From the NCBI GenBank assembly GCA_951799425.1, contig OX637396.1, positions 41,841,901 through 41,905,900 on the forward strand: a DNA stretch of 64,000 nt. Direction: 5' to 3'. The DNA is from Ilex aquifolium (Eukaryota; Streptophyta; Magnoliopsida; Aquifoliales; Aquifoliaceae). Positions 1 to 64,000 of the stretch are shown piece after piece (position 1 is the first letter of the stretch; every line of letters begins with the position of its first letter). Made by a program: the position numbers and the translations under genes. The notes below the pieces were generated by a model. The model made no database searches. It was not told the DNA's origin and worked only from the letters and a program-made list of their open reading frames with translations.

Positions 1-108
1 AAAAAAAAAACTGAAAGAGAAAAGAAGCCACTATATCACACAATAATGCAGATTAAACCAATGCAATACAAGGATAATGCTCATATTGGAAAGGTCAAGG
101 GTCCCATT

Positions 109-607
109 CAGGGGCCTAGCTACATGTAAATGGCTGGGGGCGGTTGCCTCCACTGAATTTTGAGTTAAAGGTTCAAAACTTTAAAGAATGTTGTCCCCAT
201 AAATTCAAAAGTTCATTTATTGCCCCCCATAAATTCTTAGAAATTTATATAGTGCCCTAGTTGTTTTTATTTTTGGTATGTCAGTGGTTCCACTCGCTCC
301 CTTAATTAATCTACGAAGACATATATTTTAATTGAATAAACATATGTAAAATACCCTCGTGCATGCATATTGATCAAAGCCAATATTATCTAGATTGATA
401 TTGATTTCTTGGTTTTCACATAATAGTTAAGTCTTGGATTTTAATATTTTTCTTATATTTTAGTTTAAGAATTTTTTATTTGAAAATAACCCTCAATTCA
501 ATCCTCATTAACAAAGGGTCAAAAAGATTTTTTTTTTAATACCATTTGGTTAAGTTTTTCGCTCATACTTTTGCCTCCACTAAAATGAATATCTGGCTCC
601 GCCCCTG
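109..607. mobile_element. Non-autonomous hAT element (499 bp)
   Basis: The element begins CAGGGGC and ends GCCCCTG, a typical hAT terminus. It is flanked by a perfect 8-bp target-site duplication GTCCCATT at 101-108 and 608-615. There is no transposase frame, so it is non-autonomous. It lies in what would be the second intron of the R3-MYB gene, between exon 2 (ending at 891) and an exon 3 that must be left of base 1. Confidence 0.9.
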
Positions 608-890
608 GTCCCATTTCCACTCAAGCCTGAATATCTCACTTTTCTAGCCACCATCTTGATGTGAAAAAGTAAAATGTTGAGGTTTTCATTCTTTTTTCTT
701 TTTACTTTCTTCCTCTGATTGAAACCAATCCCCTGCAGTTTGAATTCTTATTTTCCGTAAAAAATTAAGTTCAAATGACAAGTTGAAACCATGTTCTAAC
801 CAATCTTTCTCAGTAACCAAACATCAAATTAATCTGGCTAGTGCATGCATTTTTGACTTACCACAAAATTCAGATGAGTGAGCTTTTTAC

Positions 891-1160
891 CTGTCTCCAA
901 CAAGCTTGTGCATTTTGTATATTAGATCTTCTTCTTGTTCAGTCATGTTAATGAACTCCCACTCAATGCTACTTACCTCTACAAAATATCAGGAAGAGAA
1001 AGAACAGAATCCCATAAAGTACAGAACCAAAAAGAAAAGAAACAAGAAAGAAGAAAAGAAAGTGAGAGAAAACAAAAAAAATGATGGAAAACTGACCTTC
1101 ATAGCAACAAGATCTATGGGATCTATGGGTTCTGGTTTGCTTCCGGTGACTTTTACCCAT
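891..1160 (-). CDS. R3-MYB transcription repressor, CAPRICE/TRIPTYCHON/ETC type (5' part only)
   Basis: Two coding exons are visible: exon 1 at 1097-1160 (ATG at 1160) and exon 2 at 891-978. The donor after exon 1 is GTCAGT, the acceptor is TTTTGTAG, and exon 2 ends in a GTAAAA donor. Spliced, they read about 50 residues: a basic N-terminus (MGKSHRKQTRTHRSHRS) followed by EEVSSIEWEFINMTEQEEDL and IYKMHKLVGDR. This matches the start of the single R3 MYB repeat of CPC, TRY, ETC1 and ETC3, including the bHLH-binding pattern [DE]Lx2[RK]x3L. Family members lack a transactivation domain and block MYB-bHLH-WD40 complexes during trichome and root-hair patterning. The third exon (WDLIAGRIPGR-type) is not in bases 1-890 and should lie beyond the left edge. 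The first W of the repeat and the exon phase both fit. Confidence 0.85.
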
Positions 1161-4100
1161 TGTGGCTTTCAATAGGAATGAGAAGAAGAGATTAAGACAG
1201 GAAAGTGCAGGAGATAATGGAAAAAACTGTCAAGTTTTGCCTTTTTTGGAAATAAAGCCAATGGGTTTCTCTTAGAACATTTTGTTTTTCTCATTGTCAA
1301 TAGATAGGGACAGAGGATGAAACGGCTGGTCCTACCAAACAACCAAACTCAATTGTGGGTTGAATTGTAGGTGTTATGCTGATATGAATAAGGTCAAGAA
1401 ATTTCCTTGCAGTCAAGTTGTACTTAAGCACCTATTAGAATGTAAAGACATTATTATCTCTGTCTAAGTGCTAAAAACAGTAAAAGATGAATGACATTGC
1501 TAGTTTGCTACCTGAGTTTTCATAAAACTACACAGATAACAAAAGATGAATTACATTGCTACCTCTGAGTTTTCATAATTTTAAACAGATACATTCCAGA
1601 GATCAAAAAAACACCTTTGAGTTGAGTCTAAAATTTTAAATATCATTTCTGAACTGACATTGACTAAAAAAAGTACTAAAATTATATTGATTGTGCATTT
1701 TTTATTTTTCAACAAGTCAATATAAGGATAAACCTGTTATTTTCATTAACAAAAACTCCGATAAATGGTCTGTGTTGATTTTTTAAATATCAAAGTGGTT
1801 TTGTATTACTCAATCCTGACATGGTAGCATTAACTAACCTGTGTGCTGCTCGATTTGGCTTTCCTGGAATGTGTCTGAACTAATTTTCTTAAAGTCTTTG
1901 TTTGTACCACCTCGAATTTCTTTTATAATGGTCTTAATCTCCCAAATGCGTCCCTACAAGAATTGCCAATCTAATATAACCCTTGTCAGTCACCCTCAAG
2001 CCCTTACAATAGCCTTTCGCCACCTTGCATTCCAATTCCATAACAAACAAACACCCCATCTTATTTTTCAGTACAGTAGTATAGCTTCCAAAGTTTGACC
2101 TCTTCTCAAAATCCACAATTACAGAAATTTCGTGCACTAGACTAACTTGTTTTTTTGACAATGAGTCTGTTTGAAGCTGTCTTTTTTAAGTGAAAAATTA
2201 CGGTTTGAAAAATTTCGCAAAAAAATCCCGCAAAACCGTTTGGAATATTCTTTAAAAATTCTTTAAAAAGTTGAAAAAGTGCAAATGATTTTCTAACTTT
2301 TTTTGGCTTTTGTGTCGAAATAAAAAAAATAATTACATGTATGTATAGATTATGCTTAATAGTTCCCAAAATATAAATTTTAAATTTTTTTACACCACTA
2401 ATAATATTTTATGAATATAATAAACTAAAAAATTGTGTGAGGCCAACGGCAAAACTCCAAAAAAAAGGAGGGGGGGGGAAGCTCAAAAAATTAGCTTATT
2501 GAATCAGTCTAAATAAGTCTTTTGAATCCAAAAAAACTGTTTCATAAATTGGTAAAAAAGTCAAGACCCAAACAAACTTATTTTACTCAAAAACCTTTAA
2601 AAACTATCTATTTATTCTAACTTCAAACAGGTCCAATATCATATGCTCCAGAGTTAAACTTGCTGGGTGGCAATACACACGAATTAATTACTGAAAATCC
2701 AACGGTAAAAGTCTACAAAACATGACTTCCCTAGATGATTTGGTCACCGTGGCTTTGCTACACTAACTAATGTTTTTGGAACAGACTAGGTTTGAGAAAG
2801 CTGACCGTTTGGTGAGACAATAGGTTGAAGAGAAATGGCAAAGAAGTTCTTATCTTATCTTCTTGGAACCCATTATCGATCTTATCGAGACATACATGAT
2901 ATTGTGTTTGAAGCCTTCAGGTAGGATTTGCAGAGAATAAAATATTGAACCTGACCAATAGCTGTCACGGAGTTGTAAGGTTTTGAAGCCCACCTAAGGA
3001 GATCACAAGCTCTTTTTTTCCTCTATTTTTCTCTTTAATGGATTACTTTTTTTTCCTCTATTCAATAACAAAAGAAATACAATGATTCACCATGTGAAAA
3101 ACTTAACTAATTCACTCTAATAAAATTATCTGCTTTTTTCACGCTAGAATTTTTTTATTTATATTGTCTTAATAGAATTATTCTTCAGTCATCATGAATT
3201 GTCCCTTAATCTATTAAGATATTTATGAGAATATTTGACTGTTATAAACTACATTTCCTAAGCATGATTTGATTTTTTAGAAATTTTATTCTTAGATGAA
3301 ATCTGAAGATGGGCCGTACCCTTCGTCCCTCTTCCGCTTATGGCCCAATTCAATTTAACCGAGATTGTTTACAAAGCTACTAACGTGATCCTAACTTGTG
3401 TCTGAACTGGGTTAACTTATCTTCTTCTGTTGTTGAGCAAAATCATCTTTGAAGATGACTTTATTCGTGGTATTATCTGATATCGTACCTTAGTTATAAA
3501 TTTTATGAATTTATTTTTTAATTTTTTAGAATAATTTTATAATTTTTGCAATAATTTGTAATCAATCTTAAAAATATTAGAATCGATCACGACTTTTCTA
3601 AGATTGATTGAAAGTTACCGCAAAAGTTGTAACATGATCCAAACAATTATAAATTATTTTGTTGCAAATAAATCACAAAATTTATACCAAAACTCTCAAA
3701 AATTATAAATACAATTATAAATTATTTTATTGCAAATAAATCACAAAATTTATACCAAAACTCACAAAAATTATAAAATTTAAAAGTACAATATCGAAAT
3801 TTCTTTTTTGGTACCGTAATCTTGTCCAAATATTTATATCACATATCCTCTTTTAACAATTAAAACTTTCTAGATGAAAAGATGATGTAATACGATGTTA
3901 CACCTCTGCAGACAAGTTAACAAAGTTACCAATGAGATCGCGCACACAGCACCACCGGCATCAGTACACCAATGACCAAACCCTTCAGCAGTGCGCACAC
4001 AGACACATCTCAGGACATATAAACCAAAACCACTAGAAAGTAGAAACAGAGGCAAACGCACAGTGGAATCCAACCCCATCCGAAACCCTCAACTTCCAAT

Positions 4101-4350
4101 CCAGGCCCATTCACATTGTGATTCTTTTTCAGCCGTGACATGTCAAGCAATTAAATTGAGTCTAAAATAGTGCTCAAATTATAAAACTAACATAGTAAGT
4201 AAATTTTAAAAAATCAAATGAATAAAAATACGATCAAAAATATAATTATTATAATAATTATTATATTATTTGATTTTTGTTTTGGTCTCATTGTTTCAGT
4301 CATTCTAACATTATTCTGTTGGACCAAAACAGTTTTTTAAGTATAAAAAC
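1161..4350. other. Intergenic, upstream of the R3-MYB
   Basis: AT-rich sequence with no gene I can support. Bases 1161-2200 should hold the R3-MYB promoter. A 75-codon minus-strand frame at 1934-2161 has some codon-like character but matches no family I recognise. An A/T-rich direct duplication (about 60 bp) occurs near 3645-3775, where the same 'caaataaatcacaaaatttataccaaaa' phrase is written twice. Confidence 0.6.
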
Positions 4351-4353
4351 TGA

Positions 4354-5712
4354 GGGATTGTTTGGTAACTGTTTTTGTTTTGTGTTTTGTGTTTTTGTTT
4401 TCAATTTTTGTCAAAAATGAAAACAAAAATATGTTTGGGTACTGTTTTTGTTTTTGTTTTATATTAATTTTTTGAAAACAAAGACAAAAAAATGGAAACA
4501 AAAAAAAAGATGTTTCAAGAAACACCAAAAACAGAGACAAACGCGCAAAATAGGGTGGAGAATTAATGAGATCCGGACTTCGACTCCTCTTAACAGCAAA
4601 ACAAGCCTTTTTTTTTGTTGAAGTATAAAAACTCTTTCACCCCTCTCTCCTCCCCATTGCTTCTCTCTCTCTGTCTCTCTCCTCCCTCCCTCGTCTCTTT
4701 TTTCTCTGTATCAGACCACCGCCTCCATAGCTCCCTCCTCTCTCCTTTCTCTGTATGAAACCCAGAAGTTGTGAAACCCACCTCAATCGATGCCTCTCTC
4801 TCTCCTCTCTCCCTCTTCTCTGTGAAACCCAGAAGCTGTGCATATATATGCACAGATCGCTGCCTCGAGACGAATCGCCACCTCCATCGCTGCCTCGAGA
4901 CGAATCGCCACCTCCATCGCTGCCTCCAGACGAATCGTTGCCTCCTCTCTCCCTCCTCTCTCCTTCTTCTCTCCTTTCTCCATATTAATGCATATATACG
5001 TAGATCTATTTACTGATTTTTTATGTATAGATCTATACATATATATTTATATATACGTATGATTTTTTATGCATAGATCTGATTTTTTTTTAATGATTTT
5101 TTATGCATAAATTGTACCCATTTGTGTCTTTCCTTATTTTATTAAAATTTATGGTTTCTTCAGTGTATTGATTTTCAAATTCCTCTTTACTTGTTGTTTT
5201 CCTTCCTTCTCTCTGTGCGAGAATTTGTGTCTGTGTGTGCAAGTGTTTGTCTCTCTGTGTTGTGTGGGTGAGTGTGTTTGGGTGAGTATGTATGTTTGTG
5301 TGGGTGAATTTGTCTTTTTGTGTCTGTGTGTGTTGTGTGAGTCTGAGTGTGTCATGCAAAATTCATGTTGGATTCAATTGTTGAAGTACTCAAATCCCAT
5401 TTGTGCAATCCTATGATTCTTGTAGAGCTGTTATGAATTCTTGTGGTGAAACCGTTGCATATGGAGCTGTTATGATTTTTTGTTTTAGATGGATTCGGTT
5501 AAGCGACCTAAGTATTGACTTATTTCACTATAATCTTTGTATTGAAGTGGTTACCAAACATGTTTTTTATTTTTATTCTCATAATTTGAGAGACACAAAT
5601 GACTCACAAACATGTTTTCTGTTTCAGTCTTTACCACAAAACAAAAACAAAAATTGTCTCTGTTTTTCACTTTTTTGAAGACGCGAAAACAAAAACGTTA
5701 CCAAACGACCTC
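4354..5712. mobile_element. PIF/Harbinger-like non-autonomous element (1359 bp)
   Basis: The left end reads GGGATTGTTTGGTAAC and the right end, reverse-complemented, reads GAGGTCGTTTGGTAAC. The inverted repeats continue inward as T/G-rich 'GTTTTTGTTTT' sequence. A 3-bp duplication TGA flanks it (4351-4353 and 5713-5715), as expected for Harbinger-type insertion. The interior has CT-rich tracts and a 30-bp tandem repeat and encodes no transposase. Ends were set by eye; the family assignment is an inference from TIR and TSD size. Confidence 0.7.
4859..4940. repeat. 30-bp tandem repeat, about 2.7 units
   Basis: The unit starting GCTGCCTCGAGACGAATCGC is repeated almost perfectly at 4859-4888 and 4889-4918, followed by a partial unit to about 4940. 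It lies inside the Harbinger-like element. Confidence 0.9.
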
Positions 5713-6467
5713 TGAATTTTTGGTCGACTTTGAGCCTAAATTAAAGTGGGACCCGTTCGTTGTTTCTAATAAATTTCTGTGGGTCTATATTCTACTCCGT
5801 GAGGAAAATAATGTAGTATATTCACTTGTTCAAATCGAGTAAGAAATGAATGAGAAAATAGGCTCCAAAATGACCTTTTTGAAATGTGAAAATAAAGGTT
5901 GTGCAATGTAAAATTTAACACCAATAAGTTCTACATGGGCATATATAGGCCAAGTTTGCTCTATGGGATTGAGCCCCAAGGGGTACCAAAGTTTTATGAG
6001 CAGAGCGAGCACGTACATGTCTTCTGTTCTACCACACACGCGCGCCGCCCGCCACGCCGCGCCACGACCCGGCCAGGCCAGGCTCGAGTGTGGGTGTGGG
6101 TGTGTTTTAGACCAAGCCCTATCTTTTTGGAGAAAATTAATTAGGCGAGAATTTCTTAATCCGAAATTAATTTTCGGTACCCATTGGATCACACTGGTTC
6201 GAATTTTTGCATTTCGGCATTAAGACAGTCTGCATTTAGAGAGTACACAACACAATTTTTTGTTCGCTGGACGAATAGATTTGAGTGCTACTTCTGCTCG
6301 TGTAAAGATTATTGTATCATGGGAGACAGACGCTTGATATTCCATAAGCACCGTGTGTGGGGACGAAATCTGTCTCAAGGACATAGTGTCAAACACTAGC
6401 CTTGATTTACCTAAATTCAATAACAGTTCATGTTCTACAATCGGGTCAGTATTTATAGTAGTTATAC

Positions 6468-6615
6468 AAACAGTTACATGTAACTCTTTCGTATAAGACT
6501 ATTTCTGTGTAACTGTTTCGCACTTGAAAACTGTTACTGTTTTGATTTACATTACATGTTTTAAATCAAAAATTACAAAAGTGATTTTACTATATTTAGA
6601 ATACCACAAACAACA
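6468..6615 (+). repeat. Direct repeat copy A (148 bp)
   Basis: The sequence starting AAACAGTTACATGTAACTCT is repeated at 6801-6949 with only a few differences. Both copies end in ACCACAAACAACA. The copies are about 185 bp apart. Confidence 0.9.
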
Positions 6616-6800
6616 ATCTTAATACAGAATTTCCCGAATTTGTATAATTGTTTGTTGTGTTTCTGATACATGTTTTACTTTTTTAGACTGTTCTAAAATA
6701 TTGCAAATTGTTAAAACCTGTTTTGTTTACAATCTGTGATATTTGAAGAGACTTGAAATTTTTTTGAAAAATTGCATGTTCTGTTTATGTGTATAATTCT

Positions 6801-6949
6801 AAACAGTTATGTGTAACTCTTTCGTGTAAGGTTATTTCTGTGTAACTGTTTCGCACTTGAAAACTGTTACTGTTTTGATTTATATTACATATTTTAAATC
6901 AGAAATTACAAAAAGTGATTTTACTATATTTGGAATACCACAAACAACA
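6801..6949 (+). repeat. Direct repeat copy B (149 bp)
   Basis: Second copy of the repeat at 6468-6615, beginning AAACAGTTATGTGTAACTCT. Few substitutions and one extra A separate the copies, so the duplication is fairly recent. Confidence 0.9.
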
Positions 6950-6997
6950 TATTCTTCCTTTAATATTAGTCATGTGTGTGTGAGCTTGCTTCTATCT

Positions 6998-7184
6998 ATG
7001 TGACCGAACTAACTTACGTACACCACGATTAATTCTCTCTCCAGTTTAGTTAAGGGAAGATATCCACGTCAGGATTAAGATATTTATGACAGGTAAATTC
7101 TTCATGACCTGGTCTCAAGGAATTATCAAAATTTGAACTCAAGACGTCTGAGTTTACAACTCGTCATGTTGCCCTCGGAGTTGT
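6998..7184 (-). mobile_element. tRNA-derived SINE, copy 1 of a local family
   Basis: On the minus strand the body reads GACGAGTTGTAAACTCAGAC and TTGAGTTCAAATTTTGATAA, then an AT-rich tail region and a conserved terminal ...GTACGTAAGTTAGTTCGGTCAC. Closely similar sequences occur at 45463-45640 (minus) and 59236-59422 (plus). The spacing of an A-box-like and a B-box-like motif (GAGTTCGAAT in the best copy) suggests RNA polymerase III transcription. Confidence 0.6.
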
Positions 7185-7510
7185 GTACATCTATCAATTG
7201 ACCGATCCAGAAGAATTGAGAAATACTTCGACAATTTGTGCATCCTACAATAACAATCTAGTGAAAGAGAAGTACCTCTACCTGAATATAAGGTCAGCGA
7301 AACAGATGATTTGAACTCCTTTTACACACCCTGCAGGCTTGTGAAATGGTTCCTGCATTAGTGATGATATCTTAACAAGTTGGGGTTATGACTTCTGTCT
7401 AACGCCATATGATAATTGCAACACGAAACGTATTTGCTCATAAATAACACCTGTATATCCTGTTCTGAAAATGGTTTAGAACCAGCAGCAACGGTGGGTA
7501 ACTGCTGTCC

Positions 7511-10500
7511 TCACCAAGGTTGCCCTTTCCCTCGAAGCTGCCGAGCCAGCTCCCAGTCCTTTTTCACTGAGCTCCGAGAAAAGCAAATGAAAGGATACAT
7601 CCAGTTTATTGTAAGTGGAGATCCAAAAGTTTGGGATACATCTCAAACAAAAAAAAAAATGGGACCAATCCAATAAAGTTGGGATAGATCCCAAGTTTTT
7701 TTTCTCTATCCTAACTTAATTCAACTGAATCGTAACCTGGTCTGACCTGATTGAATCATAACTATCTATATGCCGAAAAGTTACCGCAGACTGTTCCACA
7801 AGCTTATGGTGCCACTCATTTGCTACATCCATAGCCATATACACCAAATAATTGAACACCCAAGTTTCAAGTGTTAAAGAACCTATGTCATATGAAATTT
7901 TGCTCTTTATGTCGGCAGGGCAGCAAAAACTACAACATGGAGGCAAGACCTGAACCAAGTTCATCAATCGGTAACCCCTGCCCCAAAACCCCAACAAAGA
8001 AAAGGACAGGAAGCATAAAGGTAAATCAAACTTACTAAGTGTAACACGCTTTGCATGAATTGCACATAGCATTGCATCTTCAAAAAAATGAACCAAATAG
8101 TCCTCTGCTGCCTACAAAAAATAACCACCCATAAATATTTGAAAACAGAATTCAAGTAGATGTGTACTTATTTGGAATTCCAAACAATTCTGCTATGAAA
8201 TCTGAACCGGTTTGAGGAAACATGGGCTGCCTATAATTATGAAAACAGTAAAAGGAAGTGTTTCCTTCAAAACTTAAAATGGCACGGAGAAGCAAATAAG
8301 GGTGGGAAATAGTATAATTTGTCTAATATGTGTTATCAGGTCACGTTAGGGGTGCATCTGGATGTTCCTTTATGTATCAATGGGCAATAATGCTTGGTAT
8401 GGCATTTGAAGTAAACGAATCTAACCTACACTGAAGTCATCAAAGATACTAAATCGGGATTCACCAACCAAATTAGTCAGGACCCTGTTGAATCAAAAAA
8501 AAATGTCACCATGCTTTCAAGTGAAATTTAGGGTATCTATATGTGACCACCTAGAAGGAACTCATAACTACTTATGATATGATTATGGTAGAACCAAACA
8601 AATTGAATTACTGTCTTTCTTAACAACGATTCAACTTCATCAGTTGCCAGTTTCAATATGGGGAAGTGTACCGTGCTCAAAAATGCACATGAATGTGAGT
8701 TTTGAAACTTCATTGAAATAGAACAAATCATACTTAGTTTCTACAGAGTGGAAGGTGTAAGCATAATTAATATATTAAAAGGTTGAGAATCAACATGAAA
8801 AATGACGCTATTGCACACCAGTCTACTAGAATATACGCACACATCATCTTGCCTACTTAGATGCATGCATTTATACAGAAAAGCCGACTAATTAAATGGA
8901 GATAAGCCATAATACCTCCGGGAGAGCTGCTAAAGCTTCAGCTGTCCAATGAGTCTTTCCCGGGGCAAAATAGTTGCTAATCTCTCTTACCTGCAAAAAC
9001 ATTACAAGAATGTACACAGAAACTTGTTGAAATCTCCTGATAAAACCAAATGCATACAAGTATATAATTATTAGTTACCACAAGAGAGATGTTTACAAAG
9101 GAATGTGCACAGAATGGTGAACTTCGAAACTTCCATTTCCGCTTCTGTTTGCCTTGGACATGATTATGAGAGTTGTACTTGCTAAAGTTGTGTGTGTGGC
9201 CAACATCATCCTTATTAGACATAGACTTGGCTACATCCTAAATATTGCACTTTCTTCAAGTTCTTTCTGGTTAAAAAGTTTGGCACTACTGTGGGAGGCA
9301 TGGGGTATCCATTCTTTACAATACAAGAATAAAATAAGAAATTTAAAAAGAAAGGAACTTAGTTATATACCCAAAAAATTAGCATTAAGATCTGTTGAGT
9401 TGAGCTGAATTTAATACTTTAAGAGAACATGAAGATCTCTGATGCAAATCCAGTTCTCACAGAAACCAATTCACAGCAATCCAACAGACATGTAGAGGAC
9501 AAATTTGTTATAACTATTCAGAAAGGCCGAAAGTTAATAAGTTTATCAAAGTAGCAAACATATGGGAAATGGTTCATCGGACAGTCATTTAATTTTAATT
9601 CCCCAACTCTGAAATATCGTGTAAAAGTTGAGCCACGTGTTAAATACCAATTGAGCATGCAAGAATTTCCTCCTGGAATTGTGACAATAACTCTTAATAA
9701 ATACAATTGGGAGAGGGACAGAGAGTGTGCATTTTTATTGAAGTGTGCTGAATCATTACAAACAAATATAAGCAGTCTGAAACCTGAGAAAACAAACCTA
9801 CGGTACAAGAATTTTGTAACACGACATCTGACATTTTGACAAGGCAAAATAGTTTATATATAAAGCAATTTAACAGCCTTCAAAACATTCAAGAAGTTTA
9901 AGGTCTCAGGTTGGATGACATTCTACTTGGCTTAAATTTATCGAAATTAAGTCTCCAAGTAGTTAAACACTCATTGCATCATCAATCCATTGGGATGTTT
10001 GAATTTAGTGCACAAGTTTATAGAAACCAATATGCACCCTTCTGTACTTCACTTCTCTGCACAACATCAAAAAGCCCTGGCCCAACTCCATGGAATCAGC
10101 TATGTGATTCCCGACTTCCTATATTCCCTTAACCTTTCCACTTATGATCTTTTAACATACTCTTAACAGTTCTCATATTTTACATTCAGGTCTATCTACA
10201 GACGATCACACAGACAAACATGTATCTGCACACACTTGTGTGTTTGTGAGTGTGCATATTGGTTCATAAACATTTTTGTGGCTTCATTGACTTGGTTATT
10301 ACAATGTTCATTAGATCATTACACCAACAGTCTCAAAACTAATATGCTTTTGTAATTGAATACATATCTGCTCAATTTCAACAATCCCTATCCAAATTTT
10401 TTTGTTATTGGCGAGATAAATTCCTATATTAATCTTACAACTTCAGGATTAGAGAGTGCGCTAATGCAGTGCTGATCTAGTAGAACTATTCAACGAAATT

Positions 10501-10930
10501 CCTAATCAACAAATACAACCACACAAATGCACGAATATGTGCCTATACAATGCATTTATGTTGGGAGAGAGATGAGAAAGAGTGAAATTACAGTTCGAAT
10601 GAAAGGAGCAGCAGGAATGAGAAGTTTCCAGGTCTTATGGAAATGCCGAATCTCACGAAGAGCCACCGTCCCCCGCCTGTGACGGTACTGCTTTCTCCGC
10701 CTCTGCGCCGCTGCTGAACCTGAAAAACACAAATGTTTCAAATCACTCAAGAACGCCTCAGCATCACCAATTCACCACCACACAAAACAAATGAAATAAA
10801 AAAAATAAATGCTTAAACTCACTTTGCGGATCATTGCCTGTACCTCTTCTAGTCGGAATCTGCAATTATTCATCGAAAAATAAATAAATAAATTCGTAGA
10901 AAAATATTCGAGATCTACACACACACAAAC

Positions 10931-10977
<47 letters not shown>

Positions 10978-11141
10978 AGTAGAAGTACCGAGGTCGAAGA
11001 ACTAGATGCAGCAGCTGTGATTTTAGAGAGCGAAAATATTTAGATACTAAGAATTTTAAATATATATATATATTTAAAATTCTGACAGAAGCCTTGGGGG
11101 CGATTACGTTTCTGTTGGGAGAGGTGTTTTGTTCTCGCTAT
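7511..11141 (-). CDS. CENH3: Centromeric histone H3 (CENH3/CENP-A), start codon disrupted
   Basis: CENH3 replaces H3 in centromeric nucleosomes and recruits the kinetochore. Seven exons join in frame: 11087-11141, 10989-11014, 10823-10859, 10592-10719, 8916-8990, 8036-8111, 7511-7566 (453 nt, 150 codons plus TGA). The product has a diverged N-tail (ARTKHLSQQKRNRPQGF), then RRGTVALREIRHFHKT, LLIPAAPFIRTV, a helix-2 block EAAEDYLVHFFEDAML, CAIHAKRVTL, and the C-terminus KKDWELARQLRGKGQPW. Loop-1/helix-2 spacing and the short C-terminus are those of CENH3 and not of canonical H3. Oddities: the codon preceding ARTK is ATA, not ATG; the original ATG is at 11276, beyond an inserted MITE. Helix 2 has LPE where the family normally has LQE. 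The C-terminus has W and Q where F and R are usual. The first exon's donor could instead be GTAATC at 11107, also in frame. It may be a decaying paralog or a gene rescued by splicing. Confidence 0.85.
10931..10978. repeat. (TA)n(GA)n microsatellite
   Basis: A TA run followed directly by a GA run lies in CENH3 intron 2, a few bases from the exon 2 donor. Confidence 0.9.
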
Positions 11142-11268
11142 TAGGGGTGATAAACGAGCTGAATTCGAGTCTAATTTAAGCCTAATTTACATATAAACGA
11201 ACTGGCTCATTTGACTATTTACACATAACCTAAAAAAATGTTCAAACTTGACTTATTTAACGGCCCTA
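11142..11268. mobile_element. hAT MITE inserted at the CENH3 start codon (127 bp)
   Basis: The element starts TAGGGGTGATAAACGAGC and ends CGGCCCTA, giving short TAGGG/CCCTA termini as in Ac-like hAT elements. It is flanked by an 8-bp duplication CTCGCTAT (11134-11141) and CTCGCCAT (11269-11276). Read on the minus strand these are ATAGCGAG and ATGGCGAG. Deleting the MITE and one duplication restores ATG GCG AGA ACA AAA CAC, the MARTKH start of CENH3. The single mismatch between the two copies falls on the third base of the start codon. Confidence 0.9.
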
Positions 11269-11276
11269 CTCGCCAT

Positions 11277-11543
11277 GGAATTTGGACGAAATGCAGAGAC
11301 AGAGACAGAGAGTGATCGATTTTCTGGGAGTTTTCTTTATCCTTTGTCTCTTTGGTTGAAGCTGATACACATGAGTAGACTAGTACTAGGTTCCCGCCAT
11401 TTCATTTTGATTTGACGTCCGACAGCTTTTGGGCACAGAGGGTGGTAATGATCAGCAACGAGCCGGACCTATAAGCCCAATTAGTTTTCTGTTGGTGGCT
11501 GGCCCTTTAAGGGCTGGCCTATCAGGCAGGAAATGGCCTGGAT
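11277..11543 (-). promoter_or_regulatory. CENH3 5' UTR and proximal promoter
   Basis: Directly upstream of the displaced ATG the minus strand has a CT-rich leader (CTCTCTGTCTCTGTCTCTGC). An E2F-like site, TTCCCGCC, lies at 11391-11398. E2F control is known for plant CENH3 genes, but this site deviates from the WTTSSCSS consensus at its first base and is only a candidate. No other clear element is seen. Confidence 0.35.
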
Positions 11544-11711
11544 TTGATATTTGGAAAATTTGAAAGTCGGTACAAATATTTGAACTTAATTGACCTAAAT
11601 TACATTAAAAAAACTTACTTCACCCTGATTATATTTTTTTTTTTAAATACTAAAAGATCATTTATTACTCTATTATTTTGTCTCTCCATTACTCTCTTTA
11701 TTTGTCCCCTA

Positions 11712-11747
<36 letters not shown>

Positions 11748-12790
11748 TTAATAATTTTTTTTTTTCAAATAGATAAATATTTGATATAATTTTTCATCTC
11801 TCCTATTTTCTCTCACTGTTACTCTCTCTCCTTATTCTCTCTCCTTATTTTAACGTCACAACAACGCATTACACCAATCAGTTACAATTACCTCATAATA
11901 CACCAAACTCAATCAATTACACTAATTAGTTACAATTACCTTATAAATGCATCAAACAGTTACTCATGTGTTCTAATAAACCAAACAATTACACTAAATA
12001 ATTACACAAAATTACAACACTAACTCAATTGATCATTCAGTTGTTTTCCATAAACTAAAGAGTTACACGATTTAATATCACTACATGGTTACACCAATTA
12101 TATATACCAAAATTTGGTTTATTATTACACAAAAAGGTTTGCTATTATACCAAATTTTGTGTATATAATTGATGTAAACTATGTCACAATACTAAATAAT
12201 ACAACTCTTTAATTTATGTAAACAACTGAATGACAAATTGGGCTGGTGTCATAATTTTGTGTAATATTTTGATATAACTGTTTGGTTTTATTAGAACAAA
12301 TGAGTAACTATTTGATATATTATAAGACAATTGTAACTGATTAGTGTAATTGTGTTGTTATAATGTTGATATAAAAAGGGAGAGAAAAAATAAGGAAAGA
12401 GAGTAACGGTGAGAGAAATAGGGGGAGAGAGTGAAAGAGAAAAAAAAATAGGAGAGATAGATAAAAAAATCAAATCAAATATTTACATATTTGAAAATAA
12501 AATAAATTATCAATGAGAGACAGAAAGAGAAAATAGTGGAGAGATACAGAGAGTAACGAGAGAGAGAGAGAGAGAGAAAAAAAAAGGAGAGAGATGGAGA
12601 AAAAATATGAGAGAGATAGTCAGAGAGTAATGAAGAGATAGAGAGAGATGGAGAGAAAATAAAGGGAAGAGAGAAAAAAAAATAAGAATTATGTATAATT
12701 TAAGAAAGAATAAGTAACTAAAAAAATTCAAATGTCATTTAATTTTTGTACCTAATCAGAAGATGTTTTATTAAAATTGAACTTAATAAA
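11544..12790. mobile_element. Long foldback (inverted-repeat) element
   Basis: Two arms of several hundred bases are inverted copies meeting near 12122. For example, 'caccaatcagttacaatta' at 11873 pairs with its inverse at about 12320, and 'ccaaaatttgg' at 12108 pairs with 'ccaaattttg' at 12149. The arms continue outward into CT-rich (11709-11744) and GA-rich (12535-12680) tracts that are also complementary. There is no protein-coding content. Outer ends are blurred by divergence. Confidence 0.75.
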
Positions 12791-13233
12791 GTAAAATATT
12801 TATTCATACATTTTTCTTTAATAAGTCTAAAAAGATGTACCCACACCCAAAAAACTCTGACTAGCCTAAGTTTTATATGTTGACCAGTTAAAGCCCGAGT
12901 AGTCTACCCGCATCAGTTTCTGGACCAGCCCAAGTATTGTCCATGATTAAAATTTATAAACACAAGTTATACAATTTGAATTGAAATCAGATCAATTTAG
13001 ATTTTGATACTGGGATTATTCAACTATGGATGAAATTTGGGTTTTAATTTCAGTTGAAATTTACAATTTAGGTTGACTCGGGTTTAACTCGGGTCAAACT
13101 CGAGTTCATGAATATGGGTTGGATTGGGGTTAAGTCCCGAGACCCGTTCAAAGGACTCCCCGAATTTAACTAGTTTGAATTTTTTCGTCGAAACCCAACC
13201 GAAGTGCCAAAAAACGTATCCCAAGTACAAAAC

Positions 13234-13501
13234 TGAAGGAGTTCCTCCTTGGGAAATTTCTGCTTTTGTGAAAGACATCAGGTTTTTTGCTAAACACCTT
13301 GAACTTCGGTTTTTACACAAGCCAAGAGCCCTTAATAGGGCAGCTCACTGGGTGGCTGCTTCGGCATTATCTGATTCACTTGCTGTGAATTGGGTCAGCT
13401 GTCCCCCGCTTGAGTTTATGGCTTTGCTCTCATCTGATTGTAACCAAAATTTTCCTACTTGAATGAATGTTACAATCTTTCGCTGCTCAAAAAAAAAAAA
13501 A
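13234..13501 (+). mobile_element. 5'-truncated LINE, RNase H-like C-terminus and poly(A)
   Basis: An open frame of 76 codons (stop TGA at 13460-13462) reads EISAFVKDIRFFAKHLEL, then LHKPRALNRAAHWVAASAL and NWVSCPPLEFMALL. This is the C-terminal RNase H-like (RVT_3) region of plant L1-type LINEs. A 26-nt 3' UTR and a poly(A) run (13489-13501) follow. An 11-bp duplication AAGTACAAAAC flanks it at 13223-13233 and 13502-13512, which defines the insertion exactly. The intact frame and perfect duplication indicate a recent insertion. Confidence 0.88.
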
Positions 13502-13710
13502 AAGTACAAAACAATCCATGTTAAGCTCAGCTTGAGTTCAAATTGACCCATTCCAATTGCATGCCAAATATAGATACACATACCTCTAAGATGAAAAACA
13601 TTATACATTATTTTGAAACTGGTTTGGAGGAAAAATAAAAATAGAACAAATTAAACGTTTGGCAGGCGGTGTGCCTCGGTGTACTGTGGCACCCGTAACC
13701 GTCTGCTCCT

Positions 13711-13934
13711 TAAATGTTGAGTATAATGTTTACACCGTGTCAGCATTGTCACATAGTGTAACCGTCCAATAATATCACCAAATAGAAAAAGTAAACCCCA
13801 CTCATTCAAATAAATACCCGTCTATGTAAGATAGTAACCATTCATGTAGGGTCACCTTGTCCACTCGTTTATTAAACATTGGACTATACTACGTGACAAT
13901 GCTGACGTGATATAACCGTTACACTCAATATTTA
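13711..13934. mobile_element. Foldback MITE (about 224 bp)
   Basis: About 60-bp inverted arms: TAAATGTTGAGTATAATGTT... on the left and, inverted on the right, TAAATATTGAGTGTAACGGT.... Both arms share GTCAGCATTGTCAC. Superfamily not determined. Confidence 0.75.
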
Positions 13935-14252
13935 CTTGTTTTCATTCCATTACCACACACCAGTATGTATTTTATGACACAAAGCATGAAAAACATGAAA
14001 CTATAATTATTTAATTCATGATATTTTGGATGTGTCTTCCAAGTGTAACTCATATAAGCCCAAAAATACACATGAGAAGAGCATACATATATTGCAATCT
14101 GTCTTTCAAGTGCAAGTTATCTAAGCTAAAAAATTCTTACATAATAACGGCATATAATGCAGAACTCATAACATAGCTTCAGAATTTCCTGCCATGATCG
14201 TTTCCGGTTGTAGAACTATACAAAAAGATTACAATTTTGCAATTCCAACTCT

Positions 14253-17200
14253 CTATGGCTGTGAAGGGGTAGGAGATGTTGGAGGCTTCAAATCTGGATA
14301 CTGCAACCACAAAGGAAAGAGGTAAATAAATACCTATGAGATTATATACAAAAAGTTAATACCCAAGTGCAAAGAGATAAAGTTCAGGGTGATGGTATTG
14401 CCAGTGATAGTTTCTTAAATCTGAACATTTTTTCTTCATTTTTCCCCATAAACTCGGGGGCTTTTCTTGTTTGCTCTAATAATCTTCCATTTGACAACAT
14501 TTAGTCTATTGAATAGATAGCGATGCACCATCAACAAGAAGCAAGAAGATATAAGCCAGTCGTAAGTAGATCTTGAGCTTGTAAACTATGCAAAAAAAAT
14601 TAAAGGAGATATAGAGCAATGACTACGAATTACATTAGGATATGGAGACAGTGATCCTGGAAATCCAGGAATTGATTTTGCTATAACTTCTGTTTTTGGG
14701 ACTGAGTTGATTTCCGGTGCAGGTTCTGCAGCTGTTTCTATGTTTGCTTCAGCTTTCTGTACAGCACTATCAGAGGCAGGAGGGCTTTCCTCCACAGGTG
14801 CAGGAAGAGCTTTGCTAGTTACGGGTGATGGTAGAAGAGCCATTCCAATTTGCTGAGTTTCCCAGGTCAGAAGAGGAAAGAAAAGTTAAATCCACAAATT
14901 GTAAGCAATACATTTAATCTAAAATTGTAAAGTTCAAAGCTTTCGCAAAAGATGCATTTGAAGAAATGGACTTATCAGATAGTAACATTTTGATATGTGA
15001 TCAGCATTCACACAAATGCAAAGTACCTTTATGTCATCTACAAGTTCTTTAGGGGCAACCTTAGTGGTCAAGAATCCATCAACTTCTTGTAGAGTTTGCT
15101 TTCTATCCTGTCAGGGAAAGAGGTGAAAATAAGTGAACATGAAGGTTGCAATTCTAGAAAGTTCAAGAAAAAACCGGAGCCTCAAACTATGGCATTCAAT
15201 GTCGTCTGTATGTAAATTAAGTGAAATTAAGTTGAACCGAACTCACACTGTACTAATGAAGGCAAATGACTTACCCCGGGAGGTTAAGGAAGCTCAGTTT
15301 CACTGCTACTTTCACAACAAATACATCTATTTATCATCAAAAAGTAACTTAGCAGAGTCACATTTGGAATCTAAAATACTGGATCTCAAAAGTCTTGATT
15401 ATGGAAAGTGTAGCTGAATGTGAGCTGAAGGATATGAATTGAATAAAAGGTGGTCGGTCTGATCTAATTTGGTTCCCATTAACATATGGTGCTGGAAGAG
15501 ATAGATCAGGTCAAGACCGAAATGTTCCTCATATTTTAAAACCACAACATTGCGGTATGAGCCCAAGCATTTTAGTACAACCTCAATGTAGTCTCATTGC
15601 TCTGATCTTGAGAATTATAGATAATCAAGTCCTCTTGACAAGGCAGCAACTATTTTTAGCGAAATCGTATATAGTGGGAGGTATAATCCTCTCTGACAAT
15701 GATATTCTACCTTTTCCAAAGCTATATAAAGCAATTTAAAAATAAATATAAGTCAGAGCTGAGGATCATACATAATTTAATCATCCTAATGCTTATACCA
15801 TGCATATCCTTGGTTTTGGGTAGTAGTACTACACTGATCTTGATACTTATTGCATGAGAGTTCATGGGGTGTTAAAGAGGTTTGTCATTTTGACATGCAT
15901 TGGTATCATAATTTCGTCAAAGGGTGATCCACACTAATTGGTTTCAAGGAGACCAACCACGTGCCATCCTTAACAGGCACAAAATGCAATTATTCACATC
16001 ATTTTGGGACAAGAGTACATCATGGTTTTGCAAATTTATAAACATACCTCAGCAAACAGGAGTTTTGTGCTGATAAATTGAACAAGCGCTGCTGAACCTA
16101 AGAGCTGCAGGATTGTTTCTACCTGACAAGATGCAGCAAAACCATCAATGTTAAAGTTCTCACAGAACCATGCTCACCAATTTAAGCAATGAACTCAGCA
16201 ACCAAACCTCTGAAAATGCTAATAAACCTAATCCAGTGGCTGCGGCAATACCAAGAGTAACAGATACAGCATCAGACTCCTCCTGCGAGGTAAAATTGTA
16301 TCACAAACATTAAACTAATGCCATTAAAATATTCCAGAAAATCATAACTTCCCAAAAACCGCATAACAATGATTAGCCGCATTGCCACTTAACAATTTGA
16401 ACACATGATAGCGCTTAACTTGTTAATATGATAAAACAATTTGCAGTAATTTAGAGAAAGTTGAGAAGCATACAGGAAGGGCACCACCAATTACATCAGT
16501 CAAATTGCTGAAATCAAGACTGAATGTTTTGCTTGGTAGTATCCATGGAAGACCGCTATTCTGCTTGGATTAGGATATATCAATAAGTTTCGGGTACACT
16601 TAATGTATGATTTAAAGGTAAATTGGACCTGGAAGCTCAAAAAGTGAAGAGATAAACTAGGAATTATGAAATTGGCAACAACCATCCATCCTCGGCTTCC
16701 TTCTGCGCCATCTTTTATTCCATAAGCAGCTTTGAAGCCATTTGCTGTGACCAACTCCGCTACCAGTTCAGAGTTCCCATCAAATCTGGCTTCATCAAAA
16801 TTCAACAGCACGAGATTGATTTTATAAGTAAATCTTTCGGGCAGGGGGGGGGGGGGGGGGAACTGTGCAAAATCACCATAGAAAGCTATGGTTTTAGAGA
16901 AACAAGTTAAGATCAACAGAGACAAATAGTTAAACGACTATGAGTTTCAAAGTTCAAACCTTCATGATTGTATCACAAAAGGAAGCTCAAGCCTTCAGGA
17001 AGCCTACAAAGCATCGCATGATGCCATAATTCCTCTAAATCCTACTTTTTAGCTGAATATTCCAACCATCGATTATAATCCCATAATTTAACTGAAGACA
17101 ATAATTTCAGATAGGCTAAAATGGCTGAGCTATATTCATCAAACAAACTGTGCTAATTCTTATTAATTGGACAATGTTCTTGGACCAAGGAATGGATAAC

Positions 17201-17969
17201 CAACAATTTCCTCTGATTAATTGGCTGAGCTATATTCAAAGATGAGTTGAACAAATCATAAAGACTGAATAAAAGATGAATTGGGTTTTTAAATAGTGAA
17301 CAAATCGTACAAATTCTGTTCAAAATCTTACTTGTCTAGAATGAACAATGTGGTACTTTCAGGTTCCTTAAACTTCAAAGACAGCTTCTTCAAGAACCCT
17401 AATTTATCTTCACCTTTGTACAAGACTGACACTGGCTTCTTCTTCAACCCTCGGATATCCGGACTACCCACTTGCTTCAATTCCACTGTTGCTCTTATAT
17501 CAAGCAACTGAGCATTGGCATCGTCACCCAATTTAGCATAAGCACTCTTTGCAGACTCAACACCCCACGGCTTAGGTTTACTGAGCAACTGAGATAAGAT
17601 TAGCGGCACCGCCAAAACGGCGGCGCCACCGATTATAACTGCCGGATTCTCCGTTACAAAATTGATTGCACTATCAAGAAACCCACTGACGTCAAAGTCA
17701 GTGAAGCCCTCAGAAGTGAAAGTGCCTACTGATTGCTGTAATGCTTCTTCATATGTAAGTGCTCTAGCAAATTCAGAACTAAACACAGAGGAAAGAAGCA
17801 CTAGACCACCATAGGTCCTTGATATATTTGATGGGTTGGTGCTAAAATTAGCAGAAGTTGGGAAATTATAAAGAGAAGTTGTGGGGATTGGGAGAATTTT
17901 TCTGGGTTTTGTTCTCCGGTCTGAAAGAACAGAGATGGGTGTCGAGCCTACTGCATTGAGGGCCTCCAT
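14253..17969 (-). CDS. TROL: Thylakoid rhodanese-like protein TROL (STR4)
   Basis: TROL anchors ferredoxin-NADP+ reductase (FNR) at the thylakoid or inner envelope membrane. Eight exons join in frame: 17332-17969, 16683-16785, 16474-16560, 16208-16282, 16048-16122, 15027-15107, 14634-14852, 14253-14300 (1326 nt, 441 aa; Arabidopsis TROL is of similar length). The N-terminus is a Ser/Thr-rich chloroplast transit region. Residues 72-80 are LTYEEALQQ, and a membrane segment spans about 109-129 ([18 protein letters not shown]). A rhodanese-like domain runs from about 135 to 250. The active-site position reads LDKFDGNSE, with Asp where active rhodaneses have Cys, as known for TROL. A second hydrophobic stretch follows ([18 protein letters not shown]). 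The Pro-rich tail ends [21 protein letters not shown] (21 aa, slightly longer than the shared motif), the FNR-docking (ITEP) motif. Start chosen at MEAL, matching the family. I saw no break. Confidence 0.95.
16842..16861. repeat. Homopolymer G run
   Basis: A run of about 18 G interrupts TROL intron 1. It may be a length-variable or assembly-sensitive site. Confidence 0.9.
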
Positions 17970-20032
17970 AGCATAATTTCTTGATCACCACAGGCTTTTT
18001 TCTGTGCTCTCAAAAGATTGATAGAAAGACCTCAATCACCATAAAGAATGGAATGTCTTTTTGGCAGATTGTGTTCTCTATAATGGCCTGAGCTTTGGAG
18101 TTCAATGGTTGTACAACCCTGCCCTTCACTGATTTGTCTTGAGTGGGAGGAGAGGAGAGATGAGCTTTCGACCAATTGTTACGTAACACGTGGGACTAAG
18201 AATAGTGATCATGTTGGCTTTAGAGAGGCTGGTTACTTTTTTTTTTCCTGTTGGGATTTTGAGATTGTGTGGCTGAGAAATGTCTAAAAGAAGTTTTTGG
18301 AAACTTTGATGTTAACTCCCTGTACTAGTCTACCTGCTACAGTACACTTGTACTGCCATGTATACCCTTCCAAGGTGGAGCTTTTCAATCACAGATTGGA
18401 AAGCGTATAATCACGTATAAATCACACACGATTAAACCGCCCAAACGCATTTTAGTGAACTCAAACTTGAAACTTGTTAATAATTTCTGAAATCTGTCAT
18501 CGGTTTATCTGTTACATGGCGTATAGCGGAAAATTATGGTGTAGTATAGCTTCTTATTTTGGCACTCGAATCGCAAATGCTCACTCGAACCATGAGCCCG
18601 TCGACTATTCTTGTTATGGTAGATTAGGGGAGTGAATTCTTGACAATGCTACTCATAACAAGCATGGCATGCTTCTGGAATAAAAAATTTCATGGCTGGT
18701 GGTACTGATGCGTGATAAGGTCACTACTAACGAATGGTGAGTGCGTGAAGAATGCTATGGATTCGAGCTCGAGTATTAGACAGAGCTAGAGAAAGAGCCT
18801 ATTCCAGAGCCGGGAGAACAGTCCTTTGTTATATGTCTCTTGTTCCCGAAATGTATTGCTTTATCTACCATTAATCATAAGGAGAAGGTAGATTTGCAAT
18901 ATGGTAACAAGAAAACCTCAAATTTACTTGACGGATGGAATTGTCTTTGTGTTTTGTATCTTGGTAGTCAATCTCATATGTATCGTACGGGTAGCAAGAG
19001 ACCTTGGGCAATATGGAAGTTACATATTCAGAATCCACATAAAAAATAGCTGCTCTTTCGAAAAATTGTGAACCCACAGGAATGGGTGCAGCCGTTGGAT
19101 GGATACAGGTAATTAGCTGAGTCTGTATATCAGTGTGAAGGTCCATGGGACGTATCATCTATTCCATACATCAAAGGAAACAAAATGTAAGCGCCGGGTA
19201 GAACATGGTGTGATATGCTAATGTCAAGATAGGCACAGTAAATCTAGATTAAGAGTTGGCATGCGCACACATACACACAAGGGTAGAGAGAAAAAAGAGG
19301 TTCTATTTTTGAGACAATAGACCTTATAGGGCAAATTATATTTACCCCCTTAAACTATTACTTTTGTTTCGCTTTACACTCTCAACTATAAAATGTCTCA
19401 TAGTACATCTCAAAATATTAATTTTATTTCATACCACTCCAATAGATAACGATTGTCAATTTTATGATTGTAAATGCACATGTGAGTGATTTATATTGTC
19501 AATAAACAATTGCCTATTGCACTATGTACATATCAAAAATCAAGAAAAATATTCATCCATGACTTTGTCATTCCTAAGCTCTAAATTTTCTTCCTCTGGA
19601 CAACATTTTTCTTCCCAGCAATTATTTAGTTGTAAAAGAGGTAAAATAAATTGGTTCTAGACACTTGGTGAAAAGTTTTTTGTGGTTTCTCTCCCTCCTT
19701 TGAAAGATTTTTAAGTTTGTCGTTATCTATTTAAGTGATATAAAACAAAATTAATACTTTAGGGTGCAATATGAGAAATTTTATTGTTGAAGGTACAAAA
19801 TGAAACAAAGATAATAATTCAGGGGGATAAAGTGTAATTTACTCAACATGATAAGAACTCTTGCAACAGACAGAATTAACTATTCAGCCACGACATCTAC
19901 GAGAATGAAGGGAAAAAGTCAAGAACAACAAATGAAGTGTACAATGATACCAGAAATAAACTGAATAGCCCATTGACAAAAATACGTTACATTGTCTAAA
20001 ACAAATATAAAGAGGAATGAGTAAAATTTTTA
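17970..20032. other. Intergenic between TROL promoter and CHID1-like 3' end
   Basis: No gene supported. Bases 17970-18300 hold the TROL 5' leader and proximal promoter. A MITE occupies 19329-19844. The frames at 18840-19160 on both strands resemble nothing known. Confidence 0.6.
19329..19844. mobile_element. Inverted-repeat transposon (about 516 bp)
   Basis: The left end GGGCAAATTATATTTACCCC matches the inverted right end GAGTAAATTACACTTTATCC. Pairing continues inward for over 100 bases (TTGTTTC..., AAAATGTCTCATA..., AGATAACGA...). No coding content; target duplication not evident. A related half-element lies at about 24435-24560. Confidence 0.7.
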
Positions 20033-23000
20033 TCACATGATATTAAAAAAATAATCCAAACCTTGACCAATTTCCCAAATTGAGATGCCAGCACCCCATG
20101 AACCAGCTTCCTCAAGCCGCATTGCAATTGACATCAGCGACGGGTAGAATACTACATGCTTGACATGTTTATCATCGGAGTATAAGAAGAAATGCTCTGC
20201 ACTATTCTTCTCCCACTGCAATAAAGGCTTGTGTTGCTCCAACAAAGACAGGTACTCCCTTGCAGTAATAGGTCCACCACCTAAGCCTTCAGTTTATAAT
20301 CATAAGCAAGAAGGAAAAGCTTCTTCATTATATGGTGCAAGAACTACTACGCTATTAAATGTTTTCTAGCTAAAAAATTGCCAATCTAGAAATTCCATGT
20401 CAGTTACTATTCAGCCAAACATGAATCAGTTGCATCCTTCTAAATGCCCTGGTTGGTAAAAGAGATTAAAAATCAAAAGGAACACCCTTTTTTTTTTTCT
20501 CTCTTCTTCCCTTCCTCCCACTTGTCACTCCTACCAAATGGGTGTAGAAGTGAAAAACCGAGAAGACCAACCAGTTAATGGAAAAGACAACTGCTCAAAT
20601 TTGTTTTCACGGGAAAGATGTAGGTATTAATTCAACTAGTCGGAAAGTCTGGACTTTAAAACCCACCAAAATGATTTAGAGAAATTTCTATCACAATCCC
20701 CAAGTCCGATCACCTATGCCAAAAATTCAGGCATTCCAAATTTGGAACAAGAAGCACGATTGTTAATCGTTCCATATTAAAATGTCTACAAGATTTTAGT
20801 TGCCAACAAGACCAAGTGAATTGCCTAAAATAGCCTGTGGATAGTGTGCACATAGCTTCAACGGTCGATTACCTTAAATCATCAAGACGGGAATACAGAA
20901 TTGTAGGCCTCCTAATCACTCTTATTGGGTTCACCACAAAGGGAATCACGACGTTTTGATTTCCCAATAAGAATAGGACATAAAAAATAACTTGTAATCT
21001 TAGAGCGGTCTCCAAACCCCAACCCCTTCTCAAATTCAAGTAGCCATTTCATTTCTTCTCAATGAATCTTAGCACCATCAGATATATAACTTGATTAAAG
21101 CCAAGCACCAGCACAAGTTAAGTGATCAATCATTGTTATTCACATACCTCCTGAAAGGACAAAATCATTCCCATAGAAATTTATGCCAACAAAAATCTTT
21201 TGGGCCAAGCTCTGAGACCCACCGCTGCTGGTACCAAGGAGCAGCTGCATGATGGAGTGGATCCACTTCAGCGGTGCATTGGGACCTGGATTCTGAGGGC
21301 CTGAGAAGTCATAAGTCATAAGAGAGTAACCATCTACAGCATTGCTCAAGCTCCGAAGATCTTCTGGCCCAAAATCATACTCCTGGAGGTTCTCTGAGTG
21401 TGGTGGACCTATTACATATACTAACTGCAAACTTTTCTTGCTATTCCGATCTAAGATCACAGAATGCATGGCTTGCCCAAGTTGCTTTATGAACTGAAGT
21501 GCCTAGGCTTTCAAAGTGAGAAAGGGATCATCATTCATAGTAAGAATACTAGTTCATCCCAAAACAAATGTAAGTGCTAAATGCTAAGTTAATTCAGTAT
21601 TTAACTTGTAAACATGTAGAACTCTCGTTGCTTACATTCAAAGTGAAAAAACAAAAGAACATTGAACAATGTCAAGCAAAAGAAATAGAAGCATTACAGA
21701 AGTACTTATTTTACCATCTGCCGCATGTCTGGATCGTGCAAGACACCATAAGCTGCCCATCTTGACCAAGATTCAAGCACAATACCATCATATTCCATTT
21801 CCCTACATCATAATTTTCCAAATGACTGAATCCTAAACGCTCATTCACTGATTCACAGCAAGTTACTAGTGTCGATCAATAATATATAATTTATCCAAGC
21901 GAACAACGCAGATAACATTTCTTGCACAGCCTGGCAAGCAGCATGGAATTCTCGTGGGATGGGAGTACTCAAATGTTGTCTGCTAATAGCTCGATATACT
22001 GGGTTAGTGAAATCTGCAGAGGGACTCTACCCATATATTACTACACTCGAAGTACTAACAAATCTGGGGCATGCTAAATACTTTTCAGGTGTTGCACATG
22101 ATTAATGAGATTGCTTTTTGAGAGATATTTTTCCCATTATAGATTATACAATCTTTCTGTTTTGCTTTTGGTACAACAAATATATCCCAAGACATCTGCA
22201 TGCTTGAGGTCAGCTATTTTAATCAGAATTGGACCCGCTTATGGATGGTTGGAGTTAGGTTCGGATTTAAGTCCAAGATGCAATAATAAACCTTCCCCAT
22301 AAAATTGTGGCTACTTGCACTCTTAAAGAGAATATCTGAAGTAAACAAGAACACAGGCTTACTTGCATTCCGCTATTATGAGGTTAATTGCTTTACCCCT
22401 CTGCTTCTTCTTTCTAAGCAGGTCCACAGGAATTGCTTCCAGAACAACTCTAGGCAGAACCTTTATATTTAAAAAAACAACATCAGATCCAAACTTCATG
22501 GAACTATGGATTCACTTACTGAGCCTTAATTATCATTCATATTTGCAGGACTAAAAGTAAATATATCAATCACTTGTCAAACAAAAAAATCTTTGGTTAT
22601 AAACCTAGAAAAATACGAGTACCAACGAATCACTCAGCTGTAAAAATACTTCGTGAAGGAAACGAGTATAATCCCCAAATGAATAAAAACAACACTAATG
22701 CCACTATATGGATATTGTGAAAAAATTTGAATGCAGTAAATGGATTTTGAAGAACTTTGCAGCCAATGTGTTAAATGTGAGTTATCTACTTGTCCTACCC
22801 TAAGCATCTGTTGTTATGAAAGAACAAGAATGCCTCTTTAATTATTTTTTTAATCCATGCTTATTGGTTCATCATATTTTCTCCTTGACTTTGATTTCCT
22901 ATTCTACCAACCTCAAAGAATTAACAATAAAGTACTAGCTATACAACGAAGTTATTCTCTGAACAAACGGCCTGGTAAAAGTTCTCTTTCATATTCCTAT

Positions 23001-24336
23001 TATGCAGTCAAGTATAAGTATCACATCTAGACATATGCCTGTTCACATAACGCAAGTTGTTGATACCTGGGCATCTCCTTTCATTCTAAGCTCTGAAATC
23101 CATCCAGTATCAGCATTATGCCTTCCCTCAAGAACTAACTTGGTCCCTTCGCTGTCATAAGAAGACAAATAAATCTGATGATGTTTATCAGCAAAAGCAG
23201 CCATGCTATACGCAATTCTATATTTCTTTCTTTTCCACTTTAGCATAGTTTTCCGCAAATATGTACGGAGGTTTCTACTTTCTAGAGTGTCACTATGCAC
23301 TGCCGATGCTTCAATTTCAGCTTCAATCATATCTCCAGAAAAAGTTGATCATTCAGACTGGCCGCGATACAAACAACTAAGCCCATAACGTTAATTTCTG
23401 ATAAAATTCGACCCTAAAAATGGAAGATGCTTGGTGGCTAAAATCACAGTTTCCGATTACCCATTTCATAACTTTATTAGCAATAACTATAACCAGAAGG
23501 ATTGGAAAATTCCAGAAACCACAAAAGCTCAAAACATTCCCCTAAACTTGAGGGCTTGACCAAGCGCCCTTGAAATTTAATTCAGGGCTTAGTCAAAGTA
23601 GTAATCATATATGATACATACCTCTTCAGGTAATACCACACAGGAGATATGTGTGTCAGCTTTGAGTTGAATCTCTTCGCCAGTTCATAGCCTCTAGAAT
23701 TCCTTCATAAAAACGAAAAAACAAAAACAAAAAAGAAGCTTGCTATGACAAATGTGTCAAAGCGCATAGATTTTATTGATCAATTACTAGCTGTTGGAAT
23801 TATGAAAAACAACCCCAAAAAAAAACAGAGATTTGCTTTTCAAAACACGTCTGTATATTTCAAAAAACTAACATAAAGAATGCGACTATAATGAAACATA
23901 CCATGGAGTTATGTACGCCAATACAGGATTCGTAAAGTGCCGCCGAGAAATATTTTCCGAAACTTTCATATTTTCCTGAATTTCTTACAAAATCGAAACA
24001 ATAACTAAATTTCTATACGAAACCTGCAAAAATGAAATCGAAGGGACAGAATCAACAGGGCACATAACATACAGTGAGGACTTCTCGGTAGCTCAAATCA
24101 GTCTTGACGAGTCCTCGATCGGATATATTCAGGATGGTAGGGTGAGTACCCATACGAGGAACGTAAAAGCTACGGTATACGATCACTGAAATGGCGGTAG
24201 AGACCACGAAGAAGACGAAGAAGATGGTGATGAGCCTACGGTCTCGATTGGCTTTCGAATCTACTGAGTCAATCCTCTGGTCTTCGCGAGTCGACGGTTC
24301 AACTCGATTGGATCGGCGGTCTCGCCTCTTCGCCAT
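20033..24336 (-). CDS. CHID1-like glycosyl hydrolase family 18 protein
   Basis: Eight exons join in frame: 24073-24336, 23902-23975, 23622-23702, 23067-23151, 22363-22460, 21715-21802, 21148-21502, 20033-20286 (1299 nt, 432 aa). The protein is the plant counterpart of chitinase domain-containing protein 1. Residues 1-34 are charged (MAKRRDRRSNR) and 35-53 form one membrane segment (LITIFFVFFVVSTAISVIV), suggesting a type II membrane protein of the secretory pathway. The GH18 barrel follows: NPVLAYITPW, LVLEGRHNADTGWI, VLPRVVLEAIP, EYDGIVLESWSRWAAYGVLH, YDFGPEDLRSLSNAVDGYSL, MTYDFSGPQNPGPNAP, VGINFYGNDF and the C-terminal ISIWEIGQGLDYFF. The usual DxxDxDxE chitinase signature is reduced to DGIVLE, as in other CHID1 proteins, so chitinase activity is doubtful. 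It lies next to TROL, as in Arabidopsis. Confidence 0.94.
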
Positions 24337-24631
24337 GTTCGATTCAGCGCCAAGTCACAAAACCTTCGCTACAGAGTAACTGTTCGCACTCGCAGAGCTT
24401 TCCTTTATTTCTTTTATTTTGCAATTTTTTTACTTTAGGGGGAATTACACTGTGTACCCTAAAATAGTTAAGAATTTTTCTCATATTATACCCTTCACAT
24501 ATTAAAATTGTTAAAATATAACTTTTTCGTTAGTTTTTATTCCTCATTCAATTAACGTCAATAAATTATTTTTTGACGAAATAGTAACAGAAAATAACCA
24601 ATGATTCATATTACAATACTTATAATATATT
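24337..24631. other. CHID1-like 5' leader and MITE remnant
   Basis: The first ~80 bases are the CHID1-like leader. From about 24435 the text 'agggggaattacactgtgtaccc' resembles the termini of the element at 19329-19844, but no matching second end remains. Confidence 0.4.
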
Positions 24632-25152
24632 GGATTAATTACATTAGAACTCTTTATAAAGTATCAATTTTTTTTCATTTTAGTCTCTAATGTTTTAATT
24701 ATATAATTTTAGTCCTTAAAATATTGAATATATTTTTATATGGTCCTTCAAATAGATAGCGTCTAAAATACTAACAATTTTTTATTATAAAATTATCACA
24801 TAATAATTAATATATGGGTAAAAAAAATTCTTATAACTCTTAACTAAAATTTTATCAAAATTTTGGTCAAAGAACTATCCAAATTATACAGTTTTGATCA
24901 TGAACTATCCAAATTTTGATTAAGAACTACCCAAATTTTGATCAAGAATTATCTAAATTATTTTTTACCCATATTTGAGGATCAACTAATAAATTTATGA
25001 TAAAAAATTATTAACAATTTAATTTTTTTTTTATTTGAGGAACCACATAAAAATATATTCAATATTTTAGGGATCAAAATAACGCAATTGAAATATTGAG
25101 GACTAAAATGAGATAAACTCTATACTTTACGGACCTGCTGTGCAATTAATCC
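24632..25152. mobile_element. Mutator-like MITE (521 bp)
   Basis: Termini GGATTAATTACA and TGCAATTAATCC are inverted copies, and pairing extends through most of the element as a foldback. A perfect 9-bp duplication TAATATATT flanks it (24623-24631 and 25153-25161). A 9-bp duplication is the Mutator superfamily signature. No coding content. Confidence 0.85.
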
Positions 25153-25469
25153 TAATATATTTAAAATATAATATAAAAAGTTTAATCTTTAAACAAACAA
25201 AGTAAAAAAATCTTGATTTTTCTTGTCATAAGACAATTTTACCCTATCTTTTGTCTTATACGCTTCCAAGTCCTGTGGAAGAAGGTAACATGAAATTGGT
25301 ATGATATTAAAATTTATAATCAATAACAGTAATTATAATTTGTTTAAGATAAGAAATGAAATTAACTCATACAAGTCATATTGATCCTAAATATTAAACT
25401 AGATCTCAAATAATGTCATTTTATCATTAATCAATTTAGCACCAACAACCCTTACACTCACAGTTTGGG

Positions 25470-26121
25470 TAGGGATGGTAATCGAGTCGTGTTGTGTCGG
25501 GTTCGTGTCGTGTCAAACTTTATTCGTGTCGAACATTAGTCAACCCTAACCGAACTCATTTAACTAATCGTATCGTGTCGAGTTGACCTGTTTATTTTCG
25601 TGTCGTGTTCGTGTTCGTGTTGACCCACATAAACTTTGAATAAAAAATTTAACGCTAAAATTTTATTTTCACTTAATTTCATCTCTCCTCATACTTTTTT
25701 TATAAACTAAAAATTAACTTAATAATAATAATAATAATGAGTAATAATATTTTTTTATACAATAATTATGTCAGTGCTTGATTAACAGTTACAAATAATT
25801 AATATTTTATTTCTATAATACTAATTAAATATGTTAATCGTACATCGCGCAACCAAATTAAACATCAGAAGTAATGGAAAAAACAAGTTATCAGAACATG
25901 AAAACTCATACATGCAACGAAAAGGTCAAGTCAATCTCCTTCGAGTCAAAAACTTCGTGTTGACGGGTTAAGCGGGTTGAACCCGAACACGACCCATTAA
26001 CACTTTGTGTTGACGGGTCGTGTCATACACGGGTTTGTAAAAAAAAATAGTCAACTCAAACTCATTTATTCGTGTCGTGTTCGTATCTAGTTATCGTGTC
26101 GTGTCAAAAATTTCCACCCTA
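25470..26121. mobile_element. Non-autonomous hAT element (652 bp)
   Basis: It begins TAGGGATGGTAATCGAGTCG and ends TTTCCACCCTA. A perfect 8-bp duplication AGTTTGGG flanks it (25462-25469 and 26122-26129). The sub-terminal regions are dense in CGTGTCGTGT-type repeats, in inverted orientation at the two ends. No transposase frame. Confidence 0.92.
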
Positions 26122-26139
26122 AGTTTGGGTGCAATGGTG

Positions 26140-26140
<1 letters not shown>

Positions 26141-26168
<28 letters not shown>
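26141..26168. repeat. (CT)n microsatellite
   Basis: About 14 CT units just right of the hAT element. Confidence 0.95.
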
Positions 26169-26170
<2 letters not shown>

Positions 26171-26567
26171 GTGAATGAGTTGTCTGTTCACCATACAAAT
26201 GAAAATACTCCATTTCACAACATAGATTATATGAAATTGGGTTTAAACCATATTTTTATAAAAACAACAGTAATTCAACAAATACGCTAGAAAGTGAGAT
26301 ATTAAAAAAATAAAGTTAGAAAATTTTCCGCAAATTATTATTTTTTTTTTTTTTTTCATTTCAAAGCATAGAGTATTATGGCACATTAGAGTCGAAAGGC
26401 TAGTTTTCGTTGAATTCTTCGTTAAAACATGCTGAGTTTCGGGTGGGAAAAGTATAAAAACATTGCGCCTTGGCAGAACTTAAGAGTAATGGCGGTGGAT
26501 TTATTGCCATGAATGTCAGCTACTGCAGAAGAAAGCATCCATTTATAGAAGGCGCATGTGCGGAGGA

Positions 26568-26886
26568 GGGATGTTAATCGAGACGAGTTGTTCGGACTGG
26601 ATTCGGATAAGAGTCCGTTCGAGCTCGCTTCGTATTTTAAATGAGCTGAGGTTGAATAATTTTTTAGACTCATTTAAAAAAACGAGCGTAAAAAAAACTC
26701 GACTCAAATTTACAAAACTCAACTTTTTTATATATAAAATAATCAAACTATTCGGATTCGGCCCAAACTCAGGCTTGGCTCAAGTTCTAAACAAATCGAA
26801 CTTGAATAAATTTTTAGGCTTGTCTATAAAAACGAGCTCGACAGATTCGAGTTCAATATCACAAAACTCGACTCAATTAACACCAT
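26568..26886. mobile_element. Degenerate hAT-like element (about 319 bp)
   Basis: The left end GGGATGTTAATCGAGACGAG and the inverted right end TATGGTGTTAATTGAGTCGAG match loosely. The interior is rich in 'cgagctcg'-type repeats, as in the MITE at 11142-11268. No clean target duplication is visible, so it is older. Confidence 0.55.
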
Positions 26887-27771
26887 AGTTGAGAGAGAGT
26901 GCCAAGGACAACTTCCACTTTCCACTTTCCGCTGGAATTAAAACAGGCGGTGGAAGGCGGCACTCCACATGGGTGGCGAGAGGTGTTGCCTCCATGGACC
27001 TTTCTTGCATGCAACCGCACATTTGGCGAATGGTTCAGTTCTCGAATTGACTAATATACCCCTCCCGTTTGTTAAGCAAACCAACAAAGCTCTTAATGAC
27101 CAAGTATTTTGTGATGACTAAAATGCCCATTTTCATTACACATTTGTCAAATAAATCCAGTCCAAACAATCTTTTACATCCATTCCAAGGTGGTTAATTT
27201 TCAATATGAGATGTTCACATGATCCAAACATAGAATTAATAGGTCATGGTTGACCACTCTAGACATAAATAAAAAAATTATACAACTTAATAATATGAAT
27301 AATAAAAGAATCAAGTTAATATTCAAAACGAATAACTCAATTTCAATATTACAAACTTGTTCAACAAGTATTGTATTAAAAAACTTTTGATTTTAATTTT
27401 ATTTTTTTCATTTGTTGAATTGGTATAGTATGAATCCTAGTGATTTTTCTAATATATAAATAAAGATTTATGGGTGGTTGGTTCGGCGGAGAGAAAATGA
27501 AAAATAGTCCTAGATTTTTCATTAATGGGTATATTATAATTATTAGAATTCACTAAACTCCATGACAATCTACAATATGGGTACACCTCAAATCGATTCA
27601 CTTTAGAACATGTAGCACAAATATAAAATATATATTAATTGACTACGCGTATATAAATTTATAATTATATATTATTTTAAATGATAAAAAATAAAGCACA
27701 AATATATGATAAATAATAACTGACTTAGTGTTTATAGATGTTTTATAATTTACAATGTTGTATAGTAGTGA

Positions 27772-28176
27772 GAGCATCTCCAACAAAATGGTTAAAACTC
27801 CAAAATAATTAAAATTTAGCTATTCAAATGCCAAAAAATGCTCCAACAGAAGATGTTTAGAGTAGGAAAATACATTTTTGTTACAATGATGCTCTATATT
27901 TAGAGTATCACTATAGTATTATGTATAAATAATTTATAATATATTCTTTCTCCTATTGTCATTTCCCACTTCTCTTGTCCATTTTTTATCTTTCCCTTCA
28001 TTTTTTTCTCTCCTTTTAATAGTTCCAATAAAGATATAAGATATTAGAAATAATATTTAAAAAGAAGTAGTTGAAATATAAAAAATTTGTTGGAGTATAT
28101 ATTGAAAAAGTGAGTAGTTAAAATAGAAAAAATACACTTTTTGATGGTTAAAATACAAAATTTTGTTGGAGATGCC
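27772..28176. mobile_element. Harbinger/Tourist-like MITE, copy 1 (405 bp)
   Basis: Termini GAGCATCTCCAACAAAAT and, inverted, GGCATCTCCAACAAAAT. A 3-bp duplication TGA flanks it at 27769-27771 and 28177-28179. The sub-terminal text 'attgaaaaagtgagtagttaaaatagaaaaa' recurs in the copy at 31558-31950. Confidence 0.75.
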
Positions 28177-28541
28177 TGAGAGATCTAAATAAAAGTTTCA
28201 AAATGAATTGTGACTCAAAATATCATATTAACTAAGCCTATCTTAATCGTATCGTAAAACTAAAAAAATAATGTATAGAAAACGACCCGTCATCTAATTA
28301 AACATCGGTCAAGATCCAAAAGAAACATGAGAGGATTCAATTATCACTTTTACTCCTGGAAATCTTTTGTATGGGGGTTTATTAATGAGCGCAACTATTC
28401 ATCAGCAATTCGGGATCGGATGGGACAAAAAATTGTGCGGGTGAGAGGACTTGTAGGAATATAAGTTAAAAATATAAGGGCAATTGAGTCCGAGAAAATT
28501 AAGATTCAAAAGTGACGATTTTTTGTGCAAGCTTCATTGTC

Positions 28542-28605
28542 CACGTGAGTAGATTCTTTCGGGCCGGTTCTGTGATTCCTCCTTCTCTTTCCTGCCTATA
28601 TAAAT
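28542..28605 (+). promoter_or_regulatory. Promoter-like site: G-box and TATA box
   Basis: A CACGTG G-box (28542-28547) lies 50 bp upstream of a strong TATA box TATATAAAT (28597-28605). About 25-35 bases further on comes a CT/GA-rich leader-like sequence. This arrangement looks like a functional plant promoter reading rightwards, but no coding gene follows for several kilobases. Confidence 0.45.
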
Positions 28606-28776
28606 CTGGCGAAGAGCACCAGATCTCACTACCTGTGAGAGAGAGAGAGACAGACATTCGGAGAGAGAATGTGTGAGTGGAGTATTCATAGAAAATTGAA
28701 CGAGTTCGTATATAGAAATCGCTAGATTTCAGAAGCTTGTCGGAATTCACCTGTAAACAATACCTCAACGTACATT

Positions 28777-29468
28777 ATTCACACACATTGCAGTGTTCTT
28801 TCTGGATCTCAGAGAAGAGAAGGCTCCATTGCTCGGAGCTTTCGTAGCAGAGGAATAGCTTTCGCCTCCATTTATCTCCACCTGTTTCGAGTGGTTAATT
28901 TAATGTGAGTTACAAATAAATATGAAGTTGTTGCATTGATTCCTGTGATCTTCATCGGCAGTCCATCGGTTGCGATTACGGCGTCTTCTTCGTTCGTTTA
29001 GGAAGTATCAAGGTATTATGATTTCAGAACAATGCATGTTCATGTTTTTTATAATTTTCATTTATTTCCTTTCCGAATTAGGGTTTTAAAGTCTTGTGTG
29101 ATGGTTGATTTCATGCTTTTTACTCACACATTACAGTGTTCTTTCTTGATCTCAGAGAAGGCTCCATTGCTCCGAGTTTTCGCAGCAGAGTAATTGCTTT
29201 CGCCTCCATTTATATCCACCTGTTTCGAGTGGTTAATTAAATGTGATCAGTTACAAATATATATGAACTTGTTGCATTGATTCTTGCGATCTTCACCTGC
29301 CGGCCGAGCACATTCATCGGTTGCGATTTCGGCGTCTTATTCCACCGTTCACTGTGGAGGTATTAAGGTATTGTGATTTCTGACCAATGCATATGTTCTT
29401 GTTTTTATTATTTTCATTTTTTTTCCTTTTGAAATTGAGTTTTAGAGTCTTTTATGATGGTTGATTTG
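28777..29468 (+). repeat. Tandem duplication of an exon-like segment (2 x ~340 bp)
   Basis: Copy A (28777-29115) and copy B (29123-29468) share long blocks: GGCTCCATTGCTC, CTTTCGCCTCCATTTAT, CACCTGTTTCGAGTGGTTAA, GTTGCATTGATTC and TCGGTTGCGATT. Each copy has a donor-like junction AAG|GTATT followed by TGATTTC. They lie directly downstream of the promoter-like site at 28542-28605. No open frame is conserved, so a duplicated non-coding leader exon is the best reading. Confidence 0.75.
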
Positions 29469-31557
29469 AATCTTTTTGCATCTATCATATGGAATTTGAA
29501 GAGAGATTTTTCTTTCTTATGCAAAAAGTGGCTTTCTGACATTAAATTCTTCCACAAAACCAAATAAAAAATCAAACTGAAGACATGCACTTTCTTTTTA
29601 ATGTCGGAAATCCGAGTTGGTTATTCTGATTTGAGAATGTCAATATCTTTTGGATAATTGCATTGTTAGCATCTTGCAGTGCTCATCGAATTTTAGGGGA
29701 ACTAGTTTTGAGTTTTATATTTTTTTGGTTAAATGGTTTAGAGTATTAGGTCAGCTTAAGTGCACTTATGTTTTTTTTTTTTTTGGTCATCGTTGCTTGT
29801 GTTAGAAACTCTCCAATTTTGTTTTTTAGTATTTCCTTCTAACAATGAGAGCTAGACACTACCCAACAATTCTTGATTACGACAAAGAAAATGTTATTTT
29901 TATTTCATTTATAGGCTTAATTTGAGAACCTAATATATTATACTTATTTTTTAATTAAAAATATACTTTATTTAATATTATAACTCCCAATTAATCTCTT
30001 GATTGTAATGAATTAAGTCTCAATGAAGGTGGTTAAAAGAGAATAAGTTATGAAATAAATCCATTATTTTCATAAAAAATATCTAAAAACTACCATTTTA
30101 AATTGCTAAATCACTACTCAAGGTTCAAAATGTCAGTGTTCCTTTGGGGAGATTCAAAAGCAAAACACAATACGACTAGGGAAATAATGACAAAATAAGA
30201 AAAAGAAAGTTTTAGTTAATTTATAGTAAAATATTGAAAAATGAGGCCACTTGGAGTGGTGAGCATGCAAGTGCTTTTGCTTAAATAAAGATCTGCTCCA
30301 AGGACGGGGCAGCCTTTTTTCTTATTCCTCCAATATATTTGAACTAGTGTGTCTCGTTTTCACGTTTTTATTGTAGTTAAAAATTTAAAACTTAAATGAG
30401 TTATGTAATTAAAAAATTAAAATATAGACTGAATTACTATGATTAAAAGTTAAATGAATTATTCTAGTTCAAAGTTAAATGTGTTACTGAGGTTAAAAAA
30501 TTAAAAGTTAAACTTTAAAGAAATTATCATGGTTAAAAGGTTAAACTATCAAATCGTAATAAATCATCAGTTCTAAACGATCTGAGTCATTTTTGTACTT
30601 TTCTAAGATCATCTCCAATGAAAACTCAAACCTTTACTCAAATTTGAGTAAAAAAAAAGAGTAAAAAGCTTAATTTAATATAGATCTCTCCAATTGAGAA
30701 ACTCAAATTTAAAAAAAAAAAAAAAAAAAACCAAAATTTAAAGGAGGATAAAATATGACTATTAGATCTTTAAAAGAGAATAAAATCTAACCATTGGCGA
30801 AAAGGGTAAAGATTCGAGTCTCCGTAATTTGGGTAAAAATTTGAGTTTTCCTTGATTTGGTATGAGTTTGATATAGTATTATTGAAGATTTTTTAGGAGT
30901 TTTTTTACCCAAATTTAAATTTATGTGTAAAAAAGAGTAAAAGGTAGAGATACTTTAAGTGAGAAGCTTAAGCAAATCAGAACGTTATGTTTCATTAATA
31001 TAGATTCTTTTCCCTTATTCTTCCTATGCTATTCCAAGTCTTTTTCACGACAAAACCAAGGTTCTCCAAAGCCCAGTGTCCTAGAATATCACCTTCATGT
31101 TATTACATTGGAATTTCCGAATTTTAGAGTCTTCAACTTTCAGGTTTGTTTTTGAGCAAGATTGACTTAAACTATAAAACGATGATTCCAAGAAATTTAA
31201 AAGTAATTTGGTTAAAAAAAATATATACATGCTCTAAAAGAAACTGTAAACTCAACATAGAAAAAAGAGAGAGAGTGTGGTCTTATTTTTTAGATTTGCA
31301 TATATATCTACCAAGGGAAATACGTGACCACAACTCAAGTACTAGCTAGTCATGCTGTGTAATCAGCACATAATTCAACCCATAAAGGATTTGGCGAAAC
31401 TTCCCACCCTCCCGTCTCTCTTTTTTCTTTCTCTCATTCATGACCAACAATTTCTTAACCGCCTCTTTCTCATTTATGCCCAACACTTCCTTCAAAACAC
31501 ATAATACACGCATCAGGTTATACACGCAACACGTGTCACGAAATCTTGTCTATATAA
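29469..31557. other. AT-rich stretch, no gene
   Basis: No coding region seen. A degenerate inverted-repeat element may occupy about 30606-30965: 'gatcatctccaatg' at the left and inverted 'agtatctctacc' at the right, both followed by AAACTC/ACTCAAATTT-type text. Confidence 0.5.
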
Positions 31558-31950
31558 GAGCATTTCCAAGAGATGTTGTAAAGCACAAAAATAGCTAAAA
31601 TTTTGCTAACCAAAGTAAAAAATCATACTCCAACAGATGCTCTTCAGATACTCTAAAATAGATTTTTGCTACAGTGATACTTTAAATATAGAGTATTATT
31701 TTCTCTATTTCCCTTGGTAGATATATTTTATATTATTTTCTCTCTCTTCCTCTCCTTTCTTTTATTCTCTCTCTTTCTCTCTTTCATTATTCCCAAAAAA
31801 AATAATATAAAAGTAATGAGAAATAATATTTAAAATGAGTAGTTAAAAATATAGAGAATCTGTTGGGGTGTGTATTGAAAAAGTGAGTAGTTAAAATAGA
31901 AAAAATTATTTTTTGGGTAGCTAAAATACAATTTGTTGTTGGAGATGCTC
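31558..31950. mobile_element. Harbinger/Tourist-like MITE, copy 2 (393 bp)
   Basis: Termini GAGCATTTCC and inverted GAGCATCTCC. Interior blocks match the copy at 27772-28176 (AGATGCTCTTCAGATACTCT versus AGATGTTTAGAGTAGG, and the shared sub-terminal 'gaaaaagtgagtagttaaaatagaaaaa'). The flanking trinucleotides are TAA and TAC, so the duplication is imperfect. Confidence 0.7.
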
Positions 31951-32413
31951 TACCGTCTCAAGACGAGTATACATAGTTTAGGATGATTTCATAATTAAAA
32001 ATAGTGTAACAAGAGATCCTTTAAATCTCAAGACGACAATTGTCCCTCCTCGCCTCAATCCCTTGTTGATTTGATTTTACCGTTACTTTGTCATTGTAGT
32101 CGTGAAACTTAGGTTTTTCCAATACATAGTATCTCGTAAAATTATACTTATCCGTTCAATTGACTTTGTCCTATGGAAAGAATAACCAGTCTATGGTACT
32201 TTTACTTCTGACATGTAGTTGGGGGACGGGCGGCTCAAGCAAGAAGATCTTAGTTTGGAACGATACAAGTAAGGTTAATTTCCCCATTGAAATCTACAGC
32301 CGAAGACTGATTTTTGTTTTTGAATCCACCGTAAACAAAAACAAAAAATCATTCTATTTTTTGCTTCCCAACGGTGAGCACTCTCCTCCAACATTTACTG
32401 TCAATATAATAAA

Positions 32414-32636
32414 AGATAAAATCTCATTTTGCCCCCTGAAAGATAAAAAAAATTTCAATTTGCCTCCCAAATGATTAATTTTTTAACATTATCCACTCGA
32501 AAAATAAAAACGTTACAACATTGCAACATGTTTCTTTCTTGGAAGGGGTAATATGAAAAAATTAATCATTCGAAAGACAAACTGAGATTTTTTGTATCTT
32601 TCAAGGGACAAAATGAAATTTTCCCTACAATAAATA
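32414..32636. mobile_element. Foldback MITE (about 223 bp)
   Basis: Left AGATAAAATCTCATTTTGCC and inverted right AGGGAAAATTTCATTTTGTC pair, followed by paired CTGAAAGATA/TTGAAAGATAC and AATGATTAATTTTTT blocks. Superfamily not determined. Confidence 0.7.
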
Positions 32637-33556
32637 TATTCTTACCTAACTTCTATTAGATTAAGATTAAAAACTTCATTCAGTATTAAGTTTCACTGCT
32701 AATCTAATAATCACAATGCATTAAGTATTTAGATTTAATCCCAATAACATTGCTCTTCTTGTTAGGGTTAGAGTCCCCTCCATTTTCACAATAGTTGAAG
32801 GATCCTGCAATTTTCTTTTAAATAGCTATGACTTGTACATATCATCACATTCATCTGACTTTAAATTTTAAAGATTGAACATATTTTTTTAAATCAACTG
32901 AATTTACTGATGTGTATAGATCTTGATTATTTAAAACAGAATTGATGAATATTCTAATTCTTGTAAAAAGTGGAGGAGACCCGAACCCACTCTTGTCAAT
33001 ACCGTATTAGTTGATCTGGAGCTTGTATGATCCAATATGGAGTCGGACCTTTCGTTGATTTTACAGATGAATAGTATCCTCGGTTGGATGCCCTTCGGCA
33101 GAGGGACCAACTTGTCGCACTGCTCTTGGACCTGGATATGAGAGGCCCGCGTGCGAGTCATGTGTTGTGTCCGTTATTATCGTTATATAGAAATGGTTCG
33201 GTCTGCAGGAGATTAACATCTGGTGCGGCAACCCACATATCTTTCACAAACATCAACCAATGAAAACATGCCACATTAGAAGAAAAATATCAGTTTACAA
33301 ATACTAGGTGCATGGACAATTTAGTCATCTAATTATTGCACATATGTTACGTTTGTAAAACGGTATCATCTTCCTGTTCACGTTGTAAACAAGGTGGGAC
33401 TTTTTGGCACCTTTGTTTTCCTTATAAGATCCCTCGGTTTATGTTGTTTTGGTTTCAAAACAACTCTACCAACCTGTACAGCTATACTCCTCCTTACCTG
33501 GAGAGAGAGTGTCATTAATTTGGGTACTTCTATGCAGGTTATCTAGAGTTGTAAAC

Positions 33557-36500
33557 ATGGCGTGCAATTCACTGTCTATTAGTACCTCCCCAATGACAAC
33601 ACCCACCAAAGAAGTATTGAAAGAACATGGCAGGCTTCGCCGGTCATTTTCCGGCAAAGATATCAGTGAGCAAGCCAAGATCCGGAGGTCATATTCCGAC
33701 AACCACCTCTGCTATTCTATCAATCCTATTCATGCCTCAACAACGGAACCGAAACTCAAAACCAGCCGCTCCATGGGGATCTTCAATTTCCAGTTTTCGG
33801 GTTCTATTATCCCCAACTCTCTTCGATCATTTTTATTTGATCCTGATACAAGTGAAGAAATGAACATTGTGGAAAACGTGGTGGAGAGCGATGAAGAAGA
33901 GATGGAGATAGAGAAGAGAGCGAACTGGATTGAAAGACTCATGCAAATTCGAAGTCATTGGAGAGAGAGACAACAGGAAGCTGACATTGATGCTCATGGA
34001 GAGGGCAACGAGGAGTGTGATGGAGATGTAGACGGTTGTGAAGTGGACTACAGTGATGATGAAGAGGAAGGCAAGATAAGCCTTGATCGTGAAACATTCT
34101 CAAGGTTGTTGAGTCGTGTCTCTTGGTCTGATACTAAGCTTTTCTCTCAATTAGCATTCCTCTGCAACATGGCTTATGTCATCCCAGAGATCGAGGTATG
34201 TTTCGATTGCTGCATCATACCTTGTTCAAGGGTTGCATGGATTTTTTTTTTCCAAAGCTAAACCTAAGAAATAAAAAACAATAAAGTCAAAAAAGGGTAA
34301 TATAATAATTGACTCTTCAAAGGACCCACCAACTTTGTTGAGCGATCAGAACCAAGTGTATTCTCAATCTTGTTCTTTATTTTTTGTGTTGAGCATTGGA
34401 GATGGTTCCAACGATTTTATATTTTCTCTGACTACAAAAAACCATAGATCTAAAGAAATGATTGTTATGGAGCATGGAAAAAGCCGGAATTACCTTGGCA
34501 GCTAATAAACTTTAAACCGAGCATCTAGGAATAGGTTATTTTGATCATTAGAGGAATAACAAAATATAGATGGTTCTCTAAAGTCTAGAGGATGGCAGGG
34601 CTTAGGAAACCCATTCCCCCCCCCCCCCCCCCCCCTTCTCTCCCAAAAAAAAAGGAGAAAAAAACTGCTTAGCCTGCCTCGTTGGGGTTGAGGCAGCCAG
34701 AAGCTAGAGGGTAGAGCTGGGTGCTTTGTTATAGGTAGCCAAGTTGCCATAATCTTCCATATGTGAATGGTATTTGTGTGTTCCACCTGAAATAGTTAGG
34801 TTGGGTGTGGCCGCATGGTAAGTAGGTTCATGAGTCATGACCCACTTCCAGTTCCAGGGGCCGGATCTCTCATGATAATAAAAACGTCGACTAACCAAAT
34901 AGATGGAGGGTTACAAACAAAATTTCATTTGCACATGCAATCATACAAACAATGTGTTGTCCTTGTAGTCAGATGGTGAAAACAATACCTTGTCAAAGCA
35001 CTCTATTTTTAGCAAGTCCAGTGACCAACTTTATCCCATTAATATGTAGGCCAAGGATCTGAGAAGACATTATGGTCTAGACTTTGTAACATCTTCTTTG
35101 GAGAAGAAAGCAGAGGCAGCAGCAATCAAAGCCAAATTCAATCAGGATTCTACTCGGGTACCTGTGCCTTCCCTGGAAGCTAATGAATCCAACACGGAGG
35201 AAGAAGGAAACTCCAAGCACAAACGTCTGATTCGTCCATCTGTTGCTTATGAGATAGCTGCTTCAGCTGCATCTTATGTCCAATCTCGTGCTAAGGGCCT
35301 TTTATCCCTTGGCTCTGAGCCTCAGCAGGAGGGGGACGATGTGGCTTTGCATGGCAAAGAAGACCACCCCCAAGCGGAACAAGGGAGCTCGTCCCCACGA
35401 GTGTACAACTCAGAGGTGGCTGCATATGTGGCAGCATCAGCAATGACAGCTGTTGTCGCTGCAGGGGAAGAACAGAAGCAGGAGGCGGCAAGGAACCTTC
35501 AATCACTTAACTCATCGCCTTGTGAATGGTTTGTCTGTGATGATTCGAGCATATACACCCGCTGCTTCATCATCCAGGTACTTGCAACACTAGCATATAA
35601 ATTATTCATGCATCTCCCACATCAATACCCCTAAATGAAAATCTTCCTTATTGAATTATGCAATCAATACGATGAATTAAAAAACTTCACACCTCTAGAA
35701 TGGATAACAATGACTGGTGGTCACATGATTTCACCTTCAGGAAAAAGATACAATCACATGATTTTTGCTTTGCAATAGATCTCTGATGCAAGAGAGTGAT
35801 CCAAGGATTTATATGCTGATAATATTATTTGTAGGGATCGGACTCGGTGGCATCATGGCACGCGAATCTCTTCTTTGAACCCACCAAATTTGAGGTGAGC
35901 ACAAGTGCAACTGATTCTCTGATAATCTCACTCGCTAGACAACACAAAAATGTGAGGGAAAGAAAAACCAGAACAACTGAGAATATTCCACTTGGTTGCA
36001 GGGAACAGAAGCTCTAGTCCACAGAGGAATTTATGAAGCTGCCAAAGGAATCTACAAGCAATTCATGCCAGAAATCATGGAGCACTTAAAGAGATACGGG
36101 GATAGAGCAAAGCTTCAATTCACTGGTCATTCCCTTGGTGGTAGTCTCTCTCTTTTAGTCACCTTGATGCTACTGACAAGGAAGGTTATCAAGCCATCAG
36201 TTCTTCGACCAGTTGTCACGTTTGGATCACCATTTGTGTTCTGTGGAGGCAAAAAGATCCTGGATGAGTTGGGGTTAGACGAGAACCATGTTCATTCTGT
36301 GATGATGCATAGAGACATTGTCCCAAGAGCCTTCTCCTGCAACTACCCCATACAAGTGGCCCGACTCCTTAAGCAATGGAGTTCCTTCCGAACCCACCCT
36401 TGTCTAAATAAGAATGTAAGTGTCCTCTCGGCTACTCTATTTACATCTGACTTTCAGGATCATCATTGAGCTTTTGATGCCAAATCCAACAGCTTACGTT

Positions 36501-37128
36501 CCCTGTGACATAACAGTACCAAAATTGTAGGTTTAAATCATGATCCCTTAAAGGAGAGCATGCAAAGAACAGTGCACATTAAACAGCGGCCCAGCTAGTT
36601 ACATAAAGCTCATAGAAAAAGTTTAGATTCTGAATGCCCCATCTTAGAATATGAAAATTAGTTTCGCTCAGCAGTCTAACTCTTTGGAACTGCATGTCAC
36701 TGTTTGTGCAGAAATTGCTGTACTCTCCGGTGGGAAACATCTTTATTCTCCAACCTGATGAGAAGTCATCTCCTCCACACCCTTTACTCCCCCCAGGGAG
36801 TGCCCTCTATGCCTTGGAAACTACCCATCGTGCAGCCAGCAGAGCGCTTATGGCCTTTCTAAATACTCCCCACCCACTAGAAACTCTGAGTGATCCCACA
36901 GCGTACGGCTCTGAAGGTACAATCCTTAGGGACCATGATTCAAGCAACTATCTGAAGGCAGTGAATGGGGTTATAAGGCAGCACACAAGGATGGTCGTCC
37001 GGAAAGTAAGAAAGCAGAGGAATCTCTTGTGGCCATTACTAACCTCTCAATCTCCGCATGCATGGAGCCATGAAAGGAATTTGGAAGACAACAGATTATT
37101 GAATAAGGAGGTTATGACTGGTGTTTGA
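33557..37128 (+). CDS. PLIP1: Plastid class-3 lipase, PLIP1-like
   Basis: PLIP1 is a plastid phospholipase A1 that releases polyunsaturated fatty acid from phosphatidylglycerol for seed oil. Five exons join in frame: 33557-34195, 35050-35577, 35835-35894, 36002-36415, 36712-37128 (2058 nt, 685 aa; Arabidopsis PLIP1 is about 650 aa). The N-terminus ([19 protein letters not shown]) is Ser/Thr-rich, as for plastid import, followed by [18 protein letters not shown] and an acidic stretch. Lipase_3 landmarks: [37 protein letters not shown], the nucleophile elbow FTGHSLGGS with Ser at about residue 453, [13 protein letters not shown], and [11 protein letters not shown] with the catalytic Asp. The C-terminus contains [21 protein letters not shown] chose the ATG at 33557; an in-frame ATG at 33449 exists, but family proteins start MA(F/C)N. 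The 3' part was copied to 39312-39735. Confidence 0.96.
34617..34635. repeat. Poly(C) run (19 nt)
   Basis: A homopolymer in the first intron of the PLIP1-like gene; possibly length-variable. Confidence 0.95.
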
Positions 37129-38010
37129 AAGTATCACTTAAAGAAACCTCGAGGCCATAAGAGGTTGAGATTGAAATTGAATTGTCCCATCTGTTCATGT
37201 AAATTCTGTTCACAAGTTCTTGTCATTTGCAAGATTGGTACAGCTGCTAACTCTAATAAATTGTAAGATCATAGATTGAGAGATTACTACACACTGTTTT
37301 GGAGGTTCGGTCTAACCGCATATAACAAATTTGGGTAGGATTGAATTGGGTAGAAGAGTTGTACCAACCAATATGGACTCAAGTCCCGATCCTTAGCATA
37401 AACACCATCAACCACCACCAAGCCCAACTTAACAATAAAGCATCAACCAATCCACTGAACGCTTGGCAACTAACAAAAAATTAAGGCATCTAGGTGAAGC
37501 ATGTGTGCAAAATTAAAATGGAAAAACTGATACCATTGAACACATTACCTATAACTATGATAACAGTTCGGACATCGTTCAGAGTTTTGAGCCAGCCTGC
37601 CCTGGAGAATTTGGTATGAAAATAGAGGACTAGTGCAATAAATTCTTTACCAAATGAGAAACAGGGATGAAATCAAGCGTGGCCAATATGAAAATAGAGG
37701 AACTAGTGCAATAAATTCTTTACCAAATGAGAAACAAGGATGAAATCAAGCGTGGCCATTGAATATAATAGTTAACAAAGAGTTTAAACGCCAACCGAAT
37801 GTAATAATGGACAGAAAGTTTAAGGGACAAGCCACATGATTCTGTCAATAATCCAAAATCCAATTAGAATTGCATGCATTCATAATTAAACCACTGAAAT
37901 TATGCACATCATGTAAATTGTGAAACTAATATCTATAAAGACAAAAAATAAACAAGCTCATATAAGAAGAAAACTTACTTGTGAACAAACATAAGAATAT
38001 GCCAGACTCA
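37129..38010. other. Lipase 3' UTR and intergenic
   Basis: Bases 37129-37336 are probably lipase 3' UTR (AATAAA-like 'taataaa' at 37253). A tandem duplication lies at 37613-37757. No other gene seen. Confidence 0.6.
37613..37757. repeat. Tandem duplication (2 x ~72 bp)
   Basis: The segment TATGAAAATAGAGGA...AAGCGTGGCCA is written twice head to tail with two or three differences. Confidence 0.95.
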
Positions 38011-39311
38011 TCAATTTTTCTCAGCAGCCATCTTTTTGCGTATCTCAAAAGCAGTGTTGAATATGCCATGGGTTTCCTCGTTGCATACAAAGCACTTTTT
38101 GTTACTTCGATGGTGCTGTGGAACAAAAGAATATAGAGTCAGGATTAGTTGAATATAAAGTAAAAGATGCACAATATATATCATAAAAATGAGAACACAA
38201 ATTCGATTGTTGTTAAGAAATTTCTTAAGACCTATCCCGATGGCTGCTCAAGCACAGATGATGAAAGCGCAACAACCACTAAGGATGATCACAACGAACA
38301 CTGATCATTTATAAAAAATTGAGGAAAGCATAATAATAAACAACAAGGTAAAGCATTCATTGCAGCATTTGGCAATTAAAAGCTAAGTATAGTTTAAAAG
38401 ATATACTCTATTACAATATATGGATACGTCTCCTCTCCAATTAAGCGAAAAAATTGGCAGATCATCCAATCAGTAACCCCTTGAATAGTCTAGATAAGAA
38501 AAGGTCATTAAGTTCCCAAGAATCCTAAACTGGATTATTCAAGATGTAATTTAATGATATTCTACCTACCCCTATTTGAAAAGGAGTCATATCCATAATG
38601 CAATGCATCTTTAATACCAGAAGTGGATCTATTACGTATCAGCAAGGTTGTTAAACTGCATATCGCAATGAATGTTGTTTTTAAAAAAAATGTGTAGTAT
38701 CTCGTAACTTATCTTGGATCACAAGCACGCTCCATTTTAAACAAAACATAAATTCAAATATACACGCACAAATATAAATCTATTACTACATTTTTTCCTG
38801 TTTTCAATAGAAAGGCTATCAATTGTCTGTCTTTTTTATTCGGGTGGAGTGGCAGCATAGTATTTGCTGACCATCGAATGGTTTTATTTCATAGTTGAAT
38901 ATTAATTACTTACTACATAAGGAAGGCAGTTCTTAATAATGTGCAGCCATTTCTTGGGCAATCACTTCATCTTTTGCCCGAAATAGATGGTTTAGGACAC
39001 TTTTCCTGGTTTCATTTTATACCTCCCCCTTATTATTTATTTGTTTGTGGTGTTAGATTTTTTGATTCTTTTTTATTAGGTTAGATATCATGTCCACCAT
39101 TTTGTACATTCAACGCTCTCAATGATAGAATTCTTTGTTTTTTAACTTTTGTTTTTATTAAAAAATGTAATGATATAATGTTGTTAGCTAGGAAATACGG
39201 ATACTTCCCGGAGAGGTGCTGTGGCACTGTGGAACACGTGTTCGAGACGGACATGCGTCAAACACCGTCAGAAGTGTCCAAAATATTGAACTTAGTCGGA
39301 CACGATCATGA

Positions 39312-39735
39312 TACGGCTCTGAAGGGACAATCCTTAGAGACCATGATTCAAGCAACTATCTGAAGGCAGTGAATGGGGTTATAAGGCAGCACACAAGGAT
39401 GGTCGTCCAGAAAGTAAGAAAGCAGAGGAATCTCTTGGCGCCATTACTAACCTCTCAATCTCCGCATACATGGAGCCATGAAAGGAATTTGGAAGACAAT
39501 AGATTATTGAATAAGGAGGTTATGACTGGTGTCTGAAAGTATCACTTAAAGAAACCTCAAGGTCATAAGAGGTTGAGGTTGGAATTGAATTGTCCCATCT
39601 GTTCATGTAAATTCTGTTCACAAGTTGTTGTCATTTGTAAGATTGGTACAGCTGCTAACTCTAATAAATTGTAAGAGCATAGATTGAGAGATTACTACAC
39701 ACTGTTTTGGAGGTTCGATCTAACAGATTTGGGTC
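39312..39735 (+). pseudogene. Duplicated 3' end of the PLIP1-like lipase gene
   Basis: Bases 39312-39724 repeat 36904-37316 of the lipase gene over 413 bp with no indel and about 16 substitutions by eye. The match continues a few bases to 39735 after a 10-bp gap. It covers the last 75 codons (frame still open: [20 protein letters not shown] to the TGA at 39533-39535) and the 3' UTR. No upstream exons, promoter or start codon are present. It sits inside the CCCH/RING pseudogene's last intron on the opposite strand. Confidence 0.92.
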
Positions 39736-40612
39736 TCAATCAAGGATCCAAATATCGTTTCGAAGTACCATTTCGGACCGCTCAAAAACGTATAGAAACA
39801 TGTGGAAACACAAATACAATCAATTCCAACAAACACATATTGGACTTCAAAAAAAAAGAAAATTTTCTTTATTTCGAAATGGTTTGATATATGAAATGAA
39901 TCTATTATTTTGATGTGTTACGTATTTTGTTATTTTTAACATTTTTTGTTGTGCAACTTGCTAATGGGTGTAATGATGTTTAATGAAAATGATGGATATT
40001 TATTTTGATCTATTTAAATTTTAATCGAAAAAAATAATATTTGTCAGGTCTTATTAATAATATTGCTATAATATATGTTTTATTTTTAATATATTATAAC
40101 TCTATTATTATCTAAAAAATATATTATATTATTTTAATTGTCGTTCTTGTGTCCTATATTTTCAAACTTTGTTGTACCCCCAAGTTCATATCCGTACTTT
40201 CTAGGTTGTTAGTATTGTGTGATAGGCGATAAGTTTCAATACAAGTGAAAAAAAACACACAAGCCGTTAGCCCATAACCTTTTTTTTTTAATTTTTTTAC
40301 TCTAAATAGTGAGACGACGTTATTTGGCAAGACTCTTATTTTAACTCTGAATAATAAAACGATCTTGTTTTCTAATAGGTTATTTTTTGTTTTTTGGTTC
40401 AATACCAAACAGACAAAACCAGATATTGCATTTTATTTCTCCTGCAAAATTGTTCTTTTTATAAGACCAACCATAACCACCTATTACTATTTAGAACTGA
40501 GGAGGGTCACTGGTTGCAGTGGGTGCAGTAAGGCTACAACTACAAGTGTCCTTCAAACAAATCTAGGTTAGAGAAGCTCAGTCTTTCTTGAAGTGGCTTT
40601 GGGCTTCCTAAT

Positions 40613-41149
40613 CAGGGTCGGCCCAACAGTATAGAAAAAAAAGTATGGGCTTTAGGCCCCAAATTTTTAGAAGGCCCCATAATTTTAGGTATATCACTAT
40701 CCCACAAAAAAAAAAATCCATTAAATTTTAAGTCCTACAAAAAAGCCCCAAAAAATTAAATCAAATCAAAATTTTTATTGCAATAATTTGGGCCTATAAT
40801 CCAATTCATAACATTAAAAACTTAGAAATTAAAAAAATAAAAAAATACTCAAAAGTCAACACATATTTACTCTCACCCACTTTTTCTCTCTCTCTTCGCT
40901 AAAAAAAAAACAAAAACAAAAACAAAAGTTGAAATTAAACACTCTCTCTCCCTTTCTGTGGTAAAAAACAAAAACAAAAACAAAAGTTGAAATTTCTTTC
41001 TCGACAATATTAACACATCATTCTGTTGTCTCCCTCTCACATAGAAAATTAAAAATAAATTAATTTTTTAAAAAAAATAATATTAAAAATAAAAAGGTCT
41101 CGATTTAATGTTTCCGCTTTAGACCTCAAATTGGCTTGAGCCACCCCTG
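40613..41149. mobile_element. Non-autonomous hAT element (537 bp)
   Basis: Begins CAGGGTCGGCCC and ends GAGCCACCCCTG. A perfect 8-bp duplication TTCCTAAT flanks it (40605-40612 and 41150-41157). It lies in the last intron of the CCCH/RING pseudogene. Confidence 0.92.
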
Positions 41150-41369
41150 TTCCTAATGACTCACTTTTACCAAACAACTTTAGAAAAATTAACTCATCTG
41201 ACAACAATAATTTCTGCCTAGCAAACCATTATGTTTAAGCGTAGAGTAGACAAACACAATACAGCCATCAATGTAAATAAGCCATTAAAACCATATGCGA
41301 AAGGAAAGGACACAAGGAAGCTTACCTTTAAAGCACAATGCTCACAGAAATAGTGCTTGCACTTTGTTA

Positions 41370-41630
<261 letters not shown>

Positions 41631-42896
41631 TTAATAGTCAAACCTTGCCTACACTCTAATGTGAGCAGACGCCCTGAGAGGCCCATGAGCCCCACCAGCT
41701 TTCTCGCCAGAAACCGTATGCTCTCTTCAAAACCCTGCTTTGTAATCAGTATACCCATGAATCCCTTTATACAATTTTTCATCACCAGTGATCTTGTTTT
41801 TCCCCTTGAATGCCTCCTCTGCTTGCTTAAGAACTCTCTCTCGAATTGCCCAAGCATCTTTTGTGAACTCAGTTTCAATTTCCAAAGTTGTTGTAGCCCA
41901 GTTGTCATTTTGAACCTAAATCTCCTTAGAGGACTCGAACTGGAAGATTGGGGTTATGGGTTTAGTATCCGATTTTGAAGTTGTAATGCACTAGGAGGGA
42001 AGTGCAGCTTATTGTCAGGCTTTGTGGGCTTTTTCTTATTATATATAACTGCACCCTCGGATTTTAAATCCTCATCTTCGTTATCTTCCTCTTGAAAGAA
42101 GGATGCTACCTGATATATTTTTTTCTTTGATTGCTTTCTCAATAAGTTGCAGACTGTAAATAGACAATGAAGATTAATTATGAATGAAAGATGAATGTGA
42201 ATAACCAGCAAAACAGGATGAAAAGGTAAAAGCATACAATTAAATTAGAATATAATGAAAACAGGTTAATACCGTTAAATTCGCAGGGTTCAATCAAATG
42301 TTTTAAAACCTTCTACAAGAAAGATTAAATATTCTTCTCAAAACAAAATTTATATCTGATTTGCTCACAATTCCAGATCATGAAACAGTGAAATTTATAC
42401 AACTACTGGCATTGATGCTTCTTCGTATACACAAATTGTTAAGTTAAAATATGGAAACTAGGTCAAAAATCCTTTACACACAAATACACATTTTTTTTGT
42501 CTCTTTTACATGAAATTTTTTACACTTTAATTTCTTTCATCTTTCGGTCCACATACATAAGCTGAATTTCATCATGTTCACTATCACCACTTCAGATAAT
42601 CCAGTTACTCTGCAAATTGTACTTTATTAGCATAATTTCGAAATTTGAGTCCGACGCATTGAGCAAGAAACGGAATTCAAGTTTCATGAAAATGCAATCT
42701 TAATTCAATCGCAAACAAATCAATTTTGCCTCGTAAATTTATCATACGAGCAGGTTGACTCGTACACATAGAAAATATAGAAATACGAATAAGATTGAAA
42801 AGGAAAAACGAAGAGAAAAAATATTGCAAGTAAATAAAGACGAAGTATACCTGGTTCGGAATGTTCAGGTTGCTCAGACTCGCCTGAGTTCGCCAT

Positions 42897-43367
42897 TGGA
42901 AGACCTTGAAAGACACTCTTCTCCTTCACTTCTCTCTTCACCCAAACCCTTGTTCTTATCCGGACCTGAATTCCCAATTGAATTGAGATTCACCGACGAA
43001 TTTATATTTTTCCCCACCACCGCTGTATATGCCCCACGCATCACGTGTGTTGTATTTTGAATGAGGGATTGGAAAAAAATAATACTCTGCCGCCTTACCT
43101 TATTCCGGCGCAGGATAAATAGTGTATTTAATATTATTAAGTGTCTTAAATAAATCTGATTAAGATGTATTTTGATAAAATATATTTTTATCCTCAAAAA
43201 TCTCTATAATATAAATATTATTTTTTATCTTAAGGATTTTTTAGTAATTTTAATACTTATATCTTTATCCAATACTAAGTATTGGATGAGATAAATGTGA
43301 GACAATTACTTTTTAACATTTGAATCAAGTATGGAATGAGAAGACATTATCACTATAATTAGTCTAA
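42897..43367. other. Upstream of the CCCH/RING pseudogene
   Basis: About 120 bp of leader-like sequence precedes the pseudogene ATG, then AT-rich DNA. No gene seen. Confidence 0.5.
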
Positions 43368-43683
43368 GGGTGTGTTTCAGTAGTGGGTTAACTCCATAAG
43401 GATATGGTAATAAGGCAATGGGTCCAACAAAACCTTTGTTTGGGAAGTCAAAATTGAGCTAGGATATAAATCTCAGGTATATCCTTGACCCAGATGCTAC
43501 AGTACTTTTTAACCCTGCTACATCGGTTAAAATTAACCCACCTCCACCTTGGGTTTCAATCCCAGCCGACAGGTTATGAAGGGTAATGACATATTTACCC
43601 ACTTTCCTCTCGAGAGCTCTCTCTCTCTCGCTTTGTGGAGGCAACGAAAAGTCCAGACCTCTGGCTCTCACTTTTTGTCTGTC

Positions 43684-43728
<45 letters not shown>

Positions 43729-44697
43729 GCGCTTTGTGAAGGCGACGAAGCCCAAGCCTATAGTTTCTGCTGGGATGGGTTTGGGTGCCGGAGTGGACCG
43801 AATGAATAAGAGATCTTCACCAGCACCACCACTAACCTCGACCGTTCACAGTCCAAATCATCCACCGTGATGGTGGATGATTTTGAAACCCTAATATATC
43901 TATCTCTCAGATCTGATAGTGGTGGATGTTTCTATTGTGGTGGTAGTGGTGAATGTTTCTATTGTGTGGTGGTGGGTGTTATGTTGTGGTTGTGGTGGTG
44001 GATGTTCTGTTGTGACCAGTGCTACCATTTTGATAGATGCAACACTTGAACACGTTTTACGTGTTCATCCCTTTCTTCATCAGCATTACTTACTACTTCT
44101 TATGTAGTATACAAAAGCTTTGACAAGGACACCCCTTCATGACGGAAACACAACCCATATTTCATTGGATCGAGATTCAAAAGACTCAACATATCTTGCA
44201 ATATGATTCAACATGGACATCTCTCAACAACCGATTTTCTCTTAGCAATAGATGTCCAAAACTCATTGTGTTCTCAATTTCTTGAAGATCTGATTCATTT
44301 GTTTTTAACAGGTCATATGACTTTGATTGTGATTCTTTCCATAAAGAATCTGATGTTCCAGCTGATATTGAACCTTCAATAAATGCAGAAGCATTCAAAA
44401 AAATTTCACCGAATTCTGTTGTGGTCGTGGCGTTTCTGTTGTGGCGGTGGTGGGTGTTCTGTTGTGGCGGTGGTGGCGATTACTATACAGGTCTGGTTCA
44501 TCAATGGGTACAATAGTAAATATCTATAAAAGTCAAGTGGGGTCCATCCCATTCAATTGTTCCTTGCCAAACAATGATTTGGGTTTGATGGTATACATAA
44601 CCCATCTAATTAAGTGCCTGAATGAGTTTGGGTGGGATGAGTTAAGATACAAAAAATTCAATCCATTCCTATACTTGCCGATTATCCAAACACACCC
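43368..44697. mobile_element. PIF/Harbinger-like non-autonomous element (1330 bp)
   Basis: The left terminus GGGTGTGTTTCAG and inverted right terminus GGGTGTGTTTGG are typical of Tourist/Harbinger elements. A TAA duplication flanks it (43365-43367 and 44698-44700). The interior carries a long (CT)n tract at 43686-43726 and repeated GGTGGTG-type text near 43918-44010 and 44420-44475. No transposase domain is recognisable in the open frames, which are low-complexity. Confidence 0.78.
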
Positions 44698-44700
44698 TAA

Positions 44701-46840
44701 GGGGCGGATGGATGGGTATGGAATGAACAAGTCTATCTAATCCGGTCCTTTCTAATGCTTAAACTGAACACACTAACATTATTGAACTTGTTCATCAACA
44801 CCCTAAAATATTTTTAAAAAATAAGCATGGAATAATTTAAGAAAATGATGAAAATTTTAAATTTTAAAATAATTTTTTCTAACTGAATTTTTAAAAAATA
44901 TATATCATAATCAAAAATAAATAAAATAGGGTCACGGATGTATTGGGTATTTATAGATAAATATTAGGAATACTTTGGATTTACATGTCTAGGTGGTGAG
45001 AATTGATTGGATGTTAATGAATTAAATAATTTAAAATTATATTGAATTATAAAAGAGAGAGGATAGATTTTTTAATGCCCCTCCTTTGAAAATTGTTTGT
45101 TTTAGATATATAGATAGACCCGTTTAATTTAGTATATACTCTATGCATAAAAGAAAATAACTATTACACCCTATTTTTACTCGTATTAAAAAAATAATAG
45201 CATACGAAAGTTATTATTTTTAATGATCAAATTATATTAATTATAAAATATTATGATTGATTATAAATAATACTAAACATTAATTGTAACTTCACATTTT
45301 AAAGTCTAACTTAATTTTTAAAAGTTATTACACTCATTGTCGATTATTATACTTTGTGATCGGTTATGTCTTTTATAATTGTCTTGTACCTCACAAAATT
45401 ATAATTTTAATTTCAAAAATAATATTACTTTAATTTAATTTTTTTTTAGGTTCAACGATCATGGGTGTTCGGGCAGCTTATGCGCACATCGACTAATCTT
45501 CTCCCTCGTCCCGTCAAAAGTAGGTCGTCCACGCACGAAATTAAAGTGTTAATGAGAGATAAATGAGTCTATGTAGTTGTCAAAATTCAAATTCAAAATG
45601 TCTGAATTTACAGTTCGTTTCTATTACCACTTGAATTATTTCTTGGATTATTAATCTATAATTTATTGATCTGATCATTAATGACTATTAAATTAACAAC
45701 GAATTATAGTATTTATTGGGATTCACAATCAATTCAATGATTGTAATGAATTTAGACAATAAATTATATTAATAAATTAAGTTGAAACAATAATATTGAC
45801 ACAAAAATTGATCTAGTGTGTGTCTCCCTTTGTATTTAGAGATCCTTGCTTAGTATATTACGATTGCTATGTGTCCTGAATGGACGAGGAACTCCAACGG
45901 GATATAAAACCCTCGTAACTTGTTGGGCCAACTAAAACATAGCGTGTGGACGAATTTTCGTTACAACACATTAATAGGGTAAATAAATAAAAATTAAAAA
46001 TCAAATTACTTAATTCTTAATACAAACTCAAAAATAATATTAATAAAAATATAAATAAATCAAGCTAAAGATTAATTATTACTCAAAAACAAATTAAAAA
46101 TTTTCTAAGACCCTTTCGAATAAAATTTTCTTTTGTTTTAATTACAACAAATGATCATCTAATGAAAAAAATAGAGAAAAAATTAATGATATGCCAATGA
46201 AAAAAGAAAAGAAAAGATGAGTGAGATTTTCTAATATATATATTTTTTAAAATTTTCAGTGGATCACTTATTATAATTTTAAATGAAACCTATTATATAC
46301 AATTGAATTTCTTATTTATTAATAACCACCCTAAGCAAAATTAAAGAAAAAAAATATTAAAGAGGATATGAAAGTAAATATAAAGTTTTTAAGGGTTTTG
46401 AAATAAAATAAGTAAGGTTCGTTTGAACCTTGACTTTTTTTACTAGTTTATGCAGTAACTTTTTAGACTCAAAAATATTTATTTAGGTTTATTCAAGAAA
46501 TTTTTTTTCCTTTTTTTTGGGGTTTTGTCGAAGACCCTATATAATTTTTTAGTTTATTATATTTATAAAATATTATTAGTGATGTAAAAAAAATTTAAAT
46601 TTATATTTTAAGAATTATTTTGCATAATTTATACATATATATAATTATTTTTTATTTTGATATAAAAAAATCAAAAGAATTAAAAACTTATTCTAAATGA
46701 TTTTTTACAAAATTTTTTAAACTTTACACCTAAAAAAGTCAGGTTTGATATGAATTCGCAGATAACAAATCCTCCCACAGTTAATGCCAAATTAAATAAT
46801 TAGCCGAACTAAATTACTTTTTAATCTTCAGATTCCATCA
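44701..46840. other. AT-rich intergenic stretch
   Basis: No gene seen, apart from one SINE copy at 45463-45640. Confidence 0.6.
45463..45640 (-). mobile_element. tRNA-derived SINE, copy 2
   Basis: On the minus strand it reads GGTAATAGAAACGAACTGTA, AATTCAGACATTTTGAATTT, then TGTGCGCATAAGCTGCCCGAA near the end. It aligns block by block with the copy at 59236-59422. Confidence 0.65.
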
Positions 46841-46843
46841 TCA

Positions 46844-47530
46844 TTGCCAAATTCGCTATACAAACAACGCCGTACAAGTTCATTTGAAAAACCCCTATTC
46901 CCCGAAACCACATTAATCAATCAATCATCTCTCTCTCTCTCTCTCTCGTGCAATCCGATTCACACAGTCACACACCGCTTTCTCTATCTCTCTCTGCAAT
47001 TCCACAATCTCCACTCTCTTCCTCGTTCATCGCTTCTCAATACAGCAATCTCTGTTGCTTCAATCGCTTTGATTTGTTGACATTGCTAAGATTCTCAAGC
47101 AATTTCTCCATATTGTATGTTCGCAAGTGTTTCCAACTTCCCAAGAGGCCTCTTTCTAGGGTGGTTGTTTTTCTAGGGTTCTTTTCTTTTTTTTCTTCCA
47201 TCTAATCCATAGTTGAGAAATTGAAAATTCGCCATTTATGTTCTACGCCTTTATTATCCTTTATAACATCATTCCGATGATAACGATAAATTGCGTTAGG
47301 GTTTAATGTATATTAGTTTTGGTTTTTGGGGTTAAATTTACTTCTAACTCGGGGTTAACATTTTGTGGGCAAATAAAAAAAGAAAAGAAAAGAAAAGAGC
47401 TGATTAATCTCAGTTTACTTGAAGCTTCTTCAAGTTAGAAGCTTTTTTTTTTTTTTTTCTGGTGGCTTTAAATTTTCTGGGTCCAAATAGTATACTTGTG
47501 ATAGAAGAAGTGTGGTAGTTATAGGGGTGC
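46844..47530 (+). promoter_or_regulatory. 5' leader region of the nucleotidyltransferase gene
   Basis: A (CT)n tract at 46928-46947 and CT-rich text to about 47060 are typical of plant 5' UTRs. The A/G- and T-rich stretch up to the ATG at 47531 may contain a leader intron. Exact transcript start not determined. Confidence 0.5.
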
Positions 47531-50500
47531 ATGGGCGAACAGGAGGGATGGGCAGAGCCAAATGGGCTATTGCCAAATGCAGGTTCATTGATTCGAGTTC
47601 TTGACTCGAACAGATGGTTAAAGGCCGAGGAGAGAACTGCAGAGCTTATTGCCTACATTCAGCCCAACCAACCATCAGAATGCCGCAGAAAAGCTGTTGC
47701 AGATTACGTGGAGCTGCTCATCACGAAGTGTTTCCCCTGTCAGGTAGTGCATTTCTATGAGTTCCTTGGCTGTTGTTGTTATTACTGTTATAACTCTAGT
47801 TGTCAAGAAGTATAATTTGGATTATTATAGTTAGAAATTACTGTAATTTGTAGCTATACATTTTAACATGACAAGTAATAGACATCTACATTTTGATGAA
47901 ATACGGCATTGTTTGATATTCTGATCTTCTGAACTTTACAATTTGGATTGTAGTTGACATTGGTGGTGATTATATCTTATGTTTGCTAGATGGAAATAAT
48001 TCGACTAATATAGAAGAAGAAAAGGGCTTTGTGTTACGAGAAAGATCAAAATTTTAAGGAAAAAACACCCATGGTTTTGAAGATATCCCGTTCTTTTAAT
48101 CTGTATAATTTATATTATAGTAGATGCATATGATGAAAATATTTTCTCATTTTTTCATTTTGTTACTCATTGGCTGATGATGAAGTGGGGACAGTGAGTA
48201 TGTAATGCTGGCTGGCTAACTAATCTGATCGGTGAAAATGTGCAGAAAACAATAAAACAAGAAAAGTGCTTTCTCATAATTAATTTTAGATGCTCTAGCC
48301 CTCATTGGTAGCAAGAGTCTAAGTTAGGGAGAATGTTGAGATATAAAAGTGACAGGACCATGATGGTTAATATTACAATATATGTCATATCAACTAAAGT
48401 ATTTTTAGCTAGATTCTATTATGTTTTGATTCTAGTAGTTTAGAAGCTTATTGCATAAATTATGATATTCAATGAACACGTAAGTAGCCCTACAATTGCA
48501 ATTAGAAATTAAGAAATAGTGCGATATGAGGTAGTGATAATTAAGGAAGGACCTCTGAGTAATTTTTTAATGGTGCCTATGGATAATAATTTAACAGAGT
48601 TATCTTATGGAAAACAGGGGAAGAAACCTTACCAAAAAAGGATTTAAACGATATGAGATGACCTTATTATACAGAGGGAAGTGGTGACGGTAGATTTGCA
48701 TAATCAAGTTCAAGTGAAGGAGGAGATTGCTTGCAGTTGTACTTCAATAAATTATCTTCCGTCAGGAGTATGCAGAATGGTGTCTACAGATATATTATAT
48801 TGTTGTTTTTCTATTATAGGTTACTATAATTCTCTAACGCCTTAATTCTTTTATAGGTTTTTAAGTTTGGGTCTGTACCCCTGAAGACTTATTTACCCGA
48901 TGGAGATATTGACTTAACAGCCTTCAGTGATAATCAAAACCTGAAAGACACATGGGCCAATCAGGTTCGTGATATGCTGGAGAATGAGGAGAAGAATGAG
49001 AATGCTGAATTTCATGTAAAGGAGGTTCAGTATATTCAAGCAGAAGTATGTCTTTTGTTCTGTACCTTTGGTGTCCTTGTTTTTGCAAAGTAACTGTTTC
49101 TCTTGCTTTTATAGGTGTTTGTAAATTTACTAATTTTCATTTAATTGAAAACATTGATTATGATGCCCTACTTGACATTATTGAACATTATACGAGGGTC
49201 TTTTGGTTGTCCCTATGCTTTACCCCATTGCAGACTTGGTTTACGATGGTTTATGATGTTTTTCACTGAACATGCAATTTATCAATCCCAACTGCGTAGG
49301 AAGCACAAGTTTCCTTCACCCACCCACAATATCATTTTGTGTGGAGCTATAGGAGTTAACCCATTAAAAATAAGCATCAATAGGATAGCACATGGGAAAC
49401 CAACATTGAGAGTATTGTACTATTGATGGAGATATATCCTCTTTGGTGTCGTTTAGGTCTGTCCTCTATCTGAAGTGTTTTCACCCCTCGATTGTAAGAC
49501 AAGGTAGTCTCCTAACTTAGACGTTAAATACAGTCACAGTCCATAGTTAATACCTTTAGTACATATGGAACCTCTGCTGGAGTCCTGAAAATTATGGTCC
49601 CTTGTAAAGCCTGCATTTATTATATGTAATGTCTATTGACAAAATTTACATGGCGGATTACCCTTTTTTGGTAGAAAATAAGATGAACCTGTAGCTTTGT
49701 GGGTTCAAACTTTTTGTCATTCACGTGGAGTTTGCTTTGGGACCTTTGAGATAGTTTCTCAGTAACTACCGGTTGATGACAGCGAATAATCTTATTAACA
49801 TCTGGAGGTTCATTTATTTGCTTACTTCATATTTTAGATAGTTTCATTGTAATTTGCTTCCGTTATTTTGGTCAAGACTTTGAGGTTGGCCCTTCTTGGG
49901 TCATGACTTTAGTTTTCAGTGGCTTGGGTTTCAATGACTGTTCTATGTGAAAAGTATTAGGTGCAGTAATTTGGGCTTTCTGTTAAGGAATTGAGGGTCC
50001 TTGGTAGCTGTACAAATGGAAATTGATGCTGTGCGATTTGTATGTGGTAGCTTTTGGTTTCTCAAGAGATGGCCAGTTACTCTGGTCATTATGGTAAATT
50101 GGTGTATTTTTTTTGGGCTGTTGAAAAATTCTTTGCATTGTATGTAATTATCCTTCATCAGATGCATTTTTAGTATGGTTGACACGTGAAATTAAAAAAG
50201 ATGTGCTGAACCTCACCATATTAGATGGTGTAAAGCAGGTGGCTAAAAGACCAAAACATTAATATTATTAGTATCAATGCTTTTGAAGAATATAATATGG
50301 CAAGGTAGACTGCAGTGAAAAAGAAATTGATCTTCAATACCCAGGTGTTATGCTTTAAAGATGCATGAATAGTATTTCATCTAAATTCTAGTGCTTAATT
50401 TCTTTTCCGTTTATTAAAAGGTTTCTTTGCACATGTCAATCTTTGTTGTTTTCTATTCATTCTATAAACTTTTTTTAATCATTACAAATTTCAGCATTTA

Positions 50501-53500
50501 GTTTTTCTTTGCTCATATAATTACAGGTGAAGATAATAAAGTGTCTTGTGGAAAATATTGTGGTAGACATATCTTTTAACCAGCTTGGTGGGTTATGCAC
50601 CCTTTGCTTTCTTGAGGAGGTTAGTATTTAGTTCTGAACACCTATGAACTTTGATCATACTTGTGCTGTTGTTACTTAACAAGAATATGACTTGTGCAGG
50701 TTGATAATTTGATAAACCAGAATCACTTGTTCAAGCGTAGCATTATATTGATCAAGGCATGGTGTTATTATGAGAGTCGTATACTGGGTGCTCACCATGG
50801 ACTGATATCAACTTATGCCCTGGAGACCTTGGTTCTTTACATATTTCATGTTTTTAACAATTCCTTTGCTGGACCGCTAGAGGTTACTAATTTCTGCAGT
50901 TCTTACTTCCTATATTGTTTTGTTATCTTGGGCTTCCATCTGAGGATTTTCAGCACTTGCAGGTCCTTTACCGTTTTTTGGAGTTCTTTAGTAACTTTGA
51001 CTGGGACAACTTTTGTGTTAGCCTATGGGGTCCTGTACCCATTAGTTCACTTCCAGATGTAATTGGTAATAATCACTAGAGATTTTTCATTTGATGCATT
51101 CTAGCACTATTTCTAGAGGAAACTGGCCAAGTCTTTAGTTCTAATGTATCTATTTGGAACATTTTGCAGCAGAACCTCCCCGAAAGGACTGTGGAGAGTT
51201 GCTGCTTAGCAAGTTGTTTCTTAATGCTTGTAGCTCTGTATATGCTGTTTACCCTGTAGGCCAGGAGAATCATGGACAACCTTTTGTTTCCAAGCATTTT
51301 AATGTCATCGATCCTTTACGTGTAAATAACAACCTTGGTCGTAGTGTCAGTAAAGGTAATTAATTTTCTTTCATTGTATATATTCTAGACTACATATCTT
51401 GTTCTGAGTTGAATGACACGTCGTTTTTTCACTATCCTTCATGAGCTGTTTGAACTTCTCATGTCAACCTGAGTTTGTCATGTGTCTGTTATGACAAGAA
51501 CTTGACTTTGTCCTTTTTAATGTTGTGATTGATGTAATTGATCTAACGCCTTTCCTATTTTTCCCTTGGCCTCCAATGTGGTTGCATTTTTATCACTTGG
51601 TGAATTCATGGGTCTTTGGCCCATGTTTGACTGAAGTGGGGGCCTTACCTTTAAGGTGTGTGTTTTGAGCCTTAGGTTTTATGGTTTCTAGACAATTTCT
51701 TCTGGACAGTTGGTGTGTACTGCTCTATTTACTGCTTACAACAATGACCAATACGGGAAAAATGACCTGTTGGGTGTGGCATGGACACATACACCACATG
51801 GATTGCTGGTTGCTGCATGTAAAATTTTTTTAACTTCAATTTGCTTATGTATTTTCCTTGTGTTATCATTGTCTAACTCGTTTTTGTCAAAAAAAATTTC
51901 CCCAAATTCGGTATGAAGCTAGGGGAAGAAGGGAGAACTGTTAAATTTAGGAGGGTGTTTTAAACACTTTGTTTAAAAATGCCATCTTGTCACATGCTCA
52001 ACATGGTCGTAGTTGAGCAACTGAGGAGCAGAAATGTGTGTATATTTGTGATAATTAGTTTTATTACGAGGAATCATGAATAGGGCTTTGAACATCCAAG
52101 GGGATCTAAAGGTCCAGGATTTTGTTTATTTCTCTATTTTCTCTCCACATTGGTTAAGCCTCATGTACAGGGTTTAAGGGGGTTTTGCTTGTTCATCAAG
52201 GAAAAAAGTTAGATCAGGACAGTCTTTGGGTCAATTGAATACTAGTGTCAAATCCATGCGATGCACAAGAAATTAGAAAATAAAGTAAAAAAGAGTTGGA
52301 AGTTAAAAGTTGTGGGAAGTTGATGAGAGCAGTGATATGAATGTAAGACCATGATTAGATGGAACATATTTTTGTCGAAAAGATAGAATTTAGAAAAATG
52401 GGGAGGGAAGGCTTCTTAAGCTCTCTTCCCTTTAAGATGGCCTACACCCCTAATTCGAAGGCATCCAAATATGTGTGCGCCATTATTCTTAGAGTGATCA
52501 GAAGGAACATTTTTTGTTTGGCAGAAGTCACATTGTTCTGTCTTGAGTCTTGACCTTTTAGTGTTGCTGTAAGCTCAAATTATTTTGTCAACTTTTGGTG
52601 TTTTAGCTTCTTATGCAACTGTTTAAATTATTGAACAGTGTCCCAGTGGTTTAGAAATGTATTTTGGTAGGAATTTCTTTGCATATTTTGTTTTTGAATT
52701 AATTTGGAATGTTTAATCTATCTTGTTATTAGGTAATTTTTTTAGGGTACGCAGTGCATTTGCATTTGGGGCTAAAAGACTGGCAAGATTACTTGACTGT
52801 CCCTCAGAAGACCTAGATTTTGAAGTAAATCAGTTCTTCATGAATACATGGGATAGGCATGGCAGTGGCCTGCGTCCTGATGCCCCGAGGACTGATCTGA
52901 GGCACTTGAGATCATCAACTCCTGATCAACTTCTTGTGTCTGAGAATCCTAAGAACAATTTAGGTGGCAAAAAAATGAATGACAATGCCTATGGTCATGA
53001 GAATGAGATTGGGGGTACTCGGCCACATGGTGTTTCCTCCCAAAACAGCAGTTATCCATCAGAAAGTATTTCTAGAACCAATGATATTTCTGCACCTTCT
53101 CGCACTCAAAGCCAGAAGAATTATAGCAACATGAACAACTCAAGGATGTCTGATCAGATTGTACGTGGAGTTAATTCTAATCAGGTTGCACATTCTGATA
53201 TAGGTCGATTAAATTTGAAACCCGATCCCGTGGTGAATGACATCCAGGGAAGGTTTTTTTTTGCCAGAACACGTTCTAGTCCTGAGCTAACCGACACTTA
53301 TGGTGATGCGTCTTTTCATGGAATGCATAACAGACCACCACAAAGTGGGAAAAGCCAGGCTACTTCTGCAAGACTCGATGGTGGCAGGAGGAAGAACCTC
53401 CGGTCTGAAATTTCAGCAAGCCATTGTGGTCAATCTTGTAATGATGATCCTTCATCTGTCAGGCAAGTTCCATCTTGTCAAAGTGTTGATGCTGATGCTG

Positions 53501-56500
53501 ACATGAACGGTAGTTCAAACAGTTATCTCCGTGATTCAGGCCTTGGTGCCATGAGTGAAGAGATGTCATCCACCTTTGGGACACAGGGAATGCATCAGGA
53601 AGATCAAGATCTTGTGAACATGATGGCATCTTCTGCCATGCATAGTTTCAATGGCCAGGTTCATGTGCCGCTCAATTTAACTTCAGCTCACCTGCCTTTT
53701 CCGATCTCTCCATCCATTCTAGCTTCTATGGGGTATGCCCAGGGAAATATGGCTGGGATGCTTCCAACAAATTTTCCATTGATTGATCCTTCATTTTCAC
53801 ATATTCAATTTCCTCATGATTTGGTTTCTATGCCATTAGCTCATTATTTCCCGGGCATTGAATTGGCCTCAAATTCAGAAGATTCTATAGAGCCATGTAC
53901 GGAGGATTTTGGTTCTGCACTAGTGAACTCAGGGGAGGTTGATGATATCTGGACGGAGCAGGATTTGGATTCTACTGGAGGCTGTGACCCTGATAATGGG
54001 AATTGTGAAATGCTTCAGACAAATGATAAGCCACCCTCCACGGAAGCAGGCTTTGACTTTGCTCCCCCTTCTCGGATGAGTGGATCTGGCAGTTCTACGA
54101 GAGTTCAACAAAAGTATACTAAAGAACAACAAGCATCAACACTGGAAGATCGTCTAGATAATTGCCTGTATCAAGATAAAAGAGGATATGAGGTATACTC
54201 TGATGAAAGAACGACGAGTTCAAGGTTCTCTTCTGCTGCTCACAGTGGTTCTCTAAGAAGTAAAACCTCTTCTGAGAGTTCCTGGGATCGATCATCTACG
54301 AAGGTCTCAAAGTCAACAAGGGAAAAAAGGGGAAAGAAAATGGTTCCTTCAGAGCCCTCTGCTGAATATGGGAAAGGGAAAGTTACGTCGGAACTTGTTT
54401 CTGCGCAATCTAAGGAGGATGATCAGGAGTGGAATCCACTGTCAAACATGGGAACTGAAATGGCAGAAAGAAACTCAGGACATCTGTCTGCTGCGTCTTT
54501 ACACCCAATGCATCACATACCTGGATATGAATCCCAGACAAGCAGAACAGATTCAATGGCACCCATTGCTCCCATGCTCTTAGGACCTGGTTCTAGGCAA
54601 AGAATGATGGATAATTCTGGGCTGGTTGCCTTTTATCCTACTGGGCCACCGGTTCCATTCCTTACAATGCTCCCGGTGTATAATATGCCACCTGAAACTG
54701 GAACTTCTGATGCATCGACAAGCAATTTTGGTGGGGAGGAGGGTGTTGATAATGGGGATTCTTTTCAGAACTTCGCCGATGGACTTGACCAGTCTGAGGA
54801 ATTAAATACTTCTAATTCTGTGAGAGGGGCTGCTTCTATTGAGACATCAGATGAGCATAAGTCTGACATACTTAACAGTGACTTTGCTAGCCATTGGCAA
54901 AATTTGCAATATGGACGGTTTTGCCAAAATCCACGGCCCCATGGGCCTCAGGTGTATCCTTCACCTGTCATGGTACCACCCACGTATCTGCAGGGCCGTT
55001 TCCCATGGGATGGTCCCGGAAGACCTGTTTCGGCCAACATGAATCTCTTCACTCAGCTTATGAGTTATGGCCCTCGTCTTGTTCCTGTGGCTCCTTTACA
55101 GTCTGTTTCTCACAGACCTCCGAACGTTTATCAACGCTATGATGATATGCCAAGATACCGTACTGGGACTGGGACTTACCTGCCAAATCCTGTAAGATGG
55201 TTTTTTTTTTCTTTCCATCAATCCACTTTTTTGTCTTCATCCATCTACCTTTTTTTTTTCATTTATATGTCATGATATATCTATTTCTACTCACATCATT
55301 ATCAATGTTGTTGCATGGTAATTGGTAAGACATCATGCATTTTTTGGTGCATACACTCGCCTTCGAATATTGGCCAGTGTGCCCAGTGATCCTAACGGGA
55401 GAGCAGTTTTTTTTCCTTCTGGAAACATAGTGCCCTCTGATCTAGTTTATCTATCGACAGCATTATGTTTGACGTTTAAAAAACAGTCCACCAGTGGTAC
55501 TGAAGGATTACCTTCAGAGTGTGGTTTTAGTCTTAATTTACGATGCAAAGATCAATTTCATGTATAGAGTGGTTCACCTTTGCAGTCTGTGCCATTCTTC
55601 CTTTTAGTTTAGCGGTTATGTCAAATTTTGGTTTCTGTAATTTGGAAAAATGGCTGGAGTTGTAGAAATGGGCCTGCCTGCATCTGCAATTTTTCATGAT
55701 GACCCATAATCAATGATGCATGCCAGTACTGAGGCGAAATGGTATCCCATGGCTAAGATATAGACAAAATGCATGGAAAATTTTATAAACTTTTATCTTC
55801 CGCTGTTTCAGTCCATACTGAGGCTGGCCTACTATCACAGCAAAGTGTACCTTGTTGACTTACTGATATTAAAGTGGAAGCAGAGAACGGTGTAGTTTAC
55901 TTCTTTATGAAATTTCTGAATTCACTTTTGATTGTTGCCTTGGCATCATGTGTACTGATGACTTATTTATGTTGTCACTGTTGACGTGGTGTGGTCTGGG
56001 CTGGGCTGATTTCCTTTCCTGATGCCTCTGCTTTTAATGGTTAAAATGTTTGTGTTTTCAAGGAATTTGTGAGTAATATCAATAAAGAACAACATATCTA
56101 AAAAACATCAATAAAGAAACAGTTGGAAAAGCACAAAAATAAAATGGAAGACCATTCTATGAGTTTCACGTGAGGCAATTGCCCCTCTTTTTATAAATTA
56201 TCAGGTAAACAGGGTCTTAAAATACCTGAAGGGAAAGCCCTCTCTTTTTTTAAAGTAATGTTGTGTTTAGCGATTATCCAGAGGGCTTTAGAAAATGTTT
56301 TCCATCATTATCTACTGCAGAGGCCAGTTGTGTTATCTTCTGTACCCCATTGAACCGTCTTTACTTAAGTAGATGTTTGACCTTTGATTTTGGTTATTTT
56401 CAGAGGGTTTCTGCTAGGGACCGGCATTCTTCAGGTACCAGAAGGGGGAATTACAATTACGATAGAAGTGACAACCATAATGACAGAGATGCAAACTGGA

Positions 56501-57003
56501 ATTCGTATTCAAAGTCACGGGCTGCTGGGCGGAGTCACAGTCGCAGCCAAACAGAGAAGCCAAGCTCAAGGCTGGACCGGTTGCCTGCAAGTGAGGCCCG
56601 AGCAGACAGGTCGTGGAGCTCATACAGACGTGACTTGTATCCTTCATACCAAGCACAAAATGGTGCATTGCGCTCAAAGTCTGGTCAGAGTAGTGGTCCT
56701 AGTGGGCCGTATGGAATGCAACCTTTACCAGCCCTGGACGCCAATGGAGTGTCATCAAATGGACCTGATGTTTCATCTCTTGTGATGCTGTATCCATTCG
56801 ACCATAATGCTGGTTATGGTTCGCATGCTGAACAGCTTGAGTTTGGGTCTCTAGGCCCGGTGGGTTTCTCAGATATGAACGACCAGTCCCCACTGAGTGA
56901 GGGAAGTCGAGTTGTGGGACCATTTGATGAACATAGGTTTCATGGGGGCTCTAAGCCACGGTCTTCACCAGATCAGCCATCTTCACCCCATCATGATAGG
57001 TAA
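47531..57003 (+). CDS. PAP/OAS1-type nucleotidyltransferase domain protein (AT3G61690-like)
   Basis: Eight exons join in frame: 47531-47743, 48857-49045, 50527-50619, 50700-50882, 50963-51065, 51170-51355, 52733-55191, 56404-57003 (4026 nt, 1341 aa). The N-terminal ~330 residues form a non-canonical poly(A) polymerase-like nucleotidyltransferase. Landmarks: FGSVPLKTYLPDGDIDLTAF with catalytic Asp88 and Asp90, third Asp148 in VVDISFNQ, KRSIILIKAWCYYE, GAHHGLISTYALETLVLYIF, WGPVPISSLP and HFNVIDPLRVNNNLGRSV. The rest is a long Ser/Asn/Gly-rich, probably disordered region encoded mainly by one 2.46-kb exon. The C-terminal exon is RG/RS-like (RRGNYNYDRSD). Substrate unknown; RNA nucleotidyl transfer is the family inference. 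The end is uncertain: exon 8 either reads to TAA at 57001 or splices at 56999 to 58280, where TGA at 58287 follows at once. Its neighbour is the PLIP1-like lipase, as in Arabidopsis. Confidence 0.95.
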
Positions 57004-57180
57004 CATTTTTTGCTTTAGAGGCTTTTACGGATGGGTGATACTGATATCTTACCAGACGTAATTGCACATTTCTCCCTGAAGTTCTTAAAAGATCTCAATT
57101 TGTCCCGTATCGTTTGACTTTGACCACGTTGCACCTTCAATTTTTGAAATGTGCTCTACTTGCCTTTGTGCTATCATCAG

Positions 57181-57226
<46 letters not shown>

Positions 57227-59882
57227 CCCACACACACAGCCCTCCACCGCTGCTGACGTATCCCAGCCTCCACCCCATTGGCCCTTTACCTCCATGGCCA
57301 TCTCCCGCGCCTCCATCCCTTCAGCCCTCACACATCTACCCCCAACTGCCACCACCTTTCCCTCTCCTTTTTTTTCTCTGATAGGAAATGATTGAAACTA
57401 CCTCTCCATCTCCTAGAAATTCTATCAATGTGATACACGAATATCTATACATCTATCTAATATTACAGTTAGGAAGTTGAATTTTAATCTTATAAAAGTA
57501 CAATAACGGTCAAGATTGATTTAATTTTTTTCTATTTTGATCCAATGATACAAAATTCATTCCATTTTTTTTTTTGCCAAAAAAATCAGCTCAACCAACA
57601 CACTCAATGCTAGATAACCCTACTAATTCACATCTATCTCTTTCTTGTTTTGTTTCAGTTCACTTTAATTTTAAATTGCAAAATTAAATAAAAGAAAAGG
57701 AACAATAGATTGCTATTTAAAATATAAATATTGCACAATCTATACTTGATTTTTGATATTACATAATGTTTTCAGGCAAGAGGTGGTTGATAATGGGTGA
57801 AACTGATTGTCATAATTGGGTTTGTTAATAGTGGGCTTACTGGTATTGTGTAATTGGTTATTAATTGAATTAGGTGGGTGATGGGTGGCATTGGGAATCC
57901 CAAGTGGTGATGGGTGGTGTGGGTAAGTCTATGTGAAGAACATACAGGGCACATGTACAGCATGTTTTACTTTCGCATGTTTGAGTGTTTTTCCCCCCTC
58001 CAATTCTTGCCAACTTCCCAAAACTGGGTCATTCCATTGTCAATTTAAACGGGGGATTGAGAAAAGAGCAAAAGTGGAGTGTCTTTTAAAAATTGACTGT
58101 GTTCAAAGTTGAATTCTAGGCGCAAATTGAGAATTTTAAAAAACTTCAGGTTGCACATTGAGACTAACTCGTCTTGCAATTATATTTTGTTGAGGTCTAA
58201 AGCAAAATTTTCAACAATCATTTCCAATTCTTGCAACAGTGAATCATTTTGTGATTCTGTCTGTGTCCTCTCTTAACAGGAGGATTTGACTATTTTGGAA
58301 CACAGTGGTCCAATTGAATTATCAGGTTGAAGATGAGGATTTCCCGCCTCTTGCCTTCCCAAAACAGGTAGAAAATGATGATGGGAGAAGCTTTAATGAG
58401 GAACCCTCTCATTACCAGGTTTTCCTGTTCTCATCTCACGCATAAAACCGAGAGGATCTTAGTTTCTGATGGAGCTGTCTCTTTATATTGTTTGGTCATC
58501 CATAGATAACTCAAGTGTCTGTAAACTACCAAGTCAGTTTTCTAACCCACTGCCCTCTTCAAGGATATGGAAGCTTGGCAAGAAGGGGGAAGCAGGACAT
58601 GCGTAGATATCTGTTTTTGGTCCCTTTTTTCCCTGTAGGGTTTAACCCATTGTAATTCCATGGATGTAGAAACTCTTTTGAGATTCAGGATTCAGGGTTT
58701 TACCCTGGTATACACGTCTGTTCCAATCAGGATTTTCTTCCTTATTAGAGTTTTGATGGATAAATTCAGTTTATACCAGTTACTTTTGACTCTTGGTCAA
58801 CATGTTGACAGTGTAGCAAAAATTAGATTACGGAGTTTATACTGATGGTAAAAAATTGATGCTCTTTCATACTGTTGTGGTAATTGTGATTATGTAATTA
58901 AAAAAACTGTGTATGTTCGGGGTGCAATGTATGAATTTTTTTTTTTTTTTGGGTTAGAGAAATATATGGGTAGAAGTTACTGTTTATACGCACAGGTTAG
59001 CACTCTTTGTATGGAAAGGGGATTTTGAAGAGGTTTTAGCCGAGTTTTTTTCCATTGCAGCTATGTATGACAGACAGAGACACCAGGATAGGTTTAAGTC
59101 CTCTCTATCAGAGAGGGTCCAAGTTTTTTTTTTTTTGAACAGTAGAGGGTCTAAGTTGAGAATTGAATATGAGAGGAGATATTTATGTCACACGGTACAA
59201 CATTTTACACGTGCTATTTTTTTTCTTAAACCGTAAAGAGTAACTCAAATAGTAATAGAGACGAGTTGTAAATTCAGATATTTTGAGTTCGAATTTTGAT
59301 AACTTTTTGGAGTTAGGTCATGAGAGATTTATTTCTCATGAATATCTTAGTTTTGGTATGGATGATTTATTGGACTAAGGAGAGATTTAGTCGACGTGCG
59401 TATAAATTGGTTCGGACATTTCTGACTGTTGAACTTAAAAAAAGAGCAAAAGAAAATCCAAACATGTCATCTCTATAATAACAAAAAACAGACATGAAAG
59501 AGCAATTTTCATCGAGTATGCAACACCTACATTTTATAAACTCTATTATCATTTATCTTATAAAGCAAAATTTACAACGTTGCACCTCGTGCGAATAAAA
59601 AAAAATCCCTTTCTCAAGTAATTCAGAAAATGGTATTCTCTTGAAAAATTGTTCAGTCGTCCATCAATATCTCGTTGGTTCTTATTGGGGTCATTCGTAT
59701 AATATTAGAGTGGGATTAAATTACATTGGAACATCATCTTTCTTTGCCGGAAAATCCCAAAAACGGAGGAAAAAGAAAGGAAAACTTGTAAGTATTACAG
59801 TGTGACATGGCCACAGGTTCAACAAAGGGTGATAAACCGGGCCACATTACATGCTGTAGCCTATGCTTTTCCCTCTCTTTAA
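57004..59882. other. 3' region of the nucleotidyltransferase gene and convergent intergenic DNA
   Basis: A (CT)n(CA)n microsatellite lies at 57182-57232. An exon-like piece at 58280-58367 ends in the frame VEDEDFPPLAFPKQ with a GTAGAA donor (see findings). No separate gene seen. The two flanking genes converge here. Confidence 0.5.
59236..59422 (+). mobile_element. tRNA-derived SINE, copy 3
   Basis: The best preserved copy: AGTAATAGAGACGAGTTGTA (A-box region), a B-box-like GAGTTCGAATTTT at 59284-59296, GAGTTAGGTCATGAGAGATT, and terminal GTCGACGTGCGTATAAATTG. It is similar to copies at 6998-7184 and 45463-45640. Confidence 0.65.
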
Positions 59883-60776
59883 TTAGACTAACTTGCAGAA
59901 AGAAGTCTTTTTCCTCCAAGTAACTAAACGTGACAAGAATTTATTGACTTCTGTTGGGTTACGCAGAGAGTACAGAGCCATGGTGTCCTTTGGTGTGGAA
60001 GAAACAACTATTGGAAAACCTTGTCCCCTGTTCCTTATTACCTGTAACCATTCACAGAAAAAGAACAATGGGTGATTAGGTGCAGTGAGGAAGATAATAA
60101 AATGTAGTAATCCTTTTAAGTGGGGTTGATGTTTTTCCTTTTTCTTTTTTAGGGAACTTCTACGATACTGCTGGCAGTACCGATACCAAAAATTATAATT
60201 TTTTTGAGGTGTAAGTTACAACTTCAAAGGACATGATCGATCATGGAATATTGGGATCAATACCGCATTTTTCATAATCGATCGTGGGTGTCTGTGATCG
60301 ATCATGACTTCCCTTGAACAGTTGTAACTTCTCCTTTTAAAATTGTAATTTTACCATACAAAATAATAACTAACGGTTCGGTTCCAAATTCTTTTTTTCT
60401 GTACTGTAGAGTTTCCTCCATTTTAAGGTGTAAAGATGCCATGGCAGCACAGATGAATTATTATATGGTACTTGGCTTCAAATTAATAGACTCATACACC
60501 TCAAGATAAGATATTTAGGTGTATAAATTGACGGGTTAATCTGAATTCAACCCGAACAACGCTAAATCTTTGGTGCTGGACAAATTAATTTATACCTTAA
60601 AAGCATCTTCATCGGTTCGATCATCTCCAATGTAAATGGGTAGGACATCATCTGAGCTGCTGAATCCTAGAGTTTCAAGTAAATATTCCAAAGCATGACC
60701 TTTGTCCCACTCTATGTCAGGGCGTATCTCAAAAACCTATTAAGACACTCTCAAAATGAGTGATATATAGTTAATA

Positions 60777-60824
<48 letters not shown>

Positions 60825-62920
60825 GTAATTAAACCTAATTTCTATTACCTTTTTGCCCTTTGATATGCGAAAATCTCGGTTATCTTGTAATACAGATTTC
60901 ACCAGCTTTTCAAGAGTGCAAAAATCCTGCATTTTTTTGCATATACCCTCATTAGCTATGAAGTCCATTGCTCAATAGCTACCTCTTTCAAGCAACGACA
61001 ATGTAAAGATAACATACCTCATCAAGTACATTTCTGTAGTGCACTGATATGCAGAACTTATTGTCTTCAATCACAACTCCTTTTATGCTTTTGGTTTTCT
61101 CATTCAATGTAATAAGCATCTGCAAGAAACACATAAATTCAAATATGATGAGGAAGAAGAAATGTTAAGCACCCGACTTCGATCGATTTTATAAATAAAC
61201 CTTCAATGATAGAACTGATAGGGATGAAAAAAAATCTTCAAATGAAAATATATGTACCTTTCGAATTGCAGGCAGGTACCTCTGAGCTGGTTGGAAGAGA
61301 GCAAATTCATTACCCTGAAATTGTAACCAAGAAAATATCAACTATATGATGAGAACAGTTGTTTAAACTTCTCTCTCTCTCTCTCTCTCTCAACGGCCTG
61401 CATAACCACTGAAGAAAACCTCCAGGGCTCGTGGAATACCCCATTAACCACATGTGCTAATTAAATCGCAAAGGTTTATGCCCTGGGTAGGTGGCCTTAG
61501 GATTCGAAACGGGGACCTCTGGCTATCACCAAAGAAATCTTGCCATTTGAGCTGACCCTTCGAGTTCTTTTTTTCTATTTTAATGATCAAATTACTGTGC
61601 AAAACTAGTATTTCCTATTGTTGAGTATGTTTTATGAGGAGTTCATGCAATGAAAACCTACCATTTCATCAGCTATCCTGTTTTGATGCTTTTGATCTGC
61701 GTACTTTGAAGATGGTAATGGAGCTGCTATATCCAAACCATGACTCCCAGCATAATAAACATTGTCCAATCTCACAAAGTCATACACCTATCACAGCAAA
61801 ACAAAATTTATCGCTTCCCTTCGATTACTAGTGTTGAGAGTCAGTTTGAGAATGTTTTGTCACACAAAATACTACCTACCTTATTTCGACTTCTTCCACT
61901 TATGACTGCGGTGGGAAAGCATTTAGCAACTTCGCGTACTGCAATTCTCATCTGCAATTTATTTCACCATGCCCATCAGGGTTATAATGGTTATAATAGT
62001 TCTTAGCAGAACAGACGCTGCACAGTTCATGATCTGGCATATCAAGTAATAATCTCTATGATCTCAAATCACACTATCACATATAGAACAAAAATGCTGA
62101 AAAATTGAACAATTCATTTACCAAATGACATTCTTATGTAGATGAATTTACCTTGTTGCTCATAAAAGCTTCATCAGGATTTGGTACAATATTTGAGAGG
62201 GTTCCATCATAGTCCAAAAATACTACTATCTTTCTCCCTCTAGCTATGCTCATCATTTGTTCGAATGTATCTAAGGCCGAAGGGTGTTTCATCTGCACGG
62301 CAGTCATCTTAGTAAATAGAATTATCTTCAAAAGAGATGTGAATAAATAATAATATTAAAGATAATGATAATTTTTAGAATGTTGAGGTGTCGAACGAGT
62401 CCCACATCGGTTAGTAATTAGGGAGTTCTGGGCCATATAAGGGAGGGGGTCACTCCACCTACTAGGTACGTCTTTAAACCTATGCTCAACAAGTGATATC
62501 AGAGCCATGACCCACGCTACCGTGTGGACTCGGCTCTTTGTGCCGGATAAGAAAACAATGATGGTCATCTATTGTAAAGCCTCATTCGAGAGGAGAATTG
62601 TTGAGGTGTCGAACGAGTCTCATATCGCTTGGTGACGAGGAGATCCTCACTCCACCTCCTAGGTGCACCTTTTGGGCCGGAAACTCATGTCCAACACATA
62701 ATGTGAACATGATTTAGATATAGAATTGATCCCAAGATCAACAAATATGGCCAAGAAGAAGAGCGTTGTTTAATAAGACATAAAATTCCATATATTATTT
62801 ATCAGGCAACTGTGCAAATTTAGTGCTAGTAAGTGGCCATATGGAACTCACCAGCCATGAACTTTGTGAAACTAAAATAGCATTTCCATTCTCGTTTGCT
62901 GTTAATTGTAACAATCCCAT
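59883..62920 (-). CDS. Trehalose-6-phosphate phosphatase (TPP)
   Basis: TPP dephosphorylates trehalose-6-phosphate, controlling this sugar signal and making trehalose. Nine exons join in frame: 62852-62953 (ATG at 62920), 62152-62292, 61880-61951, 61662-61787, 61258-61314, 61018-61119, 60849-60926, 60596-60736, 59883-60041 (945 nt from that ATG, 314 aa). Landmarks: [17 protein letters not shown] motif [10 protein letters not shown] (first Asp is the nucleophile), [50 protein letters not shown] and HAD motif [14 protein letters not shown]. Plant TPPs are usually 350-390 aa. The frame is open through the first exon's acceptor at 62953, so the true N-terminus may lie in an upstream exon to the right that I could not identify. 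A TRIM element lies in the first visible intron and a (TA)n tract in intron 7. Confidence 0.95.
60781..60822. repeat. (TA)21 microsatellite
   Basis: A pure TA run in a TPP intron. Confidence 0.98.
62381..62696 (+). mobile_element. TRIM retrotransposon (316 bp)
   Basis: Two terminal repeats, 62381-62491 (111 bp) and 62599-62696 (98 bp), both begin TGTTGAGGTGTCGAACGAGT and end CAACA. The first is followed by TGATATCAGAGCCATG, one base from the canonical initiator-Met tRNA primer-binding site. The second is preceded by the purine tract CGAGAGGAGAA. The internal region is about 107 bp and non-coding, as expected for terminal-repeat retrotransposons in miniature. No clean 5-bp target duplication is visible. 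Confidence 0.9.
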
Positions 62921-62953
62921 CTTCAGACTAACTCTTTGAAAACTAACTTCTTC

Positions 62954-64000
62954 CTGCAAAAAAAAAAAAAAGAAGAAATTTCCTCATTACATAACCAGAA
63001 TCCATAACAGTAGCTTACAAGTTACATGTTTCTCAATGACATTAATCAAGGGGTCCTAAAAATAATGCATACCAGGCTACTATTAATCGAACAACAAATC
63101 GAGCTTTCCATGAAAATTTAAGGTTATAAAGTTAGAGCTAATGTAGTTGTTGTACAAGATTTCTGGGAAATACATGCAATACTCTTGATCTCAGGACTAT
63201 TTTTTATGCAGAGAAACATCACTTTGAGAAGGAAACTTGTTTAACAATGAATAAAATGAAATTGTAAAGGAGTTTACGCTACTAAATATTCAAATCAGTG
63301 AGTGACTCAACACATAATGATCATTGGAGGATAGTTTCAGTTGAATTTCCATGGTCTAAGTCAGCTGATGCCATCTTTAGCTGTACAATTGACAGGTTGA
63401 ATTATAAAATTTTTCGAATGGAACTGTAATATTAATTTTTGATAAGTTCAACTAGTGTCTAACTGTATGTTTCAGCTGTTACCTAGATTTTGAAATCTTA
63501 AAAGCCACAATCAATCATTGTTGTGTCACATATACCCAAAGCTAGAGGCGCGATGGAACCTAACCCAAGTAGAGGTTCCCATCTCTCTTCTTTAGTAGTT
63601 CACTACTGCCGTTTTCACGGAGGACCCGCATATGTAGGTTTTAGGAGACATTTATAAGATGTTCTAACTTAGAAGGCAATGATAGGGAGTGCTATTAACA
63701 ACCAGCAAGCGAGATGATCTTTTTGATCGTATTATTGATCACGATTGAATCCCACTCTTTTTTAACTTATTCTTTCTCTATGGCTTTTTTTTGGGGGGTT
63801 TGCTTCTCTAGGGATTCACGTACTGTTGAATTGCTTTGCATATTGAATGTTTATGATTCTCCTATTTCTTCATACAAAACAGAAATCAACATGTAACCCC
63901 ACTGCGGGGCGGGAGTAGATGTGGTTAAATGTACGCAACCTTACCTGCATGCAGATGACGGACTTTAGTGTAATAGTAAAGTTGTAAATAAAGAAGCTAA
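62954..64000. other. Upstream region of the TPP gene
   Basis: No coding exon seen. The text near 63898-63950 (GGGCGGGAGTAGATG...GTACGCAACCTTACC) resembles plant SINE ends, but only a fragment is present. Confidence 0.4.

Follow-up and report, generated by a model that had tools for sequence, protein, structure and literature searches.

A second CENH3 alongside a working one is the feature that cowpea CENH3.2 and the duplicated CENH3 of soybean share with the holly locus considered here. In the study that describes them (PMC7738545), the cowpea copies are presented as functional variants with mainly N-terminal differences, and cowpea CENH3.2 is judged to be on its way to becoming a pseudogene, a state that the soybean duplicate has already reached. 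The holly copy differs from these genes in having a MITE at its start codon and altered sites in its histone fold. As for the element, its closest described relatives are hAT MITEs and Ds-like non-autonomous elements, with which it shares TAGGG-type ends and 8-bp target-site duplications (TSDs); a paper on Ac/Ds (PMC3260210) gives their termini as C/TAGGGATGAAA and their TSD as 8 bp. However, the holly elements measure 127-132 bp, carry imperfect TIRs and form a family of their own. A further comparison is offered by introners, some of which, according to one account (PMC9860276), have splice sites to which both the TSD and the element contribute, and add codons on splicing. No published description of the holly locus was found in the literature searched, which is not proof of absence.

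The window, that is, the whole stretch of 64,000 nucleotides of Ilex aquifolium that was analysed, corresponds to C6:41841901-41905900 in an assembly of 800,232,872 bp and 103 contigs, the whole of which was searched. Its minus strand carries a gene already taken for CENH3 in the original prediction, an identity borne out by its histone fold and by plant CENH3s as its best matches, the best among the matches listed being I. paraguariensis P0001 (81%). The Pfam Histone score was 102.9 bits for the window protein and 120.9 for P0001. The frame is open through seven exons to the stop and all six introns are GT-AG; past the start of the gene, no stops, frameshifts or lost splice sites were found, and the start alone is lost (Table 1).

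Table 1. Features of the window around the CENH3 gene, with positions counted from the first letter of the window.
Feature	Positions	Strand	Basis
Distal TSD ATGGCGAG, with the original start codon at 11276-11274	11269..11276	-	sequence; same as the intact start of the second CENH3
hAT-type MITE, 127 bp, TAGGG...CCCTA	11142..11268	-	sequence; family search and consensus of other copies
Proximal TSD ATAGCGAG, with ATA in place of ATG	11134..11141	-	sequence
Frame of the distal ATG, with a stop reached inside the MITE (M-A-S-R-A-V-K-stop)	11253..11276	-	sequence
CENH3 exon 1, portion beyond the insertion (RTKHLSQQKRNRPQGF)	11087..11137	-	open frame; exon end as in the second copy
CENH3 exon 2	10989..11014	-	open frame; second copy
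CENH3 exon 3	10823..10859	-	open frame; second copy
CENH3 exon 4, histone fold begins; P56R, Q68H	10592..10719	-	open frame; second copy
CENH3 exon 5; I95K, R97H, V104A, Q107P	8916..8990	-	open frame; second copy
CENH3 exon 6; L117F	8036..8111	-	open frame; second copy
CENH3 exon 7 with stop; R143Q, G145R	7511..7566	-	open frame; second copy
TROL (rhodanese-like domain protein 4), approximate limits	14256..17984	-	open frames; 3' end matched beside the C5 CENH3
Poly(A)-polymerase-like gene, large open frame	52729..55233	+	used for assignment of genus and block
Candidate 132-nt intron, CGA/GTAGGG...CCTAATAG/CGA; in-frame MATRTKHL	11138..11269	-	prediction
Candidate 111-nt intron to an internal CAG; in-frame MATRLSPLIARTKHL; better acceptor score	11159..11269	-	prediction
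Candidate 99-nt intron to TTAG; in-frame MANSNSARLSPLIARTKHL; weak acceptor (-2.89)	11171..11269	-	prediction

On the minus strand, ATGGCGAG is followed by the element, then by ATAGCGAG and AACAAAACACC..., so that the insertion of a MITE on the CENH3 start codon is confirmed. The 127-bp TAGGG...CCCTA element between 8-bp copies had been predicted with coordinates and letters that match exactly. The mismatch announced at the ATG is likewise there: the two copies are identical at 7 of 8 positions, and the single difference is the G of ATG, changed to A at 11139. The distal ATG does run into a stop within the MITE, its codons being ATG GCG AGT AGG GCC GTT AAA TAA, with TAA after seven codons. The empty site is present in a second holly CENH3, as TCATCAAAGCCC-ATGGCGAGAACCAAACACC at C5:820450. 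The TIRs of the window copy are imperfect, and 9 of 500 shuffles scored equally well; a chance match as the source of the element is ruled out, since related copies form a family and the empty site exists.

The whole-assembly DNA search with the element returned 595 first-look candidates, of which 40 were scored: the window copy itself at 100%, and 39 others at 88-90% identity, 38 of them spanning query positions 1-127 and one 1-125. The TSDs were read in 29 other copies, and the perfect 8-bp duplications found in 20 of these support the assignment to the hAT type made in the original prediction; 6 had one mismatch, 1 had two and 2 were out of register. Since one or two mismatches thus occur in 7 of 29 copies, the one-base mismatch at the window copy is ordinary in kind, and what matters about it is its place on the ATG. 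The family is typical of hAT MITEs in being short (about 132 bp), in having many copies and in its 8-bp TSD. The consensus of the 29 other copies, with which 8 of them are identical, is 132 bp long and has the ends TAGGGCTG and TAGGGGTG; it has the C/TAGGG start, and its TIRs match at 10 of the first 12 bases. From this consensus the window copy departs by a 5-bp deletion and 10 substitutions. Because 9 of the 10 substitutions also occur in at least one of the 29 other copies, the window copy may belong to an older subgroup. Dating the insertion from the divergence of the MITE (10 substitutions in 127) was discarded, as only one substitution is private, and nothing finer than 1-8% since the insertion can be read from it. 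Some further features of the family were also observed. One copy (L010) sits in a 763-codon open frame, read across its empty site. The consensus has an internal CAG, to which splicing is predicted to add 24 nt and keep the frame, given a TSD ending in G and the same orientation. Its 17-nt tail has no internal stop in any phase, though in one phase a stop arises from its final two bases when A or G is the first base of the TSD.

The search for a second CENH3 that had been proposed yielded an intact copy in the same assembly, on a different chromosome-scale contig, at C5:820450-824606. Its ATG is intact, it has no insert and its start reads ATGGCGAGAACCAAACACC; it has seven exons as in the window gene, GT-AG introns and 150 codons, and 4 of the 150 aligned residues set its protein apart from P0001. 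Next to it there is also a match to window 14090-14324, where TROL has its 3' end (76% over 238 columns). As there is a second intact CENH3 in the genome, the window copy is a duplicate. The original prediction had left two alternatives, a dying paralog or a single essential copy with an unusual start. The first is favoured by the intact C5 copy and by the fold changes at conserved sites considered below, while the second is unsupported, a single essential CENH3 being ruled out by the C5 gene and its intact ATG. An upstream first exon restoring an AUG had also been envisaged. For the exon that the I. paraguariensis CENH3 model has upstream (SKSKRKKRMKGEDNFIF), a counterpart precedes the C5 gene by about 0.9 kb (L046 990-1040, C5:819489-819539) and could be either a 5' exon or an artefact of annotation; among the matches listed, none lay on the minus strand upstream of the window gene.

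The search of the assembly with P0001 gave 22 rows, of which 4 belong to the C5 gene, 3 to the window gene and 1 to a fragment on C4; the remaining 14 were taken for putative H3 genes or fragments, and further CENH3 copies may exist in the holly assembly. The C4 fragment is a third CENH3 remnant, at about 4621-5094 of the stretch C4:36572500-36582000 (L047), in which only exon 6 and its flanks were seen. It is closest to the window gene: its match to window 7931-8399 reaches 86.4% over 478 columns, that to the C5 copy 80% over 197.

The origin of the two copies was approached through their neighbours. The TROL and polymerase genes of the window show 95% and 94% identity, respectively, to I. 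paraguariensis genes that both lie on a contig of 563355 bases, values that also speak for the genus Ilex. The other TROL of that species (73%) shares a contig of 83533 bases with CENH3 P0001, and its other polymerase gene (73%) is found on a third contig, of 144212 bases. This grouping by contig, together with protein similarity, places P0001 and the C5 gene in one lineage and the window gene in the other. In trees, the Ilex duplicates cluster for the polymerase (100/99), TROL (85/95) and CENH3 (90/82), with only the polymerase reaching the program's star for full support. An Ilex-specific duplication is reported in two studies (PMC11709435; PMC9441949), and the clustering in the trees agrees with it. 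The window copy and the C5 copy probably derive from this whole-genome event. However, Ks between them is 0.175 (107 sites), which falls short of the 0.37 published as the median and leaves room for a younger duplication. One row of the 120 listed (from 563 CENH3 matches) came from I. paraguariensis, and none was a CENH3 on its contig of 563355 bases (P0121, P0241), where the orthologous gene may be broken, missing or unannotated.

The constraint acting on the window gene was evaluated in an alignment of 103 of the 120 listed homologs, 17 having been dropped by eye before counting under no written rule (mostly isoforms, near-duplicates, and long or partial sequences). The conserved fold residues are not all kept: of the 49 sites in the fold with conservation of at least 95%, the window protein is altered at 7, against a maximum of 6 among the 103 relatives (P0086) and none in P0001. 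At a 90% threshold P0086 draws level with the window protein at 7, and it exceeds that protein in residues that the others do not show (11 versus 9). Of the fold changes assigned to the window lineage, 7 of 9 fall on sites conserved at 95% or more, whereas the relatives' departures from consensus do so in 79 of 1613 cases (binomial 2e-8, a value for relatives that are not independent and for two counts defined differently). The share in the window lineage is at or above the neutral one (49/102). Among the changes, Q107P falls in the stretch aligned with helix 2 of histone H3, and R97H occupies the position that corresponds to H3 Arg83.

Ka/Ks between the window and C5 copies was 0.69 for the whole gene and 0.53 for the fold. 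When the fold differences, which include several codons that differ at two or three bases, were divided between the branches by a crude clock, the ratios came to 0.54 for the window branch and 0.47 for the C5 branch, so Ka/Ks by itself does not set the window copy apart. Intron divergence between the copies was left unused, as it came from a forced global alignment of unlike lengths. With assumed indel rates, the chance that frame and splice sites stay intact under strict neutrality is 0.012-0.039 when conditioned on 9 ± 1 fold changes, and that of an intact frame is 0.17, 0.03 and 0.0009 at 2, 4 and 8% divergence. A gene that is relaxed and not long dead fits these results best; the changes at conserved fold sites could also reflect a new function.

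We are fairly confident that, of the two holly CENH3 copies, the one in the window is redundant and decaying. Both belong to duplicated stretches in which TROL is followed by CENH3, an arrangement that most likely goes back to the Ilex-specific whole-genome duplication. The C5 copy, which kept its start codon, would be able to supply the essential function, and the window copy on C6 would have been free to lose constraint. A hAT-type MITE entered the gene at its first codons, with duplication of ATGGCGAG; the ATG of the inner duplicate was lost by the G-to-A change, and the outer ATG leads to the stop in the MITE. Redundancy presumably preceded the damage, and the window copy would yield no functional CENH3.

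Another explanation, absent from the original prediction and in our judgement unlikely, is that the MITE is spliced as an intron, in which case the distal ATG would start MATRTKHL... or MATRLSPLIARTKHL... and the change in the inner ATG would have been harmless or helpful. Ds1, from the same superfamily, reportedly acts as an intron in maize Adh1-Fm335 (a finding attributed to Dennis in 1988), and the holly case would resemble both it and introners in splice sites that are part TSD and part element and in added codons; however, holly splicing is predicted only, and one copy is no introner family. The GT of the candidate donor, GA/GTAGGG, consists of the last base of the distal TSD and the first base of the MITE. 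The G-to-A change at 11139 both removes the ATG and makes an AG (11139-11138) that is a candidate acceptor in the right phase. Splicing there would join ATGGCGA to CGAGAACAAAACAC, giving M-A-T-R-T-K-H with one added Thr, and the 132-nt and 111-nt candidate introns are both in frame with the rest of the gene, whose otherwise intact state has the low chance under neutrality given above. By scores that use plant frequencies, the junction donor (-0.17) falls among the six donors of the gene itself (-4.26 to 2.20), and among its six acceptors (-0.79 to 6.15) falls the CAG acceptor (1.04), but the TAG acceptor (-2.08) is under all six of the gene's own, two further GTs in the element outscore the junction donor (0.10 and 0.45), and another AG scores 2.85.

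Moreover, among 2000 shuffled elements in which the ATG was kept, the junction donor allowed an in-frame rescue in 48% (in 100%, by construction, with the ATA form), and an in-frame rescue of any kind was on offer in 84%; in-frame rescue was accordingly rejected as strong evidence of splicing. TSDs end in G in 11 of the 29 other copies, so a junction donor is common, and the coincidence of this donor with the G-to-A acceptor is suggestive only. The erosion of the fold also counts against a working product, and no introners are reported from land plants in the account cited above (PMC9860276). The fuller version of this explanation is distinctly unlikely: that the MITE functions as a newly formed intron in the opening codons of the window's CENH3, with a donor from TSD and element, an acceptor from the substitution that destroyed the ATG, and a distal ATG leading to MATRTKH or to an eight-residue extension. 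The family would then be a candidate for an introner-like element of a land plant, and the gene a diverged, still translated CENH3 variant.

Far less probable is a non-AUG start, at the ATA or at an upstream near-cognate codon within the MITE. AUA and AUU are weak near-cognate start codons. The frame upstream of the ATA is open to 11186, but this open stretch contains no ATG, the first downstream in-frame Met comes in exon 6, past much of the fold, and the second, normal CENH3 copy removes the need for such a start. Least credible of all is an error in the assembly, or a somatic insertion confined to the plant that was sequenced, since the MITE is a distinct copy with its own TSD, 10 substitutions and a 5-bp deletion relative to the consensus, on a contig of at least 41.9 Mb.

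Were the splicing explanation true, the locus would represent the birth of an intron from a MITE in a plant, and the many family copies (595 candidates) would make a genome-wide test possible. As an apparently decaying counterpart of the intact C5 gene, the window locus records a real event of an ordinary kind, the arrival of a MITE in a duplicate that is redundant and relaxed. The apparent paradox of an essential gene without a start codon is removed by the second intact copy, and holly offers a readable case of a duplicated CENH3 losing constraint, in which the insertion and the lost ATG are visible base by base.
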